From Naegleria lovaniensis (lineage: Eukaryota; Heterolobosea; Eutetramitea; Acrasida; Naegleriidae): 64,000 nucleotides of DNA. Position 1 is the first letter of the stretch, and every line of letters begins with the position of its first letter. Shown here one piece after another: positions 1 through 64,000 of this stretch. The stretch lies in NCBI RefSeq assembly GCF_003324165.1, contig NW_025407856.1, forward strand, positions 423,002 to 487,001, in the 5' to 3' direction. A program made the position numbers and the translations under genes. The notes below the pieces were generated by a model. That model was not told where the DNA came from and did no database searches. It saw only the letters and a list, made by a program, of their open reading frames with translations.

Positions 1-250
1 AGGTCTCTTGGGCACTGTGTTGGGTTTCATTACTGGTTCAAACGCAAAGGAAGAAGAAAAATAATTCGTGCAATAAAAATTTAAGTGATGTTAAATTAAT
101 TGCATTGTGAGAAGTATTATTAAATTTACAATATTTGAAAATAAATTAATTTGTTGAAATAAATAGTTCAATAGTTCCAGGTTAATTTTGTACGATAGTA
201 TGAGGATATCATGACTCATCAAATAATTCTTAATAATACTAATAAGAATC

Positions 251-1378
251 TTATTTCACTGTCTCCATTTTCGAATGTTCATGATGTTCATTGTCATGTT
301 CGCTGTAAGAATAGATTTTTGCAAATGATTTAGCAGTCTTGAAATTAATGTGTTCATTGCTGTGGTCTTTTCCCCAATAAATTTTCGAACATCCTGAGCA
401 TCTATAAAAGCTAGAATAAAGATTATAAACACTAGGATAGACAAGGTTCTTAATAGACTCTTTTTCAACTTGATAAATAGAATGGTTACATTGAATGCAT
501 ATTGTAAATATTCGGTCCTCTTCAAATTCAATTTTGAAAAAGTTGACAACCTCATTAATCATGTCACGAAAGTTACGGCCTTTCACGAAATAATAGACAT
601 ATCCATCGGTTGGATATGAATCATCATCTGCATTATTTTCGTCTTGATCTTCTTCGTCAATTTCTTCAAATTCCTCAAAATCTTCTCTGTTAAATTCGAG
701 ACCTTGTTCTCTGTAAATTTGCTCCAATTCTTGCATTTCTCTTTCATGATCACGAGAAACGTCTCCTTTCAAAGCATCTGATTTCTCCTCTTGTTGTTGA
801 TTCAATAATTTCCTTTCTTGGTACTTTTTCTTTTTCAATTCATTTTCTTTCCTTTGATAACCTAGTTGATTAATCAAGGTTCTATTTTTGGTTAATATTA
901 TTCTATTCTCTGTTCGAGCAATGTACAACATGTAGTTAGTATTCATGTTAGCATCATAATAAGCATCTCCTCCCATCATTCTAATGTGCTTTGCAACTCT
1001 TCCTAATGTTGCATCACACACAAATTTCAATTCAATTCCCTTTTTTCGGAGAATACTCTCAGGTACATAATATTCATCAAACTTTTGTGGCTTTTTCACT
1101 CTCTTCTTTGAAATTTCTGAGGAATGTGTTGAATCCATGGAGGTTGATGATGATGATGAAGAGGTTTTCAGTTGTTCTTCATCTGTAATCTTTTGATGGA
1201 TAATGTTGTTGTTATTATTATTATTATTGGTTTGATGTTCTTCTTCATCGGAATGAAAACCGTTGATTCCGTTTGTGGTCCGAGAGGTTGCAGTGGTTGA
1301 TCTACTCGCATTGTCATCTTTGCAGGTTGATTCACGGTCGTTGCTGCGATCATGATCGTTCGTTATTGATTCCACCAT
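251..1378 (-). CDS. Mut7-C RNase-domain protein
   Basis: Intronless 375-aa ORF. Residues about 1-105 are low complexity (poly-Asn, poly-Ser, basic patch). A Mut7-C (DUF82) domain follows: LKFVCDATLGRVAKHIRMMG with the conserved early Asp and the LGRVAK helix, then a segment ending NRIILTKNR. This PIN-like fold cleaves RNA in known relatives. An acidic Glu/Asp and coiled-coil insert (about 180-260) splits the domain. The end carries a zinc ribbon with two CxxC pairs (CIQC and CSGC) and the family ending IYWGKDH. In animals the domain is the C-terminal part of EXD3/mut-7, but here no 3'-5' exonuclease domain precedes it. The ATG is directly preceded by seven A residues on the coding strand, as in many genes here. 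Domain call is firm; substrate is unknown. Confidence 0.85.
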   Translation of the reverse strand: MVESITNDHDRSNDRESTCKDDNASRSTTATSRTTNGINGFHSDEEEHQTNNNNNNNNIIHQKITDEEQLKTSSSSSSTSMDSTHSSEISKKRVKKPQKFDEYYVPESILRKKGIELKFVCDATLGRVAKHIRMMGGDAYYDANMNTNYMLYIARTENRIILTKNRTLINQLGYQRKENELKKKKYQERKLLNQQQEEKSDALKGDVSRDHEREMQELEQIYREQGLEFNREDFEEFEEIDEEDQDENNADDDSYPTDGYVYYFVKGRNFRDMINEVVNFFKIEFEEDRIFTICIQCNHSIYQVEKESIKNLVYPSVYNLYSSFYRCSGCSKIYWGKDHSNEHINFKTAKSFAKIYSYSEHDNEHHEHSKMETVK

Positions 1379-1538
1379 TTTTTTTAAATTATATTTGATT
1401 AAACATTATTATCCAAAGAGTTCAACTACCATTTTGCATTCTCTATATCCCGAACCCTCGCTATGAATACTTTTTCGTGGATCTATGTTGCAATTAAACT
1501 GCGCAATTCTTGGATTCAATAATTTAATTCACAAAAAA

Positions 1539-2753
1539 ATGTCCTTTCAAACACCGAATGATGATGATGATATGATTGGTCATCGTCCTCTCAACAACAA
1601 CCATCATCCTCACAAACACAGAAAAAGACAGTCGTGTATGATGCTTCTCGGTTATTGGCAAAACCTACAACGTCTGCAACGGCTTCATCATCGGGTGTTG
1701 CATCTGCATCCAATATCACCACAGCTCCCTCATCATCATCACAACCACAAAGGCTTCAATCGATACTTCCTCCGAGAAATATTGATAAACCAACACAACA
1801 TTACAAGACAAGTTCAACTAGTATGAATTTTACACCTAATTTTAAACCTAAACCCATTAAAACGGAAGATTCCTCGAAAGATGATATTAATTTGGATGTT
1901 TTTATGGGACAAGCCTCTAATCAAACTGGAAAACGAAAACCTGCATATAACAAACCAAGTACTAAAGCATAATGAACAAGGCTACTACTTTTAACTTGGT
2001 CACTGGAATTACTCCAAGTTCAAGTTTTTCATCGGGATTTGGTGGAATTGATATTGGTGGCGGCTTTGAACATACATCAACAAGTGGAATGAATCTAACA
2101 GCAAGTGGTTTTGACGCTCCAAAAGAGGACGAAGATGATGATGCCATGATGGAACGAGAATTGAACAGGAGGAAAAATTTATTTAAAGGAATTAAACAAC
2201 CTCCAACTGTTTTACCATTCAACGAGGAGGCCTTCTTGAGGGCAGAGGCACAACGAGCCCAATCCGTGGAGAGACAGGCCATTGAGGATTCTATCGATGA
2301 ACTTCAACAAAGTCTTTTTAAGAGTAATGGTGAGGCACTCATGTCTGAAGATCAATTATTCTTTATTCAACTTCCTTCTAAAATTCCATACATGGATGCA
2401 GCTGAAAGAAAACGACAACAAGCTCAAGAAAAGAAGCTGTATCAACAAGTGTCGACGATGCAGAAAATATTTGGACACAACCCTTTGAAAATACTCTTGC
2501 CAAAGTGCCAAGCGGTCTCGTTGGAGAAATGGTCATTTATAAGAGTGGAAAAGTGAAATTGAAACTAGGAGAAGTAGTGTTAGACGTGTTTCCAGGAAGT
2601 GAATTTAGTTTTCCTGAACATGTTGCCTGTATAGACATTGCAGATAAGGACAAACAAGGTAATTGCCACATTCTTGGAAATATTGCAAAACGATTTTCAT
2701 GCGTACCTGATGTGGATTATTTATTGCACCGAGAAGACACAACCAAGCCCTAA
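1539..2753 (+). CDS. RPC4: RNA polymerase III subunit RPC4, frame broken
   Basis: Homologue of POLR3D/RPC53, which sits with RPC37 on Pol III and acts in initiation and termination. Three reading frames together give the family: a disordered N-terminus (1539-1970), a middle part with FFIQLPSKIPYMD (1972-2455) and the conserved C-terminus containing KVPSGLVGEMVIYKSGKVKL and LDVFPG (2460-2750). Frame changes fall near 1579, 1966 and 2452. Each is repaired by one extra base, the last in an AA run, and none leaves room for an intron. The start is the ATG at 1539, preceded by six A residues. It lies head-to-head with the Mut7-C gene across about 160 bp. Identity is firm; the breaks are more likely sequence errors than decay because the conserved C-terminus is intact. 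Confidence 0.85.
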
Positions 2754-2861
2754 AGTTTATCATGAAAACTACATTCAAATAATTTTAAATTATTTATGAA
2801 AACTTATTTACCTTCAAGAATGAATTTATGATTCCTTTACACAATCCAAATACTTTAAAAA

Positions 2862-3587
2862 ATGTCACCATTCACATTCCTTCTCATTTCCATTCTTTCC
2901 TCTTGCTATCTCTATTACTTAATCGTGGTAAGATTAGAAAGCTTTTCCCCTCGTTCCCGAATTGTTCCGTACAAGGAAGAAGGTTTCTGTGGCATGGATG
3001 GAAAGTATTACAACACGAGTCTCACTGCCGAAGAAGAACAAGCACCAGGTGCTCTCGAATCCTCATTCTCTCTCAACTCCATCATGCACAAAGGACCTTG
3101 CGGAATTTGTTCCAATCCACACGATTACGAAATTTACAAATCCACACGATTGACCTTGACTCGAACGGCAACATTATGTGCCGCTTCGTATTTACTTTTA
3201 GGAGAAACTTCATCTCGACTCTGTATGAAACATTTAACGAATTTAACAGATTCATGTGTCGAGTGTTGGATTTCGAATATTCAATGCACGACTGCACAAT
3301 GTGCTCCGATTTGTGTCAAGTATTTTGTCCAGCACGTGTTATGGAAGAATGTGGTGTCGTCATTCTATGGATTTCAATCGCACGAGAATGTGAAGAAGAA
3401 CAACTTGGAAGAGAATTCGGAACAACAACAATTCGGAAAAACAGTCCAATTGAATCCATGTTATCAATGTGATGAAATTCAATGTGGACCTGCCTTTAAA
3501 AAGTGTTCGGGATTGAATCGAAGAAATGCTGGATTTGTGACAGATATTGACAGACCAGAGGAAGAAATTTGGAAGAGAAATCCATGA
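2862..3587 (+). CDS. Cys-rich secreted or membrane-anchored protein
   Basis: 241 aa. Residues 4-23 form a hydrophobic signal peptide or anchor, followed by a region with about 20 cysteines in short motifs: CGICSNPHDYEIY, TDSCVECW, CTTAQCAPIC, CYQCDEIQCG, KKCSGLNRRNAGFVTDIDRP. No enzyme domain is recognised. The spacing looks like a disulfide-stabilised ectodomain, and the ending GFVTDIDRP looks like a conserved family signature, but I cannot name the family. The ATG follows an A-run (AAAAAATG), which favours it over the ATG at 2828 in another frame. Topology, and whether the N-terminal segment is cleaved, are inferred. Confidence 0.6.
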   Translation: MSPFTFLLISILSSCYLYYLIVVRLESFSPRSRIVPYKEEGFCGMDGKYYNTSLTAEEEQAPGALESSFSLNSIMHKGPCGICSNPHDYEIYKSTRLTLTRTATLCAASYLLLGETSSRLCMKHLTNLTDSCVECWISNIQCTTAQCAPICVKYFVQHVLWKNVVSSFYGFQSHENVKKNNLEENSEQQQFGKTVQLNPCYQCDEIQCGPAFKKCSGLNRRNAGFVTDIDRPEEEIWKRNP

Positions 3588-3771
3588 TGATGATGATGAA
3601 TTAATTTATTCATTTATTTATGCAATGATCCAAAAAGGTGTGCCATTATGAATACAAGTGGACCACTCATGACGATTGATTTTTTGTTGTTGATGATTAA
3701 ATCATTTGATGGAATGAAATTGCGCCAAAAATTTACAATAATGAAATAGTTGAAAAAAATTTTGGACTCAC

Positions 3772-5667
3772 ATGTCGTCGTTAACGGCACAAGTTGTGGT
3801 TTTGAAAGAGGAAGAGGAGGAACACTTCTCAGATTCTCGGATCGTTGAATCATCATCTACTACTCTTGTGGGAGAAGTTACAGATGAAAAGAAACAATCG
3901 GAGGATCCGTTGGAATTGTTGATATTTGAAAAAGTACAAACTCACGGAGATTGTAAGCGAGGATTTACCTATTCCTTACTCAAGGAAGAGGAGAATGATT
4001 TCAAAGCAGCGGAAGTGGCTCGCAAGATCAGAATGGTGTCTTTGGACTTGCCGAGTTCCGAAATGAGCAACAAACCCTCTCGAGGAAAATGGCAATTGGA
4101 TGTTTACAAATTACCATGGTCTGAAAAACAAGTGCCCCAACGAAAATTATATGATCCTGAATATCAAATATCATTTCCACTAGCTCCTGTAAATATGTCA
4201 TCATGCTGTTCTGAACTATTGTCTCCACAAAATATCCTTAAAATTGAATCAAGTCACAATCATTGTTTACTTCTTACAAGTAAGTACCCAGCAACATAAC
4301 TTTTAATAATATTAATAATTTTGTATTCAATTTTCAAAGAGGATGGAGTTGTTTACAGTATGGGTGATTCAGAATTTGGTAAACTTGGAAATGGTTATGA
4401 GCCACAACAAACAAACAATCATCCATTTATAAGAAAACCCATCTTGTTGATGGATAATGCTATAGATATTGCAGTCGGAAAAAATCATTCTGTCATTGTC
4501 ACTAACGAAGGAAACGTTCATACATTTGGTTGTGGAAAATATGGTCAACTTGGACATGGCTCTGTTAAGAATGAGAATGTGCCGAGAGTTATTGACGATT
4601 TTATCACCAGAGATATCAAAGTGATTTCAGCCTCTTGCGGTGACAATCATACTCTTTGCTTAACCAGTACAGGCCTTGTTTATGGATTTGGATCTGGCAG
4701 CTCTGGCCAACTTGGAATATTGAGCTTTCTAGATAGAAACCATGATTTACAAATCCATGAAAAAGCTCAATTAACGTACGTTTGCTCGCCCAGATTGGTG
4801 CAAGTCATGAGGCCAGTACAACAAGAAACTGAGGAATATCGTCGATTAAGAACAAAGAAAACCTTCGTTGAGATGGACAAAATTTGTTGTGGCGCTGATT
4901 ACTCTGCATTCTTAACCAAACAAGGTCAATTATGGCTTTGTGGAAACGGATTGACTGGAGTCATTTGTAATGGAACGTTTGTCGCCAACAATTTCGAGCC
5001 CACTGAAAGTCAGTTTCTTGCACCATCTCCAAGAACAGAATCCTCCATTGTCACACAAATTAACCTTGCATCAGGCTCTTCCGATCCCAATACACTGGAC
5101 GTGAATGTTGACATGACGCTTGATGTAAAGATGGTTCAACCACCCATTCCTAAATTTCTACCTTACTGTCATGAAAAACCACAATCCACAGTACGAACCA
5201 CTCCTGTCAGTAGAGCTTCGAGTTCGGCGCATTGGCAAAAATACTTTCCCTCACATCAACAGAAAGCAGAAGGACAAACCATCAAATTTATTGACATTTC
5301 TTGTGGAAAGAGTCACATCTTTTGTTTGGCAAGAGATCAAAGAGTTTTTGCAGCAGGGCTCAACTTTAATGGTCAACTAGGTATTGGTTCCAGAACGTCT
5401 CAGTGTCGACTGGTGGATGTCACTCCTCATTTACCTCACCAATTGAAAGTAGAAGGAATACAACAGATTGTTTGTGGACCTGATTTTACCATCCTCATAA
5501 GTGCTTTAGGAACTGCATTTTGTTCTGGAAGATTCCCTGGTAACACTGAAGACTCACTGAAGTTTGTTCAAGTCACAAGTTTGAGCGATTTGAATTGGTC
5601 TGTCGAGAAGGTATTTTCGAAAAGCTATTCCCAAGTGTTCGCATTGTGTAAGAAGAGAACTGAGTAG
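3772..5667 (+). CDS. RCC1-repeat protein
   Basis: Two exons (3772-4279, 4340-5667) and a 60-nt intron beginning GTAAGT and ending TTTCAAAG give 611 aa. Splicing joins two halves of one RCC1 repeat: HNHCLLLTKDGVVYSMGDSE. Further blades read SVIVTNEGNVHTFGCGKYGQ, HTLCLTSTGLVYGFGSGSSG, SAFLTKQGQLWLCGNG and HIFCLARDQRVFAAGLNFNG, each followed by QLG or similar, so a 5-7-blade propeller is expected. The first 150 residues are charged and non-propeller. RCC1-like propellers act as GEFs or protein-binding platforms; no BTB, FYVE or kinase domain is attached, so the role is open. It is the most complete of three RCC1-like genes in this window. Confidence 0.85.
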
Positions 5668-5892
5668 TTTGGCAACAACCATTTTCACAACCTGAATTCT
5701 GTTCGTAGGACATAATGTTGAAACTTTCTAGAAACAATTGCTCATGGACGTCGCTATGAGGATGCTTTATTGAATTCTTAAAAGTGAAAGATTCACTTTC
5801 ACAACGTCAATTTTCTGCTGCAACCCTCTGTGACAGCTTTCACCTCTGCACACCATCTGTTGTTCAAAACCTAAAGATTTATCAAAATGTTT

Positions 5893-7848
5893 TTACTTAA
5901 CACACTTGATCATGAAATTTATATTGACAAACGGTTGCATATTTTCATGTGCTTGATCACCTCCTTCTGTAGCAACAGTATGGGTATGAGGTTGATGATT
6001 GCCACCAGTATCCACACCAGTATCATACGCCAAGGCACCTTGTCCATCACCGGTGTAAGTGGTTCGAATTCCATTACCACCATGATTGAAGTTAGCAACC
6101 GCGTGTTGTCTATGAGTATGCCCATTACTTTCATTTCCAGTGTTTCCACTGTGAGCATGCTTTGGCATGTGTTGGATGAATAATTGCACTGCTTCCGTAC
6201 CTCCTTTGTGACCTAACTTGCGATCTGTCAGACCTGATCCTTGTCCAGCACCCACTGGAACTCTCCCTCGTAAGTCAGGAAGAGCAAAATTTAAAACACC
6301 ATCTCCTCCAAAGGTCGTACCAATGACTGCAAACAGATCTGGATAGGAGGAGCAACTCAATACTGAACCATCACACCATTTCCAACCCTCTGGTTCGACA
6401 TGGCCTGAAAATAGTTTGATAGCCCCGATAGGAACATTCAATCGAAGTTGGTGTTTCAGCTCCTTCTCAACTTTCGCTAGTTGCTGGAATAATTGCTCAA
6501 CCAAACCGTAAATGACCACATGATTTGTGTCTTTCATCAATAACTTGGTCACTATTTCATTAGGTGAAATTTGGCTTAACACATCGCTTGTGTTCAATTT
6601 GTAGATTAATTTTTCACCTCCTTCAAACAATTTTCTCTTGCGGTACGTTAAGGAAACAAAGTTCACCAATGATGATTTTTGAAGTCTTTGCAAAGCAATC
6701 GATTTTGGAACTATTTTCTCACCCTCAAACTCAAATCTCACTTTTTTCTCCATAAGAGTATTCAGTTCATTCAATTGCTCGTTCAAACTCTTATCACTGT
6801 TGGCCCAAGATTTGGATTGTTCCATGGCCATAGATGCATCTACACTTGTAAGACCACATCCAACGCTCACCTCAGCGTCGAAACTGGAATGCTCAGTTCC
6901 ACTATTCTGATTCTCTAAATTGACCTTAATGTAATCATGTGTGTCACGCTTCTCTCGAGTAAAAGTTCGTTCCAAGGACTTGCGAATGGTGTCAGCTGTA
7001 AAATCGCCCTTCACATTGAGTCCATACTTGCTCAAGCTCAAAAGGCCCAATTCTGTAAAATCTGTCTGGATCTGATTTTGAAAATTGGTCATTCCTATCA
7101 AATGTTGAAGGAATTCTTTTTCAAACTCTTTGGCGTCCAAACAATTGTACTCTTCCAAGATGGTCAAACTGTGGAACAGTCGATGTGAAATTTCACTCAT
7201 TTGATTTCGAGTGACTAACACTTCTTGACCTTTTCCAAAAACGTCATCCATTAAAGTGGTAATGGCAGAGTTGTCACTGGTCATTTGAACGGATTGCTCT
7301 TTTACCCTTGTTCCGTTGAACGCAACGAATAAGGTCACGCTGATACCGGTAGTATCGAGTACTCTCTTCTCAAGTTCTTCCAATACTACACGATCCATAA
7401 TTGGAAATTCCAATTCACATGGATTGTTTTGAAGCACACTTTGAACTCGACCAGTCAGCACATGCCGAACACCATCAATCTCCAACTCAATCTTTCCAGT
7501 AATTTCATCACAAATAAGAGTTTTGATCTGTTGCGGATCGACAACCTTTCCAACACTGGAAGCACCACTTTCATGAGAAGCTTGAAGTGCAATAACTTTC
7601 TTCTCCTCTTCTGAGAGAGCCATTTTCACATACAGAACGAATTTAAATGGCAATTTTTCCACATGATAGAATGTTTTTTGGGAATGGACTTGGTTGTTCC
7701 ACACAATTTCAGGTTTTCCAAAAGAGTACCATTTCATTTGAGAAACATGGTGTTCCTTCAACGAAGAGTTTTCTGTGGATTCGTAGGCGACAAGAGTAGA
7801 ATTTTGCCAAGGACAGGTCAGAGGTGCTTGAATGGTCACGAGAGGCAT
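5893..7848 (-). CDS. phage tail-collar-domain protein
   Basis: About 650 aa from the ATG at 7848, which follows an A-rich leader; an in-frame ATG at 7893 is possible. The C-terminal 170 residues match the phage tail collar family (PF07484): IPIGAIKLFSGHVEPEGWKW, CDGSVLS, LFAVIGTTFGGDG, FALPDLRGRVPVG and a His/Gly-rich end (HMPKHAHSG, HTHTVATEGG, MQPFVNINFMIK). The first 480 residues are not phage-like and contain coiled-coil-prone stretches (KKVIALQA, LNELNTLMEKKVRFEFEGE). The same domain occurs in scattered eukaryotes, probably by old transfer. Codon use and flanks match the neighbours, so this is a host gene and not a prophage. A surface or adhesion role is possible but unproven. Confidence 0.8.
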   Translation of the reverse strand: MPLVTIQAPLTCPWQNSTLVAYESTENSSLKEHHVSQMKWYSFGKPEIVWNNQVHSQKTFYHVEKLPFKFVLYVKMALSEEEKKVIALQASHESGASSVGKVVDPQQIKTLICDEITGKIELEIDGVRHVLTGRVQSVLQNNPCELEFPIMDRVVLEELEKRVLDTTGISVTLFVAFNGTRVKEQSVQMTSDNSAITTLMDDVFGKGQEVLVTRNQMSEISHRLFHSLTILEEYNCLDAKEFEKEFLQHLIGMTNFQNQIQTDFTELGLLSLSKYGLNVKGDFTADTIRKSLERTFTREKRDTHDYIKVNLENQNSGTEHSSFDAEVSVGCGLTSVDASMAMEQSKSWANSDKSLNEQLNELNTLMEKKVRFEFEGEKIVPKSIALQRLQKSSLVNFVSLTYRKRKLFEGGEKLIYKLNTSDVLSQISPNEIVTKLLMKDTNHVVIYGLVEQLFQQLAKVEKELKHQLRLNVPIGAIKLFSGHVEPEGWKWCDGSVLSCSSYPDLFAVIGTTFGGDGVLNFALPDLRGRVPVGAGQGSGLTDRKLGHKGGTEAVQLFIQHMPKHAHSGNTGNESNGHTHRQHAVANFNHGGNGIRTTYTGDGQGALAYDTGVDTGGNHQPHTHTVATEGGDQAHENMQPFVNINFMIKCVK

Positions 7849-8431
7849 TTTGTTTTTTTTGTGTGCAATGTAATTGTTGTGTGAATTGAGCACTATTTAT
7901 GGAAAAAAGAAGAACGGGGTTACTGTTGAGAAAAATGACATCTTGCTGTTGAACGGTCATTGTTCTCGTTAGTAATCCTCATTAGTAATTATTTTGGGAC
8001 CTTGTTTTGTCATGTATTCTCCCAAAATTTTACGTTTTTTTGATTCAAAGACTGGTGAAATGTCATTTGTTTGAAATATCAAAATCACATTCAGGTTTAA
8101 GGGAGAGTCGTGTGGACGTAACAAAAGGGATCCCTCTTGATAAAATCTTTCAGTAAGGCACAAGACTGCAACTTTGAAGAATTGTAAACTGGTATGGAGT
8201 TACGTTTTAACCTTTTAGATTAAAAATTATGAAATGACATCTTTTTTCTATTATTAAAGAACTACTCCTGTGGTTTACAAGGGTTCGTATGGTGTCTTTG
8301 AAGAGCATTCATGGGTCAGAACTCAACAAGATGATTGACAACTTCAATTAGAGACTCTTTGTTGTAGTACGCTCAAGTCACAAAGGGCGGGTCAATCTGG
8401 TGACCTGTCACTTGCCACGGACAAATCAAGA
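7849..8431. other. intergenic 0.58 kb
   Basis: Head-to-head promoter region for the tail-collar gene (left) and the G-alpha gene (right). A 64-codon minus-strand ORF at 7969-8163 has no recognisable domain and I do not call it. No tRNA or repeat seen. Confidence 0.5.
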
Positions 8432-9702
8432 ATGAAAAAAAGCAGCTCACCACTTCTTAACTTTCAATTCATCACAGGAGTCATTCCATCGGGTTGGAAA
8501 GGAACCAAATCATTGATTCTTCTGGGTACGGGAGAAGGAGGAAAAACCACATTTCAACGCCAAATCTATCATTTGAAAAATCAAGAATTAAATACAAAAG
8601 AAAGACATAAATATGCAGAGACCATACAATACTCGATATTCAATAATTTAAAAACAATTACAGAACATCCATCAGTGGTATTGAACTCGGAATTGAAGAA
8701 ATTGGCCTCGGAATTGGCATCCTTGGTCGATCAATATGTCGATTCTCGATTTGACCATTCCCATCGAGAGAAACTTGTCAATCAAGGACCAATATTCCAA
8801 AAACTCGTTGATCATCACCACGTTCGAGAGGTTATTGAATCTTGTGAATTGTATCCACAACTGCATTTAACTGGAGATTACAAGTATTTCTTTAAACATT
8901 ACACTAGAATTGCATGTAAAGAGTATCAACCAACGTTTGAAGATTTTAAAAGAATGCAACTCAAAACAGTGGGTGTCATTAAAGGAGAGGAAGTGGAATT
9001 TGAAAATTACAAAATTACCATGTAAGTGTGAAAATCATTGGTGACATGATTGTTTTTAATAATAATTGTTGGTGTGGAAACATGAATGACATTATCATGA
9101 CAGAACTGATACTGGAGGTTTGTTTGTATTTTAACAAAATATTATTTGAACATTTAAATACATTTTGACTACGAAATTGTTTCATTAATGAACCACAGGT
9201 CAACGAAATGAAAGAAAAAAGTGGGCAAAGGCACTCTCGCAGCGCACCGATGCAATTTTATTTATGGTTTCAATGAGAGAAGCATTCCAAATGTGTTATG
9301 AAGATCATGAGTTGAATAGGTGTGTTGAAGTGTCAAATATTTAACTTTGTGTTAAAAAATATTATTATACTTACCGATCACAATGATACAAGATCGAAGG
9401 AAACGATTGATTGCTTTCAAGAATTGTTGAGTTTAGAGTATGTCAATAATTGTCCAATCTTTGTGGTGTTTACAAAGACGGATCTATTAGAGGAAGTTTT
9501 GAAGAAGCGAAAGGTGTCATTCAATTCTACATTTCCAGAATATAAGGGTGACAATTATTCTATAGAGGAAATTAAGTCATTCATGAAAGAAAAGTATCAA
9601 TCGTTGGATTCCAACAAACAAATTAAGGGTTTTTTTTTCATTAACACCTTAATCAGTAAGGAGGTTTCTGACACATTACAAAAAGTGTTGGAACAAATTT
9701 AA
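8432..9702 (+). CDS. divergent G-protein alpha subunit
   Basis: Four exons: 8432-9021, 9104-9117 (only 14 nt), 9199-9319 and 9393-9702. Joined they make 344 aa, the usual G-alpha length. P-loop GTGEGGKTT (usual GAGESGKST); helical domain with TGDYKYFFKH; switch I QLKTVGVIKG; switch II ITDTGGQRNERKKW built across the micro-exon; then AILFMVSM, and FTKTDLL in place of NKxD. The catalytic switch I Arg aligns with Gln, while the switch II Gln is kept. The C-terminal TCATDT motif is not recognisable (FINTLISKEV). The N-terminus is short and has no clear Gly-2 myristoylation site. GTP binding is likely; normal hydrolysis is doubtful. All four splice junctions keep frame and use GT/AG. Confidence 0.88.
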
Positions 9703-9785
9703 AAGAGCCTTCAACAATAAATTGAACGGCATTCGTTTGAAACACAATCACTACTAACTTCATCTCATATTAAAGAAACGATTAT

Positions 9786-12700
9786 TTACTTCTTTAATTT
9801 TCTGTTTCGTCTTGGGACTTGAGTGACTGAAGCCTCTGGTGAAGTTGAGATGTTATTTGAGGGTTTTGTTTGTTCTTCATCCTCAACACTACTAGAGGAC
9901 TCTTTCTTTGCTCTTCTTCTTCTAATTGATTTCTTCTTCAATACAACATCCACAACTTCATCTTGAAGAGCATTAGACTCTTCAGTGGTTGGAGTTACTA
10001 TTTCTTCCTGTGTTTGATTCGAAACATCTTCCTGAGGACTGTGTGACACTTCAATTGATTTCAATGGTGAAGTTGTAGTTTGTACAGTCTCGTCCAATAC
10101 ACAAGATTCAAATGTATTTGGTAACTCAAATTCAAGTGTTCTATTCACAGAGCTAGCAAGAAGCGGCTCAGCTTCCATGTCAGAAACACATTCTTTCGTC
10201 TTCTTAGTGTCCTTTTCAGCAGAACATGAAGGAGTTCTCATGGATGGTGAATTGGAATTCGAATCTTCGTCGTCTCTACCTCTCTTGGCTGTTTGTTGTC
10301 TTGGCGGAGTGTTACAAATAGTGTTCAGTTGATGTTGTTGTTGTTGTTCCACTACAGATTCTTGTGCACTACCATTAAGAGTCTTTTCATCTTCAATCAT
10401 TGAAGAATCCAAGTGATCGTCATGTGTTAATTCAATGCGTTCATCAACATGTTCTAACACTTCTTCACTTGTTCTTTCAAATAATGATGAAGTGACATTC
10501 ATTCGTGGAGGAGCATAAAAATTCATATTAAGGAAAGACTCATCATCTTCTCCAAAGAAGGATCTTGTTGAGCTAGCAGATGACAATGACCCATCAGACT
10601 CAGATTCTTCTGTGACAGGTGTGGAACGTTTTCGTTGGGAAGATCCTCTCGAAGATCCGCTGTGAGGTGTAGGAATAGCGTCCAGTGAATCTTCATCCTC
10701 AAATAATACAGATTGTGATTCTGTTGTTTGTGGAATTATCGGATCTACATCTTGTTCCATCATGTCATCATTGTGTAAGACATTGTCGTCATGTCGTTCA
10801 AGATTAAAGTTTTCAGATTGAATCTCCTTTTCCATGACGACATGATCTTGTACCGATTGTGAGTGTTCCATTTCATTCATGTTATCTTCATCGTCCTTTA
10901 CATCGTCTTGATTGACTGTATGTGGTGGTTTGGGAATGGTAAACTCTTGCAAAAGTAAATCGACATCTGCATCAAGAACTGGGAAAGGTGTAGTTGTGGG
11001 TGGTTTTGCAGATTCTAGAACTGGTTGTACTGTGCATTGTTGATCTCCCTGAATGTGAATGATTTGACAAATATTACTGAGGCTAGTAATATTATTTTGA
11101 GTCAAAGTCAAATCATCGGCATGAGAAGTAGTGTCATTGTCACATCCAAATGAAATGGTAGAATCATCAGTGGTTTGGGAGGATGATGTCGTGACAAGAT
11201 CTTCATCAATGACAAGTCGATTGGCCGCAGATACTCTCTTTGGCTCATGACTTGGCTTGTAATATTGAATATCGATGGTCTCACCAAATGATACGGACTT
11301 TCTGGCACTATTACACAATGAAGAAGTCATTCCATGATTGTTCAATCCTTGATGATCCAATGAGGGCTTGTTGTTACTATTCTCAGTTGCTGGACCACAG
11401 TCAAAAAGAAGAGAAGAATTGGTAGCCACCGTAACACTTCCAACATGAACAGCATCTACATGGAATGAATAAGGTGTTGTGGATTTTCTTTGTGTGGAAA
11501 TGGATTTTTTCTGAATGGAATCTTTTCTCTTGGGTGTGTCAACATATGATGAAAAACCCTTGTTGATTGGAGGACTCTTCATTTCCTGATCAGCAACAAT
11601 AACAACAGGTGGTGCCATTTGGGAGGATGTTGATGGTTGTTGTTGTTGTTGTTGACCTTTCAAACCACAAGATGCAGTGTTCATTGCTTTTTGATTGTTC
11701 TTATTGGGAGTGGTTGGCAGTTCAGGAATGACATTTTCCTTATTGAACAGAGGTAACGTGGCAACCACATCATTCAACAACGAGAGACGACGTTCTCGTT
11801 CATACTGTTCATAATTTTCATAGTACAACAACTTGTCCACAATTCGAATTTCATCGTCGTGTTTGAGTAAAATTCCATCCATGTCCTCGTCGTCCCATAA
11901 TCCTTCCAATACTTCTCCATTCAATTTGATGAGATTGGCACCTTCATAGACACATAAAAACATGCATGGATTTCCCTGTTCATCATAATCGGGATCTAAT
12001 TTGAGAAAACATCGATGATTCACTCGAATGTTACACTCCCGATAACATCCAATGGTTAAATATTCTTCCTTATCTAACAAGATGCCTTTGGTGAGTTTGG
12101 AAAGAGAAGTTTGTAGAATGAGCGTGCCAAATTTACCTTGTTTCTTGTAGAAGGGTTGTTGTTGTTGTTGTTGTGGATGAGAGGATGAACCAGTAATGAC
12201 ACTTGCGAAGGACGAATAAGGCGAGAAGAATCGACTTGCAGAGGGACTACAAATTCCCAATGTATGAAGATTGGTACAGGCATCTCTATATACTTCTGGA
12301 ATGAGTTGAATGGGAGGAGGAGGTGGAGATTTGAGAATTCCTTTGCTTCGGGGTGAATGGAGTGTAGGAACGGTTAATGAATTTTCATCATCATCATGAT
12401 TCAATTTCTGTCCGTTAGCATAGTAATGATAATTGTTTCTATTGGGTGTTGTTGTTGTTGCTATTGCTTGGCTAGGAACACGACCAGATGAGGATTTAGT
12501 AGAGGCTGCTGTGGAAGGAGCAGAGAAAAGTAGCGGATCATAGAGAAGGGTTCCTCGTTTGGAAGGAACGGAATGAGTAGAGGATGAGGAGGAGGAGAAG
12601 GAAGGTAATTTACTGTGAGCATGTCGTGGTGGGGTTACAAGTGGATTATGAGGAGTACTGTTCGTTGTTGTTGTGGTTGTTGGCTGATGATGATTCTGTT

Positions 12701-12872
12701 GTTGTTGTTGACCTCGTGCCGAGAGTATTTCCTTTCGTCTGGCAGAGGAGGAAGCTGTGGGAGAGAGAAATCTAGGTTGTTGTGGTTGTGGACTTTTCAC
12801 GCCTTCTGATAGGGCTGTTTGATGGTGAGTGGGTGAAGAGAGAATCTTGGCCTTGCTTGGTGTTTTCATCAT
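9786..12872 (-). CDS. large FHA-domain protein with PP1-docking-like motif
   Basis: Intact 1028-aa ORF; ATGATG is preceded by an A-rich leader. The one folded region is an FHA domain at about 247-350: FGTLILQTSLSKLTKGILLD, LTIGCYRECNIRVNHRCFLK, then NLIKLNGE and LKHDDEIRIV. FHA domains bind phospho-Thr. The Ser/His/Asn-type loops are only partly recognisable, so binding is not assured. The rest is disordered, with many SP/TP sites. Residues about 524-535 read ARKSVSFGETID, an RVxF-type protein phosphatase 1 docking motif. The tail is basic (KKKSIRRRRAKKE), a likely nuclear signal. FHA plus an RVxF-FG motif recalls the mitotic protein Ki-67, but no Ki-67 repeats are present. Its start is 91 bp from the end of the upstream ODAD4-like gene. 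Confidence 0.75.
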   Translation of the reverse strand: MMKTPSKAKILSSPTHHQTALSEGVKSPQPQQPRFLSPTASSSARRKEILSARGQQQQQNHHQPTTTTTTNSTPHNPLVTPPRHAHSKLPSFSSSSSSTHSVPSKRGTLLYDPLLFSAPSTAASTKSSSGRVPSQAIATTTTPNRNNYHYYANGQKLNHDDDENSLTVPTLHSPRSKGILKSPPPPPIQLIPEVYRDACTNLHTLGICSPSASRFFSPYSSFASVITGSSSHPQQQQQQPFYKKQGKFGTLILQTSLSKLTKGILLDKEEYLTIGCYRECNIRVNHRCFLKLDPDYDEQGNPCMFLCVYEGANLIKLNGEVLEGLWDDEDMDGILLKHDDEIRIVDKLLYYENYEQYERERRLSLLNDVVATLPLFNKENVIPELPTTPNKNNQKAMNTASCGLKGQQQQQQPSTSSQMAPPVVIVADQEMKSPPINKGFSSYVDTPKRKDSIQKKSISTQRKSTTPYSFHVDAVHVGSVTVATNSSLLFDCGPATENSNNKPSLDHQGLNNHGMTSSLCNSARKSVSFGETIDIQYYKPSHEPKRVSAANRLVIDEDLVTTSSSQTTDDSTISFGCDNDTTSHADDLTLTQNNITSLSNICQIIHIQGDQQCTVQPVLESAKPPTTTPFPVLDADVDLLLQEFTIPKPPHTVNQDDVKDDEDNMNEMEHSQSVQDHVVMEKEIQSENFNLERHDDNVLHNDDMMEQDVDPIIPQTTESQSVLFEDEDSLDAIPTPHSGSSRGSSQRKRSTPVTEESESDGSLSSASSTRSFFGEDDESFLNMNFYAPPRMNVTSSLFERTSEEVLEHVDERIELTHDDHLDSSMIEDEKTLNGSAQESVVEQQQQHQLNTICNTPPRQQTAKRGRDDEDSNSNSPSMRTPSCSAEKDTKKTKECVSDMEAEPLLASSVNRTLEFELPNTFESCVLDETVQTTTSPLKSIEVSHSPQEDVSNQTQEEIVTPTTEESNALQDEVVDVVLKKKSIRRRRAKKESSSSVEDEEQTKPSNNISTSPEASVTQVPRRNRKLKK

Positions 12873-12963
12873 TTTCTTTATTTTTTTTAAAATTCAAACG
12901 TTAACGGTTTTTGGCGGGAAAGAAAAGATTTTGGGTTCTTCAATTCTGTTGGGGGTGCATCCA

Positions 12964-14724
12964 TTACACGAATAACGAGTACTTGTGAGCAGTGGAAAGC
13001 AGGGCCAAGTTGTGACTAGAACTTCCTTTGAATGACATGACTGCATTTGCTGATTTCGGTCGCGCACATGGAGATGCCGTCGAAGTGTTGTGGAAAAAGT
13101 CTTTTCTGAAAGGATTAAACGAGCTTGCATGTACGGGAGTTGGAGTAGTGGGTGTGACGTGAATGGCTGACGTGGTGGATCCCGTTGTTATAGAGTGTCT
13201 CCAAAATTCTTTTCTCTTGTCTAAAAATTCTAAGGTATCTTGTACAATGTTGGTAATGTCTGAGAGTGGTTTTTTAGAAGGATCTCCTGACATGGATTTT
13301 CTCAAAGCTATTTAAACATACATTTCATTCGGTGAGAAATAATATATAGCTGATAATATTATTAACTACTACTTACTCTTATCGGTGAGCAATGCGCTCA
13401 GGTACTCTTCATCTTTGGTAAATTCTCCAAGTAAATACTTTTCTTTTCTTGTGGTGGTAGCACTCTTTGGTCTTTGGGAAGAAGGTGGTCGAGAGAAGGA
13501 ATACGTCGAGCGTGCTGAAACGTTTCCACTTGTGTTTAAAAAGGAATTAGTGTTGGCTTGTTTAACGTCTTTGGATTGCATGGAGTTGGATGCAGAAATG
13601 GGTCGTTTTGAGGTGTTACTAGATGGTTGAGAATTGGAGAAGGGTTGTGATCCATTTCGTGTGGGTCCTGCAGACTGAGGTCTACCAAAGGGACCTGTTC
13701 CTCCTCGAGAAGTATTCGATTGAGATGAGACATGCCTTGCAGAGGAAGGCCTTGACAATATCGAGCTTGGGGGAGGTGAGACACTTGTTTTGCCTCCTTG
13801 AAAGACCTCTCTTGGCGACACTACTCTTCTCGAGGAGGGAATGGTCACAGAGTGCATATTAGATTTGTATGTGGTTGTACTTGTGACAGACCTTGTAGAC
13901 TTTGCTGACGAAGGTCGACCAGTAGAGAGCATTGTTCGAGCGGTGCTCACTCGGCAGTATAATGGTTGTTTCATGTTTTTGATGTTTCTGTCAATTTCGT
14001 CTTGTTCAATGGATTCGTTGATTGCAATTTTTGCTTTCCGAATTCCCTTCTTAAAATCCTCAATATCTTTTCGCAAGTCATATCCCTTATAATAGTAAAC
14101 TAGGGCATATTCAAACTTTCCTGACGCATATAAACACTCAGCTTTGGCCAAATATGCTCGATGATAGGTTGGGTCAATTTCTAATGCTTGTTCTGCATCT
14201 TCAATTCCCTTGTCAAACGCTCCCAAATTCATGTGACATTTTGAACGACACACAAATGCATACTTGTTTGAAGGATCATACTCCAACGCTTTTGTGAATG
14301 ATATAATTCCTCTCTCCCAATTTCGATTTTTCAAACATTTTTCTCCCTCAGATAAAAAACTTGTCAACAAGGTAATTGTTATGGATTTTTCTCCGTTCAA
14401 AGCCTTTTCATCTGAAATTTCATGATCATTTCGGGAGAAGGATTCTTGATTACTCGGTCGTTTGTGTTGTTGTGGAGTAGATGATCGTGAATAATGTTCA
14501 TTTTGATTTCTAAGACTTTGTGATGATGATGACAGCACCGGAGTAGAATGTCCTCTATTGTACTTTGGAGCTTGATTGGATTGCTGTTTTTGTTGACTAG
14601 CATATGGAGAGACTTTTTCATTCATGGTACTAGTTCTCCGAGCATTGCTTGATGACATTGTCGGTGGTTTCTGTTCGACGACTGATTTTCTCCCTAACGA
14701 ATTGATCCTAGTTGTTTTTTGCAT
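12964..14724 (-). CDS. ODAD4: outer dynein arm docking protein ODAD4/TTC25-like
   Basis: Two exons (14724-13377, 13307-12964) with a 69-nt intron give 563 aa. Residues about 110-230 are TPRs: SEGEKCLKNRNWERGIISFT, KALEYDPSNKYAFVCRSKCH, DAEQALEIDPTYHRAYLAKA, ECLYASGKFEYALVYYYKGY. This order, ending KGIRKAKIAINESI, matches TTC25/ODAD4, which docks outer dynein arms on ciliary doublets. Splicing restores a C-terminal segment with LDKRKEFWRHS, resembling a late conserved block in that family. N-terminal and middle regions are Ser/Pro-rich and disordered. Eight A residues precede the ATG. It points to a flagellated life stage. Before the LINE inserted, its upstream region was about 190 bp shared with eIF2A. 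Confidence 0.8.
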
Positions 14725-14910
14725 TTTTTTTTAAAGCTGTACGTTACTCTAAATTTTGGGGCCATGTCTTTTGTCATTGCGTTTCGGGAACTGAACAACA
14801 GTAGGTTGCCAATGCAGTGATATCCCTTCGTATATTCTCTCACCTTACTTTCATGGATTTCTATGGTACCAGAAGGATCTTCGTCATCTCAAAGATTCAT
14901 TGAATAGAAA

Positions 14911-14929
14911 ATTTGCTTCAAAAAAAAAT
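14911..14929 (+). repeat. 19-bp target-site duplication, left copy
   Basis: ATTTGCTTCAAAAAAAAAT occurs here and again at 19680-19698, exactly flanking the LINE. A long duplication of this type is the product of target-primed reverse transcription. Confidence 0.95.
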
Positions 14930-15017
14930 ACAGGGATGGGTTTATTGAAGAATAAACAAATTATAGGTACTCAATTGTCCGACGAGAGTGTGTCTAATGG
15001 GTGTGTATGTGTGGGGT

Positions 15018-18000
15018 TTAAATGTTGTCGGAGTTGAGTTCGCCAAGCTGATTGCTACATGTTTCCCAAGCAGTTGCAAATTTTGCAGTTTTGGGTTTAA
15101 TTATATATCCTCTAGCCTTCTTGAGTACAGTAGAACTGTTCCAAGTGGCGTTTTTGTAACAACTGCCAACATAAGCAGCGAATGAGAGATATATTTCATT
15201 TAGCCAATCAGTCAAGGCTGGGGGAGATAGGTCTAGTTGTTGGAGAGATTCGTCTTTGATACTACCATTCCACTCCATTGGAATACAAGAGAGAGAATGG
15301 TTAGAGGGAAGTCTGACAAGCGGGGCGTTGAATTTGAGGGAACTATTGTCCCATTTTGTGTATAATGATTTGATTTCTGGGCTACACATGGCGCATGAGG
15401 TGAATACATGTTCCCAGTTGGCTTTGGTGTTGCAAATGTGGCAATTAGGGTAATCTTTTCCGAAATTTCTAAGGATTTCTGCTTTGTGCAGGTGAGCAAA
15501 TAACAGTCGTTGCTGGAATGGTTTGAGTGAATAATTGTTCCAAAAGGAGATGGTACATGGATGCCAGATTCTATTATGGTCTAAGGTTCCAAGGCCAGAA
15601 ATGCTCATGGTTGATCTATCACTGTTTAGCAATTCAGTTCTAGGGTCGACAGGGGTTTCGTATTCATTGACAAATGAATATCGTTCATCAATGTATTGGA
15701 GAGACCAATTATTTTGAGCAGCAATATTTTTCACGTGGTTCCAAAATGGTTCGTTAAAAGTAGTATCTTTCCAAGCAGCCAAAGCTATATTTTTGGTGAT
15801 GGAGGATGAGGAATTGAATAATCTAACTGCTGTGCAAATAGGTTCAATAGAGAATAAAATAGAGGGGCGAGTAATACCAAGACCCCCAATTTGTTTGCAA
15901 TTAAAAACGACTGATTTTGATAATGTGTAATCTAATCCAATAGCCTTTCTGATAAAATTAGCAACCATAATATCTGCTTTGTCTAGAGAATTCTTACTGA
16001 TTCCATTGAAGCTACAGGCATATCTAGGCAATGATATAATTTTAGACATAATTGTAGTGGTGATACTGTTGAGATATAGATTAGAAGTTTTAGCTGATGC
16101 AAGTCGATTCGAGATTTTGTTGACTGGGTTATCAGAGGACCAAGAAAGATTATCCTTAAAGGTACATATACCCCCAAGGTATTCAATAGAAGTAGACGAG
16201 GCAATTGTATCCTGTCCAATAGTGACTAGGGCTTTAGATAGTTTAGATTTAGCTGTAATAGCTAAGAGCTTGCATTTCTTGGGAGCTAAAGCGAGTCCTA
16301 TTTTCTTTAACTCTCGGCCGAGGCTTTTAAGAGAGGAATTCATTTCAATCTTAGTATTAGCTATCAATAAAATATCATCGGCATATAATAATAAAAGGAT
16401 AGTAATATCAAATATTTGGACTCCTTTTAGTTTTTCTTGTATATTAGTTGAGGAGTTAATATAGAGATTAAACCATGCTGGACTTGAAGGGTCGCCTTGT
16501 GGGACTCCAACATTCGCATCGAAAGGGGAGGATAGGAATCCGTTAACTAGTACTTTCATAACGCTATTGGAAATCATGGATGTCAAGAGATTAATGACAG
16601 AGCTACGGAAACCATGTTTTTTGAGAATGCTGATAAATCTTTTATGGATTACTGATCCATAAGCATTTTTGATATCTAAAGCCATAGCGAATACTTCTTG
16701 TTTGTGCTGACATTTGTATGCTAGGGCAGTCCGAAGATTGATAAGGTGCTCTAATGTTGAGCCTTTTTTCATGAATCCTCGCTGAGCAGTATGGATTAAA
16801 TTAGCCTCTTCAAGGATATTCATGAATTGTTTGTTGATAATAGAAGAAAATAGGCGATAGATCACAGATAATACTACTATAGGTCTAAAGTCTGATAATT
16901 TTGTAGGCATATTGACTTTGGGTAATGGGAGTAGAATACCAATACCCAATTCTTTAGGAACCATTTCACTGTCAATTGTGTGATTGATACATTTTGCAAG
17001 TACTTGGAGCGAATTGTTGTCTAGAATTTTCAACAACGGCACCGAGATATTATCATAGCCAGCCATGGAATTTTTTGTTTTAGAAATAACTTTACCCAAC
17101 TCTTTGGCAGTGATATGTTGGAATTTCCATTGGGCTACAGTATTATTTTTCTTGATTTCCGGAAGGGTTTTAGTCACTTCTTGTTCTGTGTTAAACATGG
17201 CTGAAAAATGATCTACAATTATCGAGTTATGGTTACTTTGGACTACATTGAGTATAGAAGAACTGACTAATTCTTTTCTGAAGGCATAGGAGTACGGTTG
17301 TTTAGAGCTAAGATTGTTAATTCTATTCACGAAGACCCGTTTACGGTCAGCCAATAGAGATCCAATAAGCTTGTTAAGCGAGGCTTTAGCTTCCTCTAAT
17401 TTAGCCTTAATATTGTTGAGGCTAAAATTATTATTCAAGAACTGGCTGGTGACAGTAGAGACATATTTACGCTTATAAAGATACTGTTTCAAATCAAAAA
17501 TGATCGTCTGAAATTGTCTAACATTACGATTATCAGTAATCAATGAAGGCTTGTCGGTGCTAGGAGAGCCATATTTCTTCACAATTTTAGCAAGGGTATT
17601 TTGGGCTTCTAAGAGAGTGCTAGGGTTGTCCATAGCAAAATCGTTATTAATTTCCTTCATCTTGGATTGCAGAGTTTTAGGATGAATAATATATTTGTTG
17701 AACTTTTCTGGGAAGTCTAAAATAGGGTTACTGGGAAAGGAGATAGTTAAAAGTTTGTGAGAATAAGCAGTAGAAACATCATCTACATTAGAATAATCAT
17801 TGTGGGAAGTAATAATATGGTCCGGGCGAGAAAAACCATGAGAGTATTTGTTGCGTTGAGAGAACGAAGGTGTGTTTGGAATGGGAACAACATCAAAGAG
17901 CTTCAATTTGTCACATTGGTCAATTAATAGTCGCTCATGGGCAGCATAGGATACCTTATTGAATGTTTTAGTATTGGCATTCAAGTCTCCCAATATGACA

Positions 18001-18470
18001 ATACGTTCACCATGCAAGACCGCTGTTTGAGCAGCAATGTTGATAATATTGAGAGCCTTATTCATGAATTCTAATTTGTTTTTGTTAGCCGGGCCATACC
18101 AATTGAAAATACGGACCACACCTAGGCATTTATGTTCCAAAATGACTTCTGATAGTCTGCCTTGAATATGCTCGATGAATTGGAGTACCTTAATAAAAGG
18201 TGACGGTTTGACAATAGTAGCAATTCCTGCTCCATTATCTCCCTCGGTGGCGTTGGAAGTATAGACTAAGTAGCCACGAAAGAAGGACCTGAAATACCAT
18301 ACATTCCAATAGTCTTCCGTACTGGATTTTAAATGAGTTTCCTGGATATTAAGGATATCCAGTTCATATTTTCGGGCTAGGGTAAGTAATTGAGATTGTT
18401 TTACCCAGCCAACTCCTCCGAAATTAGCAGTACCTAAATTGAAGGAGTTTCTTATAGAATGAGAGGCCAT
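15018..18470 (-). CDS. LINE ORF2: AP endonuclease and reverse transcriptase
   Basis: Intact 1150 aa. Residues 1-240 are an APE-type endonuclease: IQETHL (Glu near 43), GRLSEV, GDLNA (near 165), RPDHI and the terminal SHK triad variant. Residues about 450-780 are the reverse transcriptase: LSDFRPIVVLSVIYRLFSSI, AQRGFMKKGSTLEH, ALDIKNAYGSV, GVPQGDPSSPAWFNLYIN and the catalytic LLYADDILL near 695. A C-terminal zinc-knuckle-like motif CHICNTKANWEHVFTSC (CX2CX7HX4C) lies near 1015. No RNase H domain is seen. The order is that of L1/Tx1-like or I/Jockey-like LINEs; clade needs a tree. Its ATG shares the A of the ORF1 stop. Confidence 0.95.
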   Translation of the reverse strand: MASHSIRNSFNLGTANFGGVGWVKQSQLLTLARKYELDILNIQETHLKSSTEDYWNVWYFRSFFRGYLVYTSNATEGDNGAGIATIVKPSPFIKVLQFIEHIQGRLSEVILEHKCLGVVRIFNWYGPANKNKLEFMNKALNIINIAAQTAVLHGERIVILGDLNANTKTFNKVSYAAHERLLIDQCDKLKLFDVVPIPNTPSFSQRNKYSHGFSRPDHIITSHNDYSNVDDVSTAYSHKLLTISFPSNPILDFPEKFNKYIIHPKTLQSKMKEINNDFAMDNPSTLLEAQNTLAKIVKKYGSPSTDKPSLITDNRNVRQFQTIIFDLKQYLYKRKYVSTVTSQFLNNNFSLNNIKAKLEEAKASLNKLIGSLLADRKRVFVNRINNLSSKQPYSYAFRKELVSSSILNVVQSNHNSIIVDHFSAMFNTEQEVTKTLPEIKKNNTVAQWKFQHITAKELGKVISKTKNSMAGYDNISVPLLKILDNNSLQVLAKCINHTIDSEMVPKELGIGILLPLPKVNMPTKLSDFRPIVVLSVIYRLFSSIINKQFMNILEEANLIHTAQRGFMKKGSTLEHLINLRTALAYKCQHKQEVFAMALDIKNAYGSVIHKRFISILKKHGFRSSVINLLTSMISNSVMKVLVNGFLSSPFDANVGVPQGDPSSPAWFNLYINSSTNIQEKLKGVQIFDITILLLLYADDILLIANTKIEMNSSLKSLGRELKKIGLALAPKKCKLLAITAKSKLSKALVTIGQDTIASSTSIEYLGGICTFKDNLSWSSDNPVNKISNRLASAKTSNLYLNSITTTIMSKIISLPRYACSFNGISKNSLDKADIMVANFIRKAIGLDYTLSKSVVFNCKQIGGLGITRPSILFSIEPICTAVRLFNSSSSITKNIALAAWKDTTFNEPFWNHVKNIAAQNNWSLQYIDERYSFVNEYETPVDPRTELLNSDRSTMSISGLGTLDHNRIWHPCTISFWNNYSLKPFQQRLLFAHLHKAEILRNFGKDYPNCHICNTKANWEHVFTSCAMCSPEIKSLYTKWDNSSLKFNAPLVRLPSNHSLSCIPMEWNGSIKDESLQQLDLSPPALTDWLNEIYLSFAAYVGSCYKNATWNSSTVLKKARGYIIKPKTAKFATAWETCSNQLGELNSDNI

Positions 18471-18472
18471 TA
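18468..18472 (-). promoter_or_regulatory. TAATG stop-restart junction between LINE ORFs
   Basis: On the coding strand the ORF1 stop TAA and the ORF2 ATG share one A (TAATG). The same arrangement drives termination-reinitiation for ORF2 in the silkworm LINE SART1. Here function is inferred from the sequence only. Confidence 0.75.
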
Positions 18473-19666
18473 AAGGGAATGTCGGCCCTTCTTATGCCCA
18501 CTTTTACTCTTGCGAGTAGTAGTGCCTAAGAGAGCGTTGACTTTTTGGTTAATTTCTTCAATAGCTTTGTTGATCTTATTAAAGCCTTCAGTGACCTTTT
18601 TTCCAGACCAGACAGCCATTTCCTTTGTCAATTTTTGGAGAGCTGATGACATTTCAGACATTTGTTTTTCAACAGCTTCCATTCTGTGACTGATGGAGTT
18701 GGCAACTCTAGTAGAGAATGAGAGGTTTCTGAAACTATGATTTCCAACTTGGACGAACTTGGTAATGTTATTGGTGATTTGATCCTTTTTGACACCAACA
18801 ACAGCCACCTTATTAGCCAACTCGATACTCTCAATCTTGACTTTCCATTGGGAACTAATGGCACCCTTGAGTTTAGGAAGATCTTTTTCTTTACCGTTAA
18901 AGGCGATACGGAAACGAGAGATATCTGTTCTCATTTTGGAAAGCTTAAATTTCTTCAAATGATTGGCTGGTAATTCAATATTAGTACCAATAGCCCAAAA
19001 CTCTTGATCATCTATCTTGCTAAAATTGATGTTGTTGATAGAAGTACCAAGAGTTGAGATAATAGAGTGCATATTAGTCTTATCTAAGTCTTTGTCGACC
19101 TTATAACGGAATGACGTTTTGACGGTTTGAGGAATCATGGTTAGCTTGGACTTAGCACCAGAAGATATTGCTTGGTTTGCCAATTTGCGCGACTTGAAGA
19201 AGAGAATAATGCACTCCAATTCACTGACAACTCTACTACCGTACAACGCATCGGCATTCATTGCGACGGTTGCAAGGACTTCTTCGACAGAGTTGGTAGT
19301 AAAGGCCACCACTCTGAAGAGTTTATGATGTCGCTTCAGTTTGGTAGAATGGTCGTCGGTCATGGCCGAGGTACTAAAAACTGAGACGCCAGAGGTTGTA
19401 GTAATATTAGAGACCTCCGGTTGCGACAACATAGGAGAGTTGCATACAGTGCTGGGTTGTATTACCGACAAATTGGCTATATTGACGGAGGACGGAGTTT
19501 CTAAAATTTCGTTTTCCATCTCCTCTCTCAATTTATCATGTGCCGATTTTTGAGTAGAGAGAGATTTGTTTGCAGTATGCGGGCGATCAGCGACCTCTTT
19601 GATAGAGGCGTGATGGCGAAGGTGATAAGTGTCTTCATCGCCGAGGGCGGTTTGGTTTTCAGACAT
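18470..19666 (-). CDS. LINE ORF1 RNA-binding-type protein
   Basis: 398 aa from the ATG at 19666, the first ATG inside the element; upstream in-frame codons lie in the duplication and in eIF2A sequence and cannot belong to it. A Ser/Thr-rich N-terminus precedes a middle domain (about 130-300: FRVVAFTTNSVEEVLATVAM, FSKIDDQEFWAIGTN) that could be an RRM-like fold. Residues about 330-385 form a coiled coil (MEAVEKQMSEMSSALQKLTK, INKAIEEINQKVNALL). A basic tail RKSKSGHKKGRHSL ends it. There is no CCHC gag knuckle. The layout suits an ORF1p that trimerises and binds element RNA; this is inferred from position and composition. Confidence 0.85.
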   Translation of the reverse strand: MSENQTALGDEDTYHLRHHASIKEVADRPHTANKSLSTQKSAHDKLREEMENEILETPSSVNIANLSVIQPSTVCNSPMLSQPEVSNITTTSGVSVFSTSAMTDDHSTKLKRHHKLFRVVAFTTNSVEEVLATVAMNADALYGSRVVSELECIILFFKSRKLANQAISSGAKSKLTMIPQTVKTSFRYKVDKDLDKTNMHSIISTLGTSINNINFSKIDDQEFWAIGTNIELPANHLKKFKLSKMRTDISRFRIAFNGKEKDLPKLKGAISSQWKVKIESIELANKVAVVGVKKDQITNNITKFVQVGNHSFRNLSFSTRVANSISHRMEAVEKQMSEMSSALQKLTKEMAVWSGKKVTEGFNKINKAIEEINQKVNALLGTTTRKSKSGHKKGRHSL

Positions 19667-19679
19667 TTTTTCGAAGACC

Positions 19680-19698
19680 ATTTGCTTCAAAAAAAAAT
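19680..19698 (+). repeat. 19-bp target-site duplication, right copy
   Basis: Identical to 14911-14929. Its last two bases are the A and T of the eIF2A start codon ATG (19697-19699), so the target was the A-tract leader plus start codon of that gene. Confidence 0.95.
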
Positions 19699-22234
19699 GA
19701 GCAACAATAAGCAGCCGATATCTTCGTCTCCGAGTGGCAGCACAAATCATGCTCCATCATCGTCGGGTGGTGGTCAAAGACAGCAACACAGAGCAAGTGG
19801 AAATCAGCAGCAAGCTGGAAAGAATGATCAGTCTTCTCTTTCCGGACAAAAGAAGAATCCTCCTTCTTCTGTTGCTATTACTGCAAACAAAGGTGCTAAG
19901 AGTACTACGAGCAACAATCCAAGCGCATGGCAAGGTAGTAGTGCTAATACTACTACAACAACAACTTCTCCTAGCCAGCCATCATCAGCAGAACCAAAGA
20001 AATCCAATCCAACACTTGCAACCAATGTGGTCAATTCACCCAATACACAGCAGTCAATGGATGAAGATGCCGAAGGGTACAGACAAATGGAGAGTGGTGT
20101 AGTGATGGATGAGCCTTCCATTCAACTTGTCGGTATGTATTCAAAATTGTTTTCTTATGTGCAAAGTTTAATTGTCTTGATTTTATATGATGATTCTTGA
20201 ATGATGTAATGATGACAACCCTATAACACGTTTGGATTCATATGAACAATCCGAACCATCAACCATACGACTGTCAACATGGCATTGATGAATATATTAG
20301 TAAACTCCAAGTCGGGTGGTATTCGTAATTATTCAATTCGTTATCAGGATCAATCGAATACAACTACTGATAAGATTGAACTAATTCCCTCCGAGGAGGT
20401 TCCACAGTTGAGCACTCAACCTTCTGACCTCTTGATGTACTCTGATGACGGAACCTATTTGGCTTACCTTGATAAGATTGATCCATTCTCACCTAACAAA
20501 GTTTCCAGACTCTTTGTCATGGACTCATTCTCAGGCGTCAATAGATACATTCTTGTTCAGCAAAAAGAAATTGCCATCACAAAAGTTCATTTCTCTCCTC
20601 GAAATAGCTATTTAATAACTTTGGGAAAGTGGAACGGGGAAGCAACAGGACAAGATGACAATATTTTGAATTACAATTTGAGAGTGTGGAAATTAAAACC
20701 ATCAGCAAGCACACAAGGTGGACTATCCTTGAATTTGTCTTCCACTCCAATCGAATTGAATGAGAGCGAGCATTTACTTATGAAATTTTCACACAAGCCT
20801 ACTGAGAGCGGATTATGGCCAGTGATTCAATGGAATGAAGATGAAACTCTCATGGCTTATTTCAATCCTTCTCAAGAAACTGTCACTTTTTACAATGTTG
20901 AGGAAACATTGAATGAGCAAACAGGACAAAAACAAATATCGTTCCAACTTCGTAACGATATTGTCATTCAAAGAAAAGTGCACGCATTTGCACTTTCTCC
21001 AAAGAGTACATTTGCAATTTATACACACAACACTAACAAATCAACTGAGCAAAATAGTGTGAGACTGTACAAATTGTCCAATGTCAAACGTCCAGCAGCA
21101 ACCAAACATTTTTCACACGATGTTGACTCTGTGGAAATGCGTTGGAATAAGATTGGTACCGCCTTACTCGTGTATACAGCAACAAACACCGACCAAAGTG
21201 ATAAGAGTTACTATGGTGAAAACAAGCTGTACTATGTGAGATCCAATGGTAATCTTTCTAAGGATATTCAATTGGAGGAAGAAGGACCAGTTCACGATTT
21301 GCAATGGTCTCCAAGAGGAAACGAATTTGTTGCTGTCTATGGCTATTCTGGCCCAAATATGAGAGCAACCTTGTTTGATGCTCAATCTCAACCAATTTTT
21401 GAATTCTTACAACAACCAGAAAACACTACCAACTGGAAAGTGAACAAAATTTTCTATGCACCTCATGGAAGATTCCTCGTGCTGGCTGGATTTGGAGGCT
21501 TCACTGGTACACTTCTTTTCTTTGACAGAGAGAGAAAACGTTTGATGGGAATTAATCAAGCTGCAGAACCAACCTTTGCACACTGGTCTCCAGACTCTCG
21601 ACTCTTCATTGTTGGAACTCATTACCCCAAGTTACGTGTTGCCAACAAGTTCCAAATTTACAAGTACAATGGCCAATTAATGTATCAACTCACGTTGCCT
21701 CAAGATGATTTCCTCTATCATGCCATCTTTCGTCCTGTATTAGCAAGCAGACACAAGAATCGTCCTCCTTCACCTCGTGTCCTTAATCAAGGTGTCGTCA
21801 ATGGAACCTCTTCAGCTTCAGCCAACAAGAATTCCTCTCAACAATTCCACTCACAATCTCCCAACACTACAGCTAAAGTTTCTGCCTATGTTCCTCCACA
21901 CCTTCGAGGAAAAACTGCTGATGTTGCTCATGGACCACCTCCAGGAAGTAATTTCAATCCGTCATCATCTTTGAATGCATCGAAACCTTCTTCAGGAGGA
22001 GCTCCAGTCAAAACAGTTGTGGCGAATATATTTGCTGGAAAATCAGAGGCAAATCAACCACAAGGTAAAAACTCTCCACCTCCACCCAATTACGAAATGG
22101 CTGAAAAGAAGAAGAAGAAGAGAATTAGAAAGCGAAAGAAGAAGAAGGGCGTTAATGAAGGAGAAGCCGGTTCCAATGCACAAGGCGGTGACAATGACGA
22201 AGAAGATGGTGACGAAGAGGAAGCAGATGAATAA
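19697..22234 (+). CDS. EIF2A: eukaryotic initiation factor eIF2A
   Basis: Two exons (19697-20132, 20301-22234), 168-nt intron, 789 aa. The junction reads IQLV-VNSKSGGIRNY. The WD/beta-propeller region (about 145-560) matches eIF2A: KVHFSPRNSYLITLGKW, WPVIQWNEDETLMAYF, KIGTALLVYTATNTDQSDKS, YYGENKLYYV, DLQWSPRGNEFVAVYGY, YAPHGRFLVLAGFGGFTGTL. It delivers initiator tRNA to the 40S subunit independently of GTP in alternative initiation. The N-terminal 145 residues are a Ser/Gln/Asn-rich extension not found in animals. The tail has YVPPHLRGK and a Lys/Arg block followed by an acidic end. The ATG follows an A-tract that is now also the LINE duplication. Upstream native promoter DNA lies beyond the 4.75-kb LINE. 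Confidence 0.93.
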
Positions 22235-22449
22235 GGCAACCATTCAATGAACGATAGTTTTCTACATTTTACAAATAATTTAAAATATAAAACACTAAGT
22301 TTATGAAATGTGAGTTTACTGATTGATTGTATTTTCAATGTTGTTGGACGACACCAGCTTGTCTTTATGTGCACGTTTCACACAAATAATTCCCATACCG
22401 CCTAATTTAAAAAAAACCGTTAAATTTTTTCAAAAAGAAAAAAAAATAC

Positions 22450-23748
22450 ATGATGACCGAAGAAGACGAACGTTCTCTCGATTTTGGTGAAAATCCAGAA
22501 GATGAATTTTTTCCATCATCCGAAGCACAACATGTTCATGCATTTGCAGCCAATGAGTTTGAGCCATCGTCCACGGCTGCATCATCAGAAGCCTCTAATG
22601 CTCATCCAATAATAACAACAGCAACAACAACAGCATCGGACCATCGTGAGTACCAATCGGCAACAACACCCATGTTGGATGAAGAGGAAGATGATCCCAT
22701 GATCCATATGGTTGATTCAGCATCTTCTCATCATCAAGATGAAAACCAACCGATCACACATTTTAATGAACAACAACAAACAATGGAAGGGGTGGAAGAA
22801 ACCTCTTCTCCGAATATGAATCATGATGTTGAACCATTCATGATGATGATGGCCGAAGAAAAAGTATTAACCACCAACACCATCCTTCCTCAACCAATCT
22901 CTTCCTCAACCGCCGCCAACACCACCACTAGTGAACACTCTCCTTCCTCCGTAACAGCAGCTACTTCCACAGCAGGACAATCTCTTGCAACTACCAATGC
23001 ACATTCCATTCAAAACACTTCGTTTGAACAAAATTTTGCTGAAACAGCTCTAAGGTCCTCCTCCAAATATTTGGAAGATGACATTGATTTGGAACGAGTG
23101 CATTTTCTTAATGCATTTACCACGACAATGTTTGAAAATGTCATGAGGTTGGGTATCAGTCACAACAGTAACACAACTCCATTTGAAACAGCTCTTTCAG
23201 CTTTCCCAAAATCTTTCCTAAAACAATATGAACCCATTCTGTCAGATTGTTTTAGTAAGATGCAACGAACGGAACCTACTCGTTTTATTGAGGATTTGAA
23301 CGATCTTATGTCGAATTATGGGCTCAAACAAAAATTGAATGCTCTCGATCGAACTGTAAAAATTAATGACCATTGGGTGTATTTTAAGAGGAATCCCAGT
23401 GAAAATGAGTCGAAATATGTGGTCGTGACGCCCGATATGAAGCAAGAGGAGAACACGTTACGAAAAAAGAATTGTCTTGCGAGCTTAAAAAGCTATCTAG
23501 AGACTAAGCGAGAGCTTCTACGACAAATGAACCATCACAAACAATTAATCAATCAAATGAATGAGCAGATACAGAATGAAAACTCTCAGCTCATTAAAAC
23601 CATTCAAGAGGAGTACATTCCAACCCTTCAACAATACATGTCACCCTTACACAACATTGAGAAGAATTTGGACAATTATTACCGATCTGATGCGAAGAGT
23701 CAACAATCTCAACAATCGAGCAGCAGTGAAAATTCTGAGAAAAGGTAG
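22450..23748 (+). CDS. coiled-coil protein, Nnf1/PMF1-like
   Basis: 432 aa, intact. Residues 1-215 are disordered (Thr/Ala/His-rich, acidic). The folded part (about 218-420) starts RVHFLNAFTTTMFENVMRLG and continues with FIEDLNDLMSNYGLKQKLNA, LDRTVK, then a long coiled coil (LKSYLETKRELLRQMNHHKQ, LINQMNEQIQNENSQLIKTI). The order of a helical start, an EF..I....L...LN.LD helix and an L..QR..LR coiled coil resembles the kinetochore Mis12-complex subunit Nnf1/PMF1. The match is by pattern only. If correct it would act at kinetochores. It lies tail-to-head after eIF2A with about 215 bp between. Confidence 0.45.
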   Translation: MMTEEDERSLDFGENPEDEFFPSSEAQHVHAFAANEFEPSSTAASSEASNAHPIITTATTTASDHREYQSATTPMLDEEEDDPMIHMVDSASSHHQDENQPITHFNEQQQTMEGVEETSSPNMNHDVEPFMMMMAEEKVLTTNTILPQPISSSTAANTTTSEHSPSSVTAATSTAGQSLATTNAHSIQNTSFEQNFAETALRSSSKYLEDDIDLERVHFLNAFTTTMFENVMRLGISHNSNTTPFETALSAFPKSFLKQYEPILSDCFSKMQRTEPTRFIEDLNDLMSNYGLKQKLNALDRTVKINDHWVYFKRNPSENESKYVVVTPDMKQEENTLRKKNCLASLKSYLETKRELLRQMNHHKQLINQMNEQIQNENSQLIKTIQEEYIPTLQQYMSPLHNIEKNLDNYYRSDAKSQQSQQSSSSENSEKR

Positions 23749-24066
23749 TGTCTAAAATAGAGCGTAGAAGAAAGGCCAACAAAACATGCAGAGCAGAGAG
23801 CAAATTGGTATGGAGATGCAGTCAGTGAAATAAGACTGGATGTTAAACGAGCTCACATACTTTTAACCTCTAAGCAAATCTAAGTAACTTGATAAATTAT
23901 TTTTTAACCAATTCGATGTTTCATATAGGTCCATTCTCTAGTCCGTGTTGATAGCAACAAGGTGATTCACAATGATTTGCTGTTAACTGATTTCTGAAGG
24001 ATTTGACATCTGGCCGTCAATAACTATCCGTACATCTTTGTTTAAACAAAACCAAAATTAAGTACA
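23749..24066. other. intergenic 0.3 kb
   Basis: AT-rich spacer between the Nnf1-like gene and tRNA-Ala. I see no ORF or repeat in it. Confidence 0.5.
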
Positions 24067-24139
24067 GGGCTTGTAGTTCACATGGTAGAATATTTCCTTA
24101 GCATGGAAGGGGTACCGGGATCGATACCCGGCAAGTCCA
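24067..24139 (+). tRNA. tRNA-Ala (AGC)
   Basis: 73-nt cloverleaf without intron. Acceptor GGGCTTG pairs with CAAGTCC (one G-U), then discriminator A. D-stem GTTC/GAAT. Anticodon stem TTTCC/GGAAG around loop TTAGCAT, anticodon AGC, reading Ala GCU (GCC by wobble after A34 deamination). T-stem CCGGG/CCCGG with loop ATCGATA. A box (TAGTTCACATGG) and B box (GGATCGATACC) are recognisable, and a T-rich stretch follows at 24143-24153 as a Pol III terminator. CCA is not encoded, as expected in eukaryotes. Confidence 0.93.
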
Positions 24140-24737
24140 AAATTTTATTTTTGCATTCAAAAGGCTTTTGGTACGGTTAATCCATTTCAATCGAAATGAT
24201 CGCTGTTATGTCAATATGTCATTTGTTAAAATTTCATTGCGTGTATCATCAGTTCCCAAATAAGCACCAACATAACATTGTTTGACATTCGTTGTTCCAT
24301 TCTTGCACGAACGAATAAATGATTGTCCTGACACTCACTCACATATCATTTGCAGTGAAGAGCCTCCATGACCCACTTGTGATTGAATTGCAATGAACAA
24401 GATGCAAAGACTTTATTGTTTACAATCGAAACATTCCTGGCCTTCACTACGTTCAGAACAAATCATGCGGCTGTCGTTGCCAAAATATGTCACTATTTTC
24501 ATGATCACATTCAATTGGAGGACAACAGTGCAAGAAGGAAGACAACAGCGAAACATTGATGATCATTAACATTCCATCTTGGTAAAAGATACCGAAGATG
24601 AACGCAACAAAGTCACCAACAGCGGCCATTGCTGTAGTTGCTGCAATTAAGCAGTGTTTTAGCAGTCATCCGGGCTATTAGCTGTGTTAGTATTGGACGA
24701 TTTCTTCTGCCCCTCTCCCAATCCAAACAAAGACTTC

Positions 24738-24942
24738 CATCAACCTCGGTATAGATTTGGACTCGTTCAAAATGGAATCCCTCAGCCAGTTTATCAAGAT
24801 CCTTACTCCTGGAATGTATGCTTGCAAAATAGACCTATCGAAAGGTTATTTTCACATACCTATCCATCCCAACTCGAGACGTCTCCATTTGCTTTGCTTA
24901 GTGACTTCCCATCGCACTCCCACCCTTATCATGCTTTCTTAA
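24738..24942 (+). pseudogene. reverse-transcriptase remnant (Ty3/DIRS-like)
   Basis: A 60-codon stretch contains DSFKMESLSQFIKILTPGMY followed by ACKIDLSKGYFHIPIHPNSR. It matches the RT block where the first catalytic Asp lies in KIDLSKGYFHIPI. The form KMESL...PG..ACKIDL.KGYFHIPIHP is typical of Ty3-like and DIRS-like elements and differs from the LINE RT nearby. There is no YxDD box, RNase H or integrase/recombinase in reach and the frame closes soon after, so this is a dead fragment. Class assignment between Ty3 and DIRS is uncertain. Confidence 0.6.
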
Positions 24943-25502
24943 GCTTTTCAAGTTCCTTTTTCGCTGATCCTTAATGTTCTTGTGGTAAGGAAGGACATTA
25001 TGACAGTGCGGGACTGCCTTGTTCGAATCTTTTCGACAAGTAATTGAATATTTATTTTTACAACCTTATTTTAATATTTATTTATTTTACATTAATGTGA
25101 CATTGTCACCACCTTTGATACTTGGTTTATTTATGATAATGTGAGTTGATCACAATCCATCTCTTTCTCATCATTTCCTTCTTGCTTCCTTGCGTTTCTC
25201 TAATTTTCTCCTTTTTTTCCGCTGAGCGGTTTTTGGAGTTTTTTAACTTCTACACCCCTTTTCAAATACTCTGCTCAACAAAGTCTAATGACAAAATATG
25301 CAGAAAATCTCTCAAACACCAATCCTTTTCAAAGGATGTTTGGTGAGTTACAAACCCCTTAGTCCAGCCTGCCCAAAAAATCCACATTTCCGAAACGCTC
25401 TGGAAATTACTAGCCGGATGCAATCAAATTATTAGCAACGAGAGCAACAGAAATCTTCAGCCCGTCAGAGGCAAATTCAAAATATTCCATGCACATGGTT
25501 AC

Positions 25503-25757
25503 TCAAGAATATGGATTGGAAAATGATTCAATATTTGGAAATACCAATTGGAGAGCTTTCAACATGAATGTACAATCTAAAATCAACCGAATGGATGCCC
25601 AACGTAGTGCCTTCTTATTGACGGCTTCTAGCACAATTTCTTCATCATTGCTGAATTTAGTGGCATAATTCAAGGCCCAATGGATGGCAGCCAAAACTAC
25701 TTTGTTGCAGCCCAGCCAAAATTGTCGGAGGGTTCTCCGACAAGTACTTTTTAACAC
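25503..25757 (-). pseudogene. DUF4116 repeat fragment
   Basis: 84-codon ORF with two rough repeats: NKVVLAAIHWALNYATKFSN and DEEIVLEAVNKKALRWAS, followed by LILDCTFMLKAL. The pattern VVLxAV...AL.YAS..L..D matches the DUF4116 repeat, a multi-copy family in several protists. Normal proteins carry many repeats; this piece has about two and no context, so it is probably a remnant. No function is known for the family. Confidence 0.5.
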
Positions 25758-26040
25758 TTTTTGAATGAAACTTTCAAAACAAAAAAATGAAGATGTAGGA
25801 AACTGAGTTTACTACACCATGGTCTCTTCTTTTCTCGTTGTTATTATTCAAAATATTGAGCAATGTACAACAATAGCGAACGAGGTGATATTTTTCGAAA
25901 ATTTTTGGCCAAACCGGAGTGGCGATTCAGCCCGTAGCAACTACGTGTCTAGAATTTACTTCTTTCAGCTCTGCAACAAGTTCTTCTCATTTCTCAGTGT
26001 AACATTTCTGTCTTCTTGTTGGTAACAAGTACAATTAAAA

Positions 26041-29000
26041 ATGCTACAATCCGTGGCAGTTGTCAGTTTCTTGTTGCTTGGGTGCCTCATTGACTTGATC
26101 ACTTTTCACAACACGGCCCAACTCTATTTCAATCATCTACTCCGAAACCACCATCACACGACTTTATTTGTGAACGGCCAATCCCTCCCTCCTCCCATCC
26201 ATTCACTCATCATGGACTCGTCGATCAACTCTACCAATTTTCTCTTCTTTTATATTGACGCTCGGAGCAATGCATCCATCCAATGTGGAGACACTCCTCA
26301 AAATCCATGTCAACATTTTTCAAATATCATTTCAAATCTCTACTCGGAAATGAACGTCAGCACACTTTACATGTTGCTAAAGGAATTTATTCGAGTGACA
26401 CTGATTGTATGGTGGCATTTCCATCTGGACGATTTGAAACTATTGTTGTGGAAGGAAATGATGCAATTGTGGATTGTTCCAATAGTAAGGCATCTTTTTG
26501 GATGGATCTGAGTGAAAAGAAATATCCTTCAGAATTTATCGTTCGAAATTTGGAGTTGAATGTTGACATGTCGTTGTTGAATGCACACTTTATGAATGTC
26601 TGTTAAGAAATGTGGCCATTAGAGATACAAGAGTCACAGTCGTGGATAGTGTGATTCAAAACAATCAATGGAGTTTTCGTTCTCAAAAGACAATCATTCG
26701 TTCAAAAATCATCAATAGTCAATTTAAACATTCTTCGAGTTTGGAGATACAAGATTGGACAGTTACAGATTCAATATTAGAAAATGTCATGTTTGACTCG
26801 AGTTGGATTTCTGATTCAGAATATCAACCCATCAGTGCTCACTTTTCCATCACGAATACCACTATTATTCATTCAAATTTTACAATATTCACAGGTCACA
26901 CTTAACAACTCCAAGTTTGTGTCAAGCTTTTCCAAAATTGCCTCTTCAAATGTTGTGGAAATTCATGGATGCACCTTTACTGAACATTCGTTTTTAATGT
27001 CAGGAGGAGTTTTCTCATTGATCATTTCTTCATCCAAGTTTGAAAACATTTCAAAGAAGGAAAATATGGTTAGAGTCGTTGGAGGACAAAGTCTACGCAT
27101 TGAAAAGTGCACATTTTCAAGATCAGAGGCGAGATCAGTTTCAGTGAACAGTATTTCAGCTGTGATTATTGAACATTCAATATTTTCACACACGGGAGGA
27201 ATTTTTATTGATTTTCAAGACATTTCATCGAACGCAAAATTATTAATTTCCGATTCCACATTTACCAACAATACATCTGTGAACAATGGAGGTGCATTGT
27301 CAGTAGCTTTTGCAAATCTAGTTGTTTTTAGACGCTGTCAATTTACTTTCAACTCTGCAACAAGCAATGGTGGAGCATTATCCAAGCACAACATTTAATG
27401 CTCTACACATCAGAGTTTTCAAATAATACGGCAACGAATGGTGGAGCTATCTATTTATTGAAACCAGAAAATGATTTAATTGTGCCAAATTATAGCTTTG
27501 GTTATACCTCATTTCAAGAAAATACAGCCCATATTCATGGTGGAGCTCTTTACATGGGAACAGAACACTCTCATGTAGATGCTCATCACTTTTCTTGTAC
27601 CTCAAATATTGCAAGGTATAGTGGAGGTTGTCTCTATTCCTTAAAATTCTTGGAAAATTGGGAAAGAGACTCTTCTTTCTTAAATAATATGGCTCTCGGT
27701 TATGGAAACTCGTATGGATATCCTCTGAAAAACTTGTCCTTCTCGAGTACAGTTGAATTTAATGATGGAAAGAAAGTATCGAGTGATGGATCGACTATTC
27801 CTGTCATGTCTGTTTATCCTGGAGAGAGAATAATGTCACTCTCATTGAGTAATATTCAAAACTTTGATGGAACTCGTGTGAAATTCCTGCGTACTCCTCT
27901 TTCAATTCGGTATGATGAAAGCATGACAAAAATTGAGTACCTAACCTCATCAAGGAACACAAGCAAAGTCGAAAGTATTTCAGTGAAACTTCCAAGTGAC
28001 ACTTTACCAAGTGTGACAATTTTAGCACATCTTCAGATTGATTCACGCAATGAAATACCTTTTCGAATCAAGATTTTGCCATGCCCGCCTAATTTTCATC
28101 TTGAAAACAGATATTCCATAGACGGATATATTTGTGTTGAAGATATTCCATTGCATGTCATTATTCCTGTCGTGGCCGTTGTCACATTAATTACTTTTAG
28201 CAGGAATATTGTCCTTGGCTTACACATGTCACAAGGTCATTCAAAAATTGAAAACATTGGAAAGAAAGCAACGGTATGTGTTAACAGTCAACATTACATG
28301 TCTTTTCTACAAAGTGCTGAAAAACAATTGGAGACTAATTTTATAAGAATGAAAACCTATTTTGAAGCAAGTTACTCGACCTCTCTGTTAAAGAATGATT
28401 TTCTTGAACGACGATCGGACGAAGAAACCAAATATTTGATTCCAGTCGAAGATTTGAAAATTATTAAGAAAATTGGTGAAGGTATGTTCATTTCACAAAT
28501 TTAGAAATATATATTGAAATGATGTTTACATAAAAACTTGCTGTTTCTATTATTCAAACAACCAGGAGCTAATGGAAGTGTGTTTCGAGCCAATTGGAAC
28601 GGCACTGAAGTTGCAGTAAAAGCTCTCAAATCAGATGTGACTTCTGAGGAATCGGCCGAATTTCAGAAAGAAGCAGCATTGTTGAGCACTCTTCGTCATC
28701 CAAATATTGTCAATTTTTATGGAATTAGCATTTCAGACTCTACCAAGTGTATGGTTGTGGAATATTTACCTATGGGAAGTTTGGATCGTCTAATTTATAA
28801 TTGTAAACTTGGTAATCAAGTGTTGACGTTTTCACACAAGTTGGAAATTTTATTAGGGGTTGCCAAAGGAATGGCTTATATGCATTCATTGAAACCAAAT
28901 CCAATTCTTCACAGAGATTTGAAACCAGCAAATATTTTGTTATGTGGAATGGATCATCATTTGATGAGTAAGGTCTGTGATTTTGGATTGTCAACTGTCA

Positions 29001-29198
29001 TGGGCTGTTCCAATACAGCAACGACAAATATTGGAACATTTTTTTACATGGCCAATGTAAGTGAAATTCCATTTTCACACTATTTTACAAATCGATTTGC
29101 AATCATTATGTGGGAATTATTTTTTGAAGTGTTGGAGTTGTAATCCTGAATTGAGACCTGATTTTATTCAAATTATTGAGAGTTTGTCTTTGGTTTGA
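26041..29198 (+). pseudogene. beta-helix receptor-like kinase, damaged
   Basis: Begins with a signal peptide (MLQSVAVVSFLLLGCLIDLI) and CGDTPQNPCQHFS. Right-handed beta-helix repeats rich in SxF.NNTA.NGGA follow (to about 28080), then a Cys motif, a membrane segment (HVIIPVVAVVTLITF, about 28158-28200) and a kinase domain. Kinase: IGEG joined over an intron (starts GTATGT after 28482, ends before GAGCTAATGG) to GANGSVF, VAVKALK, HRDLKPANILL, CDFGLS, GTFFYMAN. The APE segment and the stretch between WELFF and CWSCNPELRPDF are missing. Four frame changes break the ectodomain; three are repaired by one T in a T-run (near 26370, 26603, 27385). Those may be sequence errors, but the C-lobe deletions cannot be. 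Product would be a sensor kinase of the TKL type. Confidence 0.75.
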
Positions 29199-30207
29199 AC
29201 GTTTTAAGCTCTGAATGGAACATCCAAACATTGAAGTGTGCATTCTGTAGAATTTGCAATGTGAAGCACTTTTCAAACTCAACCGACGCCATTTAATTCC
29301 ATTTTCAACATGCGATCTTTTTAGACATGACTCAATTTATGAACAATGGAGACTTGCATTTAAAAAAGAGCATCATTGTATACTGTCCATTTGCCTGTGG
29401 TTGAGGTCTTGTAAAGCGATGACAAGGGCGATCAATTAGTATGATGATTTGTCATTTAATTGTTGACAGAATTTGAACAGTCGTGATGAGAAACATTATT
29501 GTACACAAAATATTTACATGTACAGTTAGCTGACATGCATAGTTTGATGTAAGTTTCAGCTCAATTCTACTTTCATTTTGGATGACAGATGTTGAAACTT
29601 TTATCCTAATATCCTGTCTACAAGATTCTCAAATTACCGCTAATTCTTCACACAAACAAGTCCATCTTTTGGCTTTATATGGAAGTACTTTCTTGAGGTA
29701 TTTAGCTCATGCAAAGCTGTTCTTGTAGACCAAAATACGTATTTGAACCACAATGTCGTATTGTATGAATTAGGGGCCCATCCAGATTTCGTCAATGTTT
29801 GGATCGAAAAACATCAAATGGGAAGCCACGGCAGACGTTTCGTCGAAATTATTAGGCCGCAATCACAACGCCATTTTCGCTGCAGGTGTCAGAAGCTGTC
29901 AAATGCCATCCTTAAACGACAAGCACATGTGCAAACGGACATGCATTCTCGAAAAGGACAACAACTCCTGCACTCACAACCACACAAGACATCTCTGTTC
30001 AGAACATTACTTTCACCCTCTAGACACCACCACAAATTGCATCTCAACAAAAACAAAACAACGCCATCTCCTTCACGGTTGTTGATTGACTTTCAAACTC
30101 AACAAACACTCACAGAGACGAACCTTTCATACAAAGCGCCATTACTCTAATACCACCTAAACGTCATCAATCTTTCTTCGTGATCATTCATTACCATAGT
30201 TCTCTTG
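29199..30207. other. intergenic 1.0 kb
   Basis: Between the damaged kinase and the RWP-RK-like gene. A 135-codon plus-strand ORF (29743-30150) has no domain and atypical composition; I do not support it. No repeat or RNA gene seen. Confidence 0.4.
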
Positions 30208-31557
30208 ATGACGAACACAACCTCCTCTGTCATTCCAATTACCAATCAAGAGAACAGCAATCCAAGCAACAAATTCCACCATTATTCCTCACCTCGACCC
30301 AACATGTATGCATCTTTGACTCGATTCGGTGCATCTTCCCAGAATGTAAATCTCTCGAGTCATAGAAGAGAGGTCCTGCAAGAACCTACTACGGAATACC
30401 AACAAGAACAACCATTGATCCATGGAGCTCGTCCATACAAGATACCCATACGAGAGGAGTTTTCCTCACAGCCATACAATGAGTATTCATCTCCATCGGG
30501 TTGTACCGAGCATCATTCCTTCTACTCAACAAGTGTCATGTATCCAAGTTCAGGTTATGAAAGTCATCATGATGACAGAATACGGATGAGCAACAACGGA
30601 ACATTGAATTATCCTAAATGCCAACAACAACAACAGGTATCGATTCATCCTCAGGAGGTGCTTGATGATGGAAAGAGATATCATCCCTATAATTCAGCTG
30701 AGTTGAACAGGACCCAAGAATACAATCCAACTCTCCATCGATCAGCCTCCTCATCCGCAAGAGCAAAATCAACAAGTCCATCATTGGGGAACGACATCCA
30801 ACAAGCTGCAACCACAACCACCAGCAACACTCACCATCTTCCACCCTCTAAAATTGCAAAGAAGTCTTCCTCTTCCAAAAAGAAGGTCATTAAGAGAAAG
30901 TATCAATACAAACATTTGCTGGCAGCCGAGGCCAATAAGAATGGTAATTCCAACAACAAGTCATCATCCAACAATAATGGTGCCAGCAATCTTACGCCCA
31001 ATACTCAGTACGTGTATGGTTTTGGATTGTGGGAGGGTGGATCCACCACACCTACAGCAACCACAACAACTTCATCCATTCAAAATCATCATGAACCCAA
31101 TGTCCCTACTTTCCATATCAATCACTCAACCACCTGCTCTTCTCATCTCAAACAACAACGAGCTCAACGAAGAGCTGTTTCTTCCATCACCAAACACGAA
31201 ATGCTCCAAGTGCTCCATCTGACTCAACAAAAGGCTTCTCAAATTCTCGGATGTTCTCTCTCAACCGTTAAGAGAAGATTCTACGAATTGAAAGATGAAA
31301 TTGGATTGAACAAGTGGCCCCAAGACTATTTAGAATTGATGCATTTGGAGGTGTTTCAAAAGATTTACCCCATGTCCTTACATTTTATTTTGAATCATTC
31401 TTCGGAGGAAGAAGAAGAAAGGACAGTAAAGGAAAATGAAACTGTCCAGATGGCATCTTGCTCAAGTTCAGGCATGTCTACAGTCTCTTCGTCGAGGTCA
31501 ACTCCCGTTCATGAGGAAGAATCAATGATGGCAACAAGTCTTTCGTGTAGAGTCTGA
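30208..31557 (+). CDS. RWP-RK-like transcription factor 1
   Basis: 449 aa, intact. The first 320 residues are Ser/Asn/His-rich and disordered with a basic patch (SKKKVIKRKYQYKH). A compact DNA-binding-type domain follows (about 332-395): SITKHEMLQVLHLTQQKASQ, ILGCSLSTVKRRFYELKDEI, GLNKWPQDYLELMHL, then YPMSLHFILN. It fits RWP-RK (LxxxFxLPxxxAAxxLGVxxTxLKxxCRxxGIxRWPxRK), with KWPQDY in place of RWPYRK and ILGCSLSTVKRRF as the recognition helix. RWP-RK proteins regulate nitrogen response and gametogenesis in plants and algae and also occur in amoebae. The tail is acidic and Ser-rich. Two paralogues lie at 41.2 and 45.1 kb. Confidence 0.75.
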   Translation: MTNTTSSVIPITNQENSNPSNKFHHYSSPRPNMYASLTRFGASSQNVNLSSHRREVLQEPTTEYQQEQPLIHGARPYKIPIREEFSSQPYNEYSSPSGCTEHHSFYSTSVMYPSSGYESHHDDRIRMSNNGTLNYPKCQQQQQVSIHPQEVLDDGKRYHPYNSAELNRTQEYNPTLHRSASSSARAKSTSPSLGNDIQQAATTTTSNTHHLPPSKIAKKSSSSKKKVIKRKYQYKHLLAAEANKNGNSNNKSSSNNNGASNLTPNTQYVYGFGLWEGGSTTPTATTTTSSIQNHHEPNVPTFHINHSTTCSSHLKQQRAQRRAVSSITKHEMLQVLHLTQQKASQILGCSLSTVKRRFYELKDEIGLNKWPQDYLELMHLEVFQKIYPMSLHFILNHSSEEEEERTVKENETVQMASCSSSGMSTVSSSRSTPVHEEESMMATSLSCRV

Positions 31558-32134
31558 CAATTTTCACAAGAACAAATTAACTGTACCTTCTCTTTATTAA
31601 AGCCAACCCGTGTAGCTTCATCTCAATTTCATTTGACAAAAACAAGGCGACTCAATTTGGACCTCAAAAGAGTGTGCCCTTCATTTTTATCTGGACTCTT
31701 GTCAAGTGCCAATTTAGCAGTCACTGAGCATAAGGGATGAACTGCGTCGATGGTCGAGTTCATTTGCGATCACTGCGATGTTAAAAGCGTCGCTCCTGTA
31801 CTGTAACACTTCGTGTATTCAAAACATTTCAATTCCATTAACACTTGATCACAATCCATGGGGAAAATAACCTTTGAGAACACCAGAAACCCATCAACGA
31901 TGCTCATAAAACCTTAACATGAGCTTCAAAGTTTTCACCCTCTCAATTAATGATTCGATGCCTTTGCTACTAACAAGTCTCTTTTCACAAATACAGATCC
32001 ACCCGTCACACATCACATCAAGTGACACGACCTGCACTTCACACGCAGCAAATAAAAACCCACTTGTTTCGCTGTCATCATCCGTAAAAAAATTCAACAA
32101 TAACACCAGTTATCATTTTATAATTCACACAACA
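31558..32134. other. intergenic 0.58 kb
   Basis: 3' flank of the RWP-RK-like gene and presumed promoter of the Lys/Arg-rich gene. Coding frame continues open upstream of 32135 to 31919, but that part has no coding character. Nothing else seen. Confidence 0.45.
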
Positions 32135-33643
32135 ATGATTTCCACCACTTCATCAAACTCCAAGTGGTTGGTGGCCTTGTTGTTGGTTGCCTTGTTCTCT
32201 GTGTGCACCTTTGCCATGGCTCAAGCAACCACTCAAACCGCCGCAACCGAAGCTGTAAAAGCAGTCCCAACCGTTAAACCAACTACGGTCGTGATCAAGA
32301 AAAAGCCTGTACTCGTGGCTAAACCAAAGAAGAGAAGAACCATTCGAAGACTCAAACGACGTGTTGCTAGAAAACTTAAAAGATGCCGTAAATTGGCAAA
32401 GAGAGCCAAGAAGTTGGCTGCTCGTGCTGCAAAGAAGGCTAAACTCGCTTCATTGAAGGCCAAAGTTGCTGCTGCTAAAAAGACCAAGAAGTCTCGCAAG
32501 GTTGCCAAGAGAGCTGCCAGAAAAGCAAGAAAGGTTGCCAAGAGAGCAAGACGTGCTGCTAAGAAGGCCCGTCGTTGTGCCAAGAGAGCTTCCCGTAAAT
32601 ACGGAAAGAAGGCAACTAGAAAGTTGAGAAGAAGAGCTAGAAAGGCTGCCAAGAGAGCAAAGAAGGCTGCTAGAAAGGCAAAGAAGGCCAAGAAGAGCAC
32701 AAAGAAGGCTAGAAAGGCAGTCAAGAGAGCAGTCAAGAAGGCTGTTAGAAAGGCTGTTGCTGCTGTTAAGAGAGCAAGAAAACTCCTTCCAAAGAGAAAG
32801 AGAGTTGTTGTTGTCAAGAAGAGAAGATCTTGCAGAAAACTCAGAATTGCTTTGAAGAGATTGAGAAGAGCATTGAAGAAGAGAAGAGCTGTCAGAAGAG
32901 CAAGAAAGATTGCTAGAAAGATCAGAAGACAAAAGAGAAGAGCTGCTAGAAAACTCAGAAGAGCTTTGAAGAGAGCTAGAAGAGCCTCCACCAAGAAGGC
33001 CAAGAGAGCTGCTAAGAGACTCGCAAGAAGACTCAGAAAGGCTCTCAGAAGACTTGCAAAGAAGGCCAAGAAGGCAATCAGAAGAGCAAAGAAGCAAGCT
33101 AAAAAGGCAAGAAAGGTTGCTAGAAAGGCCAAGAAGATTGCTAGAAGAGTTAAGAGACACAGAAGAACTTGCAGAAGAGCTAGAAAGCCAAGAAGAGTTG
33201 TCAGAAGAAAGATTAAGCGTGCTTTGAAGAAGAGAGCCAAGAGATGCAAGAGAGCAAGACGTGCTGCCAAGAAGGCTGCTAGAAGAGTCAGAAAGCTCGC
33301 CAAGAAGGTCAGAAGACACCTCAGAAGAGTTGCTGCCAGAAAGACCAAGAAGGGTAAGCGTGCTGCTAGAAGAGCTTTGAAGAGAGCAAGACGTGCATTG
33401 AAGAGAGCTAGAAAGGCTGCCAAGAAGGCTGCTAAGAGAGCAAGAAAGGCCTGCAGAAGATACAAGAGAAAGGTTAGAAGAGCAAGAAAGATCTGCAGAA
33501 AAATCTCCAAGGCTAAGCGTGCCAAGAGAGCAAGAAAGATCAGAAAGATTAGACGTGCTTTGAAGAAGTTGAGAAGAAACAAGAAGAAGAAGGCTATCAA
33601 AAGAAAGCTCGTCTTCAGATTGAAGAAGTTGTACAAGTGTTAA
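32135..33643 (+). CDS. secreted Lys/Arg/Ala-rich polycationic protein
   Basis: 502 aa from the ATG at 32135, chosen because it places a good signal peptide at the start (KWLVALLLVALFSVCTFAMA, then AQA as a likely cleavage site). An in-frame start at 31919 would bury it. From residue about 60 to the end the protein is nearly all Lys, Arg, Ala, Leu, Val and Ile; in one 40-residue piece I counted 23 Lys/Arg. I see no Asp or Glu after the first 40 residues. Eight Cys occur in settings such as KRCRKL and RRSCRKL. Patterns such as AKRAKKAARKAKKAKK predict long cationic helices. Similar composition occurs in H1-like DNA-condensing proteins and in antimicrobial polycations, but the signal peptide argues for the secretory route or a lysosome-like compartment. 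No family is recognised. Function unknown. Confidence 0.8.
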   Translation: MISTTSSNSKWLVALLLVALFSVCTFAMAQATTQTAATEAVKAVPTVKPTTVVIKKKPVLVAKPKKRRTIRRLKRRVARKLKRCRKLAKRAKKLAARAAKKAKLASLKAKVAAAKKTKKSRKVAKRAARKARKVAKRARRAAKKARRCAKRASRKYGKKATRKLRRRARKAAKRAKKAARKAKKAKKSTKKARKAVKRAVKKAVRKAVAAVKRARKLLPKRKRVVVVKKRRSCRKLRIALKRLRRALKKRRAVRRARKIARKIRRQKRRAARKLRRALKRARRASTKKAKRAAKRLARRLRKALRRLAKKAKKAIRRAKKQAKKARKVARKAKKIARRVKRHRRTCRRARKPRRVVRRKIKRALKKRAKRCKRARRAAKKAARRVRKLAKKVRRHLRRVAARKTKKGKRAARRALKRARRALKRARKAAKKAAKRARKACRRYKRKVRRARKICRKISKAKRAKRARKIRKIRRALKKLRRNKKKKAIKRKLVFRLKKLYKC

Positions 33644-33784
33644 AAACTTCTTTATCCCAACTCCGATAAACTGCTAACTGTGTAATTTAAATACATGTGT
33701 GTGGTTTATTTGTTCAATTTGTGTTTGTTGTTTTGAACTGTTCACCAAAAATTGCATTTAGCAGGATAACCTTTTTCACACAAT

Positions 33785-36700
33785 TCAATTTTCTTCTTCA
33801 AAAACATCATCCTCCAATTGCTTCCATAAATCGTCATCTGCAAAGGTAATCTGAGAAGAAGAGGAGCTCTTTCTCTTCTTTTTCGTGGGTTCTTCTTGGT
33901 CTGCTTCCTGGGAGTTGTCAGTACCTCCACAACTGCCATCTCTCACTCGAACGTGACACACTTCAACATTGGCTCCAGCTTTGGCAAGCAAATCGATCCA
34001 AATAATTTGTTTCTCGCTAAGCTTGTCGTTAGGACCCTTAATTTCGCTCAGTAAATGTTCATGAGAGGCATTTGTTGTGTTGACATCACTCTTTTTCCAA
34101 CAAACGAGGTCTGGAAAACCACTTCTGTTCTCTTTCATGTCCTCAGCAAGAGATTGAAGTATGGTACATATCACCTTAATTGGAAAGCATTCACAAATAC
34201 TAATGAGGCATGTTAATTTTTGCGAAGGTTTTTCAGCAATGTCTATTGATTCAGAAGCTTGTGCTTCTTTTTGTGAAGTGACAGCTGTCTCTTGCTTGTT
34301 TTCAACAACATGATCCACATTCTCATCCAATACCTCGACAATTTCGTCATCATTTTCATGAGTCATGATCGTTGCATCTTCATCTGATAGCGTTGGATCC
34401 ATATCCTTCCAATTACAACTAATTGCATTCGTTCCATAATTTTCATTCCAACAATTTGTCACTTTTTCAATCAAATACGTAGAACCAAGTTGTTCAATTT
34501 CTTCAAGTCGTTTCTTGAACTTGTCTCTTCTTCTCAAATAGAATGCATCAGTCATGAAATCAAGAGGACAAGATTGATACTTGTTTTGAAACACATAGGG
34601 TATGGATGAATCGAAAATAATATCCCACATCACTAACATGAATAACATGGCCCAAATAGAACCTTCACTATGAATACCTTCCATGGCATGTTTCATTTGG
34701 TAATGTTCCAGAGCAAATTGTTCCACACTCACCACTATTGTGAAAATTATTTCAATAATTCATTTCAAATATAAAAATTTGCAATGTGTTGTCCATGAAA
34801 TGATAGATTTTTTGACCATCAATCATTCAATAATGGAATTGTTAGTGTTGTCCATCGCATACATCATCATCATCATTTAAAATGTAAAATACATGTAATT
34901 CATACTTGCCTGTTTCTTGATCCAAATGGGATATAAAGTGATTCCTCTTTTCTCCCTTTTTTCTACTTTCTAATTTCTTGACTTTTCCTTGAATGTATAT
35001 TAACTTGGGAGGTTTCACATTGGTTGAAATAAAAGTTGAGATGAGACTGGAATCGTCAAGAGTTGAATATTTCTTGGGATCTGATTTTTGAAGTTTCTTA
35101 CAAATTCTCAAATATCGTTTTTCAAGTGTACATCTCTTATTGGGAGGTAATCGAATGGATCCAAAAAATTCACAGCTGTTATTATCAGATAATGCAATTT
35201 TGCATGTTTCATATGCCTTTTCATAACAGTCCACAGTTTTTTGATGTTCATAATCGAGAGCAATACGATTGTAGAACTCTCCACGCTTACCTACCATAAA
35301 CGGAGATTTCAGAATGGCATTCAAGTGTGAAATTGCAAGTTCGTATTGCTTGTGTTTTTCTAATAGTTTCGTACAGTAATGCAATATTCGAGCGTAGACA
35401 TAGCCACATCTAAATCTCATGAGGTAATAATCCATATGTAGTGTGTTCGATGAAGAATCATTTGAATACTTCTTTCGAATTAATTCTGTGTCTTCTTCGA
35501 GTCTTTGACAAATATCTTTGGAAAATTCGACAAGTTTTTCCAATAGACCATCCTCATTGGCTTTCTGAATGGACTCTAAACGAGTTTCAATTTCGATAAT
35601 TAGAAGATCTTGAGTATTTTGAACGTCACCACTCGATGGGTTTGCGTACGAGCTTTTAGTGCTTTCTGTGGATGGAGAGTCGAGAGAGTCAGCCCATGTG
35701 TTTGCAATTTCAAACGCTTCTTCATATCGTAAGAGGTCTTCTCTTGTTTCGAATAGGCTCTTTTGTTCTTGGACTTCATATTTTGGAAAAATAGTAATTT
35801 TCTTTTGTTCCAATATCATGATGGAGGCATTATCAGAGTTTTGTGATATAAAATAGAGATGGTGAATTCGTTTGAAAATTTTAGAAACATTCTTGTGGAT
35901 CCTATAATACACGGGAGCAATATCCTTATTAGTACTTGAGGCTTTGTGGATTAATTTTAGTACATCTTGTGTACGTAAAAGTGTGGAGCTATTGGGTGAG
36001 GAGTTTGAAGATGATGTCATATTCTTCTCCTTGTCTTCGTCTTTACACTTGTCGTTCGCTGTAACTGTCTGTTTTTTGAAAAATCCACTCAGTTTTGATT
36101 GTTTTCCACTGCCTCCAGAATCTTTCAAATCAACAAGAGATTCAGGTCGTGTGATAATTTGTTTGATTAGATCAGATTTTGGAGACTCTTTGGATGATCT
36201 CTTTGAGAGTTGCTTCTTCACTACATTGCTTATATTTTTCTTGTCCAGTATGGATTTGAGTTGCTTGTTAGTGAACTCTCTCAATAATTCTTGAATTTCA
36301 TCCATGGTCCAGTTATTAGAAAAGTTCTTACTGGAAGAGCTGCTTTCATTGTTGTTTTCCTTGTTTACATGAAGGCACTCAAAAAGTTCAGATTTTACGA
36401 GATGTTCGAGAGCATCTTTGATGTTCTCGCAGCACACAATTTGCATATTGGCTTCGTCACTATTCACCCACGAGGACATGATATCTTCCTTTTCTTTTTC
36501 AATTTCTCTACGGTATTTTTCTAGCTCAGTGATTGTGAAATATTTTTGTTTTCTATTAAACAAACGAATAAATAATCGTTGTGACGCTTTGCATTGATTT
36601 TTAAAGGCCTCAATAATTTTCTGCTCTTCCTCAATAAATAAATGTCCATCTCTTTTCGTGACTGTTTCTAAAATCTCCAAGAAATGGTACAAATAATAGC

Positions 36701-37091
36701 TTCTTACTCGATCCTCTTCAAGTTGTTCTTGTTGTTGTGAAAATTGTTGTGAATTGGATTGTTGAGATTCAACTCCACTTCGATCGGAATATAAAGATTG
36801 AGAGTTTTCCTCCAAGTCGACAGAGTCCAACGATTGCCTCGTCTCCATCATGGATGACAACTGGCTATTGACCGAGATGCTTGATGCCATTTCTTCGTCT
36901 ATCGTTTCCATACTGAGACTACTCATACTGCTCGTAGATAATCGATGAGAGCGTTTATCGGAATAAGTACTTTTGGCATTCAATAGCTCATCATCACTGT
37001 CAATAATCAGTGCCTCTTCCAAAGAGTTTCCTTTCACCTTTTTAAACTCCTCTTCTTCCAAACTATCAGTGTACAAGCTTGGAGGCTTCAT
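33785..37091 (-). CDS. FAN1: FAN1 structure-specific nuclease
   Basis: Fanconi-associated nuclease 1, which cleaves 5' flaps and unhooks interstrand crosslinks. The main exon (37091 to about 34906) has a disordered start, an SAP-like helical domain (about 260-320, LREFTNKQLKSILDKKNISN) and TPR-like helices (about 560-690, KQYELAISHLNAILKSPFMV). The second exon (about 34727-33785) has VEQFALEHY, EGIHSEGS, MWDIIF, YVFQNKYQSCPLD and the VRR-NUC core GFPDLVCWK...LSEIKGPNDKLS...VEVCHV; the metal-binding Glu, Asp and ExK are present. A GTATGA donor and a GGTGAG acceptor keep frame (178-nt intron, 1042 aa), but the 3' site is uncertain. Coding-like sequence continues in frame above 37091, so the true N-terminus is missing. 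No UBZ finger is seen. Confidence 0.93.
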
Positions 37092-37750
37092 CTCACCCGA
37101 TAAGCTTCTCTTCTTACCTTGTTGTTGAAAGAACGAAAGAATGGTCGCATTTGATTTCGGAGAGGCTTCTCTCGGTGAAGATGATGATTTTGAATTTTTG
37201 CTAGAGCTTGGTGTTGTACTCTTTTTCTATTCCGATGATTATTTTGTTTCTCCAATGATGATGATACTGATGATGATGAAGATGATGAATTTCGTTTCTT
37301 CTTGTGATTACTGGAAGTGTTTTTGCCTGCACTGGTATTTTATTCATTTTTTTTTGTCCACTCTTCTCTTTCCCCTTCAACCTTTATGTTTATTGAAAGA
37401 TCACATGAATAATAAAGTTGATTAATGCAGTCGTTCATCAACTTTCATTATAAAATCACAACCGGGGAAATTGAACGAACTCGAAAAAAAAAAATTGTTC
37501 TCTCAGAAAGCCTTTCATCATCATTGGTATCACGGAATAGGCTTGATTTTCTCGCTCTCTCTCTCTGTAATTTAAAAACGTTGTGATTTTATCATTGGAA
37601 TCATTTGTGGATCCACTACTATTTATTTTCATTCATTTGGATCCAAAGAGATCATTCCGCTAAGCGGTTTTGATAGTATCTGTTATTCATCATCTTCGAG
37701 AGCAAAGAACCCGTTGCTGTTTGCAAATTCTAATTTTCATTAAAATAGTG
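37092..37750. other. 0.66 kb between FAN1 ATG and PH gene
   Basis: On the minus strand 37092-37345 reads as Ser/Lys-rich coding-like sequence in two frames and probably contains the real 5' part of FAN1. The remainder, 37430-37750, has CT repeats (37553-37567) and is presumably a divergent promoter. Confidence 0.5.
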
Positions 37751-38611
37751 ATGGTCCGATTTACAAATTTCAAATCCTCTCCACAACCCAAAGAATCTCA
37801 CAAATATGAGATGAGTGGAGTTTTGTGTAAAATGGGAGAGGTCAACAAGTCATGGAAGGAACGATTTTTCATATTGGAAGATGATAAATTATTTTACTAC
37901 AAGAATAATGAAGCAACAAAAGCAATTGCATACATTCCATTGAATGATGCCTATGTACGAGTGTCGCCAGAATTTTATCCCAAGTTGGCTTGTTTTGAAA
38001 TTGTGACTGCACAGAGAATTTATAAATTGCAAGCAGCAAATTTTGAATTGATGAAAACGTGGATTCACCATTGTCAAACATTTAGCAAGATTAGTATGGA
38101 AAATGAATTGATACGGCAAGCTGACATTCAGATATGTGCTACTGAAGCTGCTTATTCAAAAAAGTTATTGGAAGAGTTGCATTTCGAACCCATGCCTTTG
38201 GACAATTTTTATTTTGTTTGCAAATATGAGGATGATGATAATGATCTCTTAGAGGGTGTCACGACGACTCCATTGGAAGTAGAAAACTCGAAAGAATCCA
38301 ACATTACCAATGCCACAAGAACTAGACATAGATCTGCAGCCATGAATTTATCCTTTAGCAGTCAATTGTCACACTTGATAAATTCAGAATCCTCATCATC
38401 ATTGAATGCAAGTAGCAGTGTCATAATATCCAATGATGAACAAGAATTCGTAGAAGACATGTTACCTAGTACTCCACAAAACAAAGCCAATGTTTCCATC
38501 AACTCCACTTCACCCTCCTCTGATTATTCTGTCCCTCCCACATCCTCACTCATGCAGTCATCCTCTCTTCTTTTATCTTCCTCACTCATTGAGGGCAAAA
38601 TCAAGAATTAA
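37751..38611 (+). CDS. PH-domain protein
   Basis: 286 aa from ATG 37751. A PH domain occupies residues about 20-125: MSGVLCKMGEVNKSWKERFF, ILEDDKLFYYKNNEATKAIA, YIPLNDAYVRV, then CFEIVTAQRIYKLQAANFEL and the C-terminal helix with the invariant Trp (MKTWIHHCQ). The basic KxxxxWKxRFF start is the phosphoinositide-binding type, so membrane recruitment is likely. The rest is Ser/Asn-rich and disordered, with no catalytic domain. An in-frame extension to 37670 is possible but has no supporting feature. Confidence 0.85.
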   Translation: MVRFTNFKSSPQPKESHKYEMSGVLCKMGEVNKSWKERFFILEDDKLFYYKNNEATKAIAYIPLNDAYVRVSPEFYPKLACFEIVTAQRIYKLQAANFELMKTWIHHCQTFSKISMENELIRQADIQICATEAAYSKKLLEELHFEPMPLDNFYFVCKYEDDDNDLLEGVTTTPLEVENSKESNITNATRTRHRSAAMNLSFSSQLSHLINSESSSSLNASSSVIISNDEQEFVEDMLPSTPQNKANVSINSTSPSSDYSVPPTSSLMQSSSLLLSSSLIEGKIKN

Positions 38612-38733
38612 TACAGCGAATTGATTGGCAGTAACTGTCTCACTTGATGAAAATTAATATTTGTTTAGCGTGCAAGCTACAAGTTCACACTTCACCCTCT
38701 GTCATGAAATTTTCACGATCCATAACACAAAAA

Positions 38734-40590
38734 ATGTCTTCACAACAAGAAACGACACTATCACTCTCCTCCAACGGATCGTACCAACATCGTCAGCACG
38801 AGGAGGACCAACCACATTCATCATTCACTAATTTTCAAATTCTAGGAAAATCCTTTCAACACTTGGATCATCTCTCTCTTCTACAACAACCCATTCGACA
38901 AGTTTCCATCGGGTTCGGTCACGTCATGATTCTCTGTGAGAATGGAAAACTGTATTGTTTTGGTAGAAATGATTGTGGACAATTGAATTTAAGCATTGAA
39001 AGTAATCCTTCCAATAGTAACATTTATGGAGACACATTGGATATTATGAAGTTACGCCATTGTTTGGGACCAACCACCACCACTCGTGTCCGGTTCCTAC
39101 GAACGCAAATTCATTGACTTGTTCCATGTTGATAAAATCTAGTGTTGAAAATAACACTGGAAATAACACTGGAAATAACAATGACAATACACTTCCTTCT
39201 CTATCGATTCGATCGGTTCATTGTGGAGCTCTACATACCATGATTTTATGTGAAAATAATATCATTTATGCGTGTGGAAGTAATTCGAATGGACAAATAA
39301 GTATGCCTGCACAAGTAGCACTTGCTTGTGGATCGGAGATTGAAAAATTTACTCGAGTGGATTTGAGTTCGTGTCCATTATTGCAAATGCCTTTTTCGTC
39401 CATGAATGCAACAACAACACCCATGAATCGAATTAAGAAATTGCATTGTCGTTTTTCACATAGTGGGATTTTGAGTGAAAATGGAGAGTTGTATTGTTGT
39501 GGAAGGTATGTGTAACAATCTGCATGTTGAGAATTTTTCATATCGATGGATTGGCATTTGACATGGATGACATGAAACTTTTTTTCAAAATTCAATACTA
39601 TCGATTGGCATTTGACGTGGGAATGCATGAACCTTTAATAATTTTAATTCAACATTCATAATGAATGTTGAACTTTGTGACATTCCTTATCATATACATA
39701 ATTATTTTGCACTTGTCGATCATTTCCTCTTCCAGAAATTACGACTTGGAATTAGGAATTCCCAAAGAAGACAAAGTATTGAAATTCACCCAAGTGTTGA
39801 ACATTCCCAAAATGAAACATTTTGATTTTGCTTGGAAATACATGGTTGCCATCAGTGTTGACAATGTCATTTATTCCTCAAAATATGGAATTTTAAAAAC
39901 CGTGCGAGATGAAAATGGAAATGAATTTTTTTGTCGATACGAAAAGAGTACTCCCAATTCCTTTGGAGATATCATCAAACTAGAATGTGGCAATGAACAC
40001 ACCATGTTTCTCAATTCAAGACATGAATTGTATGGATTTGGATATTCAGTCGATGGTCAAATTGGTGTCAATAGTGTTGTCAAGGAAGTTATTCGAATTG
40101 CTTTGAATCAACTCAAATACGATGTCATCCATGATTTTACATGTGCCTATAATCAGTCGTGTATTATCACAAAGAAGGGCTATCTGTATGTGTCTGGCTT
40201 GTGGGATTTTACGGGTCTTTCTGCAAACCATGATGACGAGGATCCTGAAGCGAACCAAGTGATTCTGAACTATCAGAAACAGAAACCACCAGTGAATGTC
40301 TTTCAATTTACAAAATTACCAATTCCCAAGAAACGCTTCAATTCGATTTCTATGGGAAATGAAATTGCATTTCTATTTCATAGGTAGGTTATACATTTTC
40401 AGAGAATGAGAAAAATTCAAAGAATTTCTCCACATGACGACCAAGATATGACAATGAGTACGAATATGAAAAACAGTTGAAATCCAAACTATTCTATCAA
40501 TTGAAACATTACAATAGCATCACGAATCATAGCAACAGTGAAGAACATCCTCATTCGTTGTTTGATATTGTCATGATCACACACGTGTGA
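38734..40590 (+). CDS. RCC1-like protein, one frame break
   Basis: Exons 38734-39505, 39736-40383 and 40446-40590, with introns of 230 and 62 nt. Junctions CCGR-NYDLELG and FLFHR-YDNEYEYEK keep frame. A frame change near 39085-39110 must be bridged and has no plausible intron. RCC1-type blades: GHVMILCENGKLYCFGRNDC, LHTMILCENNIIYACGSNSN, HSGILSENGELYCCGR, EHTMFLNSRHELYGFGYSVD. The insertions between blades are long, so the propeller is degenerate. The last exon encodes YEKQLKSKLFYQLKHYNS and has no recognisable domain. Start chosen at MSSQQ, which follows an A-run; an upstream ATG at 38644 is open. A protein-binding platform role is inferred. Confidence 0.7.
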
Positions 40591-41245
40591 ACTCGTTACC
40601 TTCTAACATTTGAGCATCTGTAAACGCTACAAGTCTTGTACAATTTCACACAAAAGAAGAAATGCATTTTCGCGTAATATCATAACCAATCGCATTACAC
40701 ACAAGTACTGAATTTCCATGTTTGCTTTGAACGTGCGCACGACCTGCGACAATGAGAGACATCAATTTTGATGTTTTCCAATCACCTTCGTGTGAGATGC
40801 TTAAAATCATCATGCAACTACGCTGTGACAAGTCAATTGAAGATTATTCTGTGTAACGTCGTCGACAAGAAGGTTTCATGATCTAATACCCATCACAAAC
40901 GACTTGTCTTTTGTGAACAATAAAGACGTTCCAAACATGCATCTCACCCGTTCAGGTTTTATCACGATCAATCTCCGGTTTGTGCTCAAATTTCAAAAAT
41001 GGTAAACTGGTCAATCAAGAATAAAGCCATCAAAAAGAGTATGAAACCGACCAAACGCCACACTCTTTGACACGAGTTTCAACTGTCGATGGGTGTTGGT
41101 CCACCCATTCAAATAATTGTTGAGCCTCCAAACAAGAAAAATCCTTCATTAAGAACTACCCACACACTGCTTTCCGATAGGCAAACATAGCTCCAGCTTT
41201 GTGACGCGGTGTCGTACTATCTAAATTCTTCCACTCAACATTTAA
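40591..41245. other. intergenic 0.65 kb
   Basis: Spacer between the RCC1-like and RWP-RK-like genes. No domain-bearing ORF, tRNA or repeat is visible. Confidence 0.45.
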
Positions 41246-42558
41246 ATGACGCACAACAACTCAATTATCGAATATTCTTTGAATCATTTCCACTCAAAGA
41301 GAATGCCTAAAGACCATAGCATTGAGACCAATCATGATTTTTCTTCATCTCTCTATTCGTCGACGACCACGTCATTACTTTCAGGTCCAACAACAGCATC
41401 AAACACAATTCAGACAACGATAGAAGTGCCATCACTCAACCCAGAAACAATCCCATCCAACTCTAAAACGACGACGACCGATCTCTCAGCTGCAGCAATC
41501 ATTCTCCTAAATCTGGTTCAAAATCTGTCGTTAGAGGTGTCAGGGCGTCCATCATACCAAAGCCACAACATGCTAACAAGCCAATGCGATTCATTCATGT
41601 CAGTGCCAACATGTGTGTAAGGAAGCACAAAAAGTCATCATCGAAAAAGACCTCTCCAGTGACAAATCTTGCCATGACAGCCCCATCAATTTTGAAAGCC
41701 TATGCCAATCATTACACTTCAACAAACTCACAACTCTCTGAAGAGCAACAAAATGAACAGGAGCACAGCATGCAGCTTCGCAATTCAATGTATGACACTT
41801 CCCAATACAACCATGAACATACACTACTCAATCATGACACAATGTACCATAACAACAACAGCAACAGCAACAACCACTCAAATTCGACAATAACTTCATC
41901 TCATCCAAACCATGAGTTGCATCATGTGTTGGACGTGACGAATCCTCACAACACCCACGCCATGTCGAACAAAATGGTTCGTGCAGGCTCCTCTTCATCC
42001 ATAAATGCATGTAACGACCGAGTTGGTGCATGCAAAGGTGATGATCATGGTACCCTACAACAGCCACTCACAACAAATAGAAGAGGGTCAATCGCGTCAT
42101 CGACATCAACTGCTTCAAATGCATGTATGGAATGTACGAGCACGAACCAACTCGTCCCATCGTCACCGCATGCATCCTCCAACAACATGATGATCAAGAA
42201 TGGTCGAGTTTGTTCTCCATCCACCTTGTTGCATTCAAGTAACAACAACCATGCATGCACTTCACAAATTCGCTTTGTCATGGAAGACAACTTTGCCAAC
42301 ACAGCACCTCCAAAAAAGCGTAACATTCTCACAAAACATCAAATCATACGAGTGTTGCATTTGTCTCAAGCTCAAGCTTGTAAGATTTTGGGATGTAGCA
42401 TCTCTACCTTAAAACGAAGATTTGGAGAGCTGAAACATGAGCTGGGCATGGAAAAGTGGCCAAGCTATTTTGATGATGTTCGACATTTACCTGTTTTTCC
42501 TCAACTCTATCCCATGTCTTTAAGTTACATTTTGAATGAAGAGAATGTGAGTCCTTAA
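41246..42558 (+). CDS. RWP-RK-like transcription factor 2
   Basis: A single gene in two frames: 41246 to about 41490, then to 42558. The change lies near 41480-41500, after which PKSGSKSVVRGVRASIIPKP continues into the long ORF. The conserved domain is at 42318-42540: ILTKHQIIRVLHLSQAQACK, ILGCSISTLKRRFGELKHEL, GMEKWPSYFDDVRHL, then YPMSLSYILN. It is nearly collinear with the domains at 31.2 and 45.3 kb and more like the latter (FDDVRHLPVF / FQDVRHLPIF). The N-terminal 250 residues are Asn/His/Ser-rich. It is probably a nuclear DNA-binding regulator. Confidence 0.7.
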
Positions 42559-42951
42559 TGTTCCAACAGTTTGTCGTAATATGAAATTTGAGTTCCTTTT
42601 TAAATTAAGCTATACTTACTGTTTGTGATTCAATAGCTGTACAAACATGAGTACCGTTTAAGATTTTCTTAAGCTTAAGGCATGACTAAAAAACAGGTAA
42701 CATGAACATCATTGTTTGTTAGACGCAGCACGCTCCTATCGGATCATACTAAACAGCCCTATCAAACATCATCAAACTCGGACAGCATGGATTTCCCACA
42801 CGAAAAATTCGCTCTTAGGAATGGATACATTTGGATCATCATCATTAAAAAATTGGTGCATGCGAATTTTTCAGCGCGTTTTCAACCTTGATTGACCGTT
42901 GTTCATTTTTTTTGAAAAAAATTCTTCAAAAAATTAGAAACACCATTCAAG
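42559..42951. other. intergenic 0.39 kb
   Basis: Promoter-side spacer before the GRF/UDG gene, with an A/T-rich stretch near 42908-42940. Nothing else recognised. Confidence 0.45.
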
Positions 42952-44432
42952 ATGGACGCAGCAAAACCAAACTGCAATTGCAACAAGCCTGCCCAAGTGA
43001 GCACAGTGAAGAAAGATGGTCCAAATCATGGTCGATTATTTGCTACCTGTACGACTCGGGATTGTAAATATTTTGAGTGGTTGGATGGAAACAAGAAGAT
43101 GACTCCAACTTCTTCTTCGTCATCATCAAATAATTTCAATTTTGGATTAAATTCATCATCATCGGGAAAAGTTTCATCATTCTCCGATCAAAATGATGGT
43201 AGCAAATCAACAATTCCGAAATGCCAGCACAATCAAGATGCAATGCTTTTGAGAGTAAAGAAGGTAAGGTTAAATATTAATTTGTGCTCTAATTCCACGC
43301 TTTTCACAATTAATTTCTCATTAAATTGGATGAATCTTTTCTTTCGATCAAATGAATCAACCACAATTAAATTGAACATATCCAGGAAGGCCCAACCAAG
43401 GACGATTATTTTGGACTTGTGCCAACTCACAATCTGACAAGTGTTCCTTCTTTTCATGGTTTTCTGGAAAAGAGGAAGACTTTGAACACTTGATTGGTGT
43501 GAAACCAACAACTTTAACCACGAAAGAGACATCATTCGAAGTGACTGAATCAGAAAAAAAGAGAAAACTTAAAGATGAGACCAACCAAGAGGATCATTCT
43601 GACGATGACACTCCAGAACCATCATCAGTTGCAGTGGAGGAGCCACAACGTAAGAAAATGAAAGAGACATCAGCTGATGTTGTCGTCAGTAGTAGCACCA
43701 GTACTATTCAATCATCTTCCTCGTTGTCATCCGATCCAAACACACCCTTAATTGAATATTTATTGGACTCATCTTGGAAATCAAACTGGAAAACGAATTT
43801 TCCAAACCCTATTTCCAAAAATTGGAAAAACTGTGAATAAGCATTACAAGGAAAAACCCAAGCAGATATTTCCAAAGAAGGAGGAGATTTTCTCTGCACT
43901 GAATGCTTGTTCGTTTGACAATGTCAAGGTTGTAATTTTAGGTCAAGATCCCTATCCTCAATGGTATGCCCATGGAATGTCTTTCTCTGTGAAAAAAGGC
44001 ATTACAACACCCAAGTCCTTACAAAATATTTATGCCGAGTTGGAACAAGATGAGAATTTAACACCCAGGTTCACACAACCAAATCATGGCTACTTGATGG
44101 GATGGGCACAACAAGGAGTGCTACTCTTAAATGCAGTGTTAACAGTCGAGAGTGGAAAATCCAATGAACACAAAGGTATTGGATGGGAACAATTCACAGA
44201 TGCCATCATCAACAAGCTCAAAGAAAAGAAAAATATTGTTTACTTGCTATGGGGAAAAGACGCACAAGAAAAGGGATCAAAAATCGACCGAAAGAATAAC
44301 TTGGTCATTCAAACTTCCCATCCTTCTCCATTTTCTGCTAATAAGGGATTTCTTGGATCGAAATGCTTCTCCAAATGCAATGAATATTTAACAAACAATG
44401 GGCTCACAACAATTAATTGGAACAAGTTATAA
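42952..44432 (+). CDS. UNG: tandem GRF zinc fingers fused to uracil-DNA glycosylase
   Basis: Exon 1 (42952-43263) encodes a GRF finger: CNCNKPAQ, GPNHGRLFATC, DCKYFEWLDG. After a 122-nt intron, exon 2 (43386-44432) completes a second finger (CQHNQDAMLLRVKK-EGP..., GRLFWTC, KCSFFSWFSG), a charged linker and a family-1 UDG: IEYLLDSSWKSNWKTNF, PKKEEIFSALNAC, VVILGQDPYPQWYAHGMSFS, GVLLLNAVLTV, VYLLWGKDAQ and HPSPFSANKGFLG. Catalytic Asp (GQDPY) and His (HPSP) are present; Pro follows GQDPY instead of His. Three single-base losses break the frame: A-run near 43394, C/T near 43807, A-run near 43829. Each is fixed by homology. GRF fingers bind single-stranded DNA, so the enzyme may target uracil in unwound DNA. 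Confidence 0.88.
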
Positions 44433-45080
44433 TCCTAAATGATCCTCCCGTTTAATTAGGATCACGTTAATGAGAAACAAGTGAGTATGACGCTCATAAT
44501 TGTAACCTGTTTTTTATGGTGATTGATATGCCATAAATCAACTTAAAAGTAATGGATAACATTTGATTTCGGTACAATGGAGTGACAAGCAACAACTTTA
44601 CTGCACTTCTCGACACTTCATCATTTAGCCTATCGAGAAGAGATATGTATGCATGTCGATACGTGATGGCCAATTCAAGAACTTTTCCATCCAATGGGAA
44701 ATTATGTTGAAAACAGAAGGTCATGACAACTCTATCACTTGAAAAGTGCGAGATCAGAAACACTTATTATTGATCCTCATTTCAAAATGTAATTTTTTAT
44801 GCCAAATCTCGACACCTGACATTCCGCAAATTCTAGTTGCCCATTTGTGCTATCCAATACATCAAGAAACATCTCTTTTATCCTCATCTCTTGAAATGCA
44901 CATCAAAACCACGCCTTTAAAGGTGATGATATGAGCACACATGGAGCACCAAGCTATCAAATTGCAGTTGAGAACTTCTTTAAAGGACATGGTGTGTATA
45001 TCATACAGAGTTTGATGTCTCTCAATTGTTCATGCCACACATAGTCCATGAACTAATCAAACAAAAAACAACCATAACCA
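44433..45080. other. intergenic 0.65 kb
   Basis: Between the UDG and third RWP-RK-like gene. An 89-codon minus-strand ORF (44494-44763) shows no domain and I do not call it. Confidence 0.4.
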
Positions 45081-45676
45081 ATGACTACTACCACCACAAC
45101 CGCCAATGACAATATCAACAGCAACACTACCTCGTCCCCGCTATCCTATACATCCCTGAACACTCGAGTGCCAAATGTCAACAAAAAATCAAAAACCCTC
45201 ATTCAAGGGATTTCCAAACAACGATTCCTAGCTCTCAAACCACGCCCTTCACAACATGCTTCCATCACCTTTATACAAAATCAATACGAAGAAGGTATTG
45301 GTATCACATGTGTCAATTTCCAACACAAAAACGCAGCCAAACACATTTCCAAACATGACATGATCAAAGTATTGCATCTCTCTCAAATACAAGCTTGTAA
45401 AATTCTCAATTGTTCCATGTCCACTCTGAAACGAAAGTTTTATCAAATGAAAACAGAATTGGGATGGACAAGTGGCCTCAATATTTTCAAGACGTGAGAC
45501 ATTTACCAATTTTCAAACAAATGTATCCCATGTCTTTGAATTTTATATTGAATCATGATGAACAGGAGACTAGCACGAATCATGAAAGGAACAACAACGA
45601 AGGCACGATCAGGAGTGAGAATGATAACATCACGAGTCAAGAAGGGAGGACAGAACATCCTCATTGGATCCAGTAA
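45081..45676 (+). CDS. RWP-RK-like transcription factor 3, one frame break
   Basis: Short paralogue of about 198 aa when one missing base near 45468 is allowed. Frame 1 gives HISKHDMIKVLHLSQIQACK, ILNCSMSTLKRKFYQMKTEL and then runs out of the family; frame 2 continues at once with MDKWPQYFQDVRHLPIFKQM and YPMSLNFILN. One extra A or G in GGGA restores the motif without gap. The N-terminal region (75 residues, Thr-rich then Lys-rich) is much shorter than in the two relatives. Either a small active paralogue with a sequence error or a young pseudogene. Confidence 0.65.
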
Positions 45677-45815
45677 GGCAGAAAATTAATGGATTACAAA
45701 AATTCTTTTCTTCACAGGCAATAAAGTCAAATAGGACTCGTCTCATTCCCTGTTTTAATAATGTATTTAATATCCACTCGTTACTGGAAATTAGGGGAAT
45801 AGAATTACAAAAAAA

Positions 45816-47883
45816 ATGAAACGAGGAAAATGTACAGAGAATTTGAGAAATCTTTATGATGATCGCACGAATGATCATGAGATTGTTTCGGATTTACCAT
45901 CACACCACATTGGTCATAAAAAGACAAAACTTGATTCGGAAGAACAAAAACAACAACAACCATTACCTCCAGAGAAAAATTGTGGTCTTCTCTCTTTACT
46001 CTCCAGAGATGAGATTGGAATAGTTTTAGAATTTCTGTTTCCGGGTCAGATACTCATGATAAGCCTTTGTTCCAAATGGTGTTATTCATGGATTTGTTCG
46101 GTGGTTAAGGAAAAATTCTCCAAGTATGCTATTCAAGGTCCTACTATGGAGATGAACTCTATTGAGGATGATTCGGATTCAGGAGAGAGTAGTAGTAGTA
46201 GCAGTAGTAGTAGTAGTATGAATGATGAGGATGAGGATGATCAAATTTCGGGTTGGGCACTTACGCGAGCAGTGAGAGGTGCCAAACGTCTTTTCATCAC
46301 ACTTGAAAACATCAACCTCGTGAGACAAGTTGTGAATGAAATTGCGGAGCGTGATGGTTCTCTATGTGAATTATCGAAAAGATTTGAGTTTGGTAGCGTT
46401 TGCAATTCAACCAAGATTTATGAAATTTTGAATATTCGCAAAGCATGTCATGAGAACTCGACAAAGGTTGTTAAAACAATGGTGTGGAAAATGAACAATG
46501 ATTTGGAGAAGAATAGTTCTGACCATGATACTTCATTTAAGGAAATTGAAACAAAATCAGTTCCTATTGGTTTTGGGCTGAAAGAATTATCATTCCAAAA
46601 CGTGGAACTCAGAAGAGAGCATCTGTTTAGAATCTTGACAAAATGTTGTGAAATTGAAAAATTAGATTTGTGCATTTCAGAGCCTCAAAGTCGACGTGGA
46701 AAGCCACCCCGCATCGAGGAAGAAGAAGATGAATTTTTTAATAAGCAAGAGGGTCATATATTTATTCCAGTATTTGAGACCCTTAAATCTTTGACATTGA
46801 ATGCACCATATTACTACGATGAAGCTGAAAAATTTATGTTTGACATTTTAACAATTTGCCCACGCTTGGAAGAGTTGTATTACACTGTTAATAGTGACAT
46901 TTATAACTCGTTTATTATCCAGCTTGCAAAATTGTGCCCTAACCTCAAGAAAATCCAAATTTTATGCAACGATGACTGTTCATCAGAACTACAGGTCACA
47001 GACGAGGGTTTATATGAATTTTTGAAGCTATTACCCCAACTTGAATATGTGTCGTTTCATCCTTGCAGTAACATTCGAGGTGAGATTTTTAAAAAAATTG
47101 GCGAGTTTTCACAATTGAAATATTTTAATATCACTCGAGGTTCGTATGACCAACCAGTACCCCTAGAAAAGGATATTCATTTTGGAGGTGGAACTCTTTC
47201 CAAACTTGAATGCATTGATTTTGGAAGCAAGGAATACTCCTTCAACACAAGTGAGGAATTTGACAAATTTGTTACCACTCTCCGATCTGTGGCTCCTCAT
47301 TTGAAATATTTGGGAGATCTTTTGGATATTGACGTGAGCATGGATGATAAGAAAAAAGTAGTCAACTCTTTTCCGATACTCTTACTGATTTAGATGTAGG
47401 CTTTACGGTAAACCATTTAGCACCAATTCTGCCTAAAAATCTTACTTCCTTGCGCATGAAGATTAATGATGAATTTGTGAGCCAAAATGTGCTAAATCAA
47501 TTACAGCCCAATCACAGCCTTAAAAAGCTGAGCATTACTGTTGGTCGACAAATTTCACCAGAAATCATTGTGGCAATTATTGAAAAATTGGCTGTGGATA
47601 TTTATCCATGTGTGACACATCTCGAATTTTACTCAACAACAAAGCAAAAAAAAGTTTCAACCAATCCGCATGGCGAGATCTTGGATACTGTTTTAAGCAA
47701 TATCAAAATTTGGCCAAATTTGTGTTTTTGGATGGGGAGGTATTGTCGATGAACAGAATTTTAGCCGTTCGACCAAGGCTTAGATTTTACTCTATGTGGG
47801 ACAATGATTTGAATTTTGACGACAATGTTTCCTTGTTCTATTATCAATGGTTGGTCCTTGATCAACCCTTTGAGGAATGGTGA
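45816..47883 (+). CDS. F-box-like/leucine-rich-repeat protein, two frame breaks
   Basis: About 690 aa in three frames. The ATG follows seven A residues. Residues 50-85 (LLSRDEIGIVLEFLFPGQIL, MISLCSKWCYSWI) look like an F-box: a Leu/Ile helix, a short turn and a W/C..W motif. A poly-Ser tract (AGT repeat, 46187-46217) and an acidic linker follow. From 46570 leucine-rich repeats appear: LKELSFQNVELR, IEKLDLCIS, LKSLTLNAPY, LEELYYTV, LKKIQILC, LEYVSFHPC, LKYLGDLL, LKKLSITVG. Frame changes near 47373 and 47713 are each repaired by one T in a T-run. F-box/LRR proteins present substrates to SCF ubiquitin ligases; this role is inferred. Confidence 0.6.
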
Positions 47884-48068
47884 CTTTCCAAGTATTTGTT
47901 TTAGAGGCGATAATTATCAAGATGTTACAATATTATTTGGAAATGTTTCAAATAATTTATTAAAATACAATCTCATCCTCTTGTTTTACAATTAATGTTC
48001 TTCTTGTTGAATATTATTATTTGATAATACTCTTAAAGAGTTCAAATAATTCTTTTCAAAGGATTGAA

Positions 48069-49885
48069 TCAGATGTGAGTACGACTTTTCCATCTCCTTT
48101 TGAAATGCTTACTCTCTTCATAGGGATTGTCAATGGTCGAGAGTCGAGGATTATATTCAGTCTCTGGTTGTGTCAAATTTGATGATACGTTTGGACCAAG
48201 TTTCACTCCTTCACGCACCTCATTCTGATATTCATCAAATAATTCATATTCTTGAATGAGTCTCTCACGTAACTTGTCTTCTCGTGTCAACGTTGAGGCC
48301 AATGTAAATTCATCTTCTGTGAACACATTGAGAGAAGAATAAATGGAATAAATTTCAAACAAATCAGTCCAATCGTCTCGTTCTTCTTTTGTTTTAACCA
48401 ATCCCACAAGAATTAAAGGTTCCATCACGTACAAGTAATCTCCTTGTTCGACTCGAATTTCAAACAAATAATATTGATTTTTGTAATATCGAACTTGACG
48501 TTTTTGTTGTTTCAAAATGACAGTATCAAAACTTCTTTCTGTGGGAATGATACTATAAGTGACATTTTGATTCCATGAAAAGGTGTGTTTCACAGGAGAG
48601 TCTTTGGTCGATTTTTCAAATATCGTCACCACTTCATTCTTGCATGACATGAATCGTTCGACAAAAATGTCATTTGGTTGAAAGATTCTTCCATGATGGT
48701 TGAAAAATTTAAATCTCCACTACTACTACCTCCACCACCACTCGAATAATGTGAACTATTTGAACCACTACTTGAACTATTATTTCCCACCAAATTCTGA
48801 CCAGAATTCAATGGAGAAGCATACGACAAAGAGGATGTCTTTTTTGGTTTGATTTCCTTTTTAAAAAAATACACACTTCCTTCCTTTTCAAATAAATGTT
48901 GAGCTTGGAATGTTTGTGACTTGTCTTGAAACCATTGATTGAAATTGGATTTTTGACGAGATTCTAAATCGAGTTGATAATTGTTGGCTCGTTGTTGTTG
49001 AGAAGTGTTCGAGGACGAGTTATTATTTGATGTGGAATTTTGTGAAGATTTTTGAAGTGTGGTCGAATGTTGATCGAGAGCGTCGATGGCAGAATCTCTA
49101 AAAAATTCATCGGATTCAGTTCCTGAATTAAATAATCGATTGGTTTTCGATCGATTCGAATGTGAGGATGTGACACTTGATTTTCCATCCGTGTTGGAAA
49201 GATTCAATCCAAATATTTTCGAAATAAAAGTAGTGAGCTTTCGAGATTTTCCAAAACTGGATCGTTTCGAAAGATGATCTTGATCGTTATTGAAATTGGA
49301 ATCTTCATTTGGAAAGGATGGAGAAGAAGAAGTAATCACAGGAGAAGAGGAGTTGGTGTCATTGCCACCTGTCATCATGACATGTTGTTGATGATATACT
49401 TCTTCCCATGTGGAAAATTCAGACATGACGCTATGTTCAGCATGACTTTCAGAATTTTGTAATGAAGAAGAAACGGATGAGGAAAGAATGGGTGAATTTC
49501 CAAAAACCGAAGCTCCATGATGATGTGTAGAAAGAGAATTTTCCAAATGATTTGAATTGACATTTGACACATGTTGTGAATGTTGTGGTAATAATAATGG
49601 AGAAATTAGAGGAGAGGCTTTGAGAAGAGTTTTTTTACGTTTTCCTCCAGAACTCGAGTTGGTGGATTGATTTTCATTGCTTGTTTGAGAAGATTTTTCT
49701 TGAATGAGTGAATTGACACGTGACAGACCCGAGTTGGCAGGAGGAGAATTTCTTGGATAACTACTCGAAGGAGATCGATTCAATGGAATGGGAGAAGACC
49801 TATTGTTTGTTGAAATTGTTGTTGAAATTGAATCGGATGATGATTCGGTATTATTTTCAGACGAGGGAGTTGGAGGTGTGAACAT
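48069..49885 (-). CDS. disordered protein with conserved C-terminal domain, one frame break
   Basis: About 606 aa, in two frames joined near 48660 where one T in a T5 run gives the passage MTFFVERFMSCKNEVVTIF. The start at 49885 (MFTPPTPSS) follows seven A residues. Residues 1-330 are Ser/Asn/Gln-rich. The folded part has FQAQHLFEKEGSVYFFKKEI, a Ser-rich loop, then alternating strand-like segments: HTFSWNQNVTYSIIP, RQVRYYKNQYYLFEIRVEQG, DYLYVMEPLILVGLVK and an acidic helix. I do not recognise the fold; a PX- or PH-like lipid-binding domain is one possibility. The stop is about 185 bp from that of the convergent LRR gene. Confidence 0.5.
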
Positions 49886-50311
49886 TTTTTTTGTTTGGAA
49901 TTGAAAGTTGATGATTAAGAAAGGGTCAACCTTGATGGAATTATCGAACAACAAAAACAACAACAACTACTCCAATAGTCCATCCAAGTACTTGGTATTA
50001 TTTCCAATGCCAGTGATTTGTAGGTATAAGTATGAATTTGTATCATCTTTGATCCACACCACTTGATCTATTTTAATAGTTGCATTATGATGATCATGAC
50101 CCGAGAACAGAATCTCTTTTGATATTCGGATTCTCTCTCGACGAATAATTCAACCTCCAGAGCTCTTGGGCAAAGACCATTTTTTTTTTTCAGTTAGGGG
50201 TGATTTAATTGATAGACTTTCATCGACCCTCAGAAACAAGTTCTTGTTTTAAAAAAAATTCATCCTCACATTTCCTTTGTGTTTTATCCTATTCTTGCTT
50301 TTTACTTTAAA
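49886..50311. other. divergent intergenic 0.43 kb
   Basis: Presumed promoters of two head-to-head genes. Contains a T9-10 run near 50180-50190. No other feature seen. Confidence 0.45.
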
Positions 50312-52387
50312 ATGAACGCCACTACTGCATTTCGGGCTCTTGTTTTGAAGAGGCTTGATATCGTTGCTGGTACTGAAAAGAAGTACTCTAAGAAGATTGA
50401 TGTGTTGTTGGCTTGCTCTCCCGTGAAACAATTTCAAGCAGGTTTGAAAAACACTGTTTATATTCCTTCTGCTGAAGAAATCTCATCCAAATCATGGCCT
50501 CAGTTGGTGGAGAGTTTTCCCTTTGTCCAACAAGTTGCATCGGTCTTGGAGAAACGGAACGTCCTTGTTGAATTTGTCAAAGGATTGGTACGAGGACAAC
50601 ATCCTGATGAGGAGGGATTTGCTAAAGAGTTTCTCGATAAATCTCCAGATATCCAAACTTGCTACGATCTACTGAGAAGCAACAAGTTGGAAGAAGAGCT
50701 CAAGAACATCATGTTCAAAGCCATATTGAAAGATACGCCTGTACAGATGTTTCTTGATGATCTCTTTTCTGAATTCAAAGAAGAAATTATCAAGGAAAAC
50801 CTTTCATCTGCTTCGGTTATTGAGGCTGGGCTTAAGAAAAAAGGGATGCAAACAACACCATTAGTCGTCTCCCTTGCTTTAAGCGTAGGTGCGGATGGCT
50901 TAAAGAGGTTCTATGAGAAGAGCAAGCACTTTAAGTTGTGGCAGACAATGTTGGACGAGAACTCTCGTCTAAACCAATGTTGCGCTATTTCGAGATTTAG
51001 ATCAGAAGCTGACAACATTGAAGTTGCACAAACACTACTCCAAGCTACTCGTGAGGCAGTGGCTGAAGAGTATAACGAACTTGTGTCCAAACATTATCAA
51101 TCAACGCTTCTCAAAAAGGAGGCCCAACCAATTCCATCCTCAACAAAAAAAAAAGCGATGACCAAAACACCCACTCCACAATCATCCAACAACAAGATTG
51201 AAATCACTTCAGCTTCATCGCCTTCCTCTCAACAATCATCCAACAACAAGATTGAAACCTCTACTGCTTCATCATCCAACAACGTGGAAACAAATACATC
51301 GCCTCCTTCAGCAACCATCCAACGTTGAAGCATTGGCCGTTTCTCAAGAAAATATGGCTGATGAAAAAATGTCGGTAGATCAAATATACAACGCCTTAAT
51401 CAACAATGATCATAAGGCAATGGCTTCGTTCTATTTTTCTCTTTCCGACTTGCCTCAACAAATTCGTGGCTTAAATGAAACACTGACAAAAATGGATGCG
51501 AGAATCACAAACTTGGATATGAGAATGACAAACTTTGAAAAGAGAATGGAGAAGGAGATGAAAGAGATTCGTGATGACTTACGAATTATTAATACAAACA
51601 TTGGTTGTTTATATGAAGGTCAAGTGAAACTTCAATTCCAAAAAGATGACGAATTTATAACTCACAATCCAACAACCACCACCAACAATGCAACTTCCAA
51701 CAATCAAAGGTCCTTACTCCCAATCAATTCTTTCAAAACTTTCACTCCACTTTCTCCCAATGACTGTTAATGAAGGATCAAGTATTGAAAAGGTTGCGGA
51801 AAACGCAACCAACTTTCCATCGACAACAATAATGTGATTGCTATTGAAGAAAGGAAACATGGATCAACCCACCCGCATTGCAAAATCCCCCACTGTTGCC
51901 AAACATACTGTTTCAAATTCAATGGATGGACCTTGGGGGAATTTCACAACAAGTTCAACAAAATCCACTGTCAACAAGACGAAACATGCAGGTGATTCCA
52001 ACGTTGTCAACATTTCCCCTAATAATATTAATTGAATTCGATTCGCGCAAGTTGACTCTACAATGTGGACGTGACCTTGAAGTACCAGCTCCTCAACTCT
52101 TTTATGAAAAATTCCTTGCTTTCATCAAGTCGACTTAACATGCAACCTCAACCACTACCACACACTTACCTTGTACTCCACGACGAAATGATAACCTATC
52201 CTCGAACTCTAGATCATCCAACCTTGCGTCCACAACCACCACAAGCTCATCTGTTGTGACCGCTGCAACTACTGTTGCGTCTACCAGCACACACAACAAA
52301 GGCCTTTTTGACCACTCTATTAGACACAGCAACAAGAAGATCAAGACTTCCATTTACAACTCCTTGGCTCCATCCAAAAAGAAATAA
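50312..52387 (+). CDS. hypothetical helical and disordered protein, frame broken
   Basis: I do not recognise it. The first ORF (50312-51328) encodes about 275 helical residues (RALVLKRLDIVAGTEKKYSK, FAKEFLDKSPDIQTCYDLLR) and a Ser/Asn-rich, repeated spacer (SSNNKIE three times). A frame change near 51310 leads into SVDQIYNALIN, a coiled coil (LTKMDARITNLDMRMTNFEK) and Asn/Thr-rich sequence to 51770. Coding-like Ser/Thr-rich sequence returns at about 52145-52387, ending in a basic tail KKIKTSIYNSLAPSKKK. The 51770-52140 part changes frame more than once. It may be one gene with several sequence errors or a decaying one. Confidence 0.4.
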
Positions 52388-52985
52388 ATATATATATTCT
52401 GATACTTTTTTCATCAATTAGCAACCTTTAATCAAGGTGTCATCGAACCTCCTTCACCTGTGTCATTGAACGCAAGCCTTACATTCATTTTACCGCCTCA
52501 ATTCATTACATTCCTAGAAGAACAAATCTTACCGCTTAATTACTACAAAAGCATTTAAAAGCCTTAAATACGTGGAGTGTGTGCTGTTAGGAATATCATC
52601 ATCAAATAAAAAATCAACACATCCAATGCATTTCAATTGCGTGGCATGCAAATTCCAACACAACAAGCAACAACAAGTCTCTTCTAAGTCAGCCTAACAT
52701 TGACTCATGTTGTGATTCATATCCAGGTATCGATGTGTGATTTTGCCTTTTGAGTCCTATTTCTCGCCATTCCTATGAATGCACATTTTCGTAAGTATGA
52801 TGGTTTCAAAGTTTAACGCTGAGACAATTTTGGACTCTCATTTTAGCATGAGAGAGTTTCATGACGGAAAGAAAATTTTGAGGTCAAGTAAAAGAGAAAT
52901 AAACCTCAAGAAGGGTCATGGTTCAGTGAAAATGGTTACATTAACAGATTTTCACCACAATCGATGAATTTATTGATTACTGATA
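52388..52985. other. intergenic 0.6 kb
   Basis: AT-rich. A 62-codon ORF (52779-52967) might be an upstream exon of the next small ORF, but no splice pair is convincing. Confidence 0.35.
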
Positions 52986-53309
52986 ATGATGTCTTTCAAT
53001 GTGTTGAGCAAGAAGTACAAAGCAACGGGAGCTGTAGAAATTTTCGAAGCTACTATTTCGTCATTTAGTAGCGATGAGAAATTGTTGACGAAAATGATAC
53101 AATTAGAACGTCAAATTATGTTCTACAAGGAATGTTTCAAAAACACCATCATCAGTAGAGTTGGATTAGTCTCACCTAGCAACTTGACACTCCAAAGAGT
53201 GAAGCAGGTTATTGAAAACCATAACGGCCTCTTTGTCAACATTCAATCTTTCGTCAACAACAACACTTTTGACATCATCAGAGAAGGACACAAGCCTGAA
53301 ATTGATTAA
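52986..53309 (+). CDS. small hypothetical protein
   Basis: 107 aa, starting ATGATG. Helical and charged: AVEIFEATISSFSSDEKLLT, MIQLERQIMFYKECFKNTII, LTLQRVKQVIENHNGLFVNI. No signal peptide, membrane segment or known domain. Composition is coding-like, and the stop is 160 bp before the AP-4 mu start. It could be a last exon of a longer gene; not resolved. Confidence 0.4.
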   Translation: MMSFNVLSKKYKATGAVEIFEATISSFSSDEKLLTKMIQLERQIMFYKECFKNTIISRVGLVSPSNLTLQRVKQVIENHNGLFVNIQSFVNNNTFDIIREGHKPEID

Positions 53310-53471
53310 AACCAATATCTACGCTTAATAAAGTAAAGGGGAAGAATAGTTCAATTGTACAACTTATTTGTCGCTCGTAAAAACTTGAATCTTTCCTCTT
53401 GTTCCCAAGATGAGAGTGTGGCCATTTGTTGTTCTTGACGCTTTCGATGACGTAATAAAAAAAAGAAAAAA

Positions 53472-55262
53472 ATGATCACTCATTTCTTTATTCTTTCATC
53501 GAGAGGAGATAAAATTATTGCGAGAAATTGTAAGTAGTGTTGAAGTGTTGGTGTTCTTGTACAGAGGCATGTTATGTTTTTTTGTAATGATCCGAATGGA
53601 TTTTTAAATTCGGGTGATGATGTTATGATCATGGAATTTACATGGAAACACTGAATGAATACAATGATGAATATATATACATATATACACTGAATAATAT
53701 CTATTATCAATTTCAATGCATGGGTGATGTGAACCACAACCCATCAATCAAATGACAACAACAACATTTTCATCATGACCAATCTTGAACAATACTTGGT
53801 AACAACACTCCTCATCATCACTCACGATTTTATGTAACCTCCTCACATTCCATATTGACATAATATATACCCGTCATTCATCACACATTCACAACATACT
53901 CACATACATAGATCGTTACGACATTTTTGACGAGGTCGAAGATTTATTCTTTCGCAATGTGAGGAACGAAAGCACATCCAATTTTGGAAAACCAATTTTC
54001 AACCAACAAGGAATTAATTTTTTCCATGTCCGTAAATCTGGTCTCTATATTGTGTGTACGAGTAGAGAGAATGTTTCACCAATTACTATTTTTGAATTAT
54101 TGGAACGAGCATGCATTTTAATTCGAGATTTCACAGGTCAATTGAGTGAAGATTCAATCAGAAAGAATTTTGTTTTGGTTTATGAATTGTTGGATGAATT
54201 ATTTGATTGGGGAAAGGTTCAAACCACTCAAACAAATATTTTGACTTATTGTGTGTATAATGAACCTATAGAGACAGTGGACGTACCAACTACGAATGGT
54301 TTGTTGAATATTGCATTTACGGATCCAAAGACTGTGAAATCTACTGCAAGTAAGTTTTGGTCAAAATCATGATATAATATTTGACACATGTTGAAAATGC
54401 AAATGTTGGTAACACCATGACTCGTTTAGCCTGTCTTCCAATCACGAAAAAGAATGATCAAATTTTTGTTGACGTTTTAGAACGTGTGAATTGTGAAATG
54501 AATAGTAATGGTGAATTACTTCGTTCTGAAATTATTGGATCTCTGGTTGTGAAAAGTTACTTGATGGGAACTCCTCTCATTAGAATTGCTCTCAATCAAG
54601 ATTTAGCCATTGGTGTTGAGAATAGCACTTATTCTGCCATTCGAGTCGATGCCATCAATTTCAATGAAATTATTAATCGAGACGAATTTGAACATGGACG
54701 CCAATTGTCATTCTATCCACAAGATGGTGAATTGACACTCCTCTCTTACCGTGTTACCAATAATTTTAATGTTGTCATGCCATTCCGTATCACACCTAGT
54801 GTCACCAAAACTGGAGATTACAAAATTGAAGCAGCAATTCGAGTTCGATCCGATTTTCCAAATTCAACATCTGCCACTGGTGTTTTCATTCGTATTCCAG
54901 TTCCAAAGAATACTGTCAGTTGCGGTATTAGCGTTGGTAATGACAAGGACTCTCAACAAACCTATGAATATAAGGAGAAAGACAAGGTAGTCGTTTGGGG
55001 ACTCAAGAAATTCCAAGGCGCCACTGAACAATTAATCAGATTGAAGATTAATATATCTGAACCATGTAAAATTGATGAAAGGAAACTGATTGGACCTGTC
55101 ACTATGAAATTTGAAATTCCCATGCACAACATGAGTGGTCTTCAATTGAGATATTTGAAAATTGGATCTGATTCTTTGAATGATGACAAGAAACCAAAAC
55201 AAAAGAGATGGGTTCGTTATGTGACTCAAGCTGGATCTTACAGTGGAAGAGTGGCCATGTAA
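53472..55262 (+). CDS. AP4M1: AP-4 adaptor complex mu subunit
   Basis: Three exons: 53472-53529, 53912-54349 and 54430-55262; introns of 382 and 80 nt; 442 aa, close to the usual 450. The 58-nt first exon encodes MITHFFILSSRGDKIIARN and splices to YRYDIFDEVEDLFFRNV, the mu longin start. The longin domain continues with HVRKSGLYIVCTSRENVSPI and FVLVYELLDELFDWGKVQTT. The mu-homology domain starts at IFVDVLERVNCEMNSNGELL and ends KRWVRYVTQAGSYSGRVAM. Several positions (ENVSP, QTT, WVRYVTQAGSY) fit AP-4 better than AP-1, AP-2 or AP-3. It reads tyrosine-type cargo signals at the trans-Golgi. An A-run precedes the ATG. Exon 1 was found by motif and phase. Confidence 0.9.
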
Positions 55263-55385
55263 ATATTGTTAAATTATTGAACTGATTATTATTAAATTAT
55301 TGAATTGATCATTATTATTAAATTAAATAAATTTAATTGAACTTTTCAATAATTTAATAATAATAAACTTTACTCACAAAAAAAA

Positions 55386-57003
55386 ATGTTGAATTCAGAT
55401 TTTGCTCAATCCCATCTCATCGCAACATCATCTGAAAAAACGCATCAGTTCCTCGAGCTCATTAAAAAACAAAATCCGACACTATCTGGATTTGTAAAAA
55501 TCTATGCAAGACGAGAATATATCTATGCCATTACCTATCCCGATCATCAAATTTATTATTATCAACAATTGTATCATCAACATCATCAACCAGGTAGCCT
55601 CCAAGCAAGTCTACTGTTGGATCCCTTAGAAAAGAATAATGATGGACAATGGATTGGGTGGAAACGAGCCTATTTTGTTGCAGCTTCGTATAATTGTTGT
55701 TATGTTTTAGTAGATCGGATTGTGGATGGAATTATTTCACCAGATGTGAGTATTTCCTTAATTTTAGAGTCTCAAAATTAGCATTGTTCGATATTATTAA
55801 TGTTGGAACAAAGTTTCGAGAGGGATACGTCAATCATGAGCTACCCAATGGAGAATGTTATGAAATTCCAAAAAGATCATCTGTAGTGGCTTCTGTAACA
55901 TGCGACATGGATCCATCAAACAGTGAGTTTGTTATATTGAACCCATCGAATACAAAGCTTTGGTTGAAAGGCATTGATGAGGCTCTTAGGCAGGATGAAT
56001 TCATCACTTATATGGCATGTGGTGCTTATACATTGGTATTGGTCACCAATCAAGGAAGACTAATTGTTGGAGGTAGGCTTCAATGTTAAAAATCCTTTAC
56101 ACACCATGATTATCATTATTGAAAAATTGTAATTCGATGGATGTGTTTCAATTCACACAGGATCCAACGGATTTGGAGAATGTGGATATGATGGATACAG
56201 CACTGTCCCAACAGCTCCTCATCCATTCTGTGAAAAACATCCAAACGTGAAGTTTTGCAAAGTTGCTTGTGGAGATCACAACATTGTTGCTCTCACTCAA
56301 TGTGGACGTATTTTCGTATGTGGATACAACTCTTCAGATGAATTAGGAATGAAGAACACGGGCAATCAAAAACAAATTACAGAAAGTGTAGAGTTTGCGA
56401 AAATTACACATTCAGATCCAGCCATTGATGTTGATTGTCATTATTATGGAGTGATATTTTTGACAAGAAATGGTTCAGTATATGTTTCAGGTAAGTCTTA
56501 AAGACACAAGGTACCTGAAAACTCTATCCATTGAATACTCATGATTCATGGACATGGTTTTCATGATAATTTAAACCATCCATCCACGATACGCTGGAAA
56601 TTAACTTGCTACAGGAGGATCCAATAGGTCACTCTCTAAACTTACTCTTCCCTATCTACACAGTGGCACATTATTCAACACTGTAACATCGATTGGAGCT
56701 GGTAGTCACTCATTTCTAATTTCTCTTACCAACTCCAATTCTGATTTACTCATGTTAAAAGTTTCAAGAGACGCGTTGAATATTTCTGAAGCTGCTCAAA
56801 TGAAAAAAGAATTCTTGAAAGGAATTTCATCTCAACAACAACGAATAGGAATGACAGGAAGTGATCAACCATCATTTTCATATATTGGCTATATTCAACA
56901 ACGAGCTGTACGTTCTATTAAGACATTGCAGAAACAATTAGCACAACATCTCACAAATTGTTTTGAGGACAAGTCATTTGCAGATATTAATTTCACATGT
57001 TAA
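55386..57003 (+). CDS. RCC1-like protein truncated at a BTB start
   Basis: Exons 55386-56072, 56161-56490 and 56615-57003, with introns of 88 and 124 nt; junctions GG-SNGFGECGY and VSG-GSNRSLSK keep frame. One frame change near 55778 is fixed by one A in an A4 run (SQKLALFDIINVG). RCC1 blades: YTLVLVTNQGRLIVGGSNGF, HNIVALTQCGRIFVCGYNSS, YGVIFLTRNGSVYVSGGSNR. The last residues (LAQHLTNCFEDKSFADINFT) match the linker and first strand of the BTB domain in RCC1-BTB proteins, but TAA follows two codons later. A 43-nt echo of this end lies at 57503-57545. ATG follows eight A residues. Confidence 0.75.
56925..56967 (+). repeat. 43-nt sequence repeated at 57503-57545
   Basis: Starts ATTGCAGAAACAA and ends ACATCTCACAAATTGTTTTGAG. 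It codes for the pre-BTB helix of the RCC1-like gene; the second copy is non-coding. Confidence 0.7.
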
Positions 57004-57707
57004 TTCGAATCGTGTGCAAATCAAGTTCAAGGCAATCACATTGTGATCATGTCTCAATGAAGATATCATGATGTGTATTGAGATTAAACGAGACATCAAG
57101 TGAAAAAATACTTTTCTGAATATGAAACTTCCCTTTATTCAAATCAGCACTGTGAACAAAATGAACAAATCGAACCAAGTGGTGCTGATCTTGCATGTAT
57201 TTAACACCCTAAGGGGAAAACCTAAACACACACAAAGTGCTAAAAACTAATTCAAAGAGTAGGAAGGATCGAATAACAATAATTCTTGCTTCATTTATAT
57301 CTCTGTCAATATAATTAAGCCACTGATCATCATCCAATACATAAACAAGACACTATAAATATGATGACCATGGAAATTCTCTTGATCTGGACTCACATTT
57401 ATATGTTAAGGTTAAAAAACTCCTTGCTCGTAATAACACTTCAATAAACTAACGTTACGGCAGGCTTTTGGATTGAACCGTAGGCGTCGTTCTGGTGGTG
57501 TTATTGCAGAAACAAATAGCAACACATCTCACAAATTGTTTCGAGCTTTATACGTAACGTTTATTATACATGTACTAAATCAAAAATGACGGGCTCAAAA
57601 GGTCATTAATTTGTGAACACAAATCGAGACATTAATTCCAATATACAATGAACATGACAACATTCCAACAATGGTCGCAAAATCCTTGTGGATCAAGATC
57701 ATGATAT
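57004..57707. other. intergenic 0.7 kb with echo of upstream gene
   Basis: AT-rich spacer, without an ORF. It contains a diverged second copy (57503-57545) of the pre-BTB coding segment at 56925-56967, which suggests that a former duplicate or the lost BTB part once lay here. Confidence 0.5.
57503..57545 (+). repeat. 43-nt diverged copy of RCC1-BTB linker
   Basis: About 39 of 43 positions match 56925-56967 by eye, allowing two small indels. Stops surround it, so it is a remnant. Confidence 0.7.
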
Positions 57708-58183
57708 CTATTCCTTTTTCCTCATGACTGAACGATGATTCTTTCGTGCAAAAGTAGTACTAGAAATATTCGACGACGAATTTGGGGAATGAGTTGAAGT
57801 ATCCTCTCGTTTGGAATGCATGTGTTCATTTCTTCTATTATTTCTTCTCTTCATGAATGCTTTTACTAAATTCTTTGAATGGTCAATTGTTCGGTTTGTT
57901 CATTCAGATCATCCTTGTCCGCGTTGGTATTGGCAGGATCTCCCATGGCTCCTCCTCTTCGTTTTCTTCGATTATTTAGAGATAATTCTAATAGATCGAT
58001 ACGTCTGTTTTTTGCTTCAATGTCGGATTCGAGTTGATGAATGTAGAGAAGCATGTGATGAAATCGTTGTTGAAGAATGGAATTTTCGGAATGAATGGAA
58101 TCGTCCCATCGTTCGAATTTGAGATTGGACATGGGATTGCATTCGAGAGCTGATAGTTTTTGGTTTGAGAGTTTCACATTCAA
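57708..58183 (-). CDS. small coiled-coil basic protein, one frame break
   Basis: About 155 aa if one A is added in the A-run near 57870. The first frame ends TEQLTIQRI; the second continues KNLVKAFMKRRNNRRNEHMH and ends ARKNHRSVMRKKE. Residues about 20-75 form a coiled coil (LQQRFHHMLLYIHQLESDIE, AKNRRIDLLELSLNNRRKRR). The tail is strongly basic and Ser-rich, suggesting a nucleic-acid or nuclear role. A more upstream ATG at 58246, after nine A residues, gives MSSQPPLDLSSLFKSDS in the same frame and then an in-frame TAA, so the true start may be there with another error or an intron. No family recognised. Confidence 0.5.
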
Positions 58184-58327
58184 TTTCTTTTAACATGAGT
58201 CGGATTTGAAGAGGGAAGAGAGATCGAGTGGTGGTTGTGACGACATTTTTTTTTTGTGGCATCTGAATGTGAGTGAAAAGTGACAGACGATGAGGCATGG
58301 TTAACATTGTTCATGTGTTGTCTTGAA

Positions 58328-60468
58328 CTATTTACACTTTATAACGGATCTCACTCTTAATGGAGTCGCTAATTTTGTGTTGCTGTGGTTCAGTGGTTGG
58401 TTGTTCTTGAAGTTCGACATCTCCACTGTTGTTGTAGACTCTGACGATGGGATGCGTTGTTGAATAAGGTTCACAACAAAGGCAGGATCAACGGCATGTT
58501 CAAAGAAAATTCCAGTCTTTTCATGGGGAAGAAGCTTGAGATGAATCTTGTTACCATCTGCCCAAACACTATGAATCTTGTCAAATGAACACATATCTCA
58601 ATGTTAACCGCAATCGACATGGCAACTCATCCACTCGAATCACACGCTTGTCAGTAATATAATAGTGAACCTTTCTCATTCTGAATAAAATCTTTGAGAT
58701 GACAACACCAATAGCAGCAATGCTCAATGCAAAAAGATGAGTCCCCTAATGACAGACTTGTTACAAAAACTAATGACTGCAAACGCAATAAGAGTACCAA
58801 CAGCAAGAACAAACAAGACGCCTAACAAAATCTTGATGGCTTTGCAATTCTTCTCTTTCCATTGCAAGATGATTGAGAGTTGTTTCCATGGAAATGAGAA
58901 CACAAATTCTTCTTGGAAACCTTTTCATAGTAGAGTAAGGTTTCGTGTGGTTCTGTGGCAGTATGTCTGAGAGCGCCATAGAACATTTTCATTCTCTTGG
59001 CCAATGCTCTCTCCTTACGAGGTGGGAGTTCCATTTGCAAAGTTGCAGATGAGAGAAGGGTGTGATCTTTTGGTTCTTTAGGCTCTTGAATAATGACACA
59101 GCTTTGAGAGACCTCGTCCAACTTGTAGACTTGTCCAGATTCCTTGAATGGATTCTTAAGGTATTGCTTAAAGAATCTGTCAATGGAACATTTTGATCTT
59201 CCTTCCAAGCGCTTGTAACCAACCACAATAAAGACGACCATTGCAATGAGTGAAATAATCAACCAGATTGGTACTGTTCTGTGGAGATGCTTTCTGAATG
59301 ATCTCTTCACTTCTTGTACAGTCTTGACCATTTCGCTGTTAAATTGTCTTCCATAATGGTCGCTACGGTGAACATCATGTGCTTGTTCATTGGATTGATC
59401 ATGATTTGGTTCTTGCTTGGAGAGAATTTGGGAGAGTGGAATTTCACGAGTCATTATGTGTGGACCGTGACGAGGACCAGAATGGTGCAATTCTCGAGTC
59501 ATCATGCCAGGATGATGATGGTGACCATGATGCATCATTTGTGGTCCAGCGTTATCTTCCTTGTGGTGATTGCCAGGAGCCTTATTCTCACCACCATGTC
59601 CATGATAATAATGATCCATGCCAGAACGTTTTCTCAATCTTCGATTTACCATGCAAGTCAAACTTCCCTTAGCAATAATACGATCTCTACAATCTGAGGT
59701 CTTTTGTAAGAGTGGGCTTGCACATACTTCTCTCAAAGTGTACATCTTTTTAACGGCTGAAGTCGATGATGATGGTGGCTTAGCAACACACGAGTCACAT
59801 CCCATGTAATACTTTGTTCCACTTGCAAGATCAACATTCAAGTTAATATAATACATGTCACGATCATAATCGAAATGAACTACCAAATTGTCTGGATCTT
59901 TCATAATCAAGCATTGATCTTTCTTGTATGCCATTTTACCGTCAATACTGGATCCAACAGTGAATAAGAAGATCAATGTCAAGATGAACAACAATACTCC
60001 ACCAACAACCACAGCTCTTGGAATACATGACAATGTCTTGCTTTGAAGAGCATGAAGGAATTTGTGTTGTTCTCGACAACGTTTCCAAAAGTTACAACAA
60101 TGGTTGTTGCCTCGTGCACAGGTTGGGCTGTTGTTTGTTGTGGGAACTTGTTGTTGTGGCTCGACTTGATGAAGAGGAACGTTCTCAGGAATGTGGTGTT
60201 GTTGTTGTTCGTTTTGAGCCGTTGGTATCAAGTTGATGATGGGTGGTTGTTGCTGAGCCGACAACGTTCCGACCACAGGAGGTATTTGAGCAACTCCAGC
60301 ACCATTTGTATAATAATAGGGATTTGAAGCATAACCCAACGATGGATACATGTTGTTGTTGTTGTTTTGGTTATTGTATTGTGGTTGAGCATACATCATG
60401 TGGTTAGGGTAAAGTCCCGATGATGGCACCACTTGCTGCGGATGAGCTTGCGGGTTGGATGGTTCCAT
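58328..60468 (-). CDS. multi-pass membrane protein with His-rich loop and bacterial-PH-like end
   Basis: About 710 aa in several frames. Residues 1-140 are Pro/Gln/Asn-rich and cytosolic-type. TM1 (VVVGGVLLFILTLIFLFTVG), a Cys-containing luminal loop and a His/Gly/Met-rich stretch (HHGHHHHPGMMTRELHHSG) follow, then TM2 (VPIWLIISLIAMVVFIVVGY) and a cytosolic stretch. Beyond the first stop the frame resumes with FVFSFPWKQLSIILQW, TM3 (ILLGVLFVLAVGTLIAFAVI), TM4 (LFALSIAAIGVVISKILF) and YYITDKRVIRVDEL...CSFDKIHSVWADGNKIHLKL, resembling a bacterial PH (bPH) domain. Single-base losses are likely near 58923 (AA) and 58742 (GGGG); the last join near 58592 is unclear. The His-rich loop may bind metal; function unknown. 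Confidence 0.6.
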
Positions 60469-60889
60469 CTATATATTCTGACGGTCTACTCTGTATCAAT
60501 GATTATTATTCAAGTTGTGATGAAAAAGCTTTCAAGTACTTTTTCTTTCGTGGCTGATCGGTTTATGAAAAAGCAATGCGTTCAATATTTAAGGAGCGAT
60601 ACAATATGCGCAGCGCACTTTTTTTTGCTTGTTGATTCGAAATTTTGAATCCAAATGGAACTCTTTCAAAATACTGTACCGCTTGCGAGCAAGGAAGGAG
60701 ATGTAAGATGGAAACACACGTGTGTGGATGATGATCAAGTGCAATTGTCCACCAGAAAAATAATTTCAATATGTGCGTTTTTTTGAGTTGATGTCCCTTT
60801 CATCACATGAAATCGATTTTTAAATTGTTTTTTCAACTTCTCTCAGTGAAATTCCAGAGTTCCTTACTGAGAACTTGATATGGGAACTT

Positions 60890-63855
60890 TTATTTATTAA
60901 GGTTGGATTTCAACAATGTCGTGTTTCTATTATTCACAGAGGATTGTACAGAAAGTGGTGAGGTGCGTTGAGGAGGAGCATTTGAACTATTATTCGAAAT
61001 GGAATTTCCTGAAGAAGAATTGAACGAGCTGAGATTCAATGCAGTCACTTGAGGTGGTGATGTTTGAGAGGATGATGTCAATGACTTGGTAGATAATGTT
61101 GACTTGTTCAAATAATTTCCAGTCGTTGCTGTCGTCATTGTTGATGGATTGGATTGGATGGTCGGTGATTGCTGTTGTTGCATATTGGACTTGCTTGATT
61201 GAACATTCAATGTTGAGGATACTCCCGTGCTACGAGAAGCAATAGACGCTGAAGATAATGACGACGAGACTGGCAATGAAGATGATAATCTCTGACCTTG
61301 TGTTTGCTGTTTCTGTTGTTGAACGTGAACCGTATGCGAAGGTGGTTGTTGAATGGTGGCCATTCGAATCGGTGACGAGGTGTATGAGGGAGATCCAGAA
61401 AGTGTGGGAGATTTCGTGGGAGAGGCCTTCATGGAAACGGGAGAAGTAGAACTATTCTGTGTGTTGGTTTTGATTTCATTGTCTTTTAAAATCGTTTTTG
61501 CAGTTTCTGAAACTAATATTTGAGGATCCTTCTTGTTGCCACTCAATCGATTTTTTCTGCATTTTCCTTTGGCAAGTGCTGCAATTTCTATACCTCTCTG
61601 TTCACTTGAAAGAATCTTATTCAGGACAATGAGAGGATCGGCTCCTGTTCCTATATAAACGTTGGATCCCATATTGCTATAAATGTTGTTATTTACAATA
61701 TTTCCCAATCCACCTTCCACGATTCGAATACCTTCTTGATGTCCATCATGAATTTGATTATTCTCAATGACTGGATTTCCTCCTCTCTCGATCAAGATGT
61801 TTGCTTCTAAATTTCCAAAAATGTCATTCTCTGTGATGGTTCCATGAGAATCTGAATGAATGTGAATTCCGGCTTGAGGCGAGTCACGAATTGTGTTGCC
61901 TGTAATGGTTGGATCTGCCTTATCACAAATCTCCAGTGTCACACCCTTAAAAGTGCATTGTTCAATGGTGCTGTCACATTTCGATCCTCTCAACACGACC
62001 ACTCCAAGTGGATGTTTCGAAGGAACTCTTGTATGCGCCCAGGTTGTTGAGGTTTGTATTCCGAGTTGTAAACAATGATATTTCTAATTTTCGAATATCT
62101 CACATTATCAAAAATAATCACCTCATTCACATCCTTTGGTTTGTACAGAATGACATGTGACTTTCCTTCCGACATTCCTTTTAACACAACACTTCGATCA
62201 ATAATGACTTGTTCTCGATAAATTCCTGGCTTAATCTTAATGACAGGTGTTGTCAATGGTCGTGTAGGTTTGATAATTTTTCTGCCATCTGAAGGTCGAG
62301 TTGTGAATGGTAAATTAAATTTCTGCATCAAGAGACGTTGCTCTGAAAAATCACCCGAATGCACTGGGTTGTTGGTTCCCAAAATGACACCACCACTTGT
62401 ATTGCGTCCATCATCATCGCTTGAGGGAGATGATACTGACGTGGTACTATCCTCCAAATCCAAATTCTTATTCGTTACATTACTATTATGTAAGAAACTT
62501 GTTGTTTTTTTGAGAGACGAATGACCTAATGTGAAACCAGACATGCTGGCAGCAGAAAGTGTTTTGTGATTGAACTCTGAGATGATGGAATGGGTCGTTT
62601 GGGTTTGAGAGTAGTAATGTCAGGAGGAATGGCATTAATGGCTTTTTTGAATCGAGTCATAGTCTTCACTTCCATTCACATCGACTGTTAATTTTAAAGA
62701 ATTATTCAGTGGTATACTTCTCAATTCATTGAGAATGTCAGCAAATGTAGGCCGTTCGTCAGGATCCTGTAAACAACAAATGGAAACAAGTTTGATGAAA
62801 CATTCGAGAATGGGAGAGGACTTGGCCAACTCGTCTTGTTTGTCAATCTTGGGTCGCATTCCACTAATGACATGAGAAGCCACAGCAAAGGGATTAGAAA
62901 CATCATGAAATGGTATTAAATGTGTCACCAATTCGTACATGACCATTCCAAAAACTATAGACATCAGCTTTTTCACCGGAGGAAGCAGCCGATGAAAACA
63001 TTTCAGGAGCCATCCATCCCGAAGTGCCTAAGTTTCACCATTGTTATGAATGTGTTATAAATAAAAATCGATTTGAGTGTATAAATAAATTTGAGTGACA
63101 TACCTTTCATTCCTGAAACTCCTGAATTTCGATTTCTCATGGTAGAAAATCCAAAATCCGAAATTTTTGATGTTAAATTCTTGTCAAGCAAAACATTGTG
63201 AGATTTCAAATCTCGATGAATGATAGGTTTTGGTCTTGAATGAAGATGATGCATTCCTTCAGCAATATCAATCGCAATTTGAAGTCTCATTACTCAATAT
63301 GGGTTGTCTCTGTAAAAACTTTTGATACCGATCTGCTTCTTCCTGATCATCCACAAGCGCCGATCCTTGTAAAACTGGTTTTTTTGTAATGTAGTAGAAG
63401 TTGTTTTTTGTTTTGACTCAAATTTGCTGACTTTCAGACTCATCTTCCATGGGTGCTAATTGTGATAAATTTTGTTTTTGTGACTTCATTAATGGTTCAT
63501 AATCGTATTCGGGGAGAGTGGTCTCCAAAATTTTGTGAAGTGAAAATGGCATAAATTCCATGACCAAATAAACACAATTTGGATCTGTACTCCATCCATA
63601 TAAATTCAAAATATTTGCATGTTGAACTCGAAGCACTGCAATTTCATTCAAAGTCTCTCGCCATAATTCGTCATCTTCGGAAGCAATGCTTGAAAGACCG
63701 ATTCGACTTCGAGGTGTACGAGCATTTTCCGGAATGAAGAGTTGTTTAATGGCACATACTTCTCCTTCGTATGTTCCTTTGCTGATGATTTTTTGGAAAA
63801 TATATGGTTGATTGAATGACAATGTATATGCAAGAGTTGAAAATGTAATAAACAA
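60890..63855 (-). CDS. TKL-type kinase fused to parallel beta-helix domain, partial
   Basis: Read leftwards from the window edge. Kinase N-lobe: [49 protein letters not shown]. Then [31 protein letters not shown] and ISDFGFS; a 76-nt intron (63103-63028) joins MKG to [16 protein letters not shown] is spoiled by one extra T; then [16 protein letters not shown] long A-run near 62650 and single-A losses near 62567 and 62052 connect it to a Ser-rich linker and beta-helix repeats of about 23 residues ([60 protein letters not shown]), like FBXO11. The C-terminus is Ser/Thr/Gln-rich. The Gly-loop lies in an exon beyond about 63810 or outside the window. The fusion depends on the frame corrections. 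Confidence 0.65.
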
Positions 63856-64000
63856 TATTGCAAATAATCACATGATTTGTAAAAGAAAATGTTGTCATTT
63901 CAAAGCCAGCGAAAATGTCAGATGACAAATGTCAGCCATCATCAAAAATATTATTGCTTGCTTTGACAAAGCCTAAGATAACCCGAGCGACAACATTTCA

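What the first reader, a model, noticed from the sequence alone, without database searches (positions are those of the whole stretch)
32135..33643. Secreted protein of about 500 residues made almost only of Lys, Arg and Ala
After a clear signal peptide the chain has no Asp or Glu over roughly 440 residues, more than half Lys/Arg in the piece I counted, and eight Cys set in basic motifs. A polycation of this length routed to the secretory pathway is unusual. Possible roles are killing of engulfed bacteria, condensation of nucleic acid or polyphosphate, or cyst-wall binding. None is shown by sequence.
Basis: partly seen in the sequence, partly recalled or inferred. Interest (0 to 1): 0.78.

Follow-up and report, generated by a model that had tools for sequence, protein, structure and literature searches.

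The report
Abundant secreted polycation of Naegleria amoebae
A free-living amoeba carries a gene, probably very active, for an exported protein more than half made of positively charged residues laid out as long two-sided helices; related genes lie elsewhere in its genome, some joined to a mucus-type domain, and what these proteins coat, condense or kill is unknown.

Summary
Window 32135-33643 (+) is one 502-codon ORF: signal peptide-like start, linker, then 436 residues with 243 Lys/Arg, 94 Ala, 8 Cys and no acid; mature net charge +250. It is ordered: Lys/Arg follow a helical period of 3.6 (z 28.6). Codon usage resembles actin/EF1A and exceeds all 21 other window ORFs compared. The genome is Naegleria lovaniensis. 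It holds three more standalone polycations with signal peptide-like starts (two near-identical), a fragment, and three loci where a polycation follows VWD domains. A VWD form keeps its tail in N. fowleri and N. gruberi. Both duplicate pairs show purifying selection. Kinship of the window protein is supported best by one paralogue. Secretory routing is likely, nuclear use unlikely. Best reading: an abundant charge-driven matrix protein that binds polyanions outside the cell or in granules; killing of ingested bacteria is the main rival. Stage, place and ligand are untested. Trypsin would nearly hide it.

The parts
32135..33643 (+). Coding sequence of the secreted polycation (502 aa, stop included), one open frame
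   Evidence: actin/EF1A-like codon usage
32135..32221 (+). Signal peptide, residues 1-29, cleavage-like AMA|Q
   Evidence: hydropathy 3.10 vs at most 0.69 from residue 61 on; cleavage site by eye, no SignalP available
32222..32332 (+). Linker, residues 30-66, Thr/Val/Pro-rich, holds the only acid (E39); TEAVK also in the C12 paralogue
   Evidence: similarity to the C12 linker not significant (10% of 2000 shuffles as good)
32333..33640 (+). Polycation, residues 67-502: 56% Lys/Arg, no acid, 8 Cys, amphipathic helix period 3.6
   Evidence: AlphaFold2 model nearly all helix (66-156, 159-216, 220-283, 287-348, 354-400, 405-481, 486-501; mean pLDDT 71, pTM 0.30)
33590..33640 (+). C-terminal 17-mer KAIKRKLVFRLKKLYKC, resembling the end of the family's C-terminal block
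   Evidence: best of 420 windows of this protein against 8 family ends; only 4th when the last column is ignored
32021..32031 (+). 11-mer AGTGACACGAC upstream, also upstream of the C61 paralogue on the same strand; possible regulatory site, weak
   Evidence: seen by eye in the output: 15 sites in the genome vs 11 for the control pattern, so not clearly enriched

Best explanation
The gene makes an abundant secreted protein of a Naegleria polycation family. Shown: a signal peptide-like start, extreme composition, helical amphipathic spacing, codon bias of highly expressed genes, and relatives in which a similar tail is joined to VWD domains behind a signal peptide-like start. Inferred: in the secretory pathway the +250 chain stays extended by self-repulsion until it meets a polyanion (acidic wall or surface glycan, polyphosphate, or DNA); charge neutralisation then lets it fold into long helices with a basic face on the polyanion and an Ala/Leu/Val stripe that packs helix to helix, with Cys giving cross-links. 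It thus works as a charge-driven cross-linker or condenser of an extracellular or granule matrix (cyst wall, surface coat or mucus), beside VWD relatives that could supply covalent assembly.
For: Lys/Arg period 3.6 with z 28.6, and 21.8 in the C12 paralogue; mean helical moment of 18-mers 0.64 vs 0.30 in shuffles, mean charge +10. Codon index 0.247 vs actin 0.371, EF1A 0.407, 21 other window ORFs -0.476 together, best single one -0.21. Relatives: C12:16316-17704 and its C74 copy, C61, C52 fragment, C56/C66 (SP + 2 VWD + tail), C13 (SP + VWD + tail); VWD over the Pfam cut-off in C56, C66 and C13. The standalone C61 tail matches the VWD-form tails beyond pattern: 524 vs 442+-14 in 30 pattern-keeping shuffles for C56, 540 vs 416+-15 for N. 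gruberi. The VWD form's tail is kept in N. fowleri (303 of 400 aligned positions identical) and N. gruberi (146 of 354), basic fraction 0.47-0.49 in all three. C12/C74 copies differ by 10 synonymous and 2 non-synonymous changes, P = 2.5e-5. The window-C12 tail alignment is collinear to the last Cys; 8 of 2000 pattern-keeping shuffles reach its score.
Against: No expression, localisation or binding data. The C-terminal block profile does not report the window protein. Its tail is no more like the C52, C56, N. fowleri, N. gruberi and C13 tails than 100 pattern-keeping shuffles are; for C61, 57 of 2000 shuffles reach the score. So its kinship rests mainly on C12 and on layout. The C13 tail lacks the block, and reversed controls score as high against it. 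Single sites do gain or lose charge: 36 of 400 (N. fowleri) and 59 of 354 (N. gruberi) tail positions. No polyanionic partner was looked for. No link to cysts or any stage was found in the passages seen.
Confidence: 0.45

Rival explanations
1. Phagosomal or secreted antibacterial: an amphipathic cationic helix polymer that binds LPS, teichoic acid or DNA of ingested bacteria, or is cut by lysosomal proteases into many short cationic helices.
For: Bacterivore host (recalled); cationic amphipathic helices throughout; abundance by codon bias; signal peptide-like start.
Against: Mean hydrophobicity -0.83 and +10 per 18 residues is far more polar than membrane-lytic peptides as I recall them; the VWD relatives point to a matrix; Cys are scattered, not in a defensin-like array.
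Confidence: 0.22
2. Polyphosphate or nucleic-acid condenser in a storage or acidic organelle reached by the secretory route.
For: Charge +250 suits polyphosphate or DNA; the signal peptide-like start gives entry to the route.
Against: I recognised no organelle signal by eye (no predictor run); the VWD relatives look extracellular.
Confidence: 0.12
3. Store of nitrogen and basic amino acids for dormancy, with helicity incidental.
For: Composition is nitrogen-rich and codon bias suggests high yield.
Against: A store needs no period-3.6 spacing (z 28.6), no Cys and no fused VWD domains.
Confidence: 0.07
4. Nuclear histone-H1-like or mitochondrial DNA-packing protein; the N-terminal stretch is not used as a signal peptide.
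For: Lys/Ala/Arg-rich, as in linker histone tails and kinetoplast-associated proteins (recalled).
Against: Strong N-terminal hydrophobic core here and in the seven other proteins scored (C61 by an inferred splice; one, P0005, is not counted as a member); VWD relatives; 2 Pro in 436 residues; no Pfam family at E up to 1.
Confidence: 0.04
5. Not a gene: low-complexity DNA that happens to be open.
For: Two antisense frames are also open for 407 and 468 codons, stop to stop; not found in a 5.8-billion protein set.
Against: Codon bias, signal peptide-like start, helical spacing, purifying selection in the C12/C74 paralogues.
Confidence: 0.03

Closest known systems
VWD-polycation proteins C9374_012176 (N. 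lovaniensis), FDP41_006112 (N. fowleri) and the N. gruberi predicted protein P0003
   Same: Signal peptide-like start, Lys/Arg-rich acid-poor tail, end in a basic ...KC or ...RC motif
   Different: They have two VWD repeats (two stretches over threshold in C56/C66; seen by eye in the other two) and a C-terminal block that the profile does not find in the window protein
Linker histone H1 tails and kinetoplast-associated proteins (recalled, not compared)
   Same: Lys/Ala-rich polycations
   Different: Nuclear or mitochondrial and Pro-containing as I recall; here a signal peptide-like start, Arg as common as Lys, period 3.6, eight Cys
Cationic amphipathic antimicrobial peptides such as cathelicidins (recalled)
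   Same: Signal peptide, basic amphipathic helix
   Different: Tens of residues and much more hydrophobic as I recall; here about 440 residues and +250
Silaffins and other secreted wall polycations (recalled)
   Same: Secreted Lys-rich polycation in a wall or matrix
   Different: Ser-rich, short repeats, heavily modified as I recall; here few Ser and long helices
Designed helical proteins in the PDB (e.g. 4uos, 5cwp)
   Same: Pattern of charged and Ala/Leu positions of a helix
   Different: Artificial; match by composition and pattern, not by descent. 18 sequences matched at E up to 1; not all are named as designed (best: pRLB-519, 8gl3, E 4.4e-7)

Membership tests
Naegleria secreted polycation family (described here) | N-terminal signal peptide-like segment then a long, nearly acid-free Lys/Arg-rich helix | tested here: met
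Naegleria secreted polycation family (described here) | Sequence similarity to other members beyond composition and charge pattern | tested here: inconclusive
   C12: 8 of 2000 shuffles reach the score, 0 of 1000 rotated; C61: 57 of 2000 and 3 of 1000; five other tails within 100 shuffles
Naegleria secreted polycation family (described here) | C-terminal block (helix, NP turn, helix, KC ... KC) | tested here: not met
   profile does not report the window protein; it hits C12 at 21.3 bits. Only the last 17 residues look alike. C13 also lacks it
VWD proteins (PF00094) | VWD domain | tested here: not met
   no Pfam hit for the window protein at E up to 1
Linker histone / H1-like | Pfam match to the globular H1 domain | tested here: not met
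Linker histone / H1-like | Nuclear location | not testable with these tools
   signal peptide-like start argues against
Membrane-lytic antimicrobial peptides | Amphipathic cationic helix | tested here: met
   (by pattern)
Membrane-lytic antimicrobial peptides | Enough hydrophobicity for membrane insertion | tested here: inconclusive
   mean H -0.83, range -1.48 to -0.06 over 419 18-mers; yardstick recalled
Cyst-wall proteins | Expression in encystment and location in the wall | not testable with these tools
   no stage data held

The most novel reading that the evidence does not exclude
Naegleria builds an extracellular or granule matrix from genetically encoded, all-helical polycations (the window one about +250), some fused to VWD assembly domains: a protein-polyanion condensate material without a counterpart known to me, made at levels near those of actin, and overlooked because trypsin-based proteomics, and perhaps low-complexity masking in gene prediction, miss it.
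Probability: 0.3. Interest if true: 0.88.

Novelty: new variant of a known kind. Interest (0 to 1): 0.68.

Why it matters
If it is secreted and abundant, an amoeba genus passes a protein with net charge of about +250 through its ER and uses it outside or in granules. That would make testable what glues or defends the Naegleria surface or cyst. It also points to a blind spot: the mature chain gives 248 tryptic pieces of which 3 have 7 or more residues, and the two standalone proteins that I searched for did not turn up in a very large protein set that does hold their VWD relative from the same genome.

Tried and rejected
Protein-set search with the window protein and with C12: no hits (C61 was not searched there). 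I first suspected HMMER's bias filter; a local test with the same database size gave 2.7e-228 for a self match, so the proteins are probably not in that set, unless the candidate step lost them. Bacterial/archaeal genomes and viral contigs, by short peptide patterns: none, with the window protein and with the C-terminal block. Pfam: none for the window protein; four weak hits under the cut-offs for C12. PDB by sequence: 18 matches at E up to 1, mostly ones named as designed helical proteins, taken as pattern matches; for the block one at E 0.053. Fold search of the block: no match. Exact 9-mers shared by three or more of five upstream stretches: none.

Rows dropped from the family count: L002 and L017 (same loci out of frame or antisense, many stops); C54 (E 0.64); C24 and C6 (E 0.10 and 3.8, no basic ORF in the fetched stretch); C28 and C59 (basic, but no long acid-free tail); C19 (part of the block before a Cys-rich stretch). 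VWD matches on C18 and C46 (short, one stop) were not followed.

Papers: ten searches ran; judged by titles and abstract starts, no listed paper is about such a protein; three lists were cut (20 of 43, 20 of 23, 12 of 15). Supplements could not be read, so published secretome tables were not checked.

Full report
What is there. The ORF at 32135-33643 (+) is as described: 502 residues, K 129, R 123, A 104, a single acid at residue 39. A signal peptide-like segment (residues 1-29) precedes a 37-residue linker and a 436-residue polycation. The mature chain (30-502) is 55.8 kDa with net charge +250.

It is ordered, not random. Lys/Arg positions in residues 67-502 have their strongest period at 3.6 residues, z = 28.6 against 200 shuffles; the C12 paralogue gives 21.8 at the same period. 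Mean helical moment over 419 18-mers is 0.64 against 0.30 in 50 shuffles. AlphaFold2 on a three-row alignment gives helix for nearly all of 66-501 with short breaks, mean pLDDT 71 and pTM 0.30: a string of helices without a defined overall fold. Six of 8 mature Cys lie within 90 degrees of the hydrophobic face, but only 3 of 8 within 60, so a Cys role on that face is suggested at most.

It looks highly expressed. A codon index trained on one actin and part of one EF1A against 21 other window ORFs gives 0.247 for this gene, 0.231 for C61, 0.176 for the C52 fragment, 0.075 for C13, 0.048 for C12 and -0.133 for C56 (whole protein); actin 0.371, EF1A 0.407; the 21 other ORFs range from -0.619 to -0.21. 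The controls are few and were also the training set, so their own scores are inflated; the contrast with the window ORFs is large.

The genome. The C56 protein is identical to C9374_012176 of Naegleria lovaniensis, on a contig of the same length, 151023 bases. G000 has 30.69 Mb in 97 contigs; the published assembly has 30.84 Mb in 111 (PMC6125883, passages).

The family. Beyond the window gene I count seven loci with a long Lys/Arg-rich tail: C12:16316-17704 and its near copy on C74 (463 aa each, 2 residues different), C61 (414 aa from its first ATG, signal peptide probably completed by a short upstream exon, inferred), C52 (476 aa, N-terminus lost at the contig end), C56 and its near copy on C66 (1082 and 1084 aa, SP + two VWD + tail), and C13 (SP + VWD + tail). 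The window protein has no near copy among the matches. The genome search scores only the best candidates, so this is a lower bound.

The C-terminal block. A stretch of about 80 residues (AlphaFold2 of C61: helices 2-23, 26-29, 32-45, 68-78, pLDDT 74, pTM 0.55) joins C61 to C52 (E 7.4e-8), C12/C74 (3.4e-4, mid-chain) and C56/C66 (9.6e-4); a profile gives C12 21.3 bits and reports none of 400 shuffled window and C12 sequences. I read it also near the N-terminus of two other secreted VWD-type proteins: C12:271k with Pro-Arg repeats (E only 0.55) and the far end of contig C37 with 11 antistasin repeats (not among the 8 matches). Those two are by eye and by alignment, and were put into the profile, so it is no independent test of them. 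The VWD match of the latter scored 22.8 bits (23.1 with neighbours, cut-off 22.9) in the genome search and was not listed when the protein was scanned.

Tail similarity beyond pattern. Against 30 pattern-keeping shuffles, C61, C52, C56, N. fowleri and N. gruberi tails match one another well above chance (for example C61-C56 524 vs 442+-14; C61-N. gruberi 540 vs 416+-15; C52-C56 582 vs 463+-14). C12 is weaker (C61 450 vs 424+-17; C56 361 vs 337+-17). The C13 tail scores no better than reversed controls against five of the six other tails in that table (303-321 vs 303-320 for C56, N. fowleri and N. gruberi; 305 vs 311 for C61; 277 vs 285 for C52) and lower than reversed against C12 (206 vs 228). 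So the standalone C61 is tied to the VWD form by descent; the C13 tail may have arisen apart.

Conservation. The VWD form is present in N. fowleri (1055 aa) and N. gruberi (926 aa) with the tail. Tail identity N. lovaniensis to N. fowleri is 303 of 400 aligned positions, against 458 of 531 for the VWD part; to N. gruberi 146 of 354 with 53 further Lys/Arg exchanges, against 290 of 509. Charge is gained or lost at 36 of 400 and 59 of 354 tail positions. Basic fractions stay at 0.49, 0.49 and 0.47; acids are 1 of 402, 1 of 415 and 9 of 371 residues. So overall charge is kept while single sites drift. C12/C74 differ by 10 synonymous and 2 other changes (expected synonymous fraction 0.239, P = 2.5e-5); C56/C66 by 20 and 11 (P = 1.9e-6), in the tail 10 and 8 (P = 0.004), the last two with the fraction computed for C12. 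The binomial takes changes as independent. These tests concern paralogues, not the window gene itself.

Is the window gene in the family by descent? The alignment with the C12 tail runs collinearly to the terminal LxKLxKC and scores 554; 8 of 2000 shuffles that keep the charge pattern, and 0 of 1000 that are also rotated, reach it. C61: 57 of 2000 and 3 of 1000. Against C52, C56, N. fowleri, N. gruberi and C13 the score is within the range of 100 pattern-keeping shuffles. Linker similarity to C12 is not significant (10% of 2000 shuffles). The block profile does not report it. I judge common ancestry with C12 probable, and kinship with the VWD forms plausible through C12 and C61.

How it probably works. 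See Best explanation. Shown: composition, spacing, codon bias, layout of relatives. Inferred: secretion, polyanion binding, fold on binding, cross-linking, place. The main rival is an antibacterial role; its low hydrophobicity speaks against lysis but not against LPS or DNA binding.

Literature. PMC9928731, PMC11589745, PMC8296547, PMC11964265, PMC7696429 and PMC11493829 were checked by term search in the main text, passages only: no VWD-polycation or Lys-rich secreted protein was mentioned in what I saw; two of them speak of von Willebrand type A domains. Locus tags of four VWD relatives occur in no held paper text. Supplementary tables were not readable.

Neighbours are ordinary: an RWP-RK-like ORF upstream (24.6 bits, under the cut-off of 29.3) and FAN1 nuclease pieces downstream on the other strand.

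Noticed in passing
L060:406-3108 (-), G000 contig C37 near base 850: Signal peptide-like protein with a block like the family's C-terminal one at its N-terminus, 11 antistasin repeats, Pro-Arg repeats and a borderline VWD match, on the same contig as the window.
   Followed up: partly
L055:1569-3599 (-), G000 C12 near 271.4 kb: VWD protein with a similar block followed by long Pro-Arg repeats (RVPRTPR-like).
   Followed up: partly
L035:2224-5505 (-), G000 C28: Large ORF without Pfam hit holding an internal Arg-rich amphipathic repeat (IRRVARRVGGA); the layout reminded me of lipid-transfer proteins, untested.
   Followed up: no
L059:3009-8459 (-), G000 C40: Protein of about 1800 aa with G8, CEMIP beta-helix, temptin and EGF matches, a mucin-like C8 match under the cut-off, and a VWD match at its locus: an animal-like extracellular domain set in an amoeba.
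   Followed up: no
window 32021-32031 and G000:C61:62863-62873: Same 11-mer AGTGACACGAC upstream of two polycation genes on the same strand; 15 sites genome-wide vs 11 for the control pattern.
   Followed up: partly
G000 C12/C74 and C56/C66: Near-identical duplicate regions several kb long (97-99% in the main pieces); possibly alternative haplotypes.
   Followed up: partly
window 32135-33643, antisense frames: Two antisense frames are open for 407 and 468 codons (Ser/Leu-rich and Leu/Phe-rich), a likely by-product of the codon choice.
   Followed up: no
window 33785-37091 (-): FAN1 nuclease in two ORFs: HTH and TPR in one, VRR-NUC in the next; probably one gene with an intron.
   Followed up: no
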